Shown piece after piece: positions 1-64,000 of a stretch of 64,000 nucleotides of DNA. The stretch covers positions 248,001 to 312,000 of the forward strand of contig NZ_SBIT01000002.1 in NCBI RefSeq assembly GCF_004765785.1, written 5' to 3'. The DNA is from Halorussus ruber. Lineage in GTDB: Archaea; Halobacteriota; Halobacteria; Halobacteriales; Haladaptataceae. A model generated the notes under the pieces. That model was not told the origin of the DNA and ran no database searches. It worked only from the letters and a program-made list of their open reading frames with translations. Position 1 is the stretch's first letter. Each line of letters begins with the position of its first letter. Made by a program: the position numbers and the translations under genes.

Positions 1-21
1 CAATCCCTACCTCGGTCCACA

Positions 22-2082
<2,061 letters not shown>

Positions 2083-2168
2083 CGAGCGGCGATTCGTTTT
2101 CTCGCGGCCCATCACCGACGTTTCCCGCGAGTGGCGACTCACGCCTATTCGCCGACACCGCCCCAAGT

Positions 2169-2184
2169 ATTAGATGCATCTAAT
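2169..2184. promoter_or_regulatory. Perfect 16-bp palindrome, candidate DtxR/MntR-family operator
   Basis: ATTAGATGCATCTAAT reads identically on both strands. It lies about 20 bp upstream of an AT-rich TATA-like stretch (around 2203-2212) in front of the predicted manganese exporter. Its outer half-sites TTAG..CTAA match the form of operators bound by the DtxR/SirR/IdeR family of metal-dependent regulators. Position upstream of the promoter would suit metal-dependent activation of an exporter. The regulator assignment is inference; the palindrome is seen directly. Confidence 0.6.
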
Positions 2185-2355
2185 TCTCTGATTTGATAGG
2201 CACTATTTTATGTTTGCGTGTCTCAACTCCACACGCCCGATATCCATGCTAGTCGAAAAAGCGTCGTCTACTCTCCACAGACGCTCGGAAGAGCGAGCAG
2301 TTCGGCCGAGCGAGAGCGTCGAATTCGAGGCCACGTTGCCGGAGGTGCTGGCGGC

Positions 2356-3591
2356 GTGATAGACCTCCAGCAAGCCATCGACATCTTCGTCTTCTCGGTC
2401 AGGGACGGCTTCGTGCAGGTCAGCGCGTTCGTCGCCGTCACGGTCCTGTTGTTCAGCTACGTCCAGTACCGGACCGGCGGTCGCATCGTCCAACTCCTCG
2501 AAAACAACGAGAAGCTCCAGCCAATCGCTGGCGGCCTCCTCGGTCTGACTCCCGGCTGTGGCGGTGCCATCATCGCCATGCCGCTGTACGTCCGCGGGAC
2601 GATAAGCTTCGGCACGGTCGTCGCCGCGCTCGCTGCGACCGCTGGCGACTCCGCGTTCGTCATCCTCGCGCTGGCCCCGGAAGCCGCAATCTACGCCTAC
2701 GGGATGGCGTTCGTCGCCGCGGTTCTGTTCGGCTACGCCATCGACCGCTGGGGCCTCGGCGTCGGGCGAGTGGACGACGCTGTCGAGCGAGTCAGCCGCC
2801 CGATGACCGACGGCGGATTCGCCACCACGAGCGTCGCCGAGGGCGGCCCGAGCATCCCGGAGTACGAGCAGGACGCCGCCTGCGGTCACGGCCCCAGTAC
2901 GGAACCCGGCGAAACCACTGCGTCCCATCTTATGACGACGCTCAGCCACGGCGTCCACGTCCTCTGGTGGGTCGTCGCCGTCGCCGGTCTCGTCGCTGGC
3001 GTGGAGTACCTGCGCCGCGGTGCCCCGGAGGTCGCGCTCGAGTTCGGTCCGACGTTCTTCGGCCTGTTCACGGTCGCCGGACTCGTCGGGACCTCGGCCT
3101 CGTTCTACCTCTACTTCGTCGGCCGCCGGTTCATCGGCGAGGGCGAGACCGGCCGAGTCCGCGACGACTTCGCCAGCACCTACGAGACCTTCCAGCACGC
3201 CGCCATGGAGACCAGCATGGTCACGGTCTGGGTCATCGCGGCCTACCTTCTGTACGAGTACGGCATGGTCGTCTTCGCGCTGGACATCGGTGCGCTCGCC
3301 GCCGCGGCGGGCGTCCTCGCTCCGGTCGCAGGTGCGGCGCTCGGCCTCGTCCCCGGCTGTGCGCCCCAAATCGTCTTCGCAGCGCTCTACGCGAACGGCG
3401 AGATTCCCTTCTCGGCGCTCACCGCCAACGCCATCAGTCAGGACGGCGACGCGCTGTTCCCCCTGATGGCAATCGACATGAAGGCCGCCATCATCGCCAC
3501 GATTTACACGACGATTCCGGCGCTCGTCGTCGGCGTCGGCGTCTACGCGCTCTGGCCCTACGCCAGCTTCGGCTTCGGCGTCCTCGGCTGA
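2356..3591 (+). CDS. Putative manganese/heavy-metal exporter, 10-TM permease (ArsP_2-like)
   Basis: Polytopic membrane protein of about 411 residues with roughly ten hydrophobic helices in two related halves. Each half carries a conserved turn, GLTPGCGGA (early) and GLVPGCAPQ (late), typical of the putative manganese transporter/ArsP_2 family. A His/acid-rich cytoplasmic loop separates the halves. The start is taken as GTG 2356: a strong Shine-Dalgarno GGAGGTG at 2341-2347 precedes it by 8 nt and the next residues run into the first helix. An upstream ATG-like extension to 2218 would add 46 Arg/Ser-rich residues that do not look coding. The DtxR-type palindrome upstream supports metal homeostasis; Mn2+ as substrate is inferred from family knowledge. 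Confidence 0.75.
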   Translation: MIDLQQAIDIFVFSVRDGFVQVSAFVAVTVLLFSYVQYRTGGRIVQLLENNEKLQPIAGGLLGLTPGCGGAIIAMPLYVRGTISFGTVVAALAATAGDSAFVILALAPEAAIYAYGMAFVAAVLFGYAIDRWGLGVGRVDDAVERVSRPMTDGGFATTSVAEGGPSIPEYEQDAACGHGPSTEPGETTASHLMTTLSHGVHVLWWVVAVAGLVAGVEYLRRGAPEVALEFGPTFFGLFTVAGLVGTSASFYLYFVGRRFIGEGETGRVRDDFASTYETFQHAAMETSMVTVWVIAAYLLYEYGMVVFALDIGALAAAAGVLAPVAGAALGLVPGCAPQIVFAALYANGEIPFSALTANAISQDGDALFPLMAIDMKAAIIATIYTTIPALVVGVGVYALWPYASFGFGVLG

Positions 3592-3599
3592 CGCAATCG

Positions 3600-3935
3600 G
3601 TGATTCCGTGCGACCACCCCTTCACCACCTACTTCGTCATCGAACACGAGGAGCCGGAAATCGGGAGCGCGGACGCCACCGAGGCCGATTACTACGAAGT
3701 CGAGAAATACAACCGGGTCTGGGGCGGCGGCAGGGGCACGGACGGAGACCGCATCGAGATTCCCTGCTTCCGGCGGTCGCTCCGGGGCGTCGTCGGACCG
3801 ATGTTCGAGGCGGGGTTCGTTCTGGAGGTCCTGCGAGAGCCGCGGCCGCCGGAGACAGACGGCCCGCTCGCGTACTTCGAGGACCACACGCCGCGGTTTC
3901 TGGTCGTCCGGGCGAGAAAATCCGAGAGAGGGTGA
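3600..3935 (+). pseudogene. C-terminal remnant of a class I SAM-dependent methyltransferase
   Basis: The frame encodes about 111 residues that resemble only the last third of haloarchaeal class I methyltransferases. Matching features are the segment EADYYEVEKYNRVW, then CFRRSLRGVV..MFEAGFVLEVLREPRP, and a final strand FLVVRARK. The N-terminal Rossmann part with the glycine-rich SAM motif is absent: upstream is the end of the exporter gene (9 nt away) in another frame. No ATG is available; GTG 3600 opens the fragment. It is probably a deletion relic left when the exporter gene came to lie next to it. A separately expressed short protein cannot be excluded. Confidence 0.65.
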
Positions 3936-4045
3936 GACGAGCCGAAATCAGTCGCTCTCGGCGTCCTGCACGTCGCCATTTCGGGATTTGTCGCGGCGAC
4001 CGAAGGAGTGGCGGCCTCCTCGACGGCAATGGATGAACCTAATTA

Positions 4046-4100
4046 TCTAACAGCATATTTGTGGCCTTCATTAAGGCTTTTTTACCGCCGTTCTGTTAGA
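4046..4100. promoter_or_regulatory. TATA-like promoter flanked by an 8-bp inverted repeat
   Basis: Arms TCTAACAG (4046-4053) and CTGTTAGA (4093-4100) are perfect reverse complements 39 nt apart. They enclose the TATA-like run TTTTTTACC around 4077-4085. The TATA lies about 27-30 nt upstream of ATG 4111, so a leaderless transcript beginning at the small ORF is predicted. The arms bracket the core promoter and could be paired operator half-sites or a stem-loop. The preceding 3936-4045 stretch holds no supported gene. Confidence 0.45.
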
Positions 4101-4110
4101 CGCGGGCACC

Positions 4111-4185
4111 ATGAATCAGCAGACAGCGGACGCTCGCTCGAACCCCGGACACCCCCTCCAGGCCTCAACAGGAGGGTTCACCTAG
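4111..4185 (+). CDS. Small ORF, 24 residues, possible leaderless leader peptide
   Basis: ATG 4111 opens a 24-codon frame (MNQQTADARS...) ending at TAG 4183-4185, immediately followed by ATG 4186 of a second small frame. Its start lies at the expected distance for a leaderless mRNA from the TATA-like box near 4080. The product is hydrophilic with no motif. It may be a short upstream peptide ahead of the TauE/SafE permease operon. Homology cannot be judged at this length. Confidence 0.35.
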   Translation: MNQQTADARSNPGHPLQASTGGFT

Positions 4186-4344
4186 ATGGACCGCTCGTCG
4201 TCTCTCCGGGAGGAACCGAGCGTTGCAGACGAACTCGGTGATAACAGACACTCGTTCTCACGAAAATTCTCGACGCGCTCGTCGGTAGCGTCACAGGTAC
4301 ACTCGACGCGGGGTTCGGTCCCGGCGGAGCAGCAAACCAACTAA
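4186..4344 (+). CDS. Small ORF, 52 residues, upstream of the permease
   Basis: This frame begins at the base after the stop of the preceding small ORF (TAG then ATG with no gap) and ends with TAA 4342-4344, 21 nt before the permease start. The product is Ser/Arg-rich (MDRSSSLREE...) and shows no membrane segment or known motif. Tight packing between a promoter and a transporter suggests it is translated on the same mRNA, but residue composition is not typical of acidic haloarchaeal proteins, so it may be non-coding. Confidence 0.25.
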   Translation: MDRSSSLREEPSVADELGDNRHSFSRKFSTRSSVASQVHSTRGSVPAEQQTN

Positions 4345-4365
4345 CCACGAGAGTCATCGACAACA

Positions 4366-5463
4366 ATGCCACTCGAAAACGTCGGGAACACTCCGTCCTA
4401 CAGCCAGATTCAGAAGTCGTTCCTGAAGTATCAGCACCTGTTCGTGTTCACCGCCCCGGTGCTGTTCGTCACCGCGGTGTACTTGTTCGCACCCACGGGC
4501 ACCACGAGTTCGGGATACTGGTTAGAGTACTGGTGGCTCTTCCCGTTCTTCCTCGCGGGCGCGACCATCGTCAACACCGTGGGAATCAGCGGGTCGGCCA
4601 TCTTCGTGCCCTTCCTCATCTTCATCTTCCCGCTGTTCGCCTACCCGCTCGAACCCGAGACCATCGTGAAGGTCGGCCTCATCAGCGAGGCGTTCGGCCT
4701 GTCGAGTTCGGCCGTCGCGTTCATCCAGTACGGACTGGTGGACCGCCGACTCGCGCTCACGCTGGTCGCCGGGTCGATTCCGTTCGTCATCGGCGGCGCG
4801 CTCCTCTCGTTCGTCATCCCCGAAGTGGTGTTCCACTCGCTTCTGGGACTGGCGCTCATGGCGGCGTCCTACCTCCTGTTCAAGGCCGACCTCGGCCACG
4901 GGGAGTCTGACAGTTCCACCGAGTCCGAGACGATGGCCGACGGCGGCGAGTCGCGCGACCTCCCCGACGACAGCGGGAAACTCGGCCCCGCTGGCGTCCG
5001 CACCGACGAGGAGGGCACCGTGACCCGAGTGGACCGCGAGGGCGACGACTACGTCTACACTCGCGGGGGCTACCTGCGCCGGTTCGCCAACTACAGCATC
5101 GGCGGGACGTTTCAGGGGCTGGCCGGGTTCGGCATCGGCGAGTTGGGCATCATCTCGATGCTCGGCACGTCGGTCCCGGTCCGGGTCGCCATCGGGACCA
5201 ACCACATCGTGGTCGCGCTGACCGCCATCTTGGCCTCGGTGGTCCACGTCTTCGGCGGCGGACTGGTCGGCGGTCACTCGCTGAGCATCGCCAGCACGCC
5301 GTGGAACATGGTGGTGTTCACCGTCCCGGCGACGGTCACGGGCGGCCAAATCGCGCCCTACGTCTCCAACGCGCTCGACACGGGGACCATCAAGAAGTTC
5401 GTCGGCGCGCTGTTCGCAATCATCTCGGTCGCGCTGTTCCTGATGGCGGCGGGGGGTTTCTGA
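4366..5463 (+). CDS. TauE/SafE-family membrane permease (putative sulfite/anion exporter)
   Basis: Membrane protein of 365 residues, longer than the usual 250-270 of the family because a hydrophilic acidic loop (about residues 180-235, rich in Ser, Asp and Glu) separates two four-helix halves. Each half carries the family's Gly-rich signature: GATIVNTVGISGSAIFVPFL early and GTFQGLAGFGIGELGIISML late. Members export sulfite, sulfonates or other small anions; the substrate here cannot be read from sequence. The ATG is preceded by AT-poor leader and two small ORFs. A UspA gene follows after 1 nt, so the two are probably one transcription unit. Confidence 0.85.
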   Translation: MPLENVGNTPSYSQIQKSFLKYQHLFVFTAPVLFVTAVYLFAPTGTTSSGYWLEYWWLFPFFLAGATIVNTVGISGSAIFVPFLIFIFPLFAYPLEPETIVKVGLISEAFGLSSSAVAFIQYGLVDRRLALTLVAGSIPFVIGGALLSFVIPEVVFHSLLGLALMAASYLLFKADLGHGESDSSTESETMADGGESRDLPDDSGKLGPAGVRTDEEGTVTRVDREGDDYVYTRGGYLRRFANYSIGGTFQGLAGFGIGELGIISMLGTSVPVRVAIGTNHIVVALTAILASVVHVFGGGLVGGHSLSIASTPWNMVVFTVPATVTGGQIAPYVSNALDTGTIKKFVGALFAIISVALFLMAAGGF

Positions 5464-5464
5464 G

Positions 5465-5902
5465 ATGTATCAGGACATCCTCCTGCCGACCGACGGCAGC
5501 GACGGGACCGTCGCGTCGGTGACCCACGCGGGCGAACTCGCCGAGACCTACGACGCGACGGTCCACGTGCTGGCGGTCGCGGACAGCCGCAACCGGTTCG
5601 AGAGTCCGTCGAGCGGCGTGGCCCCCGAAGCGTGGACCGAGGCCGAGCGCGAACGCGCCGAGCAAGCCATCGAGAACGCGACGATGGCGCTCCCCGACGA
5701 CGCGTCCGTCGAGACGGTCGTCGCCGAGGGCGTGCCCCAGACCCAGATTCTCGACTACGTGGACGCCAAGGACATCGACGTGGTCGTGATGGCGACGCAC
5801 GGTCGGACGGGTCTGGACCACTACCTCATCGGGAGCGTCACGGAGAAAGTCGTCCGGAAGTCGCCAGCGCCGGTACTGACGGTCAGAATCGACGAGGAGT
5901 AG
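5465..5902 (+). CDS. Universal stress protein, UspA family
   Basis: Single-domain Usp of 145 residues. The start MYQDILLPTDGSDG, the central VVVMATHGRTGLDH segment and the C-terminal GSVTEKVVRKSPAPVLTV are the canonical nucleotide-binding Usp signature (G-2x-G-9x-G-S/T), so ATP binding is likely. It sits 1 nt after the stop of the TauE/SafE permease, an arrangement common for transporters with a soluble Usp partner that may sense nucleotide state. No membrane segment. Confidence 0.93.
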   Translation: MYQDILLPTDGSDGTVASVTHAGELAETYDATVHVLAVADSRNRFESPSSGVAPEAWTEAERERAEQAIENATMALPDDASVETVVAEGVPQTQILDYVDAKDIDVVVMATHGRTGLDHYLIGSVTEKVVRKSPAPVLTVRIDEE

Positions 5903-5923
5903 GTTCTCCTCGTTCCGCGGAAA

Positions 5924-6124
5924 CTACTTCTCGCCGGAGAACGCCTCGGTCCGCATCTCGACGTAGCGACTGGGCCACTCGGTCAGGTGCGTCCCGAGCC
6001 GTTTCGGGATGGCTTCGAGCCTGTCTACCGCAGAGACGAGTCGCCCCGTTGAACTGCGCTCTCGTCCGTTCTCGTCGGAAGCAACGTCGTCGTAGCCTCT
6101 GGGAGGGTCACTCTCGAAGCTCAT
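5924..6124 (-). CDS. Hypothetical small acidic protein (66 aa)
   Basis: Short frame convergent with the UspA gene. The protein (MSFESDPPRGYDDV...) is hydrophilic and looks like coding haloarchaeal sequence, with a helix-forming centre (LVSAVDRLEAIPKRLGTHL) and aromatic C-terminal half. ATG at 6124 is chosen; a TTG three codons further upstream is less likely. No recognised domain. The upstream bases contain a short repeat of TGCACAA/TTGTGCA type that could be an operator. Function unknown. Confidence 0.5.
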   Translation of the reverse strand: MSFESDPPRGYDDVASDENGRERSSTGRLVSAVDRLEAIPKRLGTHLTEWPSRYVEMRTEAFSGEK

Positions 6125-6452
6125 GCGTGTCAATGTTGTGCATTGAGGATAGTAAACCCCCGTGTTTCGGTGAACGAAACTCCGGCGTGTTGGCCCGAGG
6201 CGGAATACGAGCGTAGAGAAATATAATCATACGCTTACCATAACTAATTATGTCTTATAGAAACAATTATATTTGTGAAAAATCGGCCGCGTCCAACGAG
6301 CGCGCCCGGCCTCACAGCAGTACAGCGCGGAAGCTCACTCCTTTAGGGTGGGAGGAAGCGCGTAAACTCTATGGCACAGACCACCGATACTAGCAGGGAC
6401 GACTCCCGAAATAATCGTTGACTATATAAACAAAGTTCCTAAAAAGTCTCAC
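6125..6452. other. Gene-free region containing the left end of the IS1341-type element
   Basis: The first half is AT-rich (6215-6290), with several TATA-like and AACAATT runs and no ORF. At 6334-6354 an imperfect hairpin (CTCACTCC ... GGTGGGAG, two mismatches) sits in a GGAAGCTCAC...GGAGGAAGC context, similar in style to the subterminal structures of IS200/IS605 left ends. A TATA-like TATATAAAC lies at about 6422-6430, 25 nt before the tnpB start. No tnpA is present. Confidence 0.45.
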
Positions 6453-7689
<1,237 letters not shown>

Positions 7690-7703
<14 letters not shown>

Positions 7704-8838
7704 ATGACCGCTCGCGTTCTTCGACTTCCATCTCGGCGTCGAACTCCTCGCGCTCCGCGCCGACCTCCTCGCCGTTCGACTCCTCGAGCATCTCGTCCAC
7801 GTCGTCCAGACCGAGCAACTCCTCGGTTTCGGCGTCGAACTCCAGACTCTCCAGCGACTCGCCGTCGCCCGCCACGTCGCTGCCGGTGAGGTGCTTGCCG
7901 TAGCGACCCACCAGCGACGAGAGTTCCTGCGGGAGGACGAAACTGGTCGAGTCGCCCTGTCCGATGGCGTCTAACGTCTCCATCCCCTTGTCGATGACCG
8001 CGCGCTCGCCCATCGACTCGGCGGACTTGGCGCGCAGGACGGTCGAAATCGAGTCGCCTTGGGCCTCCAGAATCTGGCTCTGCTTCTCGCCCTGCGCCCG
8101 GATGACGTTCGAGGCCTTCTCGCCCTGCGCTCGTTCGACCGCGCTCCGGCGCTCGCCCTGCGCTTCCAGAATCATCGCCCGCCGCCTGCGCTCGGCGGCG
8201 GTCTGTTGCTCCATCGCGCTCACGACGGTCGGCGTGGGCATCACCTTCTGGACCTCGACGCTCTCGACGCGGACGCCCCACTCGTCCGTGGGTCGGTCTA
8301 GCTCCTCGTGGATTCGGCTGTTTATCTCCTTCTGCTGACTCAGGGTCTCGTCGAGTTCCATGTCGCCGATGACCGCCCGGAGCGTGGTCTGGGCGAGGTC
8401 CGAGACGGCTTTCTCGTAGTCCTCGACCTCCAGATACGCCTTCTCGGCGTCCATCACCCGGATGTAGATGACCGCGTCGGCGGTGACGGGCGAGTTGTCC
8501 TCGGTGATGGCCTCCTGTTCGGGCACGTCGAGGGTCTGGGTCCGCATGTCGAAGGTGTGAGTCTTGCTCACCAGCGGCGGGACGATGTTGAGGCCCGGAC
8601 TCAGCAGTTTCCGGTACTCGCCGAACACCGTCAGCGCGCGCTTCTCGTAGGGGCCGACGATTTCGACCGCGCTGGACAGCACCGCAATCGCCAGCCCGAG
8701 CGCCAGCAGACCGAGGATTACCGCGGGGTCCATGAAAGGCAGCAGAAAGAGGAGGGCGAAGACCGCGACGACGACCGCCAGTAGGCGCGTGATACTGACC
8801 CCGGCGGTGAGTCGCCCCAGTTCGTAGAACGGGTTCAT
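7690..8838 (-). CDS. SPFH/Band 7 (stomatin/prohibitin-like) membrane protein
   Basis: 382 residues: two N-terminal hydrophobic helices (about 16-60), then the SPFH domain (GPYEKRALTVFGEYRKLLSPGLN ... TFDMRTQTLDVPEQEAITEDN ... DAVIYIRV), a coiled-coil rich in repeated EAQGE/AQGEK units, and an acidic C-tail. Such proteins form oligomeric scaffolds on the inner membrane face and often regulate proteases; no NfeD partner is adjacent. The last codons (STHE) and stop lie inside the right-end hairpin of the adjacent IS element, so the native C-terminus seems to have been replaced by IS sequence. The gene is convergent with tnpB with a 14-nt overlap. Confidence 0.9.
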
Positions 8839-8931
8839 GTTGCTCAGTCGATGCTATGGGCGCGTACCCTTTGACGTTTGCGCCGCGGGACACCACGACG
8901 TATTTTGTCGCTGGCCGGACAAGGCAAGCGT

Positions 8932-9273
8932 ATGTCGAACACGCGAGTCGCGCTGGCGAAGGGGTTCTCGGTCGCGGTCGTCGTCCTGCTGGTCGCTATC
9001 GGCGCGTACGTCCTCCTCGCGCTCGGCGGGTTCTCACAGGACGGACTGCTCTACTACCTGCTGACCCTCTCGTTCGCGCTGACGGGGGCGCGAGGCATCT
9101 GGGCCGAGCGCTACAAGATTGCGACCATCGGCGCGGTCGGGATGTTCGTGGCGGCCGCGATTCAGGGCGTACAGGGTGCGCTCGCGGTCGGACTGTCGAT
9201 TCTGTTGCTGGTCGCGCTTGTCGTGGGGTACTCGGGCCGGACGCGGGAGCAACTGAAGAATACCGACGCCTGA
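8932..9273 (+). CDS. Hypothetical four-helix membrane protein (113 aa)
   Basis: The product has four predicted transmembrane helices in 113 residues (VAVVVLLVAIGAYVLLAL; a short second helix around LLYYLLTLSFAL; ATIGAVGMFVAAAIQGV; LAVGLSILLLVALVVGY) and a polar C-tail. ATG 8932 is chosen because a TATA-like TATTTTGTC lies about 30 nt upstream; the extension to 8878 reads as basic non-coding sequence. It is divergent from the SPFH gene. No family recognised. Confidence 0.6.
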   Translation: MSNTRVALAKGFSVAVVVLLVAIGAYVLLALGGFSQDGLLYYLLTLSFALTGARGIWAERYKIATIGAVGMFVAAAIQGVQGALAVGLSILLLVALVVGYSGRTREQLKNTDA

Positions 9274-9323
9274 GCCATACCTAATACCGTAAGGCGTTTG
9301 GTTCGTCCGACTTATGTGTAGGT

Positions 9324-9527
9324 ATGAGCGACGTTGCCCGCGACGACTTCGATTTTCTTGGCGAGCAACTTCTAAAGAAGTCGCAAACTCGCCCGCTTCG
9401 AGAGGAGATGGAGTCGTTCCTCAAAGAACACGAGTCTGAAGAAGACCTCGAATCGCTTCGCCGCCGCGCGAAGGGTGGAGAGAAGTTGTCGGAAATCGTC
9501 AAACAGGACCGAGACGAGCGATTCTAA
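9324..9527 (+). CDS. Putative antitoxin (VapB-like) of a PIN-toxin pair
   Basis: 67-residue charged, helical protein (MSDVARDDFDFLGEQLL...) without membrane segments. It ends 2 nt before a PIN-domain gene, the usual order of VapBC operons (antitoxin first). Heptad-like Leu/Glu spacing in the C-terminal half would suit toxin wrapping. No ribbon-helix-helix or AbrB motif is obvious, so the family is not assigned; the call rests mainly on context. Confidence 0.65.
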   Translation: MSDVARDDFDFLGEQLLKKSQTRPLREEMESFLKEHESEEDLESLRRRAKGGEKLSEIVKQDRDERF

Positions 9528-9529
9528 CA

Positions 9530-9979
9530 ATGCAAAATCTCTTCTTCGATACCTCCGCACTCGTCAAGCGATACTACGAGGAACCCGGAACGGAATTCGT
9601 AGATTCACTCGTTACTGACGACGATACGAAGGTCGTGTTGACTTCCATCGCAGTAGTCGAGACGGTTTCGGCGTTTCGCCGGAAGTACAACCGCGAAGAC
9701 ATCGGCGACGACGTTCTGGACGAACTACTCGCGTCCTTCTTCGACGAGGCCCTTTCCGACTTTCTCATACTACCAACCGAAGAGTCGCTACTGGTCAATT
9801 CGTTCGAGTTAGTTCTCGATGACGACCTGCGAACTCTCGACAGCCTACAGCTCTCTGCGGCTCTGTCCGTCTCCGAAAACGTCGAGGAACTGGTTTTCGT
9901 TAGCGCCGATAAAGAGTTAGTTTCCCTTGCCGAGAACAAAGGTCTGCAAACCCAAAACCCCGACGAAGCCGAAAACTGA
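9530..9979 (+). CDS. PIN-domain ribonuclease toxin (VapC-like)
   Basis: 149 residues with the PIN fold signature: N-terminal FFDTSALVKRYY (Asp7), VVETVSAFRR with a conserved Glu near residue 44, RTLDSLQLSAAL with an Asp near 103, and VFVSADKEL with an Asp near 125. These four acids bind Mg2+ in VapC toxins, which cleave tRNA or rRNA. Encoded directly after the putative antitoxin and convergent with uvrC (2 nt apart). The RNA target is unknown. Confidence 0.85.
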   Translation: MQNLFFDTSALVKRYYEEPGTEFVDSLVTDDDTKVVLTSIAVVETVSAFRRKYNREDIGDDVLDELLASFFDEALSDFLILPTEESLLVNSFELVLDDDLRTLDSLQLSAALSVSENVEELVFVSADKELVSLAENKGLQTQNPDEAEN

Positions 9980-9981
9980 TT

Positions 9982-11790
9982 TCACAACCGCGTCTGAATC
10001 GTCTCGGCAGTCTTCTCACCCACACCCTCCACTTCCCGCAGTTCCTCGACCGACGCGGCCCGAAGGCCCTCGACGCTCCCGAAGCGCCGGAGGAGCGCCC
10101 TTCGAGTCTTCGGCCCTACACCCGGAACGTTGTCGAGTTCGGTCGAAACGTCGTCCCGCAGGGTCTGGTGGTACTGGACCGCGAAGCGGTGGGCCTCGTC
10201 GCGGACTCGCTGGAGGACGTGGAGGTGGTCGGCGTCGCTCGGCCAGTCGTAGGTTCCAGACGGCGTGACGACGATTTCCTCGTCCTTGGCGAGCGCGATT
10301 GCTGGCACGTCCCAGTCGGCGTCGGCGAGGGCCTCGCGGGCCGCCTCCAGTTGCCCCTCGCCGCCGTCGATGAGGAGCAAGTCGGGATTCGGGCGGTCGT
10401 CTCGGTCCTCGACTGCCCGGTCCGCGCGCCACCTGACGAGGTCGTACATGTTGGCGTAGTCGTCGTTCTGGTCGTCTAGCTTCTTGCGTCGGTAGCCCGA
10501 CTTGTCGGCCGACCCGTCGGCGAACACCACGTCGCTCCCGACAGCGTGCTTGCCCTGAGCGTGGCTCACGTCGAAGCCCTCGATTCGGCGCGGGACCGAA
10601 TCGAGGTCCAGCGCGTCCCGAAGCGCCGAGAGCGCGTCGGGTTCGCTCGCTCCTCGGCGGGCGTTCTTCAGCGCGAGGTCCACGAGGGTCGCCTCCCGGC
10701 CAGCGCCGGGCACGCGGGCCGCCACGCCCTCGCTTTCGAGCCAATCGAGGACCTCCTCGTCGTCCGGGCGGTCCGAAAAGAGGAGCGCGTCGGGCAGGTC
10801 GCGCTCGGTGTAGTACTGGGTCACGAACGCCGAGAGGACGGCGCTGGCCCGGGTATCGGCGTCCTCCGCGTCCCCTTCGGGAATCGTCACGGCGTGGCGC
10901 TCGCGGTCCACGAGTTGACCCGACTCGCTGTGGAGGCGCGCGACGGTCGCCGAGTCGCCTTCGAGGGCGACCCCCAGCACGTCCACGGCGCGCTCGTCGC
11001 TCTCGGTGGCGACCGCCTCGCCAGCGCCGCCGTGGAACCCCTCCACCGCGTCGAGTTTGTCCCGGAGATTCGCGGCGCGCTCGAACTCCTGATTTCCGGC
11101 GGCCTCCTCCATCTCCCGGCGGAGCGGGTCGGCGAGGACGCCCGTCTCGCCCTCGAAGAAGCGGACGACGGACTCCACGTCGGCGATGTACGAACCCCGG
11201 TCGATTTCGGCGGTGCAGGGCGCGGTGCAGAGGCCGATGTCGTAGTCGAGGCAGGGTCGGTCGCGGTTGGCGAACTTGTGGTCCGAACAGCCGCGGACGC
11301 CGTAGGTCTCCCGCAGGGCCTTCACGACCGTCTCGACGCGGGTCTTCTTCGTGAAGGGGCCGAACACCCGCGGGCCGGAGACCGTCGGATTCTCCGAGGT
11401 CGTCGCGCCGCCGTCGCTCCGGGCGCGGGCCTCGGGATTCGGGTCGCGGGTGATTTCGATGCGGGGGAACTCGTGGTCGGTGAGTTGGACGAGCGGATAG
11501 GACTTGTCGTCCTTCAGTCGGACGTTGTACCGCGGCTGGAACCGCTTGATGAGGTTGGCTTCCAGCAGGAGGGCTTGGGTCTCGGTGTCGGTGACCGAGT
11601 AGTCGATGCTGTCGGCGCGCTCGACCATCCGGCGGATGCGCCGACTCCGCGGGTCGGCGTAGGACCGCACCCGGTCCCGAATGTCGACGGCCTTGCCGAC
11701 GTAGACGACCGTCTCGCCGTCTTGAAACTGGTAGACTCCGGGTTGGCGTGGCAACTCGGCGGCGCGCTCTCGTACCGCGTCCCCGTCCAT
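9982..11790 (-). CDS. uvrC: UvrABC system protein C (excinuclease subunit C)
   Basis: Dual-incision nuclease of nucleotide excision repair, 602 residues. In order: GIY-YIG nuclease ([18 protein letters not shown], residues 18-35; 3' incision), a cysteine cluster near [21 protein letters not shown], a UVR motif (residues about 225-260) for UvrB contact, the RNase H-like domain ([19 protein letters not shown]; 5' incision, catalytic Asp in FDVSH), and C-terminal helix-hairpin-helix repeats ([25 protein letters not shown]). ATG at 11790 lies 9 nt after the stop of the upstream membrane-protein gene, suggesting cotranscription. Confidence 0.97.
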
Positions 11791-11799
11791 CGAGCGAGG

Positions 11800-12414
11800 C
11801 TAGTCGCTACGCGGCTTTGAACTTGTTCCTACGGCGGCCCGCAGGCGTCTGGCGACCTGCTCGGCGTCGTCGCCGTGGACCGGCACCCGCATGGGGTCGC
11901 GGCCCGCTCTCTCGATGACGAGTTCCCGCTCGCGGGACTTGAAATAGAGAGCGACGAGCGCACCCGCGACGATTGCCAGCAGCCCGCCGACGACCAGCAG
12001 GACGGTGGTGAGCGCGCCGAGCGCCTTCGGGAGAAACGAGACGAGTTGGGCGATGCCCGCACCGGGCGCGTCCTCGGGTGGCTGAGTCGCGCCGAGTTGG
12101 TCGAGGACGCCGCTGGCCTTCAGGAGGATGCCGCCGCCGAGAAAGACCACGCCGTAGACGCCCGCTCGAACGCTCCACTCGATGTACGACCCCTTCCCCG
12201 TGGTCTCGACGTTCGCGTCGAGGACGTTCGGTCGGTCGGCGTGGTCGAAGCGCCGACCCTCGCCGTTCGGCGTGAACACGAGAACGCGGTGAGTCGTGAC
12301 GGCGACGCGCGCACCCTCGACTGTGAACTCGTCTTCGACCTCCTCGCCCTGAAAGAGCATCTCGGAGAGGCGGTCGTCGGTCGCCTGAGACAGCGGGGAC
12401 TGGCTCATCGTCAT
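11800..12414 (-). CDS. Membrane protein with PH-like N-terminal region, upstream of uvrC
   Basis: 204 residues. The N-terminal 80 residues (LFQGEEVEDEF ... VTTHRVLVFTPNGEGRRF) look like a bacterial PH/YdbT-type beta domain; then come two hydrophobic segments (VRAGVYGVVFLGGGILL and a longer one around LLVVGGLLAIVAGALVALYF) and a basic C-tail. Two in-frame ATGs (12414 and 12408) are possible. It probably shares a transcript with uvrC (9-nt gap), but no repair role can be deduced. Confidence 0.7.
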   Translation of the reverse strand: MTMSQSPLSQATDDRLSEMLFQGEEVEDEFTVEGARVAVTTHRVLVFTPNGEGRRFDHADRPNVLDANVETTGKGSYIEWSVRAGVYGVVFLGGGILLKASGVLDQLGATQPPEDAPGAGIAQLVSFLPKALGALTTVLLVVGGLLAIVAGALVALYFKSRERELVIERAGRDPMRVPVHGDDAEQVARRLRAAVGTSSKPRSD

Positions 12415-12642
12415 TACGTGGCCGAGTCGTCGCCAAGACGATTACGGCCGATGCCCGCTACTGCAGATACCCTGCATTCGTGCCACCCGTGGTCTGTCAT
12501 TCACATCCGGGTACGTCGCTTCCCTTCTTAACGCTACTGGCGCATCAACTACTGGAAATGTTGGACGGCAGAGAGAAATCGGTCCGACGCCAGACGAGAG
12601 CCGTCCCGGTGGATTCAACTCGCTTCCGGGAAAGGTTCGAGC

Positions 12643-12906
12643 ATGGACGACGAGCAACTCTGGCTTGTCGAGCGCACGTACACCGACAAGGGCCTCGTCT
12701 CGCTGATGTACGCCACCACCGACGGCGAGCGCTGTCTCCACAAGCAACGCTCGATGAACATGCTCCGGCAGGGCGCGGACGTGACCGCCGCCACCGAGGC
12801 CGACCCGGCGGACTTGGAGTCGGTCGAGGACGCCGAGACGCGCGAACGCTACGCCAGCGAGGCGACGAAGATGGCAGAGCAACACGACCCGGACGAGGCG
12901 GTGTGA
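12643..12906 (+). CDS. Conserved-looking small acidic protein (87 aa)
   Basis: The N-terminal half (LWLVERTYTDKGLVSLMYATTDGERCLHKQRS) looks like a small beta-sheet domain; the C-terminal half is a charged helix. Composition and codon use match real haloarchaeal genes. The 230 bp upstream (12415-12642) hold no other gene. I do not recognise a named family. Function unknown. Confidence 0.65.
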   Translation: MDDEQLWLVERTYTDKGLVSLMYATTDGERCLHKQRSMNMLRQGADVTAATEADPADLESVEDAETRERYASEATKMAEQHDPDEAV

Positions 12907-13073
12907 ACGGGCCGAACGGAGCAATGCTAATCCCTAATTAATATAAATAATTATTGAAGAAATAGTATCGATTCCTTAGTAAGCAATTACGGAGTTCGAA
13001 ACGTTTCCCTTTTCGTTCGACGCCCGACACGATAAGGCAAGGGTTTACGTAGGGGAGCGCAAAAGGCGCGACT

Positions 13074-13997
13074 ATGACCGCCATCGAAATTGACGGAGTG
13101 ACCAAGCGGTACGGCGACGTAGTCGCCGTCCGCGACCTCTCTTTCGAAGTCGAGGAGGGCGAGGTGTTCGGCTTCCTCGGCCCCAACGGCGCGGGGAAGT
13201 CCACCACCATCAACATCCTGTTGGACTTCGTGCGCCCCACAGAGGGCGAGGTCCGCGTCTTCGGACACGACGTTCACGACGAGAGCGTTACGGTCCGCGA
13301 ACACCTCGGCGTCCTCCCCGAGGGGTTCTCGGTGTACGACCGACTGACCGGCAGACAGCACCTCGAGTTCGCCATCGAGTCCAAGGACGCCGACGACGAC
13401 CCGGCCGAGATTCTGGAGCGCGTCGGCCTCTCGGCCGCGGACGGCGACCGGAAGGCCGGGGGCTACTCGAAGGGGATGGCCCAGCGCCTCGTCCTCGGGA
13501 TGGCGCTGGTCGGCGACCCCGACTTGCTGGTGCTGGACGAACCATCGACCGGACTCGACCCGCAGGGCGCGCGCCAGATGCGTGACATCGTCCGCGAGGA
13601 GGCCGACAAGGGCACGACCGTCTTCTTCTCCAGTCACATCCTCGGGCAGGTCGAGTCGGTCTGCGACCGCGTGGGCATCCTCCGCGACGGCCAGCTCGTC
13701 GCCGAGGACTCCATCGAGGGGCTGCGCGAGACGACCAGCGCAGACACCGTCCTCCACGTCACGGTCGGCGAGGTGCCGGACGGCGCGCTCGCCGAGGTCC
13801 GGGGCATCGAGGGCGTCACCGAAGCCACTCACACGGGCAGTCGCCTCGAAATCTCCTGCGAGAACGACGTGAAGACCAGCGTCCTCTCGACGCTCGAAGA
13901 GGCGGGCGTCGAAGTCGAGGACTTCGAGACCGAGGAGGCCTCGCTGGAGGACCTGTTCATGGCCTACACCACCGACAAACAGGAGGTGGAAGCATGA
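13074..13997 (+). CDS. ABC transporter ATP-binding protein (ABC-2/NatA type)
   Basis: 307 residues. Walker A GPNGAGKSTT (about residues 38-47), Q-loop region, signature YSKGMAQRL, Walker B LLVLDEPSTGLDP and the H-loop SSHILGQVE are all present; the C-terminal third (GVTEATHTGSRLEISC...) is the accessory domain of drug/Na+ exporter ATPases. A TATA-like TTTACG at about 13047 lies 27 nt before ATG 13074, so a leaderless start is likely; a 10-bp palindrome GAAACGTTTC (12998-13007) upstream may be an operator. The gene overlaps the permease by 4 nt (ATGA). Confidence 0.93.
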   Translation: MTAIEIDGVTKRYGDVVAVRDLSFEVEEGEVFGFLGPNGAGKSTTINILLDFVRPTEGEVRVFGHDVHDESVTVREHLGVLPEGFSVYDRLTGRQHLEFAIESKDADDDPAEILERVGLSAADGDRKAGGYSKGMAQRLVLGMALVGDPDLLVLDEPSTGLDPQGARQMRDIVREEADKGTTVFFSSHILGQVESVCDRVGILRDGQLVAEDSIEGLRETTSADTVLHVTVGEVPDGALAEVRGIEGVTEATHTGSRLEISCENDVKTSVLSTLEEAGVEVEDFETEEASLEDLFMAYTTDKQEVEA

Positions 13998-14884
13998 GTT
14001 GGCAAGCCATCGCCCGGAAGGACTTCCAAGACGCGGTGCGCTCGAAGTGGCTCTGGGCGTTGTCGCTTCTGTTCGTCGGGGTGTTCGCGCTCCCGCCGAT
14101 ACTGCTGTTCTACCTCGAAATGGGCGCGACGCCCCAGCAGGGCGAGGCCGGAACGACCGACATGTTCGTGTTCCTGATGAAACAGGGCACGTCCATCCTG
14201 ATTCCGCTCATCGGTATCGTCGTCGGCTACACCTCGATCACCCGAGAGCGCGAATCCGGGTCGCTAAAGCTCCTGCTGTCGCTTCCCCACTCCCGCGAGG
14301 ACGTGGTGTTCGGGAAGGTCCTCGGACGGTCGGGCGTTATCGCGCTCCCCATCGCGCTCGGGTTCGCCGTCGCGCTGGTGGTCCTGCTGTTCACGTCGCT
14401 GTCGCTGAAGCTGGCGAACTTCCTGCTGTTCGCCGCGCTCACGGCGCTGCTGGGACTCGTGTTCGTCGGCCTCTCGGTCGGCCTCTCGGCCGCCGCGAGT
14501 ACCGGCAAGCGAGCGATGGTCGCCGCCATCGCGCTGTTCGTCTGGTTCGTCGTCCTCTGGAACTCCTTCGCCAATCAGGTCGTCAACGCGCTGGTCAAGT
14601 ACGTCGGCATCAGCGAGGCCGCCAAGTACGAGACGGTGCTGTTCCTCAAGCTGCTGAACCCGACGCAGGCCTACAAGACGCTGGTGGACGCCTTCCTGAT
14701 GGATTCGGCGCTCCAGTCCCGCGTCTACATGTTCGGCATCTTCAAGCGAAAGACCGTCGCGCAGGCGTTCGGCGACTCCCTGCCGGTGTACCTCTCGGAC
14801 CCCTTCGTCGTCGCCTACCTGCTGGCGTGGCTGTTCGTCCCGGTCGCAATCGGCCTCTGGAAGTTCTCGAAAGACGACCTCTGA
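13994..14884 (+). CDS. ABC-2 type transporter permease
   Basis: 296 residues with about six transmembrane helices: one near the N-terminus (LWALSLLFVGVFALPPILLF), a GIVVGYTSITRERESGS loop typical of ABC-2 permeases acting with NatA-type ATPases, then four closely spaced helices and a final helix (VVAYLLAWLFVPVAIGLW). It is translationally coupled to the ATPase (ATGA overlap). Substrate cannot be read from sequence; members export drugs, lipids, Na+ or copper-related cargo. Confidence 0.92.
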   Translation: MSWQAIARKDFQDAVRSKWLWALSLLFVGVFALPPILLFYLEMGATPQQGEAGTTDMFVFLMKQGTSILIPLIGIVVGYTSITRERESGSLKLLLSLPHSREDVVFGKVLGRSGVIALPIALGFAVALVVLLFTSLSLKLANFLLFAALTALLGLVFVGLSVGLSAAASTGKRAMVAAIALFVWFVVLWNSFANQVVNALVKYVGISEAAKYETVLFLKLLNPTQAYKTLVDAFLMDSALQSRVYMFGIFKRKTVAQAFGDSLPVYLSDPFVVAYLLAWLFVPVAIGLWKFSKDDL

Positions 14885-14953
14885 GCCACCCAGCCATCTG
14901 AAAGATATATTTCCACCCTAAAATATTACTTTCCACGGTCCGTACGTTCGAGT

Positions 14954-15568
14954 ATGCCGACCGACGAGAACGCCGACAGACCGCCTTCGATAACCGAAAT
15001 CGACCCCTTCGACTCCGAGGAACTGTCCGGCGATACTCCGGAGAATGTGGGCGAGGCAGTGACCGAAGAGTGGAAGGCGTCCACGACCGCGTTCCAGCGG
15101 ATTCACACCGTCCTCAAAAACACCTACGAACCCCGTACTACCGGGGAAGTCGCTGACGCGGCCGCCACCACAAAGCCGACTGTTCGAAAACACGTCGAAC
15201 CGCTTGTGGAGGCAGGGATGGTCGTCAAGCGAGAGCGTGGAAACGGTGTCCAATACGTCTGGAACCAAACTCAGCGGCGCATCAACCGCGTGGCGGAACT
15301 CGCAGACGAACACTCGTCGGTCGAACTCGACAGGAAAATCCGCCGGGCGAAAGAACGAATCGCGGCGTTCGAGCGCAAGTACGGCGTGGAGTCACCGAAC
15401 GAACTAGCGAAGGCACTCGACCCGGACGACGACGCTGGATGGGATGATTTGGCGACGTGGCGAACGCTCGAAGATGACCTGAAGCGACTCGAAGCCGCCC
15501 AGACCGTAGGAGAATATCTCGGAGCCGAGTCGGTAGTCGGCAGACGTGACACGTCGAACCATGCGTAG
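14954..15568 (+). CDS. Winged-helix protein, putative antitoxin of a TumAE-like pair
   Basis: 204 residues. A winged helix-turn-helix is visible at about residues 50-100 (RTTGEVADAAATTKPTVRKHVEPLVEAGMVVKRERGNGVQYVW), followed by an alpha-helical C-terminal half (VELDRKIRRAKERIAAFERKYG). It precedes and overlaps by 8 nt a TumE-like gene, the order expected for an antitoxin that also represses the operon. AT-rich sequence with TATATTTCC and AAAATATTAC (14905-14932) supplies the promoter. Confidence 0.7.
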   Translation: MPTDENADRPPSITEIDPFDSEELSGDTPENVGEAVTEEWKASTTAFQRIHTVLKNTYEPRTTGEVADAAATTKPTVRKHVEPLVEAGMVVKRERGNGVQYVWNQTQRRINRVAELADEHSSVELDRKIRRAKERIAAFERKYGVESPNELAKALDPDDDAGWDDLATWRTLEDDLKRLEAAQTVGEYLGAESVVGRRDTSNHA

Positions 15569-16046
15569 ACAGGATAAGGGAACAATCTCCCGGAGCAAGT
15601 TAGAGACGGTCGAAACGACCTTCCGAAATCGCCTCAACGGTCTCGTCAAATCAGGGGAATGGATTCCCGACTACGACGTCGGACCGAACGAGCTTCGAAT
15701 CGAACTCTGGGACGGGATTCACGCGGATAGGTCTCGTTTCGACGTGGCGTGGTGGACGAAGCACGGCTACAGATACCACTACGTCGAAGACGGCGGAGGA
15801 AGTGAAAGCGACAGCCACGATAGCGAGCGAGACAGCACTGGCCTCCAGTTCCGATTCGGGTGGGAGAACAGACCCGAGTACCCGGACAAGCATTTCCACC
15901 CGCCGGAAAACCTCGACGCGCATCGGGAGTCCTGCATCGAACACGAGGACGTGAAGCGGGTCACGCTCGCGGTCATCAAGTGCTGGCACGCCGCGGCGAC
16001 AGCCAGCGACCCCGAGAAACTGAACGCCCTCTCGAATCCACCCTAA
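15561..16046 (+). CDS. TumE-like (DUF6516-type) toxin protein
   Basis: 161 residues. The core resembles the DUF6516/TumE fold: LRIELWDGI..., YRYHYVED..., then FRFGWENRPEYPDKHFHPPENLDAHR, corresponding to the family's pattern of ELWDG, YHYHW, DNAPHH and FPHHKH blocks. The start is ATG 15561, overlapping the antitoxin stop by 8 nt; the ORF extension upstream is not needed. An acidic Ser/Asp insert (about residues 80-95) is haloarchaeal in style. Toxicity and target are inferred from the family and gene order only. Confidence 0.6.
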   Translation: MRRQDKGTISRSKLETVETTFRNRLNGLVKSGEWIPDYDVGPNELRIELWDGIHADRSRFDVAWWTKHGYRYHYVEDGGGSESDSHDSERDSTGLQFRFGWENRPEYPDKHFHPPENLDAHRESCIEHEDVKRVTLAVIKCWHAAATASDPEKLNALSNPP

Positions 16047-16069
16047 GCCGCCCGCTGGCGACCGGCGAA

Positions 16070-19227
<3,158 letters not shown>

Positions 19228-19231
19228 GGGG

Positions 19232-20671
19232 TTAGTTCTCGACTTCCGACTCGACGGCCATCTCCAGCCCGTTCACGAGCGCGGTCAGTTCCTCGTTCGA
19301 GGCCGTGATGGTCTCCATCCCGCTGGAGACCTCCGACATCTCGGTGGCGGCCTCGTCTATCATCGTCGCCACTTCTTCGGCGCTCTTGGCCTGCTGGTCG
19401 GTCGCGCCCGCGACTTCTTCGATGCCGTTCGAGACCTCTTCGATGGCCTCGCCGACCTCCTGAAGCGTCCCCATCGCGTCCTCGACGCGGTCGGTGCCGC
19501 GCTCGACGCGCTCGCTGGTCGTGTGCAGACTTTCGAGGGTGTCGTCGGTGTACTGCTGGATTTCGCCGATGGTGCCCTCGATTTCGTCGGCGTGGTTCTG
19601 GGTCTCCTCGGCCAGTTCCTTGACCTCCTCGGCGACGACCGCGAACCCGGACCCGGCCTCACCGGCGCGGGCGGCCTCGATGGAGGCGTTGAGCGCCAGC
19701 ACGTTGGTCTGGTCGGCGATGTCGTTGATGACCGCGACCACGTCGTCGATGCGCTCTACCTTCTCCTGGAGCGTCGCAAAGTCCGATTCGACGCTCGACC
19801 GGGCGTCCTCGACCCGGTGCATCTCCTCGATGGCCTCTTTCGAGTGGTCGATACCGTCTTCGGCGAGTTCCTCTGCCCGGTCGCTGACGGTGTTGACCTC
19901 CTCGGCGCTGGCCGCGATTTCCTCGGTGGTCGCGCTCAGGTCGGCGACCTCCTCGTTGAGGTCCCGAATCTTCTTCGACTGGGAGGCCGACAGCGCGTTG
20001 ATTTCGTCGGCGTTCTCGGCGATGTCGCCGGTCGCCATCTCGAGTTCTTCGACCGCTGGCTGGACCTCCTCGGTGAGCGTCTCGCGGAGCGACTCGGCCT
20101 CCTCGCGTGCTTCGCTCGCGGCGTCCTCCTCGTCGCCCGCCTCGTAGGCGTCGGCCGCGAGTTGTACGTCGCGGGTGGTCGCCCGAAACACGGCCTGCAT
20201 CCGGTCGGCAGTCTCTCGGACCGCCTGATTGACCGCCTCGTCGTCGCCGAACTCGGCGGACACCTGCGAGACGATTTCGGGGATGACGGCCTCGCGGAAG
20301 GCCGCGTACATCCCGACGTGGTCGGCCAGCGACACGTCCGCCATCCGGTGTAACTGCCCGCCGCGGACGCGGTCCCGGAGCAAGTCGTCGCCGTCGACGT
20401 CGTCCCGACCGAGTCTCGCCAACTGCTCTTTCTGGGCGCGCTTGAGTTCCTCGGCCGTGTACGAGTCGTCCGCGTCGAGTTCCGGACCGGAGATGTCCTC
20501 GTAGACCGATTCGACTGCGTCGTCGCTCGCGGCCTCGAAGTCGAGGCCCCGAAGGTGGTCCGCGTCGGACTCCGAGACGTCTGTGAGCGTAGACGGACGC
20601 TCGACTTCCGCGGGAACGAAGTCGCCTGCGAACTCCGGTTCGCCGTCCGTGGAGTTTTCGCTTCGTGACAT
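19232..20671 (-). CDS. Soluble globin-coupled (HemAT-like) chemotaxis transducer
   Basis: 479 residues without transmembrane helices. The N-terminal 130 residues resemble a shortened globin-coupled sensor: [20 protein letters not shown] then [25 protein letters not shown]. His108 aligns with the HemAT proximal heme ligand by pattern (family RIGxxH). The C-terminal 350 residues are a methyl-accepting signalling coiled coil with the conserved tip ([38 protein letters not shown]). ATG 20671 overlaps the stop of the upstream sensor gene (TAATG), giving translational coupling; the upstream extension to 20695 is rejected. Likely role: soluble aerotaxis or gas sensing that signals to CheA. Heme binding is not proven because the globin part is divergent. 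Confidence 0.8.
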
Positions 20672-21246
20672 TACCACGAGACTCGATAGATGCACTCGTC
20701 GCCGCCGTCGTCGCGGCAGGTCTCGCTCTCCTCTTCGACCTCGACGATCGCGCTATCGGGGCTGAACTTCTCGGCGACGGCCGTGATGAGGCCCACGTCG
20801 AGGTCACAGGGATACGGGTTCTTACAATAGACGAGACGCTCGTTGGGACCGGTCTCCTCGAACTCGTAGTAGCCGATTTCGCCGCCGCGGTGGTTCATCT
20901 GATACGCTTCCTCGATGGATTGGAGGCCCTTACCGACCGTGTCGATTCCGGGCGGCCACTCGGCGTTTTCCGGAATTTTCTTGCCGATATTCCGCAAGGT
21001 CTGGGGCCCAATCGTGTCGGCGACCGACTTGAACGAGTCGAGATACGCCTGCTGGGGATACCACTCGCCGGGCTGTGGCTCGCCGATACCCTTCTCGTCG
21101 AGCGTCTCTTGCATCCGTTTCTCGAAGACGCTAGAAAGTTCACCGACGCCCGCTAACATCGAGCGAACTGCCTGCCCATCGACTTCGACACCATCGTCGA
21201 ACGCTTCGAACTGCGTCATGTCAACATCTCCCTTTCCAGCCGACAT
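20671..21246 (-). CDS. Putative V4R/heme-NO-binding-like sensor protein
   Basis: 191 residues, soluble. The C-terminal half ([36 protein letters not shown] ... [15 protein letters not shown]) ends with a Cys-x(3)-GGD-x-C-x-Y-x-V-x-W pattern seen in small-molecule sensory domains of the V4R/HNOB type. The N-terminal half ([21 protein letters not shown] ... [24 protein letters not shown]) is helical, as in proteins that present such a domain. Two TATA-like A/T stretches lie 15-30 nt before ATG 21246 (leaderless). It is first in an operon with the HemAT-like transducer, so it may feed ligand information to it. The exact family is uncertain. Confidence 0.55.
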
Positions 21247-21370
21247 ATATCTTTCCTACATTTAAATAAAAATAATAATATGGTAAAGGGGACGAATGCG
21301 CCCCGTTCGTATAAAATTCGCTTTGTTTTAGTATGTCATAAAAAGCTTTAAATAATCGGTTAACTCCGGT

Positions 21371-21607
21371 TCAGCGGTTGCCTCGGAGTCGTATCTCGTC
21401 GTCGGTGACGGTATCGACGGCCTGCTCTTGGAGCGGGTAGGTGTCCTCGTCGCGGTCGCCCCAGTCGAGTTTGGCCTTGATTTTGTCGGTGATTCCGGGG
21501 TCAGGTTCCACGTAGGCGGTGCCGTGTTCTACTTCCGAGACGATGCCGACTTCGTCGCCGTCTACGACGACTGACTTCCCCTCGTCGTCCTCACTAAATT
21601 GTGCCAT
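21371..21607 (-). CDS. PRC-barrel-like small protein (78 aa)
   Basis: 78 residues. FSEDDEGKSVVVDGDEVGIVSEVEHGTAYVEPDPG reads as a PRC-barrel-like beta sheet (GKxVVDxDGxxVGxVxEVxxGxAYVxPD), followed by a charged linker and DEIRLRGNR. Such domains occur in small haloarchaeal RNA-processing or regulatory proteins. ATG 21607 is chosen; the reading frame continues upstream but into the divergent gene's leader. Function unknown. Confidence 0.7.
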   Translation of the reverse strand: MAQFSEDDEGKSVVVDGDEVGIVSEVEHGTAYVEPDPGITDKIKAKLDWGDRDEDTYPLQEQAVDTVTDDEIRLRGNR

Positions 21608-21751
21608 AGCAACGGTGATACACCGAGGTCCGGTAAGGAAACTTTGGCCTTTGCCTGTCACGATTGGGGCGGAGTCAGACGGCCCCTGAAGACATGGCGG
21701 AAATTGCGAAGACCCCGCGTACTTATGCCGGGTCCGGACAAGGATGGACAC

Positions 21752-22939
21752 ATGCGCGAGGACTTCCTCCTGCTGAACCCCGGACCAGTCCCGACGACCC
21801 GGGACGTGCGACAGGCGATGAGCGAACCGATGGTCTCGCATCGGTCGGCCGAGTTCGAGGCCGTCTACGAGCGTGCCCAAGACGCTCTCGACTACGTGTT
21901 CACCCAATCGACGCTCGACGGCGAGGAGACCGCGAGCGACGGCACCAGCCTCATCTTCAACGGGACCGCGACGATGGCGATGGAGGCCGCGGTGGCGAAT
22001 CTGGTCGGCGGTCTGAGCGGCCGCGAGAAAGACGGCAAGGTCGTCCCGCTGGTCAACGGCAAGTTCGGGCGGCGGTTCAAGCGAATCGCCGACCGGTACG
22101 CCTCGGTCGAGCCCGTCGAGGCCACGTGGGGCCAGTCCATCGACCTCGACGCCGTGGCCGAGACCGTGGACGACGACACCGACGTGGTGACGATGGTCCA
22201 CAACGAGACCTCCACGGGCCTATTGAACCCGGTCGAGGAGGTCGGCGAAATCGCCGCGGAACACGACGCCACCTTCGTCGTGGACGGCGTGACCTCCATC
22301 GGCGGCGACGAGTTCCGCATCGACGACTGGAACGTGGACGTGGCCGTGACCGACGCTCAGAAGTGTCTGGCCGCTCCTCCGGGGACCTCGGCGATGTACG
22401 CGACCGAGGCCGCCCAAGAGCGCTTCGACGGCGACGCCGCGCCCTTCTACGAGGACTTAGACTGGCACCTCCGGAAGGCCGACTCCCATCAGACGCCGTT
22501 CACCAGCGCGGTCCCGCTGTTCCGCGGCCTCGCGGTCGCCGTCGAGAACATCGTCGAGGAGGGCATGCCCGAGCGAATCGAGCGCCACCGCGAGCAGTCG
22601 ACGGCCTTCCGCGAGGCGTTCACCGCGATGGGCCTCGAACTGTTCGCCGAGCGCAACGAGGCCACCGAGTATTCGAACACCCTGACCGGCGTCTCGCTCC
22701 CGGCCCACACCCGCGAGAACCCCGAGGAGTTCTTCGACGCCGTGGAGGCCCGCGGCGTCTCCATCTCGGGCGGGCAGGCCCACCTCGGCGGCGAAATCTT
22801 CCGCGTGAGCAACATGGGCAACCTCTCCAGCGAGCAGATTCTGCGCGGCGTGCGGACGATTGGGGAGGCGTTCGAGGAGACCGGCGAGGACGTGGACACC
22901 GAGGCCGGAATCGAAGCGGCGCGTTCGGAACTTCGGTGA
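21752..22939 (+). CDS. Class V aminotransferase (alanine-glyoxylate/serine-pyruvate type)
   Basis: 395-residue PLP enzyme. Signature blocks: LLNPGPVPTTRDVRQAM, SHRSAEFEAVYERA, FNGTATMAMEAAVANL, HNETSTGLLNPVEEVG, VVDGVTSIGG (Asp178 pairing with the pyridine N) and TDAQKCLAAPPGTSAM with the Schiff-base Lys204. This arrangement is that of serine-pyruvate/alanine-glyoxylate aminotransferases, which interconvert serine, alanine, glyoxylate and pyruvate. ATG 21752 is chosen over ATG 21725 because the family starts with the LLNPGP strand. Divergent from the PRC-barrel gene. The exact substrate pair cannot be fixed by sequence alone. Confidence 0.9.
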   Translation: MREDFLLLNPGPVPTTRDVRQAMSEPMVSHRSAEFEAVYERAQDALDYVFTQSTLDGEETASDGTSLIFNGTATMAMEAAVANLVGGLSGREKDGKVVPLVNGKFGRRFKRIADRYASVEPVEATWGQSIDLDAVAETVDDDTDVVTMVHNETSTGLLNPVEEVGEIAAEHDATFVVDGVTSIGGDEFRIDDWNVDVAVTDAQKCLAAPPGTSAMYATEAAQERFDGDAAPFYEDLDWHLRKADSHQTPFTSAVPLFRGLAVAVENIVEEGMPERIERHREQSTAFREAFTAMGLELFAERNEATEYSNTLTGVSLPAHTRENPEEFFDAVEARGVSISGGQAHLGGEIFRVSNMGNLSSEQILRGVRTIGEAFEETGEDVDTEAGIEAARSELR

Positions 22940-23000
22940 GATAGTCGATTATGTAAAGTTCGGTAATTTTTTATCTTCCCGGTGGTCGAGAGTTTATTGA

Positions 23001-23369
23001 ATGGCTCCAGAGCCGAGTACCGCCGAGGAGGTGTCGGAGACGCCGGACGGGATTCGAGAGTTGAAACTCGGCATCCTTCGAGAGTGGCTCAAAGTCGTCT
23101 ACGTCATTTCGACGTTCATCTCGCTAAACGTCATTCCGGGTCTTCTCTTCGCCACGGTCGTCGTTCTCGAAACAGTCGTGACGAACGTACCAAATCTAAC
23201 GCTACAACCATTAGCGATTCACGCGACGAGTAGCGAAGGAGTACCGGTGACAAAGCTTATAAAAAGTTTCGTCGTATTAGATGTCATACGTAATCTACTC
23301 AAACTCTACTGGAAAGGACAGCCGAATATCCAACTGAAACCCGACATTCCGGAGGCAAACGATGACTAA
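23001..23369 (+). CDS. Hypothetical membrane protein (122 aa), first of a coupled pair
   Basis: After a charged N-terminus a hydrophobic helix appears at about residues 33-58 (VVYVISTFISLNVIPGLLFATVVV), then a polar stretch, an amphipathic segment (VTKLIKSFVVLDVIRNLLKLYW) and an acidic tail. It overlaps the next gene by 8 nt (ATGACTAA), so the two are likely translationally coupled. Slightly lower GC than neighbours. No family recognised. Confidence 0.6.
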   Translation: MAPEPSTAEEVSETPDGIRELKLGILREWLKVVYVISTFISLNVIPGLLFATVVVLETVVTNVPNLTLQPLAIHATSSEGVPVTKLIKSFVVLDVIRNLLKLYWKGQPNIQLKPDIPEANDD

Positions 23370-23844
23370 ACACGACGTTTACTGGCCCGAGATGGGTATC
23401 GAGAACGACGAGGACACAGCCGGGTCAGAGGCCGTGAAAGAGTGGACTGAACACCCCACGCTCCGGAAAGTCCTGCTGACCATCTATCTCGGGACCGAAA
23501 TCATCCGAATCGCCGCGTTCGGTGCAATCGCGGGTGCGGTACTGGTCGGTGCGGTTCACCTCGGAATCGACTTCGATTCGAATACCGCGATACTCTGGGG
23601 ATTCATGGCGGCGGTGGCCTTCGTGATGGGCATAGACGAACTCTCGAAGAAAGTGGTGGACTACAGCATCCAGTACGGCGCATTTCTGGTGGCGACAGTC
23701 GTCGTGGTTTCGCTCCTCCAGTTGTATCTTGACCTCAAGGAGCGCCGGAACTCGATAGACGACCCCTCCGCGCTCGCGTCGTCGCTCCCCATCGAGAGCA
23801 TTCCGCTCCTCGAACTCTACGAGCGGCGTAATCGACTGATGTGA
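23362..23844 (+). CDS. Hypothetical membrane protein (160 aa), second of a coupled pair
   Basis: Three hydrophobic helices are visible (IAAFGAIAGAVLVGAVHLGI; ILWGFMAAVAFVMGI; FLVATVVVVSLLQLYLDL), flanked by an acidic N-terminus and a Leu-rich polar C-tail. Starts inside the last codons of the 122-aa membrane protein gene; probably both act together at the membrane. The downstream inverted-repeat element may terminate or cap the transcript. No known family. Confidence 0.6.
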   Translation: MTKHDVYWPEMGIENDEDTAGSEAVKEWTEHPTLRKVLLTIYLGTEIIRIAAFGAIAGAVLVGAVHLGIDFDSNTAILWGFMAAVAFVMGIDELSKKVVDYSIQYGAFLVATVVVVSLLQLYLDLKERRNSIDDPSALASSLPIESIPLLELYERRNRLM

Positions 23845-23867
23845 CTCAGTCCTCGTCGTGATTTTTT

Positions 23868-23942
23868 ACCACTTAGACAACTATAGATGTGTTAAAGGCA
23901 ATTTTTTAGTTTCTTATCACACATCTATAATTGTCTAGTGGT
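23868..23942. repeat. 75-bp structured element: long inverted repeat with 26-nt loop
   Basis: Arm 1 (23868-23892) and arm 2 (23919-23942) are inverted copies of about 24-25 nt with one indel and one substitution; the cores TAGATGTGT and ACACATCTA match perfectly. The 26-nt loop contains a T-run. A second perfect hairpin (CTTCTCG TGA CGAGAAG, 23954-23970) follows. The region is AT-rich and lies between two convergent-free genes on the same strand. It could be a MITE-like relic, a transcript terminator or a structured RNA. Confidence 0.7.
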
Positions 23943-24028
23943 GACTCTCGGTACTTCTCGTGACGAGAAGCGGAAGTCCCCACTACAGACGCCGACTTTT
24001 TTCAAATCCCCCTTCGAAGCCGACACTC

Positions 24029-24202
24029 GTGCCCTCTGACGGCGCCTCCGACCTCGGTGCGAAACTCGACCGCATCAGCTACCTGCTGGTCGCGGTCGTG
24101 GTGCTTCAAATCGTGGAAATACTCGACCTCGACCCGACCGGTCTCGCGTTTCTCGCCGTGGTCGGGTTCTTCATCGGCATGCTCTACAACGCCGACCTGT
24201 AG
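24029..24202 (+). CDS. Small membrane protein (57 aa), related to two others nearby
   Basis: GTG 24029 opens a 57-residue frame: acidic head (SDGASDLGAKLDRISYLL) then two adjoining hydrophobic helices (LVAVVVLQIVEIL, GLAFLAVVGFFIGMLY). The LDRxxYLLVAxVVxQ block recurs in the small membrane proteins at 26705-26902 (as LDRIVLLLAALLAVEL) and 26903-27109 (LDRLTYLLVALVVFQL). Longer upstream frame contains the hairpin region and is not used. Function unknown; the related trio surrounds an MFS transporter and an S66 peptidase homologue. Confidence 0.5.
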   Translation: MPSDGASDLGAKLDRISYLLVAVVVLQIVEILDLDPTGLAFLAVVGFFIGMLYNADL

Positions 24203-24232
24203 CCGATTCCGGCAACGAGAAACCGCCCCAAC

Positions 24233-25456
24233 TCACCCGCTGAACACGCTCACACCCTCCGGATTGATTCGAAGGAAGGCCGGAATCGAGACCAGCGCGA
24301 TGGCGATTTCCAGCGCGCCCGCCGTCAGGAACGCCGCGAGGAAGCCGACCTCGTCGGCGACCGTCCCGCCGACGAGGACGCCAGCCAGAAAGCCCAGACT
24401 CCCGCAGGCGTTGAACCCGGCCATCGCGGTCCCGCGACCAGCGTCGGAGGCGAGGTCCGAGACCAGCGCCATCGTGGCCGGGGCCATCAGCGCGCCGATG
24501 ACGCCCACGACCACCATCCCGACCGCGGCGGTCGGAACCGTGGGCGAGACGCCGACGCCAACCACGGCGAAGCCGTAGAGCGCCGACCCGGCGACGATTG
24601 GGGCGGTCCGGCCGATGCGGTCCGAGAGGACGCCGAAGGGGTACTGAAGGAGCGCGAAGGGTCCGAAGAACAGACCCAGCATCAGGCCGGTCGCGGCGGC
24701 GTCGAGGTCGAACGCCTGCCGGAAGTAGACCGTGCCGACCAGCGCGAAGAATCCCGCGGTGAACCGGTCCACGAACCCGAAGACGTAGGGCAGGCCCAGC
24801 ACCGGGCGCTCGGCGAGCACGGCGAACGCGCGGCGGACTCGGCCCTCTCGACCTCCCTGTTCGCCATCCCGTCCGTCGCCCGAGGAGGGCGCGCGGTCGG
24901 GTATCGACACCGCCAGCGCCCCGGCGACGACCAGCAGGCCGCCCGCGGCGTAGAGCGGGACCAGTCCGCCGAATCCGTAGAGTCGCCCGCCGAGCGGTGC
25001 GCCGATGGCGGTCCCGAGGCCGATGGCGATGCCCGCCGCGCCCATGTTCTTGCCGTGGCCGCCCTCCAGGTCCATCAGCATCGTCATCGCCAGCGAGAAC
25101 GCCCCGATGGTGGTCGCGCCCTGCACCGCCCGGAGCGCCAGCACCCCGCCGAACGACAGCGAGAGCGCGCCGGGCGCGATTGCCAGCGCGAAATAGCCCA
25201 GCGCACCGCCGAACGCTCCAAGCACCACGAGCGGGGTCCGGTATCCGAGGCGGTCGCTGACCGCGCCCCAGACCCCGGCGAAGGCGACGAACGCGGCGAA
25301 CTCGGCGGCGAGGAACCACATGCTGGCGTCGAGCGTCGTGGTCGCGCCGACCGCGGCCACGAGGTCCGGCACGCCGGGATACAGGAGGACCTGCGCGAGG
25401 AGGACCGCGAACACGACGACCGCGAGTCGGAGTCGGTCGCATCGAATAGAGGTCAC
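24233..25456 (-). CDS. Major facilitator superfamily (MFS) transporter
   Basis: 407 residues with twelve predicted helices in two bundles. Typical MFS motifs: WGAVSDRLGYRTPLV between helices 2 and 3 (motif A, GxxSDRxGxR/K) and GVLSDRIGRTAPIV in the second half. A charged cytoplasmic loop (EQGGREGRVRRAF...) lies between the halves. The start is GTG 25456 (no ATG is available near the first helix). Resembles drug/metabolite:H+ antiporters; substrate unknown. Divergent from nothing close; convergent with the 57-aa membrane protein gene. Confidence 0.88.
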   Translation of the reverse strand: MTSIRCDRLRLAVVVFAVLLAQVLLYPGVPDLVAAVGATTTLDASMWFLAAEFAAFVAFAGVWGAVSDRLGYRTPLVVLGAFGGALGYFALAIAPGALSLSFGGVLALRAVQGATTIGAFSLAMTMLMDLEGGHGKNMGAAGIAIGLGTAIGAPLGGRLYGFGGLVPLYAAGGLLVVAGALAVSIPDRAPSSGDGRDGEQGGREGRVRRAFAVLAERPVLGLPYVFGFVDRFTAGFFALVGTVYFRQAFDLDAAATGLMLGLFFGPFALLQYPFGVLSDRIGRTAPIVAGSALYGFAVVGVGVSPTVPTAAVGMVVVGVIGALMAPATMALVSDLASDAGRGTAMAGFNACGSLGFLAGVLVGGTVADEVGFLAAFLTAGALEIAIALVSIPAFLRINPEGVSVFSG

Positions 25457-25507
25457 GGAAACGTTCGGAGATGGGGAGCGCGCCGTCTTATAAGCCGTGA
25501 TAGAACC

Positions 25508-26614
25508 TCAATCCTCGAACGTGATGGTTTCGCTGGCCGGGTCGATTTCCACGGTCCCACCGATGGGAATCGCCGCGATGGGGGCGGTGTGGCCGAACTC
25601 CACGTCGAAGACGACCGGCGCGTCGGGGTTGTACTCGCCGACGACCTCCGCGATGGCCTCGCGCTGGTTCTGTCGGTACTCGGCGCGGGCCTCCGGGCCG
25701 GGGTCCTCGAAGAGGTTGCGGGCCTTGGCCCGACCCACGAGGACGCCCGCGAACTGTTCCAGTAGGCCGCGCTCGCCCATCCCGATGAGGGACTGCCGGA
25801 CGTCCATCGCGGAGGGGAGTTCCTCGGAGGTCTCCAGCAGGAGGACCTTTCCGTCCAACTCCTCGGGGTCGGGAAGGTAGCGCCCGGTCCGGAGTTGCAT
25901 GTCCACGATTTCGAGGCACCCGCCCCACGTCCGGCCCGAGACGATCGTTTCCGGACCCCGCCACGTCCGGCCCGGATTGGGTTCCAGCTCGCGGTGTCGG
26001 TCCAAGTTGTCGGGGTCGGCCCAGTCGAGGTCCTCGTCGGTGAACTCCTCGGCGGGCCGAATCTCGCCGAACTCGCCGAGGTCGTCGGCGAAGAGGGCCG
26101 TTTCGAGGTACTCGACCGTGTAGTCGTGCATCGACCCCTGCATGGCGAAGTCGGTCAGGACGGTCCCGCCGTAGAACGAGGCGATGCCGAGGTTCCAGAG
26201 GTACAGTTGGAGGTTGGTGTTGTCGCTGATGCCGAAAAAGCGGGTCGGGTTCTCCCGCAGGACCTCGGGGTCGAGATGCTTCAGGATGCGGACTTGGTCG
26301 AACCCGCCGAGGACCGTCACGACGCCCGAAATCTCGGGGTCTTCGAAGGCGTCCATCACGTCTCGGGCGCGCTCCTCGGGGTGGTCGTAGAGGTACTCGA
26401 CGTCCTTCTGGGCGGTCGGGAACTCGACCGGTTCGAGGTCGAAGACCTCGCGCAGACGCTCCAGTCCGAGTTCGTAGACGTGAGGGTACTCGACAGCGCG
26501 GTTGGAACCGGGCGCGACGATTGCCACCTTGTCGCCCCGGTCCAGCGCGGGCGGGACGACGAACTCGCCGGCCGAGTCCGGGGCCTCGTCGGTGGATTCC
26601 GAAGACTCGTTCAT
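25508..26614 (-). CDS. S66-family (LD-carboxypeptidase/MccF-like) protein with altered nucleophile
   Basis: 368 residues with S66 fold landmarks: DKVAIVAPGSN start strand, ISGVVTVLGGFDQVRILKHLD, FFGISDNTNLQLYLWNLG, GGCLEIVDMQLRTGRYLP, and DVEFGHTAPIAAIPIGG. Triad residues Glu261 (LLLETSEE) and His342 (FGHTAP) are present, but the expected nucleophile Ser after GG-x-x is Gln107. Classical LdcA cleaves L,D peptides in peptidoglycan, which archaea lack; MccF relatives hydrolyse amide-linked antibiotics. A non-hydrolytic or altered role is possible. ATG 26614 is chosen; a longer frame overlaps the small membrane genes. Confidence 0.75.
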   Translation of the reverse strand: MNESSESTDEAPDSAGEFVVPPALDRGDKVAIVAPGSNRAVEYPHVYELGLERLREVFDLEPVEFPTAQKDVEYLYDHPEERARDVMDAFEDPEISGVVTVLGGFDQVRILKHLDPEVLRENPTRFFGISDNTNLQLYLWNLGIASFYGGTVLTDFAMQGSMHDYTVEYLETALFADDLGEFGEIRPAEEFTDEDLDWADPDNLDRHRELEPNPGRTWRGPETIVSGRTWGGCLEIVDMQLRTGRYLPDPEELDGKVLLLETSEELPSAMDVRQSLIGMGERGLLEQFAGVLVGRAKARNLFEDPGPEARAEYRQNQREAIAEVVGEYNPDAPVVFDVEFGHTAPIAAIPIGGTVEIDPASETITFED

Positions 26615-26704
26615 GGCCGGGGATTCGATGTCGGGTTTCGTATGGTTTTCGGAGGGGCGAGCCAATCCCACAGGTTGATGGCGGGCGGTTCCCAGCACTT
26701 CCGC

Positions 26705-26902
26705 ATGGCCGACCCCGAACTCCTCGCGCGCCTCGACAGAATCGTCCTCCTGCTCGCCGCCCTCCTCGCGGTCGAACTGCTGGAAGCGTTCGGGTGGGAC
26801 GCGACGGGGGTCGGATACGCGGTCATCGGCCTCGCAGTCGTCGGATTCGTCTTCCTCTGGGGGAAATCGGTCGTCGGACTCGTCGTCGGGGAGGAGCTTT
26901 AG
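26705..26902 (+). CDS. Small membrane protein (65 aa)
   Basis: Short acidic head (MADPELLARLDRIVLLL) followed by two hydrophobic helices (LLAALLAVELLEAF and YAVIGLAVVGFVFLW). Its stop codon TAG is directly followed by the ATG of the next gene, so the pair is cotranscribed. The LDR + long aliphatic block resembles the proteins at 24029 and 26903, pointing to gene duplication. Confidence 0.55.
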   Translation: MADPELLARLDRIVLLLAALLAVELLEAFGWDATGVGYAVIGLAVVGFVFLWGKSVVGLVVGEEL

Positions 26903-27109
26903 ATGACCGACCCGGACGATTTCGCAGACGAAATCGACCGTCTCGGCGACAAACTCGACCGCCTCACCTACCTGCTGGTGGCGCTGGTCGTCTTCCAACT
27001 GTTCGACCTCTTCGGCGGTGCGCTCGCTCAGTTCGCCGTCATCGCGGTCCTCGCGCTCGCCGCCGTCTCGGTCGTTGTCCTCCTACTCGGACTCGCCGAC
27101 GCGTTCTGA
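26903..27109 (+). CDS. Small membrane protein (68 aa)
   Basis: Starts at the base following the preceding gene's stop. Acidic head (DDFADEIDRLGDKLDRLTYLL) then two helices (VALVVFQLFDLF and AVIAVLALAAVSVVVLLLGLA). Residues LGDKLDRLTYLLVALVVFQLFDLF match LGAKLDRISYLLVAVVVLQIVEIL of the 57-aa protein at 24029 closely. The 3' end overlaps the convergent glycosidase gene by 27 nt. Confidence 0.6.
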   Translation: MTDPDDFADEIDRLGDKLDRLTYLLVALVVFQLFDLFGGALAQFAVIAVLALAAVSVVVLLLGLADAF

Positions 27110-28177
27110 CGCTCGGTCCGCTACCGGGGGAACCTGCCCCGTCGCGCTCGGCGTCCCGTCCTCGCCCACCACAGGCCACCCGTTCCGCCACCGAATCCGG
27201 TCGAGCATCAGGACTCTCCTCGGGGTGTCCTCGACCCACGGATTCGCTCTCTCGTAGGCGTGATAGAGCATCCACCACCCGCCGCGCTCGTCGCGGACCA
27301 CGGCGCAGTGGCCCGGCCCGGCGAATCGCTCGTCGCCCTCCAGAATCGTGGTCCCGGTCGCGTTCTCGGCGGTCAGACGCTCTCCGGCTCGGTTGCGGTA
27401 CGGCCCCCGGAGGCGCTCCGCTCGGCCGACGACGACGCGGTAGGTGCTTCGCGCTCCTCGACAGCAGGTGCCCCGCGAGCCGAACAGGTAGAAGTCGCCC
27501 TCGCGCTCCACGACGTAGGGTGCCTCGACGCCGTCGCCAGCGACTCGGAATTTCGCGTCCGGACCTCCGGCAATCGAGAGGCCGTCGTCTTCGAGCGGGA
27601 CGCCGTAGATGCCTCGGCGACTGCCCCAGAACAGGACGGGGCCGTTTTTCGCCTCGAACAGCACCGGGTCGATGGAGTTCGGCACGCCGATGTTGTCGGT
27701 TCGGAACAGGCCTCCTCGCGGTTCGAAGGGTCCGGTCGGGTCCGAGGCGGTCGCCACGCCGATGCCCTCGTTCGGCGCGCCAAATTCGGCGTCGGAGTAG
27801 TAGAGCAGGATTCGGTTCCCGAGTTTCCCGACGCCGGGTGCCCAGAGGCCGCGGTAACGCGACCAGTCCGGCATCTCGGCGAACGCGGGGCCGACGAACT
27901 CCCAGTCCACCAGATTCGGCGACCGCAGAATCGGAATCAGCTCTCGCTCGGGGCCGACCCCCGGTTTCCACGGATGGTAAGTGCCGTAGGCGTAGTAGGT
28001 GCCATCGACGCGAAGCACGTCGGGGTCGGGGAAGATGCGTTCGTAGACCGGGTTTCGGTAGGCGTCCTCCACGTGGTCGGGCACGTCCGAGCGCCCGCGA
28101 GCAGTTCTGCGCGCGAGGACAGGACCGAGAGCGAGCGCGCCTGCGCCGACGCCTGCGAGGAGTTCGCGCCGATTCAC
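27083..28177 (-). CDS. GH43-like secreted glycoside hydrolase
   Basis: 364 residues. The N-terminus MNRRELLAGVGAGALALGP is a twin-arginine-style signal. The mature part is a five-bladed beta-propeller of the GH43 type: catalytic acids Asp53 (FPDPDVL, general base), Asp170 (NSIDPVLF, pKa modulator) and Glu218 (GVEAPYVV, general acid) are all present, as are the family blocks ILRSPNLVDWEFVG, GLWAPGV and GHCAVVRDERGGWWMLYH. Substrates of the family are arabinans, xylans or galactans; not resolvable here. The last 27 nt overlap a convergent small gene. Confidence 0.85.
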   Translation of the reverse strand: MNRRELLAGVGAGALALGPVLARRTARGRSDVPDHVEDAYRNPVYERIFPDPDVLRVDGTYYAYGTYHPWKPGVGPERELIPILRSPNLVDWEFVGPAFAEMPDWSRYRGLWAPGVGKLGNRILLYYSDAEFGAPNEGIGVATASDPTGPFEPRGGLFRTDNIGVPNSIDPVLFEAKNGPVLFWGSRRGIYGVPLEDDGLSIAGGPDAKFRVAGDGVEAPYVVEREGDFYLFGSRGTCCRGARSTYRVVVGRAERLRGPYRNRAGERLTAENATGTTILEGDERFAGPGHCAVVRDERGGWWMLYHAYERANPWVEDTPRRVLMLDRIRWRNGWPVVGEDGTPSATGQVPPVADRASERVGESE

Positions 28178-28278
28178 GTCGGAGCCACGACGGGGAGTCG
28201 CTAAAGTCCTCTGTCCGTTTCAGCAAGCCTTGCCGTAACTGACGGTTATAACTCCGAGTAGAAATATGCGTGTAGTAC

Positions 28279-29583
28279 ATGACCGACGAGGACGCCCAGC
28301 GGCGCTTCGCCACCCGGAGCCTCCACGCGGGCCACGGGGCCGACCCCGCGACGGGGGCGCGAGCGCCGCCCATCTACCAGACGACCTCCTACGAGTTCGA
28401 GGACGCCGACCACGCCGCGGACCTCTACGCGCTCGACGCCGAGGGTGACATCTACTCGCGCATCTCCAACCCGACGGCTCGCGCGCTCGAGGAGCGACTC
28501 TCCTCGCTGGAAGGGGGCGAGGGAGCGGTCGCCACCGCCAGCGGGATGGCCGCGTTCGACTCGCTGGTGTTCGTGCTGGCCGAGTCGGGCGACAACGTGG
28601 TCTGCTCGACCGACACCTACGGCGGGACCACCGCCCACCTCCGGCACAACGCCAGCAAGCGCGGCGTCGAACCGCGATTCGTGGACACGCTCGACTACGA
28701 GGCCTACGAGGAGGCCGTGGACGAATCGACCGCGTTCGTCCACGTCGAGACGGTGGGCAACCCCTCGCTGGTGACGCCGAACTTCGAGCGGGTGGCCGAA
28801 ATCGCCCACGACGCCGGGGCACCCCTCGTGGTGGACAACACCTTCGCCACCCCCGCGCTCTGTCGGCCCCTCGAACACGGCGCGGACGCGGTCTGGGAGT
28901 CCACGACGAAGTGGCTCCACGGGAGCGGAACCACGGTCGGCGGAGTCGTGGTAGACGGCGGAAGTTTCGACTGGGAGGAACACGCCGAGGAGTATCCCGA
29001 ACTCGCGGGCCAGAACCCGGCCTACCACGACACCGACTTCTCGCGGGACTTCCCCGAGGCTCCGCTCGCCGCCGCGGTCCGGTGGCGGGCGCTCCGGAGT
29101 CTGGGCAACCAGCAGTCGCCATTCGACGCGTGGCAGACGCTGCAGGGCTTGGAGTCGTTCCCCCTGCGGATGGACCGCCACAGCGAGAACGCCGCAATCG
29201 TCGCGGAGTACCTCGCCGACCACGACGAGGTCGCGTGGGTCGCCTACCCCGGTCTGGAGAGCCACGAGACCCACGAGAACGCGAGTCGGTATCTTGAGGG
29301 CGGATACGGCGGGATGATTGCCTTCGGCCTCGAATCGGGATTCGAGGCCGGAAAGGCGTTCTGCGAGAACGTCGAGTTGGCGAGCTTTCTGGCGAACATC
29401 GGCGACGCCAAGACGCTGGTCATCCACCCCGCCAGCACGACCCACGCCCAACTCTCGCCCGAGGAGCAGGAGTCCGCGGGGGTCTCGCCCGACCTGATTC
29501 GCCTCTCGGTCGGCATCGAAGACCCCGCGGACCTGCTGGCGGACGTAGAGCAGGCCATCGAGGCGGCCACTTCCACATCATGA
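28279..29583 (+). CDS. metY: O-acetylhomoserine sulfhydrylase (aminocarboxypropyltransferase)
   Basis: 434-residue PLP enzyme of the Cys/Met metabolism family. Blocks [72 protein letters not shown] and [16 protein letters not shown] (Schiff-base Lys211) identify the MetY branch, which makes homocysteine from O-acetylhomoserine and sulfide. AT-rich promoter and start ATG are clear; a TATA-like stretch TTATAACTCC lies 28-30 nt upstream. It overlaps metX by 4 nt (ATGA), so both steps of the sulfhydrylation route are cotranscribed. Confidence 0.95.
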
Positions 29584-30806
29584 ACCGGACGCGAGACGTT
29601 GCCGACCTCGGGGAGTTCGAGTTCGAGTGCGGCCGGTCGGTCCCGCTCGAAGTCGCCTACGAGACCTACGGCGAGTACGACGGCAACAACGCGGTGCTGG
29701 CCTGTCACGCCCTGACCGGGAGCCAGCACGTGACCGGACCGAGGCGCGGGAGCGACGACGAAAACGGCACGAGCGGACAGGCCTCGGCGTGGTGGAGCGA
29801 CGTGGTCGGGCCGGGCAAGGCTATCGACACCCGCGAGTACTTCGTCGTCTGCGCGAACGTGCCGGGGTCGTGCTACGGGACGACCGGCCCGGCCAGCATC
29901 GACCCGGAGACCGGCGACCCCTACGGCACCGACTTCCCGCCGGTCACGGTCGGCGACTGGACCCGAGCGCAGGCCCGACTGCTGGACCTCCTCGGGGTCG
30001 GTCCGCTCCGCGCCGTCGTCGGCGGGAGCGTCGGCGGGATGAACGTCTTGGAGTGGGCCAAGCGATTCCCCGAGCGCGTGGACCGAATCGTGCCGGTCGC
30101 CACCGCGGCCCGCCTCGACCCGCAGATGCTCGGTATCGACGCCGTGGCCCGGCGGGCCATCACGACCGACCCGAACTGGAACGGCGGGGAGTACTACGGC
30201 ACCGACGAGGAGGGCGACCCCCGGCCCGAACCGAACGAGGGCCTCGCGGTGGCCCGCCAGTTGGGCCACCTCAGCTACCTCTCGAAGGACTCGATGGACC
30301 GGAAGTTCGGCCGCCGGTCGGCGGGCCGGGCCGGAACCGCCGAGGCGTTCGCTCCGGACGACCCCGCGGGGGAGTTCTTCCCCTACCGCGAGGTCGAATC
30401 CTACCTCGACTATCAGGCCGAGAAGTTCGTGGAACGCTTCGACGCCAACAGCTACCTCTACCTGACCAGAGCGATGGACGACTACGACCTCGCGGAGGGC
30501 TACGACTCGGACGCCGACGCGCTCGCCGGGTTCTCGGGCGAGGCCCTCGTGGTCAGTTTCACCGGGGACTGGCACTTCACGGTCGAGCAGTCCGAGCGCC
30601 TCACCGCCGCCTTCGAGACGGCGGGCGTGGACACCGCCCACCACGTCGTCGAGAGCGACCACGGCCACGACGCCTTCCTCGTGGAACCCGAGGAGGTCGG
30701 GCCCCCGATTCGGGACTTCCTGTCGGCGGGTCTGGACGGGAAGGCCGTGAGCGACGCCGAGGAGCGAGAGTTCGCGCCGGTTCACGCGAGTCTGTTCGGT
30801 GACTGA
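29580..30806 (+). CDS. metX: Homoserine O-acetyltransferase
   Basis: 408-residue alpha/beta hydrolase that transfers acetyl from acetyl-CoA to homoserine, giving the substrate for MetY. Features: [11 protein letters not shown] oxyanion segment, nucleophile Ser150 in [38 protein letters not shown] lid, and the catalytic His in [10 protein letters not shown] near the end. Length is normal for MetXA-type enzymes. The C-terminal 20 residues are an acidic haloarchaeal tail. Confidence 0.95.
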
Positions 30807-30856
30807 GAACCGAGATACGGAGTAGCGTAACTTCGGAGGCCGACGCGAGCGGTCGC

Positions 30857-31075
30857 TCAGTCCTCGCGCCGATACCGTGCGAACGCGAGGACCGACGCCG
30901 CCGTACCGCAGAGCGCGACGGCAACGAGGCGGAAACCGACAGATTCGCCCGCGCCTATCGCGCCCCGCAGTTCGAAGCCGAGGACGAATACCGCGGCGAG
31001 AACCGTGCCGACGGCCGGACCGCCGAGGAAACTGCGAACGGTGTCGTCGCTGACGAGAGTCGTGTCGCTCGCCAT
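30857..31075 (-). CDS. Small two-helix membrane protein (72 aa)
   Basis: 72 residues: polar head, then two hydrophobic stretches (GTVLAAVFVLGFELRGAI and FRLVAVALCGTAASVLAF) and a charged tail YRRED. Start ATG 31075 is chosen over longer options upstream because TTTTATAAG lies about 25 nt upstream (31095 region). Convergent with metX. Function unknown. Confidence 0.55.
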   Translation of the reverse strand: MASDTTLVSDDTVRSFLGGPAVGTVLAAVFVLGFELRGAIGAGESVGFRLVAVALCGTAASVLAFARYRRED

Positions 31076-31355
31076 AGCCGGTTTTGTTATCAGTAGTTTT
31101 ATAAGACGTTGCGGCTCTCGGCGGTCGCGTTCTCCCGACGGAACGTTCGTGGCGAATCGGCGGCCCACTCTAATAGCAAATAAATCATTTGTTTAGTAAA
31201 TATTTAGTTAGTCTAAAGACATATATACTGTTTCTACTGTCCTCTCGCTCCTGTCGATGGTTCCAACCATCTCTCTCCGGCGTTGAATCCGACGACCCGC
31301 GCCCGTAATCTGTCCCAGAGTTTGATGGCCCGCCGCGCCGTTTCCGTGATAGAGA

Positions 31356-33938
31356 ATGACGCACAGACGAATCGCGGTACTGCTCACGGCAGTCGTGGTG
31401 GCGGGGACGATAGCGGGCGCGGCGGGGGTCGCGTGGGCGCAGACCGATTCGGCGGTAGAACCAGATTCGGCGGCGGGCGACCTGACGGCAGACGACCAGT
31501 CCGCTCGGGCGGCCCAACCGACTATCATCGGCGAGTGTACGACGATTTCCGAGGCCGGGCGCTACCTCCTCGTGGACGACATCCAGAACGCGACGGCCGA
31601 GACCTGCATCCGGATTCGAGCCAGCGACGTGGTGCTGGAGGGCAACGGCAACGCCATCGACGGCCGAATCGCGGTGAACCCCGAGGAGGCGACCCAGCGA
31701 TTCTTCCAGTCCGGGCAGGTCCGGCCCCAGTCGGGCATCGGAATCTCGGTCGGCGGAAATCGGCCGATTTCGAACGTGACGGTCCGCGACGTGACCCTCA
31801 CCGACTGGCGGTGGGGCGCGGTCGCCGAGTCGGTCCGACGCGGCCAGTTCTCGGGCGTCCGGGTCGCGGACAGCGCCTTCGGCATCACGGCGCTGTCGTC
31901 GCCCGGCGTCGAAGTGACCGACGCCGAGGCGGTTCGGAACGCCGTCTACGGCGTCGGCCTGTTCGGGAGCGGCCAGAGCCGGGTTTCGGACACCACGGCC
32001 TCGGAGAACGGCGTCGTCGGCGTCTATCAGGGCCGAGGACGGGGCGCGGTCGTCGCCAACGTCACCGCGCGGGACAACGACGTCGCGGGCGTCCTCCTCG
32101 ACAGGACGCAGGGCGCGACGGTCCGGGACGGCACCTCCTCGGGCAACCAGTTCGGCGTTTACCTGTTCGAGACCCGCAACAGCGCGGTCAGGGGCGCGAC
32201 CGCGGTCGAGAACGAACTCGCGGGCATCTACGCGCTCAACGGGACGGGAGCGCGAGTCGCCGACAGCGCGGCGACGAACAACAGCCTCGCGGGCGTCCTG
32301 ATTCAGGGTACTCGCGGGGGCGAAGTAACCGCGACCAACGCCTCGCGGAACCGGTACGGCATCTATCTGTTCTTCGCGGAGCGGACCACCGTCAGCGACT
32401 CGACTTCGAACGACGGCGTGACGGGCGTGTTCGTCCGGAACTCGACCGGCGGCGCGGTGCTGAACAACACCGTCCTCGGCAACAGCTTCGACGGCGTCTA
32501 CCTCGAAAACTCCTCGAACGTTCGCGTCGAGGAGAACCGCGACGGCGCGCTGGTCTTCGAATCGACCGGCAACGAGACTCTCGGCAAGGAGGGCGGCTAC
32601 TGGTACAACGCGACCATCGACGTGAACCAGTCCGACGGCCTCAACGAGTCGGAACTCCGGGCCTACGTCTACCGGGCCATCGCGCGGGCCGAGTACCTTC
32701 GCCAGTTGGAGTACGAGGGCTCGATGTCAGTCGAAGTCATCAGTCAGGAGGAGCTGAACCGGCGCAACGAGGCCGAACCGGAGTCCTCGGCGCGGGCCTC
32801 GGCGTGGGAGAACCAGCTCTGGGAGGCGACGTTCGTCGTCGGCGAGGACCGCAACGCCACCGAGACCATCCAGAACGAGTCCTCGCGCGTGCTGGGGTTC
32901 TACAACTTCTTCGCCGACAGGCTCACAATCGTCTCCGACGAGGACCCCCTGCAAGTCAGTAGCACGACGCTCGTCCACGAAATCGTCCACGCGCTTCAGG
33001 ACCAGCACTTCGACCTGAGCCGGAGAGAGACCCTGAATCAGGCCCGGACGGAAGACGGTGCGCGCGCCCGGAGCGGCCTCATCGAAGGCGACGCCCGGTA
33101 CGTCGAAGAGCAGTTCGCGGACCTCTGCGGCGTGGTGTGGGACTGCCAGCAGGTCGAGTCGAAGGAACCGCTCGGCGGCGAGGTCTCCGAGTCGCGCAAC
33201 TTCGCCCTGCGCCAGATGGTCCTCTCGCCATACTCCGAGGGACCGGGCTACGTCGCCCAACTGCTCGAACAGGGCGGATGGGACGCCGTGGACGACGACT
33301 ATCAGAACCCACTCAACACTACTGAACAGCTAATCCACCCCGACAAGCGAAACGAGCCGCCAATTGCGCTCGACTTCGAGGACGCCGCCCGCGGCGAGTG
33401 GACCCAGTTCGACCAGTCGAACCTCTCGTTCAGCGGCGTGAACGGCACGACGACGATGGGCGAGGTCGGCATCTTCACGATGTTCTGGTATCAGGGCTAC
33501 GAGTACGGCAACGAGATAATCGACGTGCAGGAACACCTCTTCCCGAACGGCGGGAGCTACGACTGGTTCAACTACACCAGCGAGCCCTCGGAAGGGTGGG
33601 GCAACGACCTGCTGGTTCCCTATCGGAAGCAGGTCGGAAACGACACCCGGTACGGCTACGTCTGGAAGACCGCGTGGGACACCCGGAAAGACGCCCGGCA
33701 GTTCCATCGAGCCTACCGCGACCTGCTCCGCGGGCAGGGGGCCGAAAAAGTCGGGCCGAACACGTGGGTCGTCGAGTCCGGCCCCTTCGCCGACGCCTTC
33801 CGAGTCGTCCGGCAGGGGTCGAACGTGACCATCGTGAACGCCCCGACGACCGACGCGCTCGCCGACATCCGGCCCGGACTGGCAGCGAGCGCGGGGGCGA
33901 CTACCGAGACGACCGCAAACGACACCGCAGGCGCGTAG
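31356..33938 (+). CDS. Hvo_1808-type surface protein: NosD-like beta-helix plus metalloprotease-like domain
   Basis: 860 residues, signal peptide at 1-28 (RRIAVLLTAVVVAGTIAG...VAWA). Residues about 48-420 are a right-handed parallel beta-helix of NosD/CASH repeats (GISVGGNRPISNVTVRDVTL, GVTGVFVRNSTGGAVLNNTV and similar). The C-terminal part carries HEIVHALQDQHFDL with a zinc-type HExxH (His541, Glu542, His545) and a possible third ligand Glu577 (GLIEGDARYVE), matching the Hvo_1808 family of haloarchaeal cell-surface proteins. No PGF-CTERM anchor is seen; the end is Thr/Ala-rich. Likely exported. Substrate unknown. Confidence 0.8.
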   Translation: MTHRRIAVLLTAVVVAGTIAGAAGVAWAQTDSAVEPDSAAGDLTADDQSARAAQPTIIGECTTISEAGRYLLVDDIQNATAETCIRIRASDVVLEGNGNAIDGRIAVNPEEATQRFFQSGQVRPQSGIGISVGGNRPISNVTVRDVTLTDWRWGAVAESVRRGQFSGVRVADSAFGITALSSPGVEVTDAEAVRNAVYGVGLFGSGQSRVSDTTASENGVVGVYQGRGRGAVVANVTARDNDVAGVLLDRTQGATVRDGTSSGNQFGVYLFETRNSAVRGATAVENELAGIYALNGTGARVADSAATNNSLAGVLIQGTRGGEVTATNASRNRYGIYLFFAERTTVSDSTSNDGVTGVFVRNSTGGAVLNNTVLGNSFDGVYLENSSNVRVEENRDGALVFESTGNETLGKEGGYWYNATIDVNQSDGLNESELRAYVYRAIARAEYLRQLEYEGSMSVEVISQEELNRRNEAEPESSARASAWENQLWEATFVVGEDRNATETIQNESSRVLGFYNFFADRLTIVSDEDPLQVSSTTLVHEIVHALQDQHFDLSRRETLNQARTEDGARARSGLIEGDARYVEEQFADLCGVVWDCQQVESKEPLGGEVSESRNFALRQMVLSPYSEGPGYVAQLLEQGGWDAVDDDYQNPLNTTEQLIHPDKRNEPPIALDFEDAARGEWTQFDQSNLSFSGVNGTTTMGEVGIFTMFWYQGYEYGNEIIDVQEHLFPNGGSYDWFNYTSEPSEGWGNDLLVPYRKQVGNDTRYGYVWKTAWDTRKDARQFHRAYRDLLRGQGAEKVGPNTWVVESGPFADAFRVVRQGSNVTIVNAPTTDALADIRPGLAASAGATTETTANDTAGA

Positions 33939-34220
33939 TCAGAAGTCCAGAATCTCCTCGCCGCGCTCTCGCTTCTCCTCGTCGGACAGGCCCTCGGCGT
34001 CGAACGACCCCTGCGAGACCCAGCCGTCGAGTTCGTACAGCAGGACGTGGCCGGTGCCGTCGGTTTCGAGAATCCAGGCGTGTATCAGTTCCGGGTTCCG
34101 CGGTCCGCCGGTCCGGAGCGCTTCGGTCCAATCGACCGCGTCGCTCTCGCCGATTTGCTCGACCTCGGACTGCTTCATCGACCGGTCGGGGAGCGACTCC
34201 ACGACGTTCGTTTCGGACAT
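33939..34220 (-). CDS. Hypothetical acidic protein (93 aa)
   Basis: 93 residues, soluble. MSETNVVESLPDRSMKQSEVEQIGESDAVDWTEALRTGGPRN then a beta-like segment IHAWILETDGTGHVLLYELDGWVSQG and an acidic C-helix. Its stop abuts the end of the surface-protein gene with no gap. Looks like a conserved haloarchaeal stand-alone domain; I cannot name it. Confidence 0.6.
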   Translation of the reverse strand: MSETNVVESLPDRSMKQSEVEQIGESDAVDWTEALRTGGPRNPELIHAWILETDGTGHVLLYELDGWVSQGSFDAEGLSDEEKRERGEEILDF

Positions 34221-34323
34221 GCGAGTCAGTTTCGAGTCCTCCCCAAAAAGTCCCGCTGGTGTGTGGTAGCGGAAATTCGACGGACCCCCACTTTCTTGGC
34301 CGTTCCGACCGTCTCGAACGTCG

Positions 34324-35415
34324 ATGCGCAGGGAGACTCTGCTCGTAGGGGTGCTAGTCGTTGCACTCCTCGGAATGGGACCGGTGGGGGCGATAGGTGC
34401 AGGCGAACACGTCGGGGAAACGGAACGGACAGACGCGACACGACAGGCCTCGTGTAACTACCAATCGCTGTACGACCGGGCAATCAGGTCGGTCGTCACG
34501 GTCCAAGTTCTCGCCCAAGGCGGGCAAGGCCTCGGGTCGGGGTTCGTCTACGACGACGAGGGCCGCATCGTCACGAACCAGCACGTCGTCGCCAACGCCT
34601 CGACGGTCGAGGTCCAGTTCAACCAGGGCGAGTGGCGGACGGCCGAGGTCATCGGAACGGACGTCTACAGCGACCTCGCGGTGCTGGAAGTCGACGACAC
34701 GCCGGACTACGCCGACCCGCTCGAACTGCAGGCCCAGCAACCGCAACCCGGCCAACCGGTCGGCGCGCTGGGGAGCCCGCTCGGCCTCCAAGCCACCATC
34801 ACCGACGGCATCGTCAGCGGGACGAACCGGTCGCTCCCCGCGGGTGGACCGCGAGGCCCGCAGTTCACGATTCCGAACACCATCCAGACGACCGCGGCCA
34901 TCAATCCGGGTAACAGCGGCGGGCCGCTGGTGGACTGCGAGGGCAACGTGCTGGGGGTCAACACCGCGACGCTCTCGGGGAGCGAGAACACCGGGTTCGC
35001 GGTCCCTGCGAGTCGCGTCGAGCGCGTCGTCCCGTCGCTCATCGAGAACGGGTCGTACGCCAGTTCCTTCCTCGGTATTTCGAGCATCGACGTGTCGCCG
35101 ATTATCGCAGAGGCGAACGACCTCGACGTGACCCGAGGCGTGCTGGTTCGACAGGTGCTTCCGGGGTCGCCCGCCGACGGCGTTCTACGGGGGAGTCCGG
35201 AGACCGAGGAGGTTCGGGGCCTCGACGTACCGGCTGGCGGCGACGTGATTCTGGCAATCGACGGCAAGCGGATACTCACGGGCGAGGACCTCTCGAGCTA
35301 TCTCACCCAGACGAGGCCGGGCGACACCGTGACGATGACGATTCTGCGCGACGGCCAGCGAATGCAGGTCCAAGTCGAGTTGGGCGAGCGCCCGCCGCCG
35401 GGCGAGGAGACGTAG
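34324..35415 (+). CDS. HtrA/DegP-like S1C serine protease with PDZ domain
   Basis: 363 residues: N-terminal hydrophobic signal (about 5-27), trypsin-like domain with the triad His87 (TNQHVV), Asp117 (YSDLAVL) and Ser198 (NPGNSGGPL), then one PDZ domain (FLGISSIDVSPIIA...GVLVRQVLPGSPADGVLRG...DVILAIDGKRI). A single Cys pair may form a disulfide (C44 and C205). Typical role: quality control of exported proteins at the cell surface. Start ATG 34324 fits the signal peptide. The surface-protein gene with its HEIVH domain lies just upstream. Confidence 0.93.
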   Translation: MRRETLLVGVLVVALLGMGPVGAIGAGEHVGETERTDATRQASCNYQSLYDRAIRSVVTVQVLAQGGQGLGSGFVYDDEGRIVTNQHVVANASTVEVQFNQGEWRTAEVIGTDVYSDLAVLEVDDTPDYADPLELQAQQPQPGQPVGALGSPLGLQATITDGIVSGTNRSLPAGGPRGPQFTIPNTIQTTAAINPGNSGGPLVDCEGNVLGVNTATLSGSENTGFAVPASRVERVVPSLIENGSYASSFLGISSIDVSPIIAEANDLDVTRGVLVRQVLPGSPADGVLRGSPETEEVRGLDVPAGGDVILAIDGKRILTGEDLSSYLTQTRPGDTVTMTILRDGQRMQVQVELGERPPPGEET

Positions 35416-35501
35416 CAGGCCGCAGCGAGCGGGCCACAGAACTTTTTGCGGAGTTTTCCGGTCGGCGAGGTTTATGGTCGCTCGGCCCGAAGACGGAGAA
35501 A

Positions 35502-36395
35502 ATGCGCGTGCTGGTGACGGGAGCGACGGGGTTCGTCGGCGGGAACCTCGTCCCGGCTTTACTGGCGGAGGGCCACGAGGTCGTCGCGTTGGTTCGTGAC
35601 AGAGACGGGTACGACGCTCCGGAAGGGGTCGAAGTAGTCGAGGCCGACCTGTTGGAGCGCGAGAGTCTGGAGGAGATTTTCGAAGATATCGACGCGGCGT
35701 ACTACCTCGTCCACTCGATGCAGACCGGCGGGGACTTCGCCGAGCGCGACCGACTCGCGGCCCGGAACTTCGTGGACGCCGCCAGCGGCTCGGACCTGAA
35801 GCGAGTGGTCTACCTCGGCGGACTGGGCGAGACGGGCGACGTGCTATCGGAGCATCTCAAGTCCCGGCGGGAGGTCGAGACGATTCTGGCCGAGGAGGCC
35901 ACCTTCGAGTTGACGACGCTCCGGGCGGCCATCGTCGTCGGCGACGGGAGCGCGAGTTTCCAGATGATACGCGAGTTGGTCGAGAAACTCCCCGTGATGG
36001 TTGCGCCCAAGTGGGTCCACAACGAGTGTCAGCCAATCGCCATCTCGGACGTGGTGGCGTATCTGGTCGGCGTCCTCGACGCGCCCGAGACGGCGGGCCA
36101 GACCTACGAAATCGGCGGTCCCGAGGTGCTGACCTACGCCGAGATGATGCGCCGGACCGGTCGGGTGATGGGCGAGGAGCCGACTATCGTCTCGGTGCCG
36201 GTGCTGACGCCGAACCTCTCGGCCTACTGGGTCGATTTGGTGACCGACGTGCCCAAGTCCATCGCTCACCCCCTCATCTCGGGGCTGAAGAACCCGGTCG
36301 TCGCGGACGACGACGCCATCCGGACGCTCGTGGACGTGGAGTTGACGCCCTTCGACGAGGCCGTCGAGCGGGCGCTGTCGGAGCAGAATGAGTGA
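35502..36395 (+). CDS. NAD(P)-binding NmrA/NDUFA9-like oxidoreductase
   Basis: 297 residues. Rossmann nucleotide motif GATGFVGGNLVPALLAEGHEVVALVRD at the N-terminus, then HSMQTGGDFAERDRLAARNFVDAA and RVVYLGGLGETGD, typical of the atypical short-chain dehydrogenases (NmrA-like, NDUFA9-like). Family members often act as redox sensors or in lipid/quinone metabolism. It overlaps the following membrane-protein gene by 8 nt, indicating translational coupling. Substrate unknown. Confidence 0.88.
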   Translation: MRVLVTGATGFVGGNLVPALLAEGHEVVALVRDRDGYDAPEGVEVVEADLLERESLEEIFEDIDAAYYLVHSMQTGGDFAERDRLAARNFVDAASGSDLKRVVYLGGLGETGDVLSEHLKSRREVETILAEEATFELTTLRAAIVVGDGSASFQMIRELVEKLPVMVAPKWVHNECQPIAISDVVAYLVGVLDAPETAGQTYEIGGPEVLTYAEMMRRTGRVMGEEPTIVSVPVLTPNLSAYWVDLVTDVPKSIAHPLISGLKNPVVADDDAIRTLVDVELTPFDEAVERALSEQNE

Positions 36396-37095
36396 CTCCG
36401 CGACCCGGTACGGCGAGACGTGGGTCTACGAGAGCATCGTCGGCGCGATTCCGGGCCTCTCGCTGTCTCAACCGGTCGCGGTCGGGATTCAGTTCCTCCT
36501 GTTCGAGGGGCTGATTCTGGCCTTCGCGGCGGTCTACGACCTCTGGAGCGCGGTACCCGCCGGGACCGCCGCGGTGGTGGTCGCCGCCGCCGGGAGCTAC
36601 CTGATGCTCGCGCTCGGCGAGGAGATTCGGCGGTTGGAGACCCCTCAGTCCTACCGGCGGTTGCTCTTCTCGTCCAGCATCGAGGTCGTGCTGGGCGTGC
36701 TGGCGTTCGTCGCGCTCCTGACGTACCTGTTCTCGATGGACGCCCGGAGCGGGCAGGTTCCCCTGTACTCGCTGCTGCTGGGCGAGCCGCCGCCAGCGCC
36801 CGCGGTCTACCTCGCGCTGCTGGTGCTGTGGGACCTCTGCTACCGCATCGGCACGGGGTGGTGGGCCAGCCTGACGGGCCTCTGGCGGACGGTCCGGTTC
36901 GGCGACCGGTTCGACGCCGAGGCGCGGGGTCGCCTGCTCCGCATCGACCTGTTGACCATCGGGTTCGCGGTGGTTCAGCTCCTGCTGGTGCCGTTCATCT
37001 GGGGGCGGACGCTGCTGGTCGCGGCGGTGGTCGGCCACGTCGCAGCGGTGTTGCTGGTCTCCGGAACGTCGGTGGCGTTGCTCCGGCGGGATTGA
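36388..37095 (+). CDS. Conserved multi-helix membrane protein (235 aa)
   Basis: About six hydrophobic helices (first: VAVGIQFLLFEGLILAFAAVYDL; last: LLVAAVVGHVAAVLLVSGTSVALL), short polar loops and an RLETPQSYRR loop. Coupled by an 8-nt overlap to the NAD(P)-binding oxidoreductase, so the two may work together at the membrane. I recall a haloarchaeal DUF of this type but cannot verify its number. Convergent with the FAD oxidoreductase gene (6 nt apart). Confidence 0.7.
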   Translation: MSDSATRYGETWVYESIVGAIPGLSLSQPVAVGIQFLLFEGLILAFAAVYDLWSAVPAGTAAVVVAAAGSYLMLALGEEIRRLETPQSYRRLLFSSSIEVVLGVLAFVALLTYLFSMDARSGQVPLYSLLLGEPPPAPAVYLALLVLWDLCYRIGTGWWASLTGLWRTVRFGDRFDAEARGRLLRIDLLTIGFAVVQLLLVPFIWGRTLLVAAVVGHVAAVLLVSGTSVALLRRD

Positions 37096-37101
37096 GTCGA
37101 G

Positions 37102-38130
37102 TTAGAGGGTTTCGCGGATTCGCTCTCCGGCGTCGAGGCCGCTCCGGAGCGCGGCGTGAATCCGGCCCTCGCCCGCCACCCAGTCGCCAGCGAAGAAGAG
37201 GTCCGAGTCCGCGGCGCGGTCGAGGGTGTCGGCGTCCGCTCCGGTGTCGGGGAGCGCGTCGCGCCAGCGCACGACCTCGACCCAGTCGAACTGGTAGCGG
37301 TCGGGATTATCGAGCAGTTCCGCGGTGCGGTCGGCGACGGCCATGGCGATTTGGTCGTCCGGTTCGTCGTAGTGCTGTCGGGACCACTCGGGCGAGGGTT
37401 GGACGACCAGCAGGCTCTCGCCCTCGGGAATGTGGCCGGGCTTGCACTCCTCGCGGGAGACCCACCCGAGGTCGTGTTCCTTGTCGGCGTTGACCAGCGC
37501 GTAGTAGGGCAGGTCGGGTCGCTCGGGGTAGTGGAGCGCGACCGACAGCAGGGTGCGATAGGGCACGTTGGCCGCCGCCTCCACGAGGTCGTCACAGAGC
37601 GGGTCGTCCCAGTCGGCCCGGTCGAGGAGGTACGCAGTCGTCGGCGCGGGCGGGGTCAGGACGAGCGCGTCGGCGGTCGCTTCGCCGCCCCGGACGCGGA
37701 GCCACCACTCGTCGTCCTCGCGGGCGACGGTCTCGACCTCGGTGGCGGTCCGGACCTCGGCACCGCTGGCCTCGGCGAGTCGGTCGCCGAGCGTCGCCAG
37801 CCCCTCGCGGTAGGTCCACTTCGGGCCGTCGTCTCCTCGGCCCTCCGAGATTTCGCCCTGAGCGTCGAAGGTCCAGACCGGCCCCTCGGTGTCCACCAGT
37901 CCCTCGGAGAGTTCGCCCGTGAGGAGATTACTGACGCGGGCGTCCTCCTCGCTCTCCTTGACGTAGTTCGCGCCGATGTCGAAGGCGCACTCATTTCGGC
38001 GGCCGGTCGCGGCCCGGCCCCCGACTCTATCGCGGCGCTCGTAGACCGTCACGTCGGCGTCGGCCTCGCGGAGCGCGTAGGCGGTGGCGAGTCCGGCCAC
38101 GCCAGCGCCCACGACGGCGATGCTGGTCAT
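37102..38130 (-). CDS. FAD-dependent amine oxidase/renalase-like oxidoreductase
   Basis: 342 residues. The dinucleotide fold SIAVVGAGVAGLATAYALREADADVTVYERRDRVGGRAATGR is at the N-terminus, and a second FAD-contact motif, FFAGDWVAGEGRIHAALRSGLDAG, near the C-terminus, as in amine oxidases and renalase. ATG 38130 is chosen; the reading frame runs on upstream to 38292 but through tandem-duplicated, non-conserved sequence. Reaction unknown. Confidence 0.85.
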   Translation of the reverse strand: MTSIAVVGAGVAGLATAYALREADADVTVYERRDRVGGRAATGRRNECAFDIGANYVKESEEDARVSNLLTGELSEGLVDTEGPVWTFDAQGEISEGRGDDGPKWTYREGLATLGDRLAEASGAEVRTATEVETVAREDDEWWLRVRGGEATADALVLTPPAPTTAYLLDRADWDDPLCDDLVEAAANVPYRTLLSVALHYPERPDLPYYALVNADKEHDLGWVSREECKPGHIPEGESLLVVQPSPEWSRQHYDEPDDQIAMAVADRTAELLDNPDRYQFDWVEVVRWRDALPDTGADADTLDRAADSDLFFAGDWVAGEGRIHAALRSGLDAGERIRETL

Positions 38131-38464
38131 GGGCGAACCGTCGGACGCGAGCGGGAAAAGGATACGTGTCCGGACGCTCGGAGATGAACGTCGGAGTGAA
38201 TCGGTTACGTCGGAGTGAATCGGTTGCCGGAACTCGGAAAACGAGTTCAGAAGGCGGGGTCGAGTGGAGCGACTGCGAGCGGTCGACCACACGAACTGTC
38301 ACAGATCACGGAACGCGATTGCGGTGCTGTGCAGTTTCGTCGGTTCGGACACCAGTAGCCACTAAGAAGCGAACACAAGAGAAACAAACACAATTGTTTA
38401 GTAATTATAAACAATTCCTAAAGACACCTCTAGTCACGTCTAATGACTATCCTAAAAGGAAATC
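38131..38464. other. Gene-free 334-bp region with tandem duplication and AT palindrome
   Basis: No supported gene. At 38188-38206 and 38207-38225 a 19-nt unit (ACGTCGGAGTGAATCGGTT) is duplicated in tandem. At 38392-38416 a palindrome has 9-nt arms (AATTGTTTA / TAAACAATT) around a 7-nt spacer. The rest changes from GC-rich to AT-rich. The palindrome lies between the hsp20 stop and the FAD oxidoreductase start. Confidence 0.7.
38392..38416. promoter_or_regulatory. AT-rich palindrome, possible operator or terminator
   Basis: Arms AATTGTTTA (38392-38400) and TAAACAATT (38408-38416) are perfect reverse complements with GTAATTA between them. It sits about 50 nt beyond the hsp20 stop, on the same strand as the next gene, so it could end the hsp20 transcript or bind a regulator of the downstream gene. 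Similar AACAATT/CTTAG-rich patches occur at 6255, 12950, 31180, 45388, 49000 and 60815. Confidence 0.4.
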
Positions 38465-38974
38465 TCAGTCGATGATGTCGATTCTCGACTCGTCGTCAGC
38501 CGCGGGTTCCGCGAGCGGCAGGTGGACTTCCAGCACGCCGTTGCGGTAGGAGGCCGCGATTTCGTCCTCGACGATGGACTCCGGAATCGTCACGCGCTCG
38601 GCGACGCGGCGCGAGCGAGCGAACTGGCTCCGGATGGCGATTTCCTCGCCCTCGGGGCGAGTCTCCTCGCCGCGGCCGATTTTCTCGCCGCGGGCCGCCT
38701 CGCCCACGGTCCGCTCGTCGCTGGTTTCGCTCTCGGCGACGAGAGTCAGCATGCCGTCCGAGAACCGGAGGTCGATGTCCTCGCGCTCGAATCCCGGCAG
38801 GTCGGCGACGAAGACGTACTCCTCATCGTGCTTGGTCAGGTCCATGCTCACGTCCTCGCCCTCACGAGCGAGCACTCCTCGACCACCGCTCAGCGACCCC
38901 TCAGGGGTCCATACGCGGGTTCGGAGTTGTTCAAACATGCGGTCCATCTCCTCGAAAGGGTCGTATCGAGCCAT
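38465..38974 (-). CDS. Hsp20/alpha-crystallin small heat-shock protein
   Basis: 169 residues. N-terminal arm (MARYDPFEEMDRMFEQLRTRVW), alpha-crystallin core from about residue 42 (DVSMDLTKHDEEYVFVADLPGFEREDIDLRFSDGMLTLVAE) to the conserved AASYRNGVLEVHLPL near residue 150, and a short acidic C-tail. ATP-independent holdase chaperone. An acidic insert (DERTVGEAARGEKIGRGEETRPEG) lengthens the loop between strands. Promoter region lies in the 38975-39282 intergenic interval. Confidence 0.95.
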   Translation of the reverse strand: MARYDPFEEMDRMFEQLRTRVWTPEGSLSGGRGVLAREGEDVSMDLTKHDEEYVFVADLPGFEREDIDLRFSDGMLTLVAESETSDERTVGEAARGEKIGRGEETRPEGEEIAIRSQFARSRRVAERVTIPESIVEDEIAASYRNGVLEVHLPLAEPAADDESRIDIID

Positions 38975-39282
38975 TCTATTTCACCGACTATACATAGGCT
39001 CGCTTAGGTGATAAAGATAGATGGATGCGTGCTATCACGGGGCCGAAATGTAGCGTTTTGGGCGAGAAGCGTGACCAGAGGTTCAGACTGCAGAATCGTA
39101 GTGGTGTTTCCTTCTTGAAGCCCCGCCCTGTCGCGGGTCTCCGCCCGCGACAGGGCGGCCCCTTCATCCACCCACGGCGGCTGGTCAGTCGAGCGCATCC
39201 ACGGTGGATTAGCGTCACCGAGCGCATCCTGTCGGGTGGTCGGCCTGCTATCGCGGACCCGAAATCGCCGTTCGTCGGTCTC
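38975..39282. other. Gene-free 308-bp region with a strong GC hairpin
   Basis: No supported gene. It holds the hsp20 promoter side (ATAGGCTCGCTTAGGTGATAAAG near 38994) and a very strong hairpin at 39123-39158 plus a smaller ATCCAC/GTGGAT stem nearby (about 39198-39210). Short basic ORFs on the minus strand (Arg/Pro-rich) do not look coding. Confidence 0.6.
39123..39158. repeat. Perfect 15-bp GC-rich hairpin
   Basis: CCGCCCTGTCGCGGG (39123-39137) pairs completely with CCCGCGACAGGGCGG (39144-39158) around a 6-nt loop. GAAG- and CTTC-like bases flank it on either side, extending an imperfect stem. Its form resembles the subterminal hairpins of IS200/IS605 right ends, but no transposase fragment is next to it. 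It could instead be the core of a small RNA or a bidirectional terminator. Confidence 0.7.
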
Positions 39283-39921
39283 TCAGTCCAGCAGGCCCTC
39301 CTCGTCGAACACGTCTCGGAGGCGCTCCATCGTGGCGACGACGATGTCGCAGGCGGGCCGGACCGCCGTCTTGGGGATGAAGCCGACCGAGAGGCCAGCG
39401 ACCTCCAGCATCGGGAGGTCGTTCGCGCCGTCGCCGACCGCGATGGTGTCGCGCATGTCGATTTCGCGCTCGCCAGCGAGGCGCTGGAGGGCGTCGTCCT
39501 TCGTGCCCTCGATGAGCGGCCCCTCGACCTCGCCGGTCAGTTCGTCGTCCTCGACCGGCAGGCGGTTGGCGACGATGGTGTCCACCGAGACGCCCTCTCG
39601 CTCCAGCGCGACTTCGACCCCGCGCTCGAACCCGCCGGTCAGGATGGCGGTGGTCACGCCCGCCTCGTTGAGTTCGCGGATGACCGTCGCGGCGTCGGGC
39701 CGGAGGTAGACCTCGTCGAAGGCGTCCGCGGCCTTCTCGTCCGAGAGGCCTTCCAGCAGGGCGGCCCGGTCTCGGAGGCTCTTGGCGTAGCTAATCTCGT
39801 CGTTCATCGCTCGCTCGGTGATGTCGGCCATCTCGTCGGCGACTCCCATCCGCTCGCCGAGGAGGACCGTCATTTCCGAGTCTGAGAGCGTGCCGTCGAA
39901 GTCGAACGCGACCAGCGTCAT
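39283..39921 (-). CDS. serB: Phosphoserine phosphatase SerB
   Basis: 212 residues, HAD superfamily. Motif I VAFDFDGTLSDSE (Asp7 nucleophile, Asp9), motif II ILTGGF, conserved Lys in GTKDDALQRL and motif III VGDGANDLPMLEVAG are all present, with the SerB-type cap. Final step of serine biosynthesis from 3-phosphoglycerate. ATG 39921 is chosen; an upstream extension of about 24 residues is not conserved in style. Divergent from the vapBC operon. Confidence 0.92.
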   Translation of the reverse strand: MTLVAFDFDGTLSDSEMTVLLGERMGVADEMADITERAMNDEISYAKSLRDRAALLEGLSDEKAADAFDEVYLRPDAATVIRELNEAGVTTAILTGGFERGVEVALEREGVSVDTIVANRLPVEDDELTGEVEGPLIEGTKDDALQRLAGEREIDMRDTIAVGDGANDLPMLEVAGLSVGFIPKTAVRPACDIVVATMERLRDVFDEEGLLD

Positions 39922-40008
39922 GGCCGGGGATTCGGGTGCGGGGGGCTTGAAACGACCGGAAGGCGCAGGTAGCGCGGGAAGAAATGAGAGCAACGCTTAT
40001 TGGGTACG

Positions 40009-40029
40009 CAAACACAAACACAAACACAA
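40009..40029 (+). repeat. CAAACA microsatellite next to an antitoxin start codon
   Basis: CAAACA is repeated 3.6 times directly up to the ATG at 40030. Because the unit is 6 nt, copy-number change would keep an upstream TTG start (about 40000) in frame, adding a Thr-Gln repeat, and would also change the spacing between promoter and ATG. Candidate slippage-sensitive leader. Confidence 0.6.
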
Positions 40030-40296
40030 ATGGCTACGAAGAATATCGGCATCAGAGAGGAGGTGTACGAACACCTCAAAGCCCACAAGCAGGGCGACGA
40101 GAGCTTTTCGGAAACCATCCAGCGTCTTCTCGAAGAAGCGGAAGACGACTGGGAAACGAACTTCGGATTTCTCGGCAAAGAAGCGGGAGAAGAGTTTGCC
40201 GAGGCCGTCGAGGCCGAGCGTGAACGATTCGACACCGACGTGGCTGAACGCCAGCGCGAAATTCTCGATGCCCTCGGCGAGGACAGCGACGAATGA
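40030..40296 (+). CDS. vapB: VapB-family antitoxin (DUF217-like)
   Basis: 88 residues. MATKNIGIREEVYEHLKAHKQGDESFSETIQRLLEE resembles DUF217-type VapB antitoxins (ITIDEEVYExLKxxKxxxESFSDVIxRL), here followed by a charged helix that would wrap the toxin. It overlaps vapC by 4 nt (ATGA). Autoregulation of the operon is typical of the family. The start ATG 40030 follows a CAAACA repeat tract. Confidence 0.82.
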   Translation: MATKNIGIREEVYEHLKAHKQGDESFSETIQRLLEEAEDDWETNFGFLGKEAGEEFAEAVEAERERFDTDVAERQREILDALGEDSDE

Positions 40297-40682
40297 AACT
40301 GTTGGACGCTTCGGTTCTCATCGGCTACGCGCAAGGGGAGCAAGCCGCCGCAGACTACCTCGACCAGAACGATGATACCGTCTTCGGGGCACCGACAGTC
40401 GTCCTTTCGGAGGTCTACACCGGACTGTTTCGAACGACTGACTTGAGCCGCGAAGAAGTAAAGTCGAAATACGGGTGGGTACGTGCAGTTCCCTTCACCG
40501 ACGAGGCCGCAGTCGAAACGGCCGCAATCCGTGCCACACTCAGTTCACGCGGACAGAAAATAAACGCAAGTGACACCTATATTGCGGGAACTGCCCGGTC
40601 TCTCGACGTACCACTCGTCACGGCCGACGGCGACTTCGAGAAAGTGGACGACCTCGAAATCGAAAACTACCGCAATCGATAA
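40293..40682 (+). CDS. vapC: VapC-type PIN-domain toxin
   Basis: 129 residues. MKLLDASVLIGYAQG (Asp5), VVLSEVYTGLFR with Glu near 40, INASDTYIAGTARSL with Asp near 93 and VTADGDFEKV near 112 form the four-acid PIN active site for Mg2+-dependent RNA cleavage. Overlaps vapB by 4 nt. Convergent with nothing; hisA begins 54 nt later on the same strand, probably with its own promoter. Confidence 0.88.
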   Translation: MKLLDASVLIGYAQGEQAAADYLDQNDDTVFGAPTVVLSEVYTGLFRTTDLSREEVKSKYGWVRAVPFTDEAAVETAAIRATLSSRGQKINASDTYIAGTARSLDVPLVTADGDFEKVDDLEIENYRNR

Positions 40683-40736
40683 CTCGACCACGACGGACCC
40701 GAGGGATTTAGGCCACCTCTCACCTACCACACCCCA

Positions 40737-41465
40737 ATGACGCACTTTCCCGAATTCGAGGTCGTCCCCGCGGTGGACATGCAGGACGGCGAGGTCGTCC
40801 AACTCGTCGCTGGCGAGCGCGGCACCGAGAAAACCTACGGCGACCCCGTCGAGGCCGCCGAGCAGTGGGTCGATCAGGGCGCGGAAACCCTCCACCTCGT
40901 GGACTTGGACGGCGCGTTCGAGGGCCAACGCGAGAACGCCACCGCAGTCGATGCCGTCCTCGACGCCGTCGGCGAGGACATCGGCGTGCAGTTGGGCGGC
41001 GGGATTCGGACCGTCGAGGACGCCACGGACCTCCTCGGACGCGGCGTGGACCGCGTGATTTTGGGTACTGCGGCGGTCGAGAACCCGGAAATCGTCGAGG
41101 AGATTTCGGCGGAGTACCCCGGCTCGGTGGTCGTCAGCCTCGACGCGAAGGATGGCGAGGTCGTCGTCTCCGGGTGGACCGAGGGAACGGGCCTCGACCC
41201 CGCCGAGGCCGCGGCGCGCTACGAGGAACTGGGCGCTGGCGCGATTCTGTTCACCGACGTGGACGTGGAGGGGCAACTCGCTGGCGTCCAGACCGACCGC
41301 GTCCGTGAGGTGGTCGAGGCCGTCGAAATCCCGGTCGTCGCCTCGGGCGGGGTCGCCACGCTGGACGACGTCCGGGCGCTCCGCGAGGCCGGGGCCGCGG
41401 CGGTCGTCGTCGGGACCGCGCTCTACGAGGGCGAGTTCACGCTCGAAGAGGCGAAGTCGATTTAG
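40737..41465 (+). CDS. hisA: Phosphoribosylformimino-5-aminoimidazole carboxamide isomerase
   Basis: 242-residue TIM barrel of histidine biosynthesis (ProFAR isomerase). Catalytic Asp in EVVPAVDMQDGEVVQLV at the first strand and Asp in ILFTDVDVEGQL after strand 5; phosphate-binding loops GGGIRT and ASGGVATLDDV are clear. ATG 40737 is the only good start. Overlaps a convergent small gene by 4 nt. Confidence 0.96.
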   Translation: MTHFPEFEVVPAVDMQDGEVVQLVAGERGTEKTYGDPVEAAEQWVDQGAETLHLVDLDGAFEGQRENATAVDAVLDAVGEDIGVQLGGGIRTVEDATDLLGRGVDRVILGTAAVENPEIVEEISAEYPGSVVVSLDAKDGEVVVSGWTEGTGLDPAEAAARYEELGAGAILFTDVDVEGQLAGVQTDRVREVVEAVEIPVVASGGVATLDDVRALREAGAAAVVVGTALYEGEFTLEEAKSI

Positions 41466-41641
41466 CTCGTCAGCGCGGCCACGGCGGCCGTCACCCGATT
41501 CTGAGTCGGCTCTATTTTCGGTCGCGCCAGCAGGTAGGCGCTGGCGACCAACAGCGGCACACCCACGACCAACCCGTCGCCGAGCGACAACAGTCCTCCC
41601 ACGAGCAGGCTGAGCAGACTCAGCACGTCGATTTTTCGCAT
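41462..41641 (-). CDS. Small two-helix membrane protein (59 aa)
   Basis: 59 residues: one continuous hydrophobic region in two segments (VLSLLSLLVGGLLSLGDGLVVG and VPLLVASAYLLA), then a polar tail ending AAVAALTS. Convergent with hisA (4-nt overlap) and divergent from hisB. Function unknown; start ATG 41641 chosen because a TATA-like AAATAACTTTG lies about 30 nt upstream. Confidence 0.5.
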   Translation of the reverse strand: MRKIDVLSLLSLLVGGLLSLGDGLVVGVPLLVASAYLLARPKIEPTQNRVTAAVAALTS

Positions 41642-41772
41642 TGTCTCGACCAAACTGACAACGAGAAGGGTAAATAACTTTGTCAGACGCTCGTCATCTA
41701 ATCGCTCCGAAACGCGACAACACCACTCGCCGGGAGGACAACGGCCTTGTGCCTCCGGACGAACTGTCGGGT

Positions 41773-42360
41773 ATGAGCGACCGAACCGCCGCGGTGACCC
41801 GAGAGACCGCCGAAACCGACATCGAGGTCACGCTCGACGTGGACGGCGACGGCGACGCCACCGTCGAGACGGGCGTGGGATTCTTCGACCACATGCTCGA
41901 AAGCTTCGCCAAGCACGGCCTGTTCGACCTGACGGTCCGGTGCGACGGGGACCTCGAAATCGACGACCACCACACCGTCGAGGACGTTGCCATCACGCTC
42001 GGCGAGGCCTTCGCGGAGGCGCTCGGCGACAAGCGCGGCATCGAGCGATTCGCGGACCGAAAAGTGCCGCTGGACGAGGCCGTCGCCGAGGTCGTCGTAG
42101 ACGTGAGCGGCCGACCCCTATTCGAGTTCGACGGCGAGTTCTCGCAGGCCGCCGTCGGCGAGATGACCAGCCACATGGCCAAGCACTTCATGCGCTCGCT
42201 GGCGATGAACGCCGGGTTGACGCTCCACATCGGCGTTTCCGGCGAGAACGCCCACCACGAAATCGAGGCGATGTTCAAGTCCGTGGCTCGGTCGCTGGAC
42301 GATGCTACTCGGATTGACGAGCGACGTGGGGACGTGGCGAGTACGAAGGGGCAGTTGTAG
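41773..42360 (+). CDS. hisB: Imidazoleglycerol-phosphate dehydratase
   Basis: 195 residues, sixth step of histidine synthesis. Internal duplication with metal-binding His motifs: [34 protein letters not shown] and [16 protein letters not shown] 41773 is chosen; the longer frame to 41680 is not supported by the family. Probably transcribed alone; hisA lies upstream on the same strand but with the 59-aa gene between on the other strand. Confidence 0.97.
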
Positions 42361-42561
42361 GTCGTGGGAAGAATCGAAGGCGAATCAGTCGTCGTAGCGC
42401 TTACCGAACCACCGGACGATGCGGGTACAGATTTTAGACGGACCGTGGACGCGCTGTGGTTCCACCTCTCGACCAGTTTTCGGCGATTTTCCCATACGAA
42501 GTCTCTGTTCGTCTTGTCACTTAAACGTACGTCTCGGCCGTCGGACGCCCAAACTCTCAGG

Positions 42562-43131
42562 TCAAACGACGGAATCCAAGAGGCCAGTTACTCCCAAAGT
42601 GACTCCGGAAACGAGTGCTATCAGTCCGACTCCAAGACAGAGTTGCGCGTAGAGCAGTGCTCGCGCGTCACCGTCTGCGATTTGGTTCGCTTCGGCGAGC
42701 CACCGACTGTACTCTTGTAGCATCCATTCGTTCCACTCGCGTTCGGTCCACGACGCTTGCTGAAATTCGCTCAGGTATGCTTCGCTCACACCTGTCGGCC
42801 GCTCCGACCCGGACGTCGCCACGACTGCGACGACGGCAGAGAGCATCACACCGACGAAACCGAGGATAGTGAGTCCGTTCAGGAATTTCGTCGGGAACTG
42901 GAACGACGAAGCGGCAGTCACCGAGAGGCCGAGAATCACCAAGTCGATTCGGAGCGTCCGCATCGCGGACTGGTCGATGCGTCGAATGGAGTCGATGGTC
43001 TCTGTCAGCGACTCGCGGGCCTCGCTCCGGGCGGCGCGAAGCGCGCCCTCCTCGGAGTCCCACGCCGAGAACTGGTTGCGATTCCACTCTGATTCGTCTC
43101 GCTGGTCGTCTCTGGAGGTGTCTCGGTCCAC
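42562..43131 (-). CDS. Hypothetical membrane protein (189 aa)
   Basis: Long charged N-terminal helix (about 1-65, Arg/Glu/Ser-rich), then three hydrophobic segments (VILGLSVTAASSFQF; GLTILGFVGVMLSAVVAVVA; CLGVGLIALVSGVTLGV) interrupted by a polar amphipathic region (FQQASWTEREWNEWMLQEYSRWL). It resembles SLATT-like effector scaffolds in layout, but no family is recognised. The 42361-42561 interval before it is empty of genes apart from AT-rich promoter sequence. Confidence 0.6.
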   Translation of the reverse strand: MDRDTSRDDQRDESEWNRNQFSAWDSEEGALRAARSEARESLTETIDSIRRIDQSAMRTLRIDLVILGLSVTAASSFQFPTKFLNGLTILGFVGVMLSAVVAVVATSGSERPTGVSEAYLSEFQQASWTEREWNEWMLQEYSRWLAEANQIADGDARALLYAQLCLGVGLIALVSGVTLGVTGLLDSVV

Positions 43132-43624
43132 TCGTCGGTGCCTCGTGGCGGGTTCCTTCGTCTTCGTATTTGAACGTTGGTTTCGCCGGGATAGAATTGT
43201 TATTATTTCTTTAGAACTAGTATACAGGTCTTTAAGCTGTGTTTTTAATTGTTGGTTATCTAGCGGACGGCGCGCGCTGGCGCGGCTTCATGCCGCGCCA
43301 TCGTCGCGCGAGGGATGAGGACCGCAGGCCCGTGGCCGAGGACCGCAATCGGTTGGGGGAGGATGTGGCCCGCGGTTGCGGTCTGAGAGGAGTTTGTAGA
43401 GACATCAAGTAGTACATCATCAATTTATACTCTTGAATAAGCGAGCCGCTATCTCTACTCTGCTACTGAAGTTAGTAGCAGAGGAAAAATAAACAAATTA
43501 TGAACCAGCACAATTTTGCTAATTACTTCGCTATTCGCAAAGGCTAAGTGATTACTACAAGAATGTAGTAAATGGGTAAGAGACGAGGCGGCCCGACGTA
43601 AGTCGGATTCTTCGCCTCTGTTTG
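43132..43624. other. Gene-free 490-bp region with two GC hairpins
   Basis: No convincing gene. AT-rich around 43180-43255, then two strong stems: GGCGCGGC...GCCGCGCC (43279-43299) and GACCGCAA...TTGCGGTC (43341-43383, with internal pairs). The stretch GGGTAAGAGACGAGGC occurs at 43574 and again at 43885, flanking the small ORF 43625-43816. Could encode a structured RNA or be residue of a mobile element. Confidence 0.55.
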
Positions 43625-43816
43625 CTACCGGACGAGAGACATTGCTGTCAACAACGTAGTCAACAGCATTCCAAGGAGCAGGAGAATTCGAAATTGAATT
43701 CGCCGTATTTCCCACATCTCTCGACGGATTCTCAACTTCGTCAGCACTGACTGCTCTACGTCACGAACTAACGACTGGGAATCGTCTCGGTCGCTCGGCT
43801 GATGCTTTCCTGCCAT
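43625..43816 (-). CDS. Small membrane protein (63 aa)
   Basis: 63 residues: charged head (AGKHQPSDRDDSQSLVRDVEQSVLTKLRIRREMWEIRR) then one hydrophobic helix (ILLLLGMLLTTLLTAMSLV). Flanked by 16-bp direct repeats GGGTAAGAGACGAGGC about 311 bp apart (43574 and 43885), so it may have arrived as a small insertion. A TATA-like stretch is not obvious. Weak evidence. Confidence 0.35.
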   Translation of the reverse strand: MAGKHQPSDRDDSQSLVRDVEQSVLTKLRIRREMWEIRRIQFRILLLLGMLLTTLLTAMSLVR

Positions 43817-44056
43817 TTTTACACCACCCATCAGGCCGATAGAGATGGGTCTCATCGTGTAGCGGTCGAGGAAAGCCTGTCTGTGGGTAAGAGACGAGGC
43901 AAGCCCTTTCGCGCTACATCTGAATTTGTATAGGTGGAGATACTTAAATCATCCATTAGAAGTACTTCCGATGGGCGAATGGTGCTTTTTAGAGTTAGAT
44001 AGACAGTTCTACAACAACACCACTAAGCCCCCAGCCACCCCATTCCAACCCAACGA

Positions 44057-44560
44057 ATGTTCGACGAGATTATGCAGAAGTTCGAGGGAAGCCCCTCCCA
44101 ACAGGCAGTAATCCGCCTCCTCCTCGAACGCGGCTTCTCGGTCAACGACGACGGCCGGGTCGTCTCCGGCGGTATCGAAATCCCGAACACCCAAATCGCC
44201 CGCGAAATCGACGTGGACCGCCGGGTCGTGGACTCGACCACCGACGCCATCCTCGAAGACGAGGAGTTGCGGCGCATCTTCCAGAATATCTCCTCGATTC
44301 CGAGTCTGATGGACCTCGCGCCGGTGCTGGACCTCTCGGTGCTGACCGTCGAAGTGACCGACGCCGACGAACCCGGCATCGTGGCGACCGTGACGGGACT
44401 CCTCGCCGAGGAGGGCATCTCGATTCGCCAGACCATCAGCGAGGACCCGGAGTTCACCGACGACCCGCGACTCTATCTCATCACCGACGGCGACGTGCCC
44501 GGCGACCTGCTGAACGAGTTGAAGAACCTCGAATTCGTGCGGAAAATCGAGCTGGAGTAG
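44057..44560 (+). CDS. HTH-ACT domain regulator of amino-acid metabolism
   Basis: 167 residues. N-terminal helix-turn-helix-like region (SPSQQAVIRLLLERGFSVNDDGRVVSGGIEIPNTQIAREIDVDRRVVDSTTDAIL), then an ACT domain (LTVEVTDADEPGIVATVTGLLAEEGISIRQTISEDPEFTDDPRLYLITDGDVPG) that binds amino acids. Haloarchaea carry such stand-alone regulators. Convergent with the GNAT gene (16 nt apart). Target genes unknown; hisA/hisB/serB nearby are candidates but this is speculation. Confidence 0.75.
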   Translation: MFDEIMQKFEGSPSQQAVIRLLLERGFSVNDDGRVVSGGIEIPNTQIAREIDVDRRVVDSTTDAILEDEELRRIFQNISSIPSLMDLAPVLDLSVLTVEVTDADEPGIVATVTGLLAEEGISIRQTISEDPEFTDDPRLYLITDGDVPGDLLNELKNLEFVRKIELE

Positions 44561-44576
44561 AACCGAACTCGAATAG

Positions 44577-45044
44577 CTAGAGCGACTTCCGGTAGGCCAG
44601 CACCTCGAACCGGCCGTGTTCTCGCTGGCCGGTCTGTTCGTAGCCGTGCTTTTCGTACAGCGACTGGGCGGCCTGCTGGCGCGCGGTCGTTTCGAGCGTC
44701 AGCGCCTCGTAGCCGAGTCGCTCGGCGGCCGCTTCGAGTTCGGTCAGGACGGCCTCGCCGAACCCCCGCCGATGGTAGTCGGGGGCCACCCGCATCCGGG
44801 TGATTTCGGCGGTCGAGTCGTCCACGCGCTTCAGGCCGCCCATGGCGACGATTTTTCCCTCGCACTCGCCGACGAGGAACTCCCCGCCAGCGTCGAGGTA
44901 CGTCTCCTCGACGGCGCGCAAATCGTCGGTCCACCCCTCGTCGTCGGGGCGGGCGTCCACCGATTCGAGCGCCACCCGTTCCAAGGTCAGCACGCGCTCG
45001 CCGTCGCCGGGTTCGTACCGCCGCAGTCGGAGGTCGGCCGACAT
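44577..45044 (-). CDS. GNAT-family N-acetyltransferase
   Basis: 155 residues with GNAT motifs: V-x-E-x-EGKIVAMGGL, MRVAPDYHRRGFGEAVLTELEAAAERLGY (acetyl-CoA P-loop Q/RxxGxG/A) and ETTARQQAAQSLYEKHGYEQTGQREHGRF near the end. Transfers acetyl groups to amines; substrate unknown. Convergent with the HTH-ACT gene. Confidence 0.88.
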   Translation of the reverse strand: MSADLRLRRYEPGDGERVLTLERVALESVDARPDDEGWTDDLRAVEETYLDAGGEFLVGECEGKIVAMGGLKRVDDSTAEITRMRVAPDYHRRGFGEAVLTELEAAAERLGYEALTLETTARQQAAQSLYEKHGYEQTGQREHGRFEVLAYRKSL

Positions 45045-45139
45045 GTCCGAAGCGAGGGACGGCCGGGGGAAAAGCGGCCGGATTCAAATCGGCTCGAAGG
45101 TGGCAATTGTTTTGCCGGGCGACTGCGGAGAACCAGCTA

Positions 45140-45325
45140 GTGCAACCGCTCGCAGTTCTCGTGCTCGGTTTCGGACTGCTGGTCGCTCGCTCCCCCGAAC
45201 CGTTCGCAGCGATGCACAACGCCGGGGCCGAGGACCCGACGCCCGGCGTCGGTCAGTTGTGGTTCTTCAGATACGTCTCGGGTGGAGCGCTCGTCCTCCT
45301 CGGAGTTCTGTGGTTCGTTTCGTAG
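45140..45325 (+). CDS. Small two-helix membrane protein (61 aa)
   Basis: GTG 45140 gives LAVLVLGFGLLVA, a polar middle and GGALVLLGVLWFVS, i.e. two membrane segments and nothing else. Its stop lies in a 24-bp tandem duplication (45306-45353), which supplies a second in-phase stop copy. Function unknown; context gives no hint. Confidence 0.4.
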   Translation: MQPLAVLVLGFGLLVARSPEPFAAMHNAGAEDPTPGVGQLWFFRYVSGGALVLLGVLWFVS

Positions 45326-45353
45326 GGATTTCTGTGGTTCGTTTCGTAGGGAT
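45306..45353. repeat. 24-bp perfect tandem duplication
   Basis: TTCTGTGGTTCGTTTCGTAGGGAT occurs twice without interruption. Copy 1 carries the last codons and TAG of the small membrane protein gene. Because the copies are identical, the duplication looks recent or strand-slippage-maintained. Confidence 0.9.
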
Positions 45354-45480
45354 AGACCTCGGCGCGTTGCGCGCGCATCGCGAGAAACAATTGTATTATA
45401 TCTTCGAGAGCTTCGCACCGCGGTCTTTCGAGTCGCCGAGCGCGCCCAGCTATTTCCGTGTCGGACCCTAGACGACGCTC

Positions 45481-46896
45481 ATGGACCGCGATTCGACTCG
45501 CAGGCGCTTTCTCGCCGTCGCGGCGGCGAGTGCGGCGGCCGGACTCGCTGGCTGTTCGCAGGGGAACGAGGAGTCGCCCGGACGGGTCACGACAACCGGG
45601 GCGACCGACGGCACAGGAGCCGATACCGCGACCGAAACCGGAGCGGGAGGCGACTCGCTCCCGAACTCGGTCGGTTTGGAGACGCTGGCGACCGGGTTCG
45701 AGATTCCGCTGGACGTTGCGTTCGCGCCCGACGCCGACCGGCGTTACGTCGCCGACCAGCGCGGTCGGGTCTTCGTCCACGGACCCGAGGGTCTCCGCGA
45801 GGAGCCGTTTCTCGACCTGCGGGACAGCGTCGTCACCGGGAGCGAGACCGGACTGCTCGGCATCGCACTCCACCCGAACTTCGCCGAGAACCGCCGGGTG
45901 TTCGTGCGCTACAGCGCCCCGCCGCGACCGGGAACCCCCTCGGGCTACAGTCACACCTTCGTCCTCGCGGAGTTCGAGGCCACCGACGACGGCAGGCGGG
46001 CCGAGCGCGACTCCGAGGAGACGATGCTCGAAATTCCGGAACCGCAGGGCAACCACAACGCGGGGTCGGTCGTCTTCGGACCGGACGGCTACCTCTACGT
46101 CGGCGTCGGCGACGGCGGGTCCGGCGGCGACCAGGGCACCGGCCACGTCGCCGACTGGTACGACGCGGTCGGCGGCGGGAACGGCCAAGACGTGACCGAG
46201 AACCTGCTGGGAAGCGTCCTCCGCATCGACGTGGACGGCGAGTCCGAGGGGCGAAACTACGCTATCCCCGAGGACAACCCCTTCGCGGAGGGCGGCGAGT
46301 TCGCGGACGACGAGGGACTCCCCGAACACTTCGCGTGGGGGTTCCGGAACCCGTGGCGGCTGTCGTTCGACCGGGGCAACCTGCTGGTCGCCGACGTGGG
46401 CCAGAGCGCCTACGAGGAGGTAAGTCTGGTCGAGAAGGGCGGAAACTACGGCTGGAACGTCAGGGAGGGCGCACACTGCTACGCGGCCGACGACTGCCCG
46501 GACCGGACGCCCGACGACGTGCGCGGCGGCGAACCGCTCGTGGACCCCGTCATCGAGTATCCTCACTCTGGCGACGGCGTCACCGGCGTCTCGGTCATCG
46601 GCGGGTACGTCTACCGCGGGTCGGCGCTCCCCGGCCTCGCGGGGACCTACCTCTTCGCCGACTTGGCGGCCCGCGGGCGGTTGTTCGCCGCGAGTCGTCC
46701 CGAGAGCGCAAGCGATACCACCCAGAGCGACCCCAGCGACGGACTTTGGCCGACCCGCGTCGTGGAAATCGCGGGCGACGACGCCGGGAAAGTCGGGCGC
46801 GTCTACTCGTTCGGTCGAGACGAAGACGGCGAAGTGTACGTCCTCGCAAGCGGAGACGACGGCGGCGGCCTCCATCGCATCGTTCCGGCCGAGTGA
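45481..46896 (+). CDS. PQQ-type glucose/sorbosone dehydrogenase lipoprotein
   Basis: 471 residues. The N-terminus has a twin-arginine signal with lipobox (RRRFLAVAAASAAAGLAGCSQG), so Tat export and lipid anchoring after Cys are predicted. The mature domain is a beta-propeller of the soluble quinoprotein dehydrogenase type, with GVGDGGSGGDQGTG, EDNPFAEGGEFADDEGLPEHFAWGFRNPWRLSFD and GGNYGWNVREG blocks. Family members oxidise sugars at the cell surface with PQQ. Actual substrate and PQQ use in haloarchaea unproven. Confidence 0.85.
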   Translation: MDRDSTRRRFLAVAAASAAAGLAGCSQGNEESPGRVTTTGATDGTGADTATETGAGGDSLPNSVGLETLATGFEIPLDVAFAPDADRRYVADQRGRVFVHGPEGLREEPFLDLRDSVVTGSETGLLGIALHPNFAENRRVFVRYSAPPRPGTPSGYSHTFVLAEFEATDDGRRAERDSEETMLEIPEPQGNHNAGSVVFGPDGYLYVGVGDGGSGGDQGTGHVADWYDAVGGGNGQDVTENLLGSVLRIDVDGESEGRNYAIPEDNPFAEGGEFADDEGLPEHFAWGFRNPWRLSFDRGNLLVADVGQSAYEEVSLVEKGGNYGWNVREGAHCYAADDCPDRTPDDVRGGEPLVDPVIEYPHSGDGVTGVSVIGGYVYRGSALPGLAGTYLFADLAARGRLFAASRPESASDTTQSDPSDGLWPTRVVEIAGDDAGKVGRVYSFGRDEDGEVYVLASGDDGGGLHRIVPAE

Positions 46897-46961
46897 GTTC
46901 TCGTCATCGCGGCGAACTATCGGCCCGCGGGATTTTACCGTCAGCGTGACAACGGGCGCGT

Positions 46962-48191
46962 ATGGTCGGACTTCCCGACGACCGCGAGCGTCTCGCGTGG
47001 TGGATATTTACGCTGGCCGTGGTCGGCGTGTTCGGATTCGTCCTCTGGGCGTTCGTCGGGACGGTCGTGCTGGGCGTGTTCATCTACTACGGGACGCGCC
47101 CGCTCTACCGGCGGTTGCGGACCGAGCTCTCGTCGAGTCACGCCGCCGACTTGACTCTCGTCATCGTCCTCGTGCCCGTCTTCGCGCTGGTCGGGTACAC
47201 CGTCCTCGTGGGTCTCGACCAGTTGAGTCAACTGACCGGGACAGACCTCGAATCCTACGCCCGGTTCGTGCCGGGGTCGCCCGAGCAGGCCTCGGCACTG
47301 GTCGAGAACGCAAGGGGCGTCATCGGTCCGGGTCCGGTTCGCGGACAGGCCCAAGAGATGCTCTCAGCGATGATTTCGGCCTTTACGACTGTGACCGCGG
47401 GGCTGGCCCATCTCGTACTCGCGTTTCTGCTGGCGTTCACGCTCCTGCGCGAGGACGACCGCATCGCGGCGTGGTTCCGCGACCAGTTCGGACCGGAGGG
47501 GTCGGCGGCCAACGCCTACTTCGAGGCCGTGGACGAGGACCTCCACACCGTCTTCGTGGGCAACGTCCTGACGGTCTTCGCGGTCATCGCGCTGGGCGTG
47601 GTGGTCTACAACGGGCTGAACCTCCTCGTCGGCACGCTCGCGCCGGGAACTATCGACGTACCGGTGCCGACCCTGCTGGCGCTGCTGACCGGGTTGGCGA
47701 CGCTCGTGCCGCTCGTGGTCGGAAAAATCGTCTACGTGCCGGTGGGAATCTATCTGACGTATCTGGCCGTGACAGCGCCCGGCCCCGGCCCGCTCTGGTT
47801 CCCGGCGGTGTTCTTCGTCACCTGCTTCGTCCTGCTCGACCTCCTTCCGGTGGCGATTCTGCGTCCGTACATCGCCGGGCGGAGCGTCCACGGCGGCCTG
47901 ATGGTGTTCGCCTACATCGGCGGGACGATGCTGTTCGGCTGGTACGGCCTGTTTCTGGGGCCGCTGCTGGTGGTCGTGGCGGTCCAGCTCGCGCGCATCG
48001 TCCTCCCGCCGCTGGTCCACGGCGAACCCGTCACCGGGCGGGTCCAGACCGCCGAGTCGCTGGGGTCGGACCCCTCCTCGATAGTCGAGAGTCGCGCGAG
48101 CGAGGAGATTTCCGACGACCCCGCCGACGAAACCACGACCGACGGAGGAAAGGTGGACGAGGCCGAACCCGGAGACGAGACGAATGGCTGA
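46962..48191 (+). CDS. AI-2E/PerM-family transporter
   Basis: 409 residues with about eight helices and the family blocks GVFIYYGTRPLYRRL, LVLAFLLAFTLLREDDRI, AVDEDLHTVFVGNVLTVFAVIALGVVVYN and YIGGTMLFGWYGLFLGPLL. Members export Na+ or small signals; substrate unknown. The C-tail is acidic (ETTTDGGKVDEAEPGDE). Overlaps the IMPACT gene by 8 nt, so they are cotranscribed. Confidence 0.85.
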   Translation: MVGLPDDRERLAWWIFTLAVVGVFGFVLWAFVGTVVLGVFIYYGTRPLYRRLRTELSSSHAADLTLVIVLVPVFALVGYTVLVGLDQLSQLTGTDLESYARFVPGSPEQASALVENARGVIGPGPVRGQAQEMLSAMISAFTTVTAGLAHLVLAFLLAFTLLREDDRIAAWFRDQFGPEGSAANAYFEAVDEDLHTVFVGNVLTVFAVIALGVVVYNGLNLLVGTLAPGTIDVPVPTLLALLTGLATLVPLVVGKIVYVPVGIYLTYLAVTAPGPGPLWFPAVFFVTCFVLLDLLPVAILRPYIAGRSVHGGLMVFAYIGGTMLFGWYGLFLGPLLVVVAVQLARIVLPPLVHGEPVTGRVQTAESLGSDPSSIVESRASEEISDDPADETTTDGGKVDEAEPGDETNG

Positions 48192-48801
48192 GGAGACTTT
48201 CCGGACGGTCGCGGGGCGAGGGCAGGCCACCTTCGAAGTGCAGGGGTCGGAGTTCATCGGGCACGCCGCGCCGGCGGCCGACCGCGAGGCGGCCGAGGCG
48301 TTCGTCGCCGAGATTCGCGCGGAGTACGACGACGCGACCCACAACGTGCCAGCGTATCGGGTTCGGACCGGCGGTGACATTTTGCGCGAGTACGGCGACG
48401 ACGACGGCGAACCCTCGGGGTCGGCGGGCAAACCCGCCCTGAACGTCCTCCAGCAGGAGGAGGTCGAGAACGTCGTCGCGGTCGTGACCCGGTACTACGG
48501 CGGGACCAACCTCGGCGTCGGCGGACTGGCCCGGTCGTACTCCAGCGCGGTCAAGCAGGCCATCGAGGACGCTGGCATCACCGAACAGCGACCCCACGAG
48601 CGATTCTCCATCGCGGTCGAGTACGACGATTCGGGGACTGTGCGCGGAATCTTGGAGAGCGCGGACGCCGAGTTCGACGCCGACTACGGCGAGCGCGCGG
48701 CCTTCGACGTCCGGGTGCCCGAGACGGAGGGCGAGAACCTGCGGGACCGCGTCCGGAGCGCCACCAGCGGCCGGGCCGAAATCGGCGACGGCGGCGAGTG
48801 A
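48184..48801 (+). CDS. IMPACT-family (YigZ-like) protein
   Basis: 205 residues in two alpha/beta subdomains, as in the bacterial YigZ/eukaryotic IMPACT family: VQGSEFIGHAAPAADREAAEAFVAEIR, NVPAYRVRTG, DDDGEPSGSAGKPALNVLQQEEVENVVAVVTRYYGGTNLGVGGLARSYSSA and a C-terminal EF-G-like domain. Possible role in ribosome or translation quality control. Coupled to the AI-2E gene by 8-nt overlap; no functional link known. Confidence 0.88.
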   Translation: MAEETFRTVAGRGQATFEVQGSEFIGHAAPAADREAAEAFVAEIRAEYDDATHNVPAYRVRTGGDILREYGDDDGEPSGSAGKPALNVLQQEEVENVVAVVTRYYGGTNLGVGGLARSYSSAVKQAIEDAGITEQRPHERFSIAVEYDDSGTVRGILESADAEFDADYGERAAFDVRVPETEGENLRDRVRSATSGRAEIGDGGE

Positions 48802-48805
48802 GCGG

Positions 48806-48869
48806 TCCGCGGGGGTTTCGCGGATTGTGACAGTCCGCGGAGGTTCCGCGGATTGCGACAGTCCGCGGG
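48806..48869. repeat. 28-bp tandem repeat, 2.3 copies
   Basis: Units at 48806-48833 and 48834-48861, each about TCCGCGG.GGTTTCGCGGATTG.GACAG, differ at three sites; a partial third unit follows (48862-48869). GC-rich stems (CCGCGG) within each unit could pair. It directly follows the IMPACT stop codon. Confidence 0.8.
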
Positions 48870-48997
48870 ACGCGCCGAACGAGCGCCGACAGGCGCGAGG
48901 GGACGGGGAGGCACGGGGCGCGGTAGCGGTGCTGTGCTGTCGTGGTGCGGTCCTCCTCGCCTTCGACAGGAGCCCGGCTCAACCAACAGAACAATCA

Positions 48998-49023
48998 CTA
49001 AGGAATTATATAGTTGTCCTTAG
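48998..49023. terminator. Inverted repeat between convergent genes, candidate terminator
   Basis: CTAAGGA (48998-49004) and TCCTTAG (49017-49023) are perfect reverse complements around a 12-nt AT-rich spacer. It lies between the 3' ends of the IMPACT gene (plus) and the cation exchanger gene (minus), where a shared terminator or regulatory stem would be expected. Confidence 0.4.
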
Positions 49024-49046
49024 AAAATATTCTTCATTCTTTGCGG

Positions 49047-50228
49047 CTATCCGCCGAGCGGAACGCCGCCGAACACGACGAGCGCGACTCCCCAGTAGGC
49101 GGCGTAGAGACCGCCGAGCAGGACGCCGTGCCACCGCTTCAGGCGACCCTCGTGGAAGAAGTAGGCCGCGAGTGCGGTGACGACGACCACCGCAGGGAGG
49201 TGGAAGCCCAGCACCGACTCGGAGATGCGGAGGTCGCTCAACAGCAGGACGGCCCCGACGTTGCCGGTCAGCGAGAACAGGACGCTCCCCACCACGTTGC
49301 CGACGCCGATTTCCGGCACGCCGCGCCGGACCGGTTCGAGCGTGAGCATCACGTCCTCGAAGGTCAGGATGGCGGTCAGCACCGTCGCGCCGAAGACGGT
49401 CTCCTCGATGTCCATCTCCTCGACGGCGACCTCCGACCCCGCTTCCAGCAACATCGACGCGAAGACGACGCCGACCAGCGCCAGAACCGCGAGCGCAATC
49501 CAGACCCACCCGGAATCGCTCGGACTGCCGACAAATCTGTCCTCTGGAATCGATGACAGGGAGGCGGGGACGGCGACTCCACCGTCCGAGCGTATCGACC
49601 GGCCGAGTTCGGAGTTCCGGAAGACCGGCGTCTCTCGCTGGCGCTCGCGGACGACGACGTAGCCGAACGCCAGCGCGAACGCCGCGACCAGCGCGAGTCC
49701 GTGGACGAACGTCAGCGTCCCGGCGAGGACGAACGGGACCAGCGCGACCGGTGCGAGCGCGAACAGCGCGACGTAGTCGGTCGGCAGGTCCACCGAGAAC
49801 GGTTTCACGATTGCGGCGAGCGCGAGCGTGACGCCGACGATTGCGAGGCCGGTCCCGAGCGCCGTCCCGAGCGCCGCCCCTTCGAGGTCCCCCGCCGAGA
49901 GGACCAGCGCCAGCACCGTGTCGTCGAACTCGAACCCCGTGAAGACGATGGCGAGCGCGAACAGCGACGTGCGCAGTCCGAGCGCCGCGCGAGTCAGGTA
50001 GCTGATTAGCTTCTCGACGCAGGCGGTCAGCAGGAGGCCGCCCGCCAAGAGGACGAGGAGCGCGCTCGCCAGTCCGTGACTCTCCGCGACTCCTCCGATT
50101 GCGCCCTCGATGCCGCCCTCGGACTCCGCTGTCGCTCCGTGGTTTTCGTGAGCGAAGGCTGACGCGACCGGAACCGCGACGAGCGCGAGAGCGACGAGTA
50201 GCGCGACGACCACCCCCCGGCGTGACAT
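49047..50228 (-). CDS. CaCA-family cation exchanger (Na+/Ca2+-type antiporter)
   Basis: 393 residues: signal-like N-terminal helix (VVVALLVALALVAVPVASAFA), then about ten helices in two halves with the alpha repeats FTGFEFDDTVLALVLSAGDLEGAALGTALGTGLA and ILTFEDVMLTLEPVRRGVPEIGVGNVVGSVLFSLTGNVGAVLLL. Conserved acidic residues in these repeats coordinate Na+/Ca2+ in the family. A long frame extending to 51059 is rejected because hisI is on the other strand. Convergent with the IMPACT gene. Confidence 0.85.
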   Translation of the reverse strand: MSRRGVVVALLVALALVAVPVASAFAHENHGATAESEGGIEGAIGGVAESHGLASALLVLLAGGLLLTACVEKLISYLTRAALGLRTSLFALAIVFTGFEFDDTVLALVLSAGDLEGAALGTALGTGLAIVGVTLALAAIVKPFSVDLPTDYVALFALAPVALVPFVLAGTLTFVHGLALVAAFALAFGYVVVRERQRETPVFRNSELGRSIRSDGGVAVPASLSSIPEDRFVGSPSDSGWVWIALAVLALVGVVFASMLLEAGSEVAVEEMDIEETVFGATVLTAILTFEDVMLTLEPVRRGVPEIGVGNVVGSVLFSLTGNVGAVLLLSDLRISESVLGFHLPAVVVVTALAAYFFHEGRLKRWHGVLLGGLYAAYWGVALVVFGGVPLGG

Positions 50229-50615
50229 GGAGTAGAGACACGGCGGCGAGACACAAATACCCTCGACTGCGCGTAGTCGAGTTCGTTGAATTGTGCTACA
50301 CGCGGTCGAGATTGGGACTGCTCGGATAGATACATCATCAAAATAGGAACGATGGTTTCGAAAGCCCTCGCGCGGTTCGCGGTCACGTGAGCGAAGCGAA
50401 CGTGATCTCGGAAGATGCGGTTTGTCTTCCGGCGCTCGCCCTTTCAGTCCGCCGGAGGACAAACGGCGTCCTCCGAGCCTGCGCTCGCTTCGCTCGCGCA
50501 GACGCCAGGACGTGGTTTGTGTCACCGACCGAAGCGGGTGGTTGGTCATGCTTCTCCGAACACCGCTGTCGGTAGACACGCAAAACATTTCGCCGGGAAA
50601 GCCGAAGTCGGGGCT
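50229..50615. other. Gene-free 387-bp leader with four hairpins and a dispersed repeat
   Basis: No gene. It holds the promoter of the cation-exchanger gene (minus) and the leader of hisI (plus). Four stems follow in series: TCACGT/ACGTGA (50383-50405), GGAAGA/TCTTCC (50410-50430), GGAGGAC/GTCCTCC (50454-50474) and CTGCGC/GCGCAG (50479-50501). A 27-bp sequence at 50358-50384 recurs near 63128. Confidence 0.6.
50358..50384. repeat. 27-bp dispersed repeat, copy 1
   Basis: TCGAAAGCCCTCGCGCGGTT followed by CGCGGTC, identical to 63128-63154 and found in intergenic DNA both times. Its REPREGFR-like reading in another frame is a known haloarchaeal intergenic motif type; function unknown. Confidence 0.8.
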
Positions 50616-51044
50616 ATGAGCGACGCCCCTACTGCCGACCCCGAGCAGGCGGACGCCGACTCCGAGGCGGACGGCTCCGCTTCCGCCGTCGAACTCGACT
50701 TCGGCGAGACCGGTCGCATCCCCGCAGTCGCACAGGACGCAGACACCGGAGAGGTGCTGATGCTGGCCTACGTCACCCCCGAGGCCGTCGAGCAGACCCG
50801 CGAGACGGGACTGGCCCACTACTACTCCCGGAGCAGAGACGAACTCTGGCAGAAGGGCGCGACCAGCGGGCACGTCCAGCGCGTCCGCGAGGTCCGGGCC
50901 GACTGCGACGGCGACGCCCTGCTGTACCTCGTCGACCAAGAGGGCGGGGCGTGCCACACCGGTTACGAGTCGTGCTTCTACCGAACCCTCGACGGCGAGG
51001 TCGTCGGCGAGAAGGCCTTCGACCCCGACGAAGTGTACGAATAG
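50616..51044 (+). CDS. hisI: Phosphoribosyl-AMP cyclohydrolase
   Basis: 142 residues. [54 protein letters not shown] and [29 protein letters not shown] are the HisI signature, including the Mg2+ Asp cluster (DCDGD) and the Zn2+ Cys residues (CDGD, C in GGACHT and SCFYR). ATG 50616 begins an acidic Ala/Asp/Glu-rich tail of about 30 residues. Catalyses ring opening of PRAMP in histidine synthesis. Its 5' leader holds four hairpins. Followed after 2 nt by the coiled-coil gene. Confidence 0.95.
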
Positions 51045-51046
51045 CG

Positions 51047-52195
51047 ATGAGCAAATCAACCACCGCGACGACCCAGACCGACCTCCCCGCGAGACTCGCC
51101 GACGCCGACGAGGAGTACCGCGACGTCGAGCGCCGAATCGAGGAGTACGGCGAGGAGACCGTCGAGCAGGTCGCCGACGCCTACCGGCGAGCGACCGACT
51201 TGCTCGACCGCTACGAGGGCCAAGCCACCGGTACCGGCAAGGAGAACTTCCGCAACTTCATCCAGTTTCAGGAGGAGTTCGCCACGCTGGTCGAGGACGT
51301 GCCCGACGAGATGCCCGAGCGCGACGCCTTCGAGACCGCAAACGACCGGTTCGACAAGCGCCGACTCAACGACTCGGACTTCGAGGCCGCCCGCGCAGAC
51401 CTCGAACCCGCGGGCGAAATCGCTGGCCTGCTGGACGAGCGCCAAGCCGCACTCGAACGGTTCCGCGAGATTCGCCGGGACGTGGGCCACGCCATCGCGG
51501 ACCTCCGCGAGGAAATCGCCGAGCGCGAGCGACTGGTCGAACTCGGCGACGCCGACTTGGACGCGCCCATCGAGGACATCCGCGAGCCAATCGAGCGCTA
51601 CAACGAGGCGGTCGCCGACGCCTTCGCCGCGTTCAAATCCGAGGCTAGCGCCCGCGAGGTCCTCGGATTCGTCGCCGCCGCCGACGACTACCCCTTGGTC
51701 GAGTTCCGCGACGTGCCCGAGAACCTGCGGGAGTACGTCGAGACCCGCGAGGTCGGCACCGAACCCATCGCGGACCTGCTTCAGTACGCCGGGTACTCGA
51801 ACTCGAAACTCGACCACTACGTCGAGAACCCCGCCGACCTCAAGCGCGCGGTGGCGACCAACCAGACCTACCTCGAACGACTCGACGCCGACCCGCTCGA
51901 AGTGGACTGGCCGCCGAAGCCCGCCGCCGACCTGCGGTGGCGCGTCGAGGAGTTAGTCTCGGTCGTCGCCCGGTTCGCCGACGACGAGGTGGTCGCCGAC
52001 CTCCGGCGAGTCCAGTCGCTCGTCAGGGACGAGGACGAATTCGAGCGCCTGCGGACCGCCGCCGAGGCGAAGACGGAGCTGTCGGATTCGGAGCGCGAGA
52101 AGGTGGCGAGTGGTGAAGTAGAGTCGGAGTTAGAGGAGTTGCGAGCGCGGCGAGAGAAGTTAGAAGAAGCGCGGGACGAGTATCCCGAGCGGTAG
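51047..52195 (+). CDS. Haloarchaeal coiled-coil protein (382 aa)
   Basis: Almost entirely alpha-helical, highly charged (Glu/Arg/Asp/Ala), without hydrophobic segments. Long heptad-like runs at residues 10-65 and 335-382, with a globular-looking middle (REVLGFVAAADDYPLVEFRDVPENLREYVET). Starts 2 nt after hisI, so probably cotranscribed. I believe it belongs to a conserved haloarchaeal DUF family but cannot name it with certainty. Function unknown. Confidence 0.7.
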   Translation: MSKSTTATTQTDLPARLADADEEYRDVERRIEEYGEETVEQVADAYRRATDLLDRYEGQATGTGKENFRNFIQFQEEFATLVEDVPDEMPERDAFETANDRFDKRRLNDSDFEAARADLEPAGEIAGLLDERQAALERFREIRRDVGHAIADLREEIAERERLVELGDADLDAPIEDIREPIERYNEAVADAFAAFKSEASAREVLGFVAAADDYPLVEFRDVPENLREYVETREVGTEPIADLLQYAGYSNSKLDHYVENPADLKRAVATNQTYLERLDADPLEVDWPPKPAADLRWRVEELVSVVARFADDEVVADLRRVQSLVRDEDEFERLRTAAEAKTELSDSEREKVASGEVESELEELRARREKLEEARDEYPER

Positions 52196-52212
52196 ATTCG
52201 ATCTCTCGAACC

Positions 52213-53577
52213 TCAGACCTCTGCCTTCGCCGCCCGCAACTGCCCTTCGAATTCTTCGGCCAACTCCTCGGCGCGGGCCTCGTCGCGGGCCTCGGCGTAG
52301 ATGCGGACCATCGGTTCGGTCCCGCTGGGTCGAGCCAGCACCCACGCGTCGCCGTAGTCGAGGCGGTAGCCGTCGAGGGTGGTCATCTCGGCGTCCGAGT
52401 CTTGGGCCTCGCGCTCTGCGGCCGCCAGCAGGGCCTCGCGCTCGGCGTCGCCGTCGTACTCGATGTTGATGCGGACGTTGTGGTAGCCGTCGTAGGGCGC
52501 GACGACCTCGCTGGCCGGGCGGTCGGCCAGCAGTTCGAGGAACTTCGCGGCGGTGTAGGCACCGTCACGCGAGAGTCGGTAGTCGGGGAAGAAGATGCCG
52601 CCGTTGCCCTCGCCGGCGACCGGGACGGACTTGCCCTGCTTTTCGAGTTCGCGGATGCGAGTGATGATGTTGGTCGAACCGATGGGCGTGAGTTCGAGGT
52701 AGGCGTCCCGCTCGTCGGCCACGTCAACGAGGCGCTGGGAGACGTTGACCGCCGAGACCACCGAGTCGCCCGGTTCGAGTTCGGCCGCCGCGAGCGCCGC
52801 GAGGGTGGCGTCGCCCTCGACGTACTCGCCGTTCTCGTCGTAGAAGATGGCGCGGTCGGCGTCGCCGTCGTGGGCGATTCCCACGTCGGCGTCCGTCGCG
52901 GCGACGAGTCGGCCGAGGTCGCCGAGGTTCTCGGGGACGGGTTCGGGATTCCGACCGGGGAAGTGGCCGTCGGGCTGGCTGTTGGCGGTGACGACCCGAC
53001 AGCCGAGTTTCCGGAAGAACTCGGGGCTGGTGAGCGCGCCAGCGCCGTGGCCGGGGTCCACCGCCACCGTGAGGTCGGCGTCCGCAATCTTCTCGCGGTC
53101 CACGGCGTCGAGGAGCGCCTCGACGTACTCCCGGCGCACGCCTTCGACGTGGCGGCTCTCGCCGGTCTGGCTCCACGGGACCGACTCGAACTTCTCGGCG
53201 AGGAACTTCTGTTCGATGCGCTCTAAGTCCGCGACCGCGAGTTCGACCCCGTCGTCGCCGATGAGTTTGACGCCGTTGTACTTCGGCGGGTTGTGCGAGG
53301 CCGTAATCATCACGACCGGGGTCTCCTCGCGCTCGGCGTAGGCCTGTGCCCCCGGCGTGGGGACGATTCCCAACCTATCGACGTTCGCGCCGACGCTGGC
53401 GAGTCCGCTGGCGGCGGCGTCGGCGAGCATCTCCCCGGTGGCACGGGTGTCGCGGGCGACCGCCACTCGGTCGGACCGCCACACCGTCCCCGCGGCCTTG
53501 GCGACTTTGAGCACGAACTCGGGGGTCAGCGCCTCGTTGGCGACCCCGCGAGTTCCGCTCGACCCGAAAACTTTCAT
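52213..53577 (-). CDS. glmM: Phosphoglucosamine mutase/phosphomannomutase
   Basis: 454 residues, alpha-D-phosphohexomutase family. KVFGSSGTRGVANEALTPEFVLK N-terminus, catalytic phosphoserine Ser94 in ITASHNPPKYNGVK, Mg2+ loop DGDADRAIF, sugar loop GEGNGGIFFPDY and phosphate loop in the C-terminal domain (RPSGTEPMVRIY). Interconverts hexose- or glucosamine-6-phosphate and -1-phosphate forms for nucleotide sugars. Exact specificity (GlmM versus ManB) needs assay. Convergent with the coiled-coil gene. Confidence 0.9.
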   Translation of the reverse strand: MKVFGSSGTRGVANEALTPEFVLKVAKAAGTVWRSDRVAVARDTRATGEMLADAAASGLASVGANVDRLGIVPTPGAQAYAEREETPVVMITASHNPPKYNGVKLIGDDGVELAVADLERIEQKFLAEKFESVPWSQTGESRHVEGVRREYVEALLDAVDREKIADADLTVAVDPGHGAGALTSPEFFRKLGCRVVTANSQPDGHFPGRNPEPVPENLGDLGRLVAATDADVGIAHDGDADRAIFYDENGEYVEGDATLAALAAAELEPGDSVVSAVNVSQRLVDVADERDAYLELTPIGSTNIITRIRELEKQGKSVPVAGEGNGGIFFPDYRLSRDGAYTAAKFLELLADRPASEVVAPYDGYHNVRINIEYDGDAEREALLAAAEREAQDSDAEMTTLDGYRLDYGDAWVLARPSGTEPMVRIYAEARDEARAEELAEEFEGQLRAAKAEV

Positions 53578-53804
53578 ATTCGTGGGTCGGGACCCACGGG
53601 CAAAAGTTATTCCGGAGCGCGCCGAGGTGGAGAAGGGTTCTCAGACAGGAGCGCGGTTCTCGCTCTCCTCGCAGCTTTTGTTTCATACTTCCGTCCTTTC
53701 AGAAATGTATCTCGACTCGTCACCGGCACACGGTTCGTACTCGCCGAAGCACTCCCCGCGGCCCAATCCGAACGTTTTCCACGCTTCTGCGAGAAGGTCC
53801 GGAC

Positions 53805-54704
53805 ATGGGCATCAGTATCGACGAGAAGCGGGTGTACGACGCCAGCGAGGGGCCGACGCCGGTCTACGTCGTCGGCGACCTCGGCGTGACGCGGGTCGAT
53901 ACCTCAGACGACCTCGTGGGCGAGTTCGGACTGGCCCGCAGGTGTTCGGCCCGCGACGCCGCGGGCCGGGACGGTCGCCTCGCGGTCGCAACCGACGAGG
54001 ACGTGCTGGTCGGCGTGTTCGGCAAGAGCGCGCCGGACGAGAACGCCGACGAAGCGAACGGCGAGGGCGACGAGGAGGTCGAGTTCGAGGCCCTCGGCGT
54101 CGGCCCGGCCACGGCGGTCGGCCTCGGCGACGCGAGAGGCGGCGAGAGCGGAGAACTGCTGGTGGCGCGCGAGGGGGGCACGCTCCTCCGCGGGAACGCG
54201 ACGGTCGGCGAGGAGACCGACAGCGACTGGACCGACCTCGGCGAGGTGGACGACGTGCGCGCCATCGACGGCGACTTCGTGGCGACCGATTCGGGCGTCT
54301 ATCAGGCCACCGACGGCGGCCTCAAGCACGTCGGTCTCGACGGCGTTCGGGACGTGTCCACCGACGGGGTGCCGCTGGCCGCGACCGAGGAGGGCCTCTA
54401 CAAGCTCGGCAACGGCTGGATGGACGAGCTGAGCGGGGAGTTCAGCGCGGTCGATGCGGCGGCGGCAGATGCGGGACTCCTCGGCTGGGCACACGCCGCG
54501 AGCGAGGAAGGCCTGTTCGCCCACGACGAGGACGAGTGGCGCGAAGTCGAGTTGCCAGTCGAGGGCGAAATCGTCGCGCTCGACCACGGCGAGGAGGGCG
54601 CGTACGCGGTCACGGAAGACGGCACCTTCCTGCTGTCGGTCGGCGACGGCTGGAACCACCAGATTCTCGGGATTCGCGGGGTGCGGGCGGTCGCCGCGCC
54701 GTAG
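53805..54704 (+). CDS. HVO_0234-type beta-propeller protein
   Basis: 299 residues of repeated beta blades (VYVVGDLGVTRVDTSDDLV, LAVATDEDVLVGVF, ATDSGVYQATDGGLKHVGL, ATEEGLYKLGNGWMDEL, AVTEDGTFLLSVGDGWNHQIL), each about 40 residues with a W/Y-G motif. The family name HVO_0234 applies to such haloarchaeal propellers. No signal peptide is present, so it is cytoplasmic. Function unknown; several GC-rich upstream bases carry no clear promoter motif. Confidence 0.75.
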   Translation: MGISIDEKRVYDASEGPTPVYVVGDLGVTRVDTSDDLVGEFGLARRCSARDAAGRDGRLAVATDEDVLVGVFGKSAPDENADEANGEGDEEVEFEALGVGPATAVGLGDARGGESGELLVAREGGTLLRGNATVGEETDSDWTDLGEVDDVRAIDGDFVATDSGVYQATDGGLKHVGLDGVRDVSTDGVPLAATEEGLYKLGNGWMDELSGEFSAVDAAAADAGLLGWAHAASEEGLFAHDEDEWREVELPVEGEIVALDHGEEGAYAVTEDGTFLLSVGDGWNHQILGIRGVRAVAAP

Positions 54705-54869
54705 GGACAGAGATAGAATTTAAATCGTTAAGAATATATTTTTGTTGCTCTAGCACGCAATTGTATTTGTTTCGACAATCGATCGGCTAACCGAAGGAAA
54801 GGAGAGGAACTGCAACGAGAGGGGTGATGAGGAAAATAGCTAAGTGACCCCGAACGGCTAGAGATACCT

Positions 54870-55286
54870 ATGTCGGACTCGTCTCGGGCGGTGAAGATAA
54901 CGACGAGCGGACTCGGAAGCGAAGAGGGTCAAGAAGAGGCGTTGCCGCCCGTCCTCGTCGAGCGACTCTCGGTCGTCGCGGAAGCGTTCGGACAGTCCGA
55001 AAACCAGTTCGTCAAAACCGCGCTTCGGGAGCAAATCGACGCGATGCTCGACTCCGAAAGCGTCAGGCGGCGTATCGAGAAGGACTTCTACGCAGACGAC
55101 ATCTCCTACGAGAGTCTCGTGTTACTCCTCGGTCAAGAGGAGGCGAGGGCCTATCAGCATCTCAAAGAACGACTAGACCGAGAGCCGAACGAGCTACCCG
55201 GTAACTCGGTCGATGAAGACGTGTACGGTGATTTCGACCCCGATACGGCACCGACCCCGACGGGAGACGAGACAGACGAAACGTAG
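54870..55286 (+). CDS. Putative antitoxin (138 aa) of a PIN-domain pair
   Basis: N-terminal acidic segment then an HTH/RHH-like stretch (LPPVLVERLSVVAEAFGQSENQFVKTALREQIDAMLDSESVRRRIEKDF) resembling ribbon-helix-helix DNA-binding domains; C-terminal charged helix and Asp/Pro/Thr-rich tail. Encoded 14 nt before a PIN-like gene on the same strand, the usual toxin-antitoxin order. Lower GC than neighbours, and the downstream partner shows PIN acids. Confidence 0.6.
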   Translation: MSDSSRAVKITTSGLGSEEGQEEALPPVLVERLSVVAEAFGQSENQFVKTALREQIDAMLDSESVRRRIEKDFYADDISYESLVLLLGQEEARAYQHLKERLDREPNELPGNSVDEDVYGDFDPDTAPTPTGDETDET

Positions 55287-55300
55287 CGAGTGAGAGAGGA

Positions 55301-55915
55301 ATGTCGGTGCCGAGCATCACAGTCGGTGACACGGGCGGATTGATTAGCCTCGCAATTCCTGTGGTCGCCCCCGAGTACCACCACGGAGACAACGTCGAAC
55401 CGTTCGGACTGTTCTTGACCAACTACGACGTGACCATCCCGCAGACGATTTTTGACGAACTGTACGGTCTTGCGAGCGAGGCAGACGAAACGCTTCTCGG
55501 GAACGGCGAATCACCGCCAAAACCGGATTCAGACCGACTCGTCGCCGCTGCCGCAGCGGTCGTGACCAAAGCAGAAGGAAACGGATACGAAGTACGAGAA
55601 CCGTACGCTGGCGAGGAGGGCCACGACGACCCACCAGATTGGGATTTAGATGGTGGTGAAACCGCGGCAATCGTGCAAGCGAATGGCATTGAGGCCGACG
55701 CGATGGTCAGCGACGACTTCAAGAGCAAAACCGCAATTCTCCGGCGACTAAACGAGACCACCGAGTGGCTCTCGTCGTTCGACGTGTTAGTCGAAATGAG
55801 CGAAGGCGGATTGGTCTCCAAGCGAGAGGGGCAAGCGGTCGCAGAAGTCATCGTCAACGCTCGAAACTGGGAAGAACAGCCATACGTGCAGAAGACAATC
55901 TTGAGACGGCTCTGA
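55301..55915 (+). CDS. PIN-like nuclease, DUF3368-type toxin candidate
   Basis: 204 residues. VGDTGGLISLAIPVV (Asp at N-term), IPQTIFDELYGLASEAD with Glu/Asp, LDGGETAAIVQANGIEADAMVSDDFKSKTAIL with several acids, and VLVEMSEGGLVSKREGQAVAEVIVNA near the C-term match PIN/DUF3368-like nucleases acting with RHH antitoxins. Sits 14 nt after the antitoxin candidate. RNA target unknown. Confidence 0.6.
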   Translation: MSVPSITVGDTGGLISLAIPVVAPEYHHGDNVEPFGLFLTNYDVTIPQTIFDELYGLASEADETLLGNGESPPKPDSDRLVAAAAAVVTKAEGNGYEVREPYAGEEGHDDPPDWDLDGGETAAIVQANGIEADAMVSDDFKSKTAILRRLNETTEWLSSFDVLVEMSEGGLVSKREGQAVAEVIVNARNWEEQPYVQKTILRRL

Positions 55916-55985
55916 TTCAGGCGAGAACGGAACCCCGAGAACACAATTGAAAACCGATTTACCCGCCGACGTACACCCCTCGCGT

Positions 55986-56849
55986 ATGATTATCAGCGGG
56001 TCCGCCTCGCAGGCCCTCGCGGCCGAACTGGCCGCCGAACTGGACGAACCACTCGCAAGCGTCGAGTACGAGCGATTCCCCGACGGCGAACTGCTGGCGG
56101 CCGCGCCCGGATTCGCCGCCGAGGAGGCCGACGCCGAGCGCGCAATCGTGGTCGCCTCGACCGTCTCCTCGGACGCCCACGTCGAACTGCTCCAACTGCA
56201 GGACGCCGCCCGCGAGTGGGGTGCCGAAGAAGTCGTCACGGTCCTCCCCTACATGGGCTACGCCCGCCAAGACGAGGCCTTCGAGGAGGGCCACCCCATC
56301 TCGGCCCGCGCGGTCGCTCGGGCCATCTCGTCGGGGACCGACCGCGTGCTGACGGTCAACCCCCACGAGAACGCGGTCTGCGACTTCTTCGACGTGCCCG
56401 CCGAGCCAATCGACGCCGCGGGGCGGCTCGCGGACCCGCTTCCCGCCGACCTGACCGACCCCGTCTTCCTCTCGCCCGACGAGGGCGCGCTCGACATCGC
56501 CGCGACGGTCCGCGACGCCTACGGCGCGGGCGACACCGACTACTTCGAGAAGCAGCGCCTCTCGGGCACCGAGGTCGAACTCACCCCGAGCGACACCGAC
56601 GTAGAAGGACGGGACGTGGTCGTGACCGACGACATCATCGCCACCGGCTCGACCATGTCCGGCGCGGTCGAGATTCTGGCCGAGAAGGGCGCGAGCAACG
56701 TCTACGTCACCTGCGTCCACCCGATGCTGGCCGCCGACGCCTACACGAAGCTCTCGAAGGCGGGCGTCGAGTCGATCTGCGGGACCGACACCATCGAGCG
56801 ACCGGTGAGCGAGGTCTCTGTCGCGCCCGTGATTGCCGAAGAAATTTAA
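55986..56849 (+). CDS. prs: Ribose-phosphate pyrophosphokinase (PRPP synthetase)
   Basis: 287 residues, archaeal/class III-like Prs. MIISGSASQALAAELAAEL start, VASTVSSDAHVELLQLQDAAREWGAEEVVTVLPYMGYARQDEAF, HENAVCDFFD, and the PRPP-binding loop VVVTDDIIATGSTMSGAVEIL. Makes PRPP from ribose-5-phosphate and ATP, feeding histidine (hisA, hisB, hisI nearby) and nucleotide synthesis. ATG 55986 is chosen; the upstream extension to 55947 is not conserved. Confidence 0.95.
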   Translation: MIISGSASQALAAELAAELDEPLASVEYERFPDGELLAAAPGFAAEEADAERAIVVASTVSSDAHVELLQLQDAAREWGAEEVVTVLPYMGYARQDEAFEEGHPISARAVARAISSGTDRVLTVNPHENAVCDFFDVPAEPIDAAGRLADPLPADLTDPVFLSPDEGALDIAATVRDAYGAGDTDYFEKQRLSGTEVELTPSDTDVEGRDVVVTDDIIATGSTMSGAVEILAEKGASNVYVTCVHPMLAADAYTKLSKAGVESICGTDTIERPVSEVSVAPVIAEEI

Positions 56850-56870
56850 GACGAGCCGCGGTTTTCCGTT

Positions 56871-59800
56871 CTACGCTTCTGCTTCCGCCAGCGCCGCGAC
56901 CGCAATCTCCATCTCGACGCCTTCGACGTCCCACGTCTTGCGGTGGCCGTCCTCGACGTCACCGACCTCGTCGGCGCGGACCTCCTCTTTCACGAGGTCC
57001 ATGCGCTCTTCCACGAGGCCAGCGACTCGGTCGTCGGCCACGTCGAGGTCGAGGCGGATGCGCTCCTCGATGTCTAAGTCCATCTCCTTGCGCATCTCCT
57101 GGACGCGGCGGATGACCTCGCGGGCGTAGCCCTCGCTCTCGATGTCCTCGGTGAGTTCGGTATCGACGTAGACGACGCCGCGCTGGTCGCCGTCGGTGTC
57201 GAAGCCGACGCCCGTGACGCCCTCGGGGGTCTGGGTGACGAACTCGACCATCTCCTCGGTCAGGTCCACGTCCATGCCGGTGTCCTCGGCGACCGCGTTT
57301 TCGAGCGCGGGGAGCGTCGGCTCCGAGATGCTGGCGTCGTTGAGCGCCTGCATGACGCGACCGGCGTCGTCGCCGAACTCGGGCCCGAGGAGGCTCATGT
57401 CGGCCTCGGCGGAGTAGTGGAGTTCGCCCCAGTTCTCGCCGGGCGCGACGAGCTGGATTTCGCGGGCGTTGAGGCGGTCGGCCAGTAGGTCGCGGTGGCG
57501 CTCGACCGCTTCGACCGTGCGCTCGTCGTCAGCGTTGACCACGACGCGCGTGACCGGCCAGCGGAGTTTGCGCTCGGCCTGCTGGCGGGCGTTCGACCCG
57601 GCCTCCTCGATGGCCCGGAGCAGGCTCACGTCGGTTTCGAGTTGGGCGTCCTGCCAGTACTCGTCGACCTCGGGCCAGTCGAGCATGTGGACCGTGTCGT
57701 AGCCCTCGTCGCCGGTGAGCGCGCCGTAAATCTCCTCGGTGACGAAGGGCGCGTAGGGTGCCAGCAGGGCGACGACCGTCGAGAGGACCTCGTAGAAGGT
57801 GGCGTAGGCCGCCAGTTTGCTCGCGCTGTCCTCCTCTTCCCACATTCGCTCGCGGACGACCTGAATGTAGAACCGCGAGACGTCTTCGACCACGAAGTTC
57901 AGGAGGACGTCGAGCGCCTTGTCCTGTCGGTAGTCCTCCCAGTGGTCGGTCATCTCGCCGACGACCGACTGGAGGCGCGCGAGGACCCACTCGTCCACGA
58001 GTTCGAGGTTCTCGTCCACGTCGTCCAGCGTGGTCTCGTCGGGGTCGAACCCGTCGAGGCGCATGTAGGGAAGCGGGAACCGGAAGACGTTCCAGAGGAT
58101 GTTGAGGTCCCGCTGCATCTCGCCGGTCTCGTCGTACGAGAAGCGCATGTCCTCGCCCTGCGGGTTCGACGAGAGGAGGAACATCCGCATCGGGTCCGTG
58201 CCGTACTCGTCGATGACCTCGTTGGGGTCCACGAGGATGCCCTTGGACTTGGACATGCCGCGACCGTCGGGCATGTTGGCGTAACCGTGCATCAGAACCT
58301 CCTCGTAGGGAATCTCGCCGACGGCGGCGGTGCCCATGCCGAGTTGCGACCAGAACCACCCGCGGGTCTGGTCGTGGGCCTCCATGATGAGGTCGGCGGG
58401 CCAGAGTTCGTCGAACCTGTCGTCGTTCTCGGGGTAGTCGAGGGTGCCCCACGAGGCGACCGACGAGTCCAGCCACACGTCGAACACGTCGGGGACGCGG
58501 GTGTAGGTCGTGCCCTCGTCGGTGATGGTGAGGTCGTCCACGGTGCCCTTGTGGAGGTCCACGTCCTCGGGGTCTACGTCTTGGTCCACCTTCTCGGCCA
58601 ACTCCTCGCGGGTACCGACCACGATTACGTCGTCCATGTTTCCGGACCAGTCTTCAGGGGTCCAGATGGGGATGGGGATGCCCCAGTAGCGCTGTCGGGA
58701 GACGTTCCAGTCGGGGGCCTCCTCAACGAAGTCGCGGAACCGATTATCACGTGCCCATTCAGGGTGCCACTCGCTGTCCTCGATGTTGTCCAACAGTTGG
58801 TCTTTCACGTCGGTGATGGTGATGAACCACTGGTCGGTGACGATTTGGATGATGCCGGTGCCACACCGCCAGCAGTGGCCGTAGCTGTGGTGGGTCGTGC
58901 CCGAAGAGAGCATCAGGTCCTTGTCTTCGAGGTCGGCGATGATGTCGTCGTCCGCGTCCTTGACGAACTGTCCGGCGTACTCCCCGGCGGAGTCGTCGTA
59001 GACGCCGTCGCCGCCGACCGGACAGAAGATGTCCAGACCCAGCTCGGTGCCGCGCTCGAAGTCCTCTTCGCCGTGGCCGGGCGCGGAGTGGACCAGCCCG
59101 GTGCGGTCCACTTCCACGTAGTCGGCGGTGTAGACCTGTAGCGCGTCCTCGCCGTCGGCGTGGTCGGGGACCTCCTCGTGGAGGGGGTGGTCGTACTTCC
59201 AGCCGACCATCTCCTCGCCGGTGAACTCGCCTTCGACTTCGTAGTCGTCGTAGCGACCCTTCTTCAGGACCTCTTCGATACAGCCGTCTGCGAGGTAGAG
59301 GACTTCCTCCTCGCCGTCTTTGGTGGCGCGGACCTGCTGGTAGGTTACGTCGCCATCCACTGCGACGAAGGTGTTGGCGGGGATGGTCCACGGGGTCGTC
59401 GTCCAGATGACGAGGTAGCCCTCGCGGTCCCGCAGGGGGAACTTGACGTAGATGGAGGGGTCGGAGACGTCCTCGTACTCGACCTCGTTGTTGGCGATGG
59501 CGGTCTCACACCGGGGACACTGGGAGATGGAGCGCTGGCCCTGCTCGACCAGCCCCTTCTGGTGGGCCTGCTCGAAGCCCCACCACGCGGCCTCCATGTA
59601 CTCGGGGTTGACCGTCTTGTAGGGGTTGTCCCAGTCCATCCAGACGCCGAAGGACTTGAAGTCCGACTGGAGGCCCTCCAGTTGGTCCTCGGCGAACTCC
59701 TTGCACTCCTCGATGAAGTTCTCCTCGCCGAACTCCTCGATGTCCTTCTTGTTCTCGAAGCCGAGTTGCTCCTCGACTTTGGTCTCGATGGGCAGGCCGT

Positions 59801-60113
59801 GCATGTCGTAGCCCGGCCTGTCGGTCACGTCGTATCCCTGCATCCGGAGGTAGCGGATGTAGGCGTCTTTCAAGGTCTTGTTCCACGTCGTGCCCATGTG
59901 GGCCGCGCCGGAGGTGTACGGCGGCCCGTCCACGAAGAAGAACGTCTCCTCGTCGGCGCGATGTTCCACGGTCTTCTCGTAGGCGTCTACCTCGTCCCAG
60001 TAGTCGAACACCCGGTCTTCGACCGCGTCGGGGTCGTACTGGTCTTCGACTTCGCCGAACCGCGTTCGGCTGCTCGACGAGCTTTGGTCGTCGGTGTCCT
60101 CGAACCTGCTCAT
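56871..60113 (-). CDS. ileS: Isoleucyl-tRNA synthetase
   Basis: 1080 residues, class I synthetase of archaeal/eukaryotic type. HIGH-type HMGT at residues 72-75 after PPYTSGAA, CP1 editing domain between, KMSKS-type GMSKSKG around residue 600-610, and a C-terminal anticodon/helical domain with a Cys-rich segment (SQCPRCETA, zinc-like). Acidic Ser-rich start (MSRFEDTDDQSSSSS). Charges tRNA-Ile and edits Val. The stop is only 22 nt from the prs stop (convergent). Confidence 0.97.
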   Translation of the reverse strand: MSRFEDTDDQSSSSSRTRFGEVEDQYDPDAVEDRVFDYWDEVDAYEKTVEHRADEETFFFVDGPPYTSGAAHMGTTWNKTLKDAYIRYLRMQGYDVTDRPGYDMHGLPIETKVEEQLGFENKKDIEEFGEENFIEECKEFAEDQLEGLQSDFKSFGVWMDWDNPYKTVNPEYMEAAWWGFEQAHQKGLVEQGQRSISQCPRCETAIANNEVEYEDVSDPSIYVKFPLRDREGYLVIWTTTPWTIPANTFVAVDGDVTYQQVRATKDGEEEVLYLADGCIEEVLKKGRYDDYEVEGEFTGEEMVGWKYDHPLHEEVPDHADGEDALQVYTADYVEVDRTGLVHSAPGHGEEDFERGTELGLDIFCPVGGDGVYDDSAGEYAGQFVKDADDDIIADLEDKDLMLSSGTTHHSYGHCWRCGTGIIQIVTDQWFITITDVKDQLLDNIEDSEWHPEWARDNRFRDFVEEAPDWNVSRQRYWGIPIPIWTPEDWSGNMDDVIVVGTREELAEKVDQDVDPEDVDLHKGTVDDLTITDEGTTYTRVPDVFDVWLDSSVASWGTLDYPENDDRFDELWPADLIMEAHDQTRGWFWSQLGMGTAAVGEIPYEEVLMHGYANMPDGRGMSKSKGILVDPNEVIDEYGTDPMRMFLLSSNPQGEDMRFSYDETGEMQRDLNILWNVFRFPLPYMRLDGFDPDETTLDDVDENLELVDEWVLARLQSVVGEMTDHWEDYRQDKALDVLLNFVVEDVSRFYIQVVRERMWEEEDSASKLAAYATFYEVLSTVVALLAPYAPFVTEEIYGALTGDEGYDTVHMLDWPEVDEYWQDAQLETDVSLLRAIEEAGSNARQQAERKLRWPVTRVVVNADDERTVEAVERHRDLLADRLNAREIQLVAPGENWGELHYSAEADMSLLGPEFGDDAGRVMQALNDASISEPTLPALENAVAEDTGMDVDLTEEMVEFVTQTPEGVTGVGFDTDGDQRGVVYVDTELTEDIESEGYAREVIRRVQEMRKEMDLDIEERIRLDLDVADDRVAGLVEERMDLVKEEVRADEVGDVEDGHRKTWDVEGVEMEIAVAALAEAEA

Positions 60114-60305
60114 ACCTGTTCTGTTCGCCTACGGAGTTAAATTGGGTTCGGTTGTGCAGTTGGGTCTGTAATTGGCGTGGTTCTTGTAACGATTGCTTGG
60201 AGATTCGTATTGTAATTTCCCATAACATATAAATTTATTATTATTTTAGAGACAGCTATGTATTATATCGAAACAGCTTTTTTCTACAATTGTTTCCCAC
60301 GCTAT

Positions 60306-60707
60306 ATGACCTCAGAAGAGAGGTTGCTGACCCGACGTCGTGTACTCGCAACGTCAGCTATGACTACTTCATCAGTAGTCGCCGGTTGTTTCTCTCCACA
60401 GATGGGAGGAACAGTCAGCGAGATTAGCATATATAATGCCACGAACAGCGAAATAAAGGTTCTCCTTAGAGTATATCGGATAGAAGACGAGCAGAGCCTC
60501 ATAGACGACACGTTCAGGCTCGCCCCCGGGAATAGTCGAGAATACGAACAACCATTTAGTGAAGATGGGCGGAAACGACTTGAAATAGTCGTCAATGAAA
60601 ACCGGCGCGCGTCCCACGAGTGGGACGCACGTGCGAAACAGGACAGTACAGGTGTCGATATAACTATCCAACAAGACCAGATTGATATCGACGAAGTGAG
60701 CCGCTGA
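60306..60707 (+). CDS. Putative Tat-dependent lipoprotein (133 aa)
   Basis: 133 residues. Twin-arginine plus lipobox signal: LTRRRVLATSAMTTSSVVAGCFS, with Cys as the lipid-modified residue. The mature part (GTVSEISIYNATNSEIKVLLRVYRIEDEQSLIDDTFRLAPGNSREYEQPF...) reads as an immunoglobulin-like beta domain. ATG 60306 is chosen over the frame from 60258 because the signal must be N-terminal. Low GC compared with flanking genes. Function unknown. Confidence 0.65.
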   Translation: MTSEERLLTRRRVLATSAMTTSSVVAGCFSPQMGGTVSEISIYNATNSEIKVLLRVYRIEDEQSLIDDTFRLAPGNSREYEQPFSEDGRKRLEIVVNENRRASHEWDARAKQDSTGVDITIQQDQIDIDEVSR

Positions 60708-60890
60708 TCGAATTTCCATTCCTTATCAGCAGTTATTTTAAGTAGTCTTTACTGCCCTCGAAGACTGAATCTCATAGATTCTTATGCTAGTGCGAGATTT
60801 TGTATAATTAAATAACAATTTTATAGACATATATTTATACTTTCAGAATTAGAAAATTATAAGTTTTGGAGTTTAGTTTTCGCTAATTGC

Positions 60891-61580
60891 ATGGTTAGTT
60901 ACAGTCTGCAATCGTCACGGGGCGATCCAATAGCGGCGGAGAATCGAATGTCCATCTACCAGTACCCGAACAGGTACTTCGACGAGGGTGAAATCGATGG
61001 TGCAATGCTGACCGCGCTTGAGAATGCGTGTGACCAACTATACGACAACGGAGTTATCGGGTACTACGAAATATCGAAGACGGGTGAGAACCCACAACTA
61101 GGACACGATGGAAGTACCTCAGGGTGTGACGGATACGGACTACTCGATAAGTTCGAAGAGTGGCTGAAACCGAAGAACCCACCAGTCGGGTCGCATCTCC
61201 TCGTGACCGAGTATATTTCGTACGGTTGTGGGAATCTCGGGAACAACGGTGCGACACCCTTCAACGGAAATTGGCAGGCCTGTGTAATGGGGACCGAACT
61301 GGCCAAAGAGTTTTGGAAGAATGGCGGAATTCACGAAGTCCACCATAACTTCCTCGACAACGGCGTAATCTCCGACAGCTACATCGAGGATTCACAACAC
61401 GACCTCGGAAAACTCTACTGTGGCGGAGTCAACGATACGTCGCCGATGTGTACGAGCTATGAAAACAAACATGGAGACCACGGGAGTTGCTCTGACAGTT
61501 GCTCCTTCGAGCAGGCATATAATACGACGCTCAGCAATTGTACAGTTGATGCGATGGATCAAACGGCTACCTATTACTAA
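60891..61580 (+). CDS. Cysteine-rich protein with HEVHH motif (229 aa), unknown function
   Basis: 229 residues, nine cysteines (47, 79, 113, 131, 177, 187, 200, 204, 217) and many Gly/Asn/Asp residues. HEVHH at 148-152 fits an HExxH zinc motif inside KEFWKNGGIHEVHHNFLDNG, with His170 downstream. No N-terminal signal in frame: the only ATG is 60891 and the upstream frame is open but startless. An AATTATAAG box about 30 nt before the ATG suits a leaderless start. It is followed 2 nt later by a Tat-signal protein. GC is clearly lower than in surrounding genes. I do not recognise the family; a metalloprotease-like role is inference. Confidence 0.5.
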   Translation: MVSYSLQSSRGDPIAAENRMSIYQYPNRYFDEGEIDGAMLTALENACDQLYDNGVIGYYEISKTGENPQLGHDGSTSGCDGYGLLDKFEEWLKPKNPPVGSHLLVTEYISYGCGNLGNNGATPFNGNWQACVMGTELAKEFWKNGGIHEVHHNFLDNGVISDSYIEDSQHDLGKLYCGGVNDTSPMCTSYENKHGDHGSCSDSCSFEQAYNTTLSNCTVDAMDQTATYY

Positions 61581-61582
61581 AG

Positions 61583-62341
61583 ATGAGTGAAAAAAATTCG
61601 TCTAACGTTCACCGACGTAGCGTTCTCAAATCGGCCGGTGCAGTTGCAGGATTTGGTCTTGCCAGTAGTGTGGTGGAAGCGTCGTCTCACGGGTCGGTAC
61701 AATTTAGCGAACTACGTATCGGTCACGACGTTACCGTTCCATCGAACGACGAATACTACTACCCGTTTTCACACTTTGACGAGTTCGGACGCACGTACGT
61801 CGTTGATCAAGACCAGTCTACGCTCTACGTGAACGAAGAATACGCAGTTGAAGACCTTCGAGTCGTGAAAAATAACGACTCAGCAGTGGCCAATTCGGGC
61901 TTTAGTTCCTTGCCGGCGAAACATGGTCAGTGTCAAAACTCGGGCCTCGCAACGAAAGTTCTGGACGATTATCGTGTTACCGAGCGTCTCGCTATCAAAG
62001 AGGGATACAACGAACCCAAAATAGCGATAACTGAGCAAAATGGTGATATTACCGCAGATATTAGTGGTAAGAAGGCTTCAATTCGAGCGGGAAAGGAAAA
62101 GAAGGTTACGCTCTCTCCACAACAGGTTAGCGTTGAAGCCTACAAAACCGTCGAGAAGAACCCCGAAGACGTAACTATCGCAGGGGGAGAAGAATGGCAA
62201 GAACCGTGGCGGAAGCCGAAACAGCGGGAGTACAAAATTAAAACGGTTACAGTCACTCCCGAGGTCCATATCCGTAATCACGGCGAAGTTGAAGTCGTAG
62301 GAGTAAGCTCAAAGGCACCAAAGCACAACCCGAATAAGTAG
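61583..62341 (+). CDS. Tat-exported protein of unknown function (252 aa)
   Basis: 252 residues. The N-terminus HRRSVLKSAGAVAGFGLASSVVEA is a twin-arginine signal without lipobox Cys. The mature part is beta-rich, with ITEQNGDITADISGKKASIRAGKEKKVTLSPQQV and a Lys/Pro-rich stretch; only one Cys. Begins 2 nt after the HEVHH protein, so the two are cotranslated and perhaps interact outside the cell. GC is low as in the neighbour. No family recognised. Confidence 0.5.
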   Translation: MSEKNSSNVHRRSVLKSAGAVAGFGLASSVVEASSHGSVQFSELRIGHDVTVPSNDEYYYPFSHFDEFGRTYVVDQDQSTLYVNEEYAVEDLRVVKNNDSAVANSGFSSLPAKHGQCQNSGLATKVLDDYRVTERLAIKEGYNEPKIAITEQNGDITADISGKKASIRAGKEKKVTLSPQQVSVEAYKTVEKNPEDVTIAGGEEWQEPWRKPKQREYKIKTVTVTPEVHIRNHGEVEVVGVSSKAPKHNPNK

Positions 62342-62588
62342 TGCCCAGGTAGAAGCCTCTCCGCTACGCTTTCTTTCAGTAAGTTCAAAAGAGGTTCGAA
62401 GAGTAGAGAGACGGGTCGAATACAGTACGTTCAGGCGATGGCTGTTCCCTCGGCGAAAGAATCGTTGTAAGTCGACATCTTCGAGGTCTAGTGCAGGCAC
62501 ATCGTACGACCGTTGTGCGAGCCTCCGTCCAAGTAAGGTGAAGCCTCAAACTTCTTACGCCGCGCGGTCAAACACACCCATCAGAGCC

Positions 62589-63020
62589 ATGAGCGACGAC
62601 GACTGCATCTTCTGTCAGATAGTGGACGGCAACATCCCGAGTCGCAAAGTCTTCGAGGACGACACCGCGATGGCCTTCCTCGACGCGAATCCGCTCGCGC
62701 CGGGCCACACGCTCGTCATCCCGAAGGACCACTACGAGACCCTCGAGGAGACCCCCGAGGACGTGGCCGCCCACGTCTTCGGCGCGCTCCACCGCCTGAA
62801 CACCGCGGTCGAACACGCCGTGGACGCCGACGGGACCAACGTCGCGTTCAACAACGGCGAGGCCGCCGGACAGGAGGTACCCCACCTCCACGGCCACATC
62901 ATCCCGCGGTTCGACGGCGACGGCGGCAACCCCATCCACGCCGTGGCGGGCGAGCGCCCGGACCTCACCGACGAGGAGTTGGACGAAATCGCCGAGGAGA
63001 TTCACACCCAGCGCGACTGA
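62589..63020 (+). CDS. HIT-family nucleotide hydrolase
   Basis: 143 residues. MSDDDCIFCQIVDGNIPSRKVFEDDTAMAFLDANPLAPGHTLVIPKDHY and VPHLHGHIIPRF with the histidine triad His99-x-His101-x-His103 (plus Hint-like N-terminal Cys6/Cys9 of the zinc-type HIT subgroup). Acts as nucleoside-phosphoramidate or dinucleoside hydrolase. ATG 62589 is chosen; the upstream frame to 62538 is not conserved. Confidence 0.94.
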   Translation: MSDDDCIFCQIVDGNIPSRKVFEDDTAMAFLDANPLAPGHTLVIPKDHYETLEETPEDVAAHVFGALHRLNTAVEHAVDADGTNVAFNNGEAAGQEVPHLHGHIIPRFDGDGGNPIHAVAGERPDLTDEELDEIAEEIHTQRD

Positions 63021-63127
63021 GGCGAACAGCCAGATACAGCGATTTTGCCGTGATTGCGAGTGGAGAGAGTTAGGTTTCGAGAGGCCTTGCGCTCGGAATC
63101 GGAGGAAGAGTCGGGACAGCAACGTCC

Positions 63128-63154
63128 TCGAAAGCCCTCGCGCGGTTCGCGGTC
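63128..63154. repeat. 27-bp dispersed repeat, copy 2
   Basis: Identical to 50358-50384 (TCGAAAGCCCTCGCGCGGTT, then CGCGGTC). Located in the intergenic space behind the HIT gene. Such intergenic identity across 13 kb suggests a mobile or regulatory short repeat. Confidence 0.8.
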
Positions 63155-63254
63155 GCCGAACCCATCTGGCCGTTCAGCCACTAAGCAACCTTTACCCACA
63201 TTTAGAAAACATTATTATATATTAAAGAACCAAATACAGTGCTTAGTCTGTCTC

Positions 63255-64000
63255 TCAGTACGACTCTCCCACCTCGATGGGACCGCTGAACGCCGAATAG
63301 AGGACGGCGAAGTAGGTCAGCACCAGCGGAATCAACAGCGCGGCCCCGATGGTCAGCAACTCGACCGCGGGCGCGCCGATGATGGCCTCCTCGGCGGTCA
63401 GCCCCGTCATCGGTTCGATGGTGGGGTAGAGCAGGACCGCGACGAGCGCGATGAACGCGCCAGTCATGCCGCCCGAGGTCCCGAGCGCGACGTAGGGGTG
63501 GCCGCCGCGGGCCGCGAGGAGGTATCCGACGCCGAGGAGGACCGACCCGACGACCAGCGCGAGTGGTGCGGGCGCGAGGAGCGCGTCCCGAATCGCCGGG
63601 CGGAGCGCGAGCAGGCCGAGGACGACCACGACCAGCGCGAGGTAGGCCACCGTGGCGCGAATCCCGTAGTCGGGCATCTCCTCGCGGAGCGGGCCGGTGG
63701 TCTTCAGTCGGAGGAAGGCCGCGCCCGAGGCGACGTTGAGCGCGACGAGCGCGAGGCCCGCCACCACCGAGACGAGCGCGATGCCCTCGATGCCGAGCAA
63801 CCAGTTCGCGGCGAAGACGCCCAGCAGGAAGGGCGCGCCGACGCTCCCGACCACGAAGGCCCGGCCCCACCACGTCTGCCAGCCCTCGTCCTCGCGCTGT
63901 TCGTACATCTCGGGGGCGAGACCCCGGAGGATGAGCGCCCCGAGGACGCCGAACAGCAGCAGGTAGTGGCGACTGAACAGGGTGGCGTACACCGGCGGGA
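63255..64000 (-). CDS. cydB: Cytochrome bd ubiquinol oxidase subunit II (partial)
   Basis: C-terminal 248 residues of a polytopic protein; the N-terminus lies beyond the window end. The frame runs open to base 64000. Helices and blocks fit CydB: ATLFSRHYLLLFGVLGALILRGLAPEMYEQREDEGWQTWWGRAFVVGSVGAPFLLGVFAANWLLG, GPLREEMPDYGIRATVAYLALVVVVLGLLA and the closing LLIPLVLTYFAVLYSAFSGPIEVGESY. Part of the low-oxygen quinol oxidase with CydA, presumably upstream outside the window. Length of the whole gene unknown. Confidence 0.85.
   Translation of the reverse strand, partial: PPVYATLFSRHYLLLFGVLGALILRGLAPEMYEQREDEGWQTWWGRAFVVGSVGAPFLLGVFAANWLLGIEGIALVSVVAGLALVALNVASGAAFLRLKTTGPLREEMPDYGIRATVAYLALVVVVLGLLALRPAIRDALLAPAPLALVVGSVLLGVGYLLAARGGHPYVALGTSGGMTGAFIALVAVLLYPTIEPMTGLTAEEAIIGAPAVELLTIGAALLIPLVLTYFAVLYSAFSGPIEVGESY

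Follow-up and report, generated by a model that had tools for sequence, protein, structure and literature searches.

The inverted repeat and its surroundings

The window analysed here, a stretch of 64,000 nucleotides, covers positions 248001-312000 of contig 2 in the draft genome of Halorussus ruber (4.3 Mb, with a GC content of about 64%), whose gene content and kin are those of a haloarchaeon. It includes an intergenic gap that holds an inverted repeat followed by a smaller hairpin. An earlier, sequence-only reading had called this gap AT-rich and, in fact, about 55% of its bases are A or T. The features of the locus are as follows:

23001-23369, + strand: predicted membrane protein of 122 aa, first of the upstream gene pair
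23362-23844, + strand: predicted membrane protein of 160 aa, second of the pair; the array follows its 3′ end, and its stop codon lies 30 nt ahead of array unit 1
23862-23867, + strand: T6 tract just before the array, read from the sequence, 18 nt past the stop codon
23868-23892: left arm of the inverted repeat, made of ACCAC, a bulged T and TAGACAACTATAGATGTGT; the outer ACCAC falls outside the array unit
23893-23918: loop of 26 nt
23919-23942: right arm, ACACATCTATAATTGTCTAGTGGT, including the outer GTGGT
23954-23970: second hairpin with a perfect 7-bp stem, CTTCTCG (23954-23960), loop TGA and CGAGAAG (23964-23970)
24029-24202, + strand: small gene of about 57 aa, downstream and on the same strand; a similar stretch lies beside the MFS gene in congeners (L010 and L016)
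24233-25456, - strand: MFS transporter gene, beyond the small gene

The upstream pair is low in GC over its whole length (23001-23844), and neither of its products has a Pfam match. The small protein encoded at 24029-24202 has a make-up similar to that of another one at 26903-27109 (LGAKLDRISYLLVAVVVLQ and LGDKLDRLTYLLVALVVFQ, respectively). The T6 tract (23862-23867) plausibly serves the upstream operon as an ordinary terminator of the U-tract type, comparable to the intergenic T-stretch terminators of Haloferax (PMC7237163).

The repeat itself, with arms of 24-25 nt and a loop of 26 nt, was found exactly as first described, and the earlier judgement that its length exceeds that of a simple terminator also holds. 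The predicted RNA fold of 23866-23945 reaches -33.7 kcal/mol, against a mean of -11.3 for shuffled sequences (none of 200 shuffles was as good), and z is -8.65 on one strand and -8.56 on the other, so that both strands fold much more stably than their shuffled versions. In an inverted-repeat census of the 64-kb window, 23868-23942 was joint best with a score of 16, while the best score in five dinucleotide-shuffled windows was 12. The window also contains a GC-rich repeat at 50407-50477 (28-nt arms with mismatches, score 16), unrelated to the arrays described below, a perfect 15-bp GC-rich stem with a 6-nt loop at 39123-39158 and an imperfect 23-nt stem with a 3-nt loop at 48819-48867. The second hairpin does exist and its stem is perfect, but it is an ordinary feature, because the window has 87 stems of 7 perfect base pairs that enclose loops of 3-8 nt (1.36 per kb).

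The size of the repeat and its inverted arms had suggested a MITE, and a relic of an insertion sequence would fit them as well. Such an origin is scarcely credible, however, given the searches that bear on it. BLAST searches of the genome itself and of 195 relatives gave no second full-length copy of the 75-bp element, and the exact arm pattern had no match among the genomes of 84,980 species. The sequences at the ends of the stem (ATTTTTT and GACTCTC) form no target-site duplication, no direct repeats occur in the 500-bp region around the repeat, and terminal inverted repeats common to the copies of the unit described below are lacking. Additionally, no transposon with such ends was found; plasmid records gave only a 24-bp chance match, phage records gave none, and the 11 matches of a shorter arm pattern in viral contigs are unrelated.

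A degenerate 21-bp unit

When mismatches were tolerated in the arm search, other sites appeared in the same genome, all of them resembling the palindrome AGACAAYTATAGTTGTCTTAA. With up to three mismatches, this palindrome has 16 matches in the genome, none in the reversed control and at most two in any congener. The neighbourhoods of these sites contain further units about 21 nt away. The unit is a degenerate palindrome, AGAAA-n8-TTTCT, joined by a TWA linker (consensus AGAAATATATATATTTCTTAA). Thus, the hunch that the repeat belongs to a dispersed family holds for the degenerate 21-bp unit, which is recurrent, but not for the 75-bp element, which is single-copy.

Read with this unit, the inverted repeat consists of three head-to-tail units that span 23875-23937, and the second of them holds most of the loop:

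23875-23895: array unit 1, AGACAACTATAGATGTGTTAA; PWM score 20.1, the highest in the gap and reached by 0 of 1000 gap shuffles
23896-23916: array unit 2, AGGCAATTTTTTAGTTTCTTA; PWM score 12.5 at exactly +21
23917-23937: array unit 3, TCACACATCTATAATTGTCTA; PWM score 9.3 at the in-phase position (+42), rising to 13.0 two bases further along

The inverted repeat thus belongs to a dispersed family of intergenic arrays, each with two or three near-palindromic units of 21 bp.

Copy number and spacing of the arrays

To describe the family, expectation-maximisation (EM) was trained on intergenic DNA taken from 464 kb of the genome. The resulting motif was AGAAATATATATATTTCTTAA, of which there are about 100 sites, while shuffled sequences have 15. 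The distance to a second unit is 21 bp (range 19-23) and that to a third unit 42 bp, with nothing past 44 bp; chains of two units (36) and three units (31) predominate, and longer ones are seldom seen. In 82 kb of intergenic DNA there are 70 two-unit arrays, against 1.9 in shuffles, while 53 kb of intergenic DNA from the congener G004 contains only one. Raw autocorrelation of intergenic DNA also has a prominent lag of 21, although lags that are multiples of 3 also arise from coding DNA that was missed.

As the matrix was trained on one contig, 319 kb from other contigs served as a held-out test, the spacing being left untrained. At a strict threshold, 17 pairs of units at 21 bp were obtained there, and none in the reversed sequence. 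At a lax threshold there were 40 against 17, so this control is not wholly clean. When EM was run independently on each genome, a further unit at 21 bp accompanied 52% of the units in the training contig and 58% in the held-out ones, with a base level of 1-3%. In the held-out contigs, as in G002, a second peak lies at 42 bp. Altogether, 109 arrays were counted in about 783 kb of sampled DNA, which extrapolates to a family of roughly 600 per genome. Thirteen of them lie in the window and, besides the one at the inverted repeat, these are:

6238-6279: two units with 21-bp spacing, score 31.3
12937-12978: score 25.7
18222-18264: 22-bp spacing, score 20.8; the orthologous gap in G004 has no array
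21245-21286: score 19.3
31175-31216: score 26.0, with a third unit following
38380-38421: score 29.7, with a third unit following
43193-43234: score 35.4
49002-49043: score 28.8; the orthologous gap in G004 has no array
54711-54752: score 26.6
60229-60270: score 25.3
60804-60845: score 32.4
63205-63246: score 25.8

Position relative to genes, and DNA versus RNA

Genes were called with our own codon-usage caller, and these calls are rough. Units are densest between convergent genes (1.84 per kb of intergenic DNA), followed by co-directional (1.31) and divergent ones (1.06). In convergent and co-directional gaps, the median distance from array to stop codon is 42 nt, while 78 nt are expected (p about 0.0025); in the held-out contigs it is 28 nt against 53 (p 0.03). 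The same tendency is seen in G002 (p 0.06) and in G014 (p 0.03, with only 5 arrays).

Both this 3′-end bias and the high density between convergent genes are what would be observed if the arrays were bidirectional terminators, in which TTTCT/AGAAA provides a U-tract for each direction and repetition tightens termination. Intergenic termination sites with a T-stretch and a TC dinucleotide have been described in Haloferax (PMC7237163). We nevertheless consider this explanation unlikely. Between co-directional genes the sense strand has no excess of T, as T and A are nearly equal in the arrays in two counts (550/509 and 170/152), and many arrays are located between divergent genes. Moreover, U-tracts do not need an exact 21-bp spacing, the congener G004 does without arrays, and at the inverted-repeat locus a T6 tract is already present ahead of the array.

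A different possibility is that the inverted repeat acts as RNA, either as a small RNA, which the sequence-only reading had considered, or as a hairpin that stabilises the 3′ end of the transcript of the 122/160-aa operon. The stem is very stable and starts 24 nt past the stop codon, as such a hairpin might. To see whether the stem accompanies the operon, homologues of the 160-aa protein were sought. Among congeners, a close one was found in G012 alone, and the gap behind the same gene pair there has a weak array (p 0.011) but no comparable stem. Two further homologues are remote and also lack the stem, and another genome collection contained none. The close homologue in G012 sits between aminotransferase and MFS genes. 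Neither does the repeat match any Rfam family, nor is the stem present in any other array, and none of the 8 dyad base pairs is formed above the independent-column expectation in 226 units, although this covariation test leans to independence, since the units were selected by an additive score. A functional RNA hairpin is, for these reasons, very improbable. The lack of both covariation and strand bias would instead be consistent with recognition at the DNA level by a putative symmetric protein, and with neither a selected RNA hairpin nor a one-way U-tract.

Distribution and turnover among relatives

Only some species of a single genus have the arrays, as judged, within the genus, from 20-400 kb sampled in each genome. 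With its own EM, G002 has another unit at 21 bp for 67% of its units and G014, more weakly, for 29%, while G004 has 4%; the base level is again 1-3%. In G012 the independent EM missed the spacing in 49 kb, too small a sample, and scoring with the G000 matrix gave 7 against 1 at 21 bp. No spacing peak was observed in G021, from another genus of the same family, or in G143, from another family, and in G251, from another genus, no 21-bp peak rises above the neighbouring spacings. A lax two-unit pattern was also searched in 392 genomes of the order, and only G000 (59 against 30 in the reversed control) and G012 (31 against 16) were clearly above the control, although this pattern is too lax to settle the distribution.

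Orthologous gaps were also compared. G012 has arrays in two of them, one being the inverted-repeat locus (scores 14.6-16.9), and the sequences of these arrays barely align with their orthologues; when the gaps of G000 and G012 are aligned directly, p is 0.09, which is not significant alone. In G004, one of 12 orthologous gaps has an array-like stretch. The array at C2 10218 (L092) is missing in G014, where the gap is shorter, although the genes on either side share about 85% identity. Such presence and absence at orthologous gaps indicate that arrays are gained and lost quickly between species.

This turnover could also be expected from selfish short interspersed repeats, similar to REP/BIME or to the small mobile repeats of Haloquadratum, that insert behind genes because they are least harmful there and have no host function. 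Their high copy number, intergenic location and restriction to some species favour this explanation, as do the presence/absence at L092 10218 and a density that decreases from convergent to tandem and divergent gaps, as in REPs (PMC3733652). By contrast, the copies of the unit have almost nothing in common outside the key positions of the dyad (0, 2, 4, 7-10 and their symmetric mates), as expected for a binding site and not for copies of a master element. Additionally, the arrays have no GTAG/CGTC tag, and those other than the inverted repeat have no long stem. Six Y1 (IS200-type) transposase genes look intact; five were inspected, and four of these have no array within 1.5 kb (the remaining one has an array at 0.9 kb). 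On balance, we regard purely selfish repeats as a rather unlikely explanation.

Origin of the long stem

The array at 23868-23942 differs from the rest of its family in its stem. Its stem score is 16, while the next best among 70 arrays is 10 and 700 simulated arrays reach 12 at most. The departures of unit 1 from the consensus (TGTGT/ACACA) recur in unit 3 as their reverse complement, and the identity between both units extends beyond the unit itself into ACCAC/GTGGT. Template switching is known to perfect quasi-palindromes (PMC7202029; PMC8604942; PMC8794818). We infer that such perfection best explains the long stem. In a secondary event, a template switch at replication would have perfected the existing quasi-palindrome of unit 1 against unit 3, and would have copied the odd bases of unit 1, together with the flanking ACCAC, to the opposite side. 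A striking lone hairpin can, thus, arise as the side effect of a weaker pattern that spans the genome.

Proposed role of the arrays

Dyad units at a fixed helical phase, as in a protein-binding DNA array, are what was found here. Each unit may be the DNA site of a putative dimeric DNA-binding protein. As 21 bp correspond to two helical turns (2 × 10.5), successive dimers would lie on the same face of the helix, which would allow cooperative binding. The resulting filament, mostly behind genes, might act as an insulator, as a roadblock that aids the end of transcription, or in the organisation of the nucleoid. A pure gene-end role is opposed by the arrays that are also found between divergent genes (1.06 per kb, against 1.84 between convergent ones, with rough gene calls). 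We give about an even chance to the proposal that the arrays are phased binding sites for a putative dimeric protein, mostly near gene ends, and that the stem of this copy is the product of a template switch.

A broader proposal, which we put forward tentatively and hold to be somewhat less probable than even, is that hundreds of lineage-specific phased palindromic arrays near gene ends might let a putative archaeal protein insulate transcription units or organise the nucleoid, being gained and lost within the genus while the surrounding genes stay put. The genomes of halophilic archaea are compact, and research on their chromatin and on the points at which transcription ends is still in progress. 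A large and readily recognised set of phased sites, present in some species of a genus and absent in others, provides natural plus/minus genomes for testing insulation, termination and nucleoid roles.

Comparison with known systems

The arrays share several characteristics with REP/BIME elements, which are also short palindromic intergenic repeats, present in hundreds of copies and in clusters of few units. Both are commoner between convergent or co-directional genes than between divergent ones, as REPs favour convergent and unidirectional gaps (PMC3733652). However, REP/BIME are tagged with GTAG or CGTC, while the arrays described here are untagged (AGAAATATATATATTTCTTAA), AT-rich and archaeal, are phased head-to-tail at 21 bp with weak sequence identity and no covariation, and have no link to Y1 transposases.

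The SMR and PATE elements of Haloquadratum walsbyi are likewise short, dispersed, transposase-free haloarchaeal elements, of about 50-110 bp and with inverted or palindromic parts. SMRs exist as near-identical copies of about 80-110 bp with prominent terminal inverted repeats (PMC3119063), whereas our arrays are highly divergent, measure 42-65 bp and have no terminal inverted repeats. SMRs also target other mobile elements and PATEs resemble IS605 ends, neither of which was seen for the arrays. Near two arrays (L070, about 1680, and L063, about 1600) there are GAAGCCCCCGC motifs, which may resemble the ends of haloarchaeal IS605-type elements.

The T-stretch terminators of Haloferax volcanii also lie behind genes and are comparable to the T-rich half-sites, but the arrays have no strand bias, keep a fixed 21-bp period and are limited to some species of one genus. 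Finally, arrays of operators or nucleoid-protein sites with two-turn spacing are a general class, with which our arrays share dyad units two helical turns apart; they differ in that there are hundreds of them, mainly near gene ends, and in that the binder is putative. No description of such arrays was found in the library of open-access papers searched and, from their sequence features, they look like an undescribed family of putative DNA-protein docking sites near gene ends.

Follow-up and report, generated by a model that had tools for sequence, protein, structure and literature searches.

The described systems closest to the three small membrane proteins analyzed here, P1, P2, and P3, are two Pfam domains and one segment of a haloarchaeal transducer. 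DUF7310 (PF23991) is a coiled-coil region whose function is not known, and it resembles the charged, heptad-like stretch of the long P3 proteins at loci L056 (E = 1.1e-4) and L057 (E = 0.0015). The scores of 23 and 19 bits are below the cut-off of 40, however, the similarity covers the coiled coil and lies mostly outside the transmembrane (TM) hairpin, and DUF7310 leaves unmatched the P1, P2, and P3 of the window, the whole 64,000-nucleotide stretch of DNA that was analyzed. DUF3040 (PF11239) has a similar layout by profile position, a charged helix followed by a hydrophobic stretch, with a best E of 0.0062 (L057), but the cut-off is 24.7 bits, and L057 scores 17 and P3 11.5. The two-TM segment of the haloarchaeal transducer HtrII (PDB 4gyc, 5jjn, and 2f93) is a two-helix hairpin of about equal length that superimposes on the P2 model with a target-normalized TM-score of 0.53–0.57. 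The Foldseek E values of 4.8–7.8 for this match are not significant, the identity is 17–18%, and any helical hairpin could match in this way.

Small membrane proteins are difficult to annotate and to detect. The P1/P2/P3 family gives nothing above the curated cut-offs of Pfam or NCBIfam, and no family of PHROG, a library that has no curated cut-offs, covers the three proteins. A sequence search of solved structures returned zero matches at E ≤ 1, and a Foldseek search of the P2 model against the PDB returned zero at E ≤ 0.001. The family is named nowhere in the titles and abstract openings of the literature searched, and that search found no work joining Halorussus with small proteins. The sequences point to a real, fast-evolving family of small membrane proteins that is uncatalogued in the libraries searched.

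The locus and its three small genes

The DNA belongs to Halorussus, in the family Haladaptataceae. The gene order is class-V aminotransferase, P1, MFS transporter, S66 peptidase homologue, P2, P3, GH43-family protein, CGS, and MetX, with MFS, S66, and GH43 on the minus strand. The same order is found throughout Halorussus, with GH43 or single members absent in places. The features of the locus are as follows.

21749..22939, plus strand, class-V aminotransferase (AGT; Pfam Aminotran_5, 1.9e-23), syntenic, the other border of the locus
23995..24006, plus strand, T-rich box ~29 nt upstream of the P1 start, from the upstream alignment (6/6 P1 loci)
24029..24202, plus strand, P1, 57 aa, two-TM, slot A, GTG start
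24233..25456, minus strand, MFS transporter between P1 and S66 (Pfam MFS_1, 1.1e-38)
25508..26614, minus strand, S66 peptidase homologue, divergent from P2 (Pfam S66, 5e-26; S66C, 1.8e-21)
26637..26652, minus strand, TAT..TT.CG block between S66 and P2, from the alignment of 12 loci
26670..26678, plus strand, ACA-N2-TTGA-like block ending 26 nt upstream of the P2 ATG, from the alignment (11/12 loci, with variation)
26705..26902, plus strand, P2, 65 aa, two-TM, slot B1
26903..27109, plus strand, P3, 68 aa, two-TM, slot B2, abutting P2
27083..28177, minus strand, GH43-family protein, convergent with P3 with a 27-bp overlap (Pfam Glyco_hydro_43, 9e-53)
28279..29583, plus strand, CGS, Cys/Met-metabolism PLP enzyme (Pfam Cys_Met_Meta_PP, 4e-126)
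29580..30806, plus strand, MetX-like alpha/beta hydrolase after CGS (Pfam Abhydrolase_1, 2e-17), which we take to be MetX

A first-pass annotation of the window had placed three small proteins of 57, 65, and 68 residues at 24029, 26705, and 26903, and both positions and lengths are exact. It had described two of the genes as abutting, and the TAG stop of P2 is indeed followed on the next base by the ATG of P3. The names that it gave to the S66 homologue and the MFS transporter are confirmed by Pfam. The LDR-(L/I)-x-YLLVAxVVxQ block that it reported from all three proteins is present literally in P1 (LDRISYLLVAVVVLQ) and P3 (LDRLTYLLVALVVFQ), but P2 carries only a diverged version (LDRIVLLLAALLAVE).

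Pairwise BLASTP gives E values of 5e-9 for P1/P3, 1e-5 for P2/P3, and 2e-4 for P1/P2. A six-frame search of the organism's own 4.3-Mb genome with P3 (E ≤ 10) returned four matches, namely P3 itself, P1 (E = 4e-4), a match on contig C4 (E = 0.013), and P2 (E = 0.095). The C4 match falls within a 956-aa frame. Each pair was compared with 2000 class-preserving shuffles that keep the hydrophobic/hydrophilic pattern, and the shuffles that equaled or exceeded the observed score numbered 0/2000 for P1/P3, 5/2000 for P2/P3, and 0/2000 for P1/P2. The observed score was reached by 0/193 unrelated hairpin-like 65-aa stretches from the window. The likeness among P1, P2, and P3 exceeds composition because the shuffles and the 193 control stretches rarely or never match these scores, and on sequence grounds the three proteins are homologous paralogues of one family. 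Alignment of the three and the search for relatives bear out the relatedness and duplication that had been proposed from the window, and also support conservation in orthologues; the similarity is more than compositional in the shuffle controls, and orthologues share it slot by slot.

Predicted hairpins and their proposed assembly

Two hydrophobic stretches are present in 29/29 proteins examined, separated by a loop that is mostly 4–12 residues long and for the most part uncharged or acidic. The N terminus is acidic and charged and closes in K/R-L-D-R right before helix 1. Counted from the last LDR motif, a Glu or Gln lies in helix 1 at R+12 in 25/26 proteins and at R+13 in L054:8412-8648, the count being made by eye for one row of L052, for L056 and L057, and for one row of L060; the residue is E24 in P2 and Q32 in P3. 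At L056, L057, and L060 the N terminus of P3 is longer, charged, and heptad-like, which gives a coiled-coil-like extension. AF2 models P2 as a hairpin with helices at residues 4–29 and 35–61 (mean pLDDT 80, pTM 0.57) and P3 as a single long helix (mean pLDDT 85, pTM 0.36). Neither model bears on oligomers. By sequence the topology looks like a two-helix hairpin in the N-in orientation with cytoplasmic ends, a picture that the P2 model fits and the single-helix P3 model does not.

The preferred reading, to which we assign a probability of about 0.42, is that P1, P2, and P3 are paralogous membrane hairpins that self-associate as a small membrane accessory. The acidic N terminus would be cytoplasmic and lead through K/R-L-D-R into helix 1, the loop, and helix 2. 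The N-terminal stretch, a putative coiled coil in some P3s, together with the Glu/Gln buried in helix 1 would bring about self- or mutual assembly, and a single coupled transcript would yield both P2 and P3. Among the seven genomes that have both genes, P2 and P3 are −4 to +3 nt apart in six and 41 nt apart in G012. The P1/P2/P3 assembly may act as an anchor or regulator, and it is possible that the small proteins are putative regulators or assembly factors of some membrane complex, as the first-pass annotation had suggested.

Copies by slot and relatives outside Halorussus

One fixed locus holds zero to three copies per Halorussus species. Profile A2 matches 14/18 Halorussus genomes, and all of its 27 matches at E < 1e-8 lie at this locus by coordinates; the same search of the 18 genomes found zero family members in G007, G009, G011, and G016. 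The family is dispensable because these four genomes have none. A contig search with the P2 alignment recovers three loci only. P1 occupies slot A in G000, G002, G003, G004, G014, and G015. P2 occupies slot B1 in G000, G001, G003, G004, G006, G008, G010, G012, G014, and G015, and P3 occupies slot B2 in G000, G002, G004, G005, G008, G010, G012, G013, G014, and G015; G017 has one member that is not placed in any slot. The P2 alignment (A3) holds nine orthologues including the window's own, with the start-less L051 copy as an extra, and the P3 alignment (A4) holds 10 members. This L051 copy is the P2 homologue of G001 and has no in-frame ATG.

A tree of the family recovers a slot A clade (95/97) and a slot B1 clade (100/99). 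Slot B2 is a grade that also contains both sister-genus rows, and 13/26 inner branches of the tree are weak. Given this slot-wise grouping, the duplications seem to predate most of the species, with losses coming later.

The five closest P2 pairs have pN/pS values of 0.09, 0.10, 0.17, 0.18, and 0.19, and the closest P3 and P1 pairs have values of 0.39 and 0.30, all uncorrected for saturation. Across all pairs the median pN/pS, likewise uncorrected for saturation, is 0.57 for P2 (36 pairs), 0.76 for P3 (45 pairs), and 0.76 for P1 (15 pairs). Because the all-pair median is 0.76, either the constraint on P1 and P3 would be loose or their pairs would be saturated. Most close P2 pairs differ mainly at codon position 3 (3, 1, and 15 substitutions at the three positions in one example); the pair L054/L061 has no position-3 excess (7, 1, and 7), and the bias is less clear for P1 and P3. 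The P2 C terminus is LWG[RK]S, in which LWG is invariant and is followed by R or K and then S. With orthologues by slot and low pN/pS in close pairs as support, P1, P2, and P3 look like real genes.

These data bear on the idea that the small genes are lineage-specific, have little fitness value, and turn over in a variable locus, their hydrophobic products being tolerated in the membrane. The 4/18 Halorussus genomes without the family, the median pN/pS of up to 0.76, and the decayed or short copies described below for three sister-genus genomes are in its favor. We consider it somewhat unlikely nonetheless, as the close P2 pairs are under strong constraint, the LWG[RK]S terminus is conserved, and the slot persists across genera. 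It is improbable that the family comprises small toxin-like or membrane-permeabilizing proteins of the type I toxin or holin kind, although small size, hydrophobicity, and local duplication to 0–3 copies per species would fit a tandem arrangement of variable number. One member has a weak match to the PADLOC '2TM effector' (E = 0.0014) and one has a weak match to XhlA (E = 0.17), but no match to such families is above cut-off, and tblastn searches with P2 against phage records and with P3 against plasmid records returned zero matches. Purifying selection on slot-wise orthologues is also unlike what is seen in quickly swapped toxins.

Similar small two-TM ORFs lie upstream of CGS on the same strand in six sister-genus genomes (G018, G019, G023, G025, G026, and G027). 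The G018 relative has 75 aa, G025 has one intact copy and one that is frameshifted, and the G026 ORF of 46 aa is separated from CGS by GH43, as in Halorussus. G020 has a decayed copy, identified by eye, with no normal start codon; the copies in G020, G025, and G026 are thus decayed or short. No relative was found upstream of CGS in G021, G022, and G024, and a family member or remnant occupies this position in 21/28 of the Haladaptataceae genomes searched. The six sister-genus proteins qualify as family by shared position, strand, and sequence similarity. The mean score of each to the 26 Halorussus members exceeds 298–300 of 300 shuffles, and the number of 300 shuffles that reach the best single score is 0 for G027, 2 for G018, 3 for G023, 12 for G025, 16 for G019, and 41 for G026. 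By the latter measure the G026, G019, and G025 relatives appear weak, G026 the weakest.

Such a gene is missing from the 1.5 kb that precedes CGS in 20 genomes of other families. One of these genomes, G093, has a two-TM ORF of another kind before CGS on the sense strand, and the antisense strand has none in the 20 genomes. Weak matches from the order-wide search in G241, G289, and G356 were rejected, as was a profile match on contig C6 of G026; in each case the neighbors are not shared and the sequence match is weak. The real candidate in G026 is the 46-aa ORF by GH43 and CGS. In the searches made, the family appears restricted to one haloarchaeal family and one locus.

Neighboring genes as candidate partners

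The first-pass annotation had looked to the MFS and S66 proteins as partners, and a tie to either is not supported. S66 is found in 17/17 Halorussus genomes checked, with an internal deletion in G003, and MFS is at the locus in 16/17, the exception being G001, and also in G017. Within Halorussus their adjacency to the small genes is conserved, with P2 running divergently from S66 and P1 adjoining the 3′ end of MFS, and this would suit accessory or regulatory subunits dedicated to the transporter or the peptidase. Such a role is quite unlikely, and S66 and MFS are disfavored as dedicated partners, as strict co-occurrence fails in several genomes. The G003 S66 lacks residues 58–271, over half of the protein including the GISDNT segment, and P1 and P2 are intact. 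As the deletion may have arisen recently or reflect a misassembly, it weakens the claim of a dedicated partner without eliminating it. G001 has no MFS gene at the locus and keeps the start-less P2 homologue; G007, G009, G011, and G016 have both S66 and MFS and none of the small proteins; and the sister-genus relatives adjoin CGS without the S66–MFS pair.

Microcin C clusters contain an exporter of the MFS type and a peptidase of the S66 type. The same two kinds of protein at this locus raise the far-fetched alternative that they and the small peptides make up a microcin-C-like set for export and self-immunity. However, hydrophobic hairpins such as the small proteins are not heptapeptide precursors, no MccB-type gene was seen among the locus genes scanned for domains, and S66 occurs without this MFS alongside in three other haloarchaeal genomes (L067–L069).

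The steadiest neighbor of the small genes over the genera is CGS. The small genes are co-directional with CGS in 13/13 Halorussus genomes that have both on one stretch examined (the window, L052–L062, and L103). Some Halorussus genomes nevertheless carry CGS without any small gene, so the CGS link, too, is one of position only. An operon with CGS is not universal because GH43 intervenes between P3 and CGS in some species, and in G001 the P2 homologue is at the S66 locus and CGS is on a separate contig; GH43 is itself missing or a remnant in some relatives. For a self-associating membrane accessory, the partner would more likely be tied to the same-strand CGS–MetX locus, or be encoded elsewhere, than be S66 or MFS.

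It is a long shot that paralogous hairpins occupying one slot beside methionine genes form hetero-oligomers through the intramembrane Glu/Gln and the cytoplasmic coiled coil, and that an enzyme or transporter of sulfur amino acids is thereby anchored or tuned at the haloarchaeal membrane. Control of this kind is not known to have been described for archaeal methionine synthesis. A partner, if found, would give a role to proteins that are missing from the family libraries searched here. The comparative record is clean, with a single locus of three slots, copies gained and lost over 18 species, and decayed sister-genus copies, and the family is therefore a compact test case for the origin, duplication, and loss of tiny archaeal membrane genes.

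An inverted repeat precedes P1. Its candidacy as a mobile element was rejected, as a second copy was not found in the genome. The T-rich box before P1 is possibly the promoter of a leaderless transcript, and the TAT..TT.CG block is placed suitably for a leaderless S66 promoter. The ACA..TTGA-like box ends ~26 nt before the first slot-B small gene in most of the 12 loci aligned and is a possible promoter element of the P2–P3 pair.

The region upstream of P1

Two ORFs that overlap each other lie between the aminotransferase gene and P1, the first of the three related, predicted two-helix membrane proteins.

23001-23369: ORF, 122 residues
23362-23844: ORF, 160 residues, with hydrophobic stretches

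Neither ORF matched a family in a Pfam search, and among 22 compared stretches both were found only in one Halorussus genome (G012). Immediately ahead of P1 is an AT-rich inverted repeat (23868-23942) whose arms each span about 25 bases. It has a z of -7.3 for folding as single-stranded DNA, and a search of its own genome for a second copy found none. The protein encoded at 19232-20695 (-) combines a Protoglobin and a methyl-accepting signaling domain and is aerotaxis-transducer-like.

Variation from the S66 homologue to CGS

The S66 peptidase homologue of H. litoreus (L053 9235-9690) is missing about 214 residues through an in-frame deletion. The P2 orthologues of three Halorussus genomes carry a 16-residue insertion following MADPEL (coordinates within each genomic stretch).

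L054 8412-8648: P2 orthologue of G004
L060 8678-8920: P2 orthologue of G014
L061 9551-9784: P2 orthologue of G015

The presence of the GH43-family protein (27083-28177) between P3 and CGS, the Cys/Met-metabolism PLP enzyme, varies among genomes. Halorussus G005 has a GH43 remnant at this position, and GH43 is likewise present at the corresponding place of the locus in G022 and G026, both outside Halorussus.
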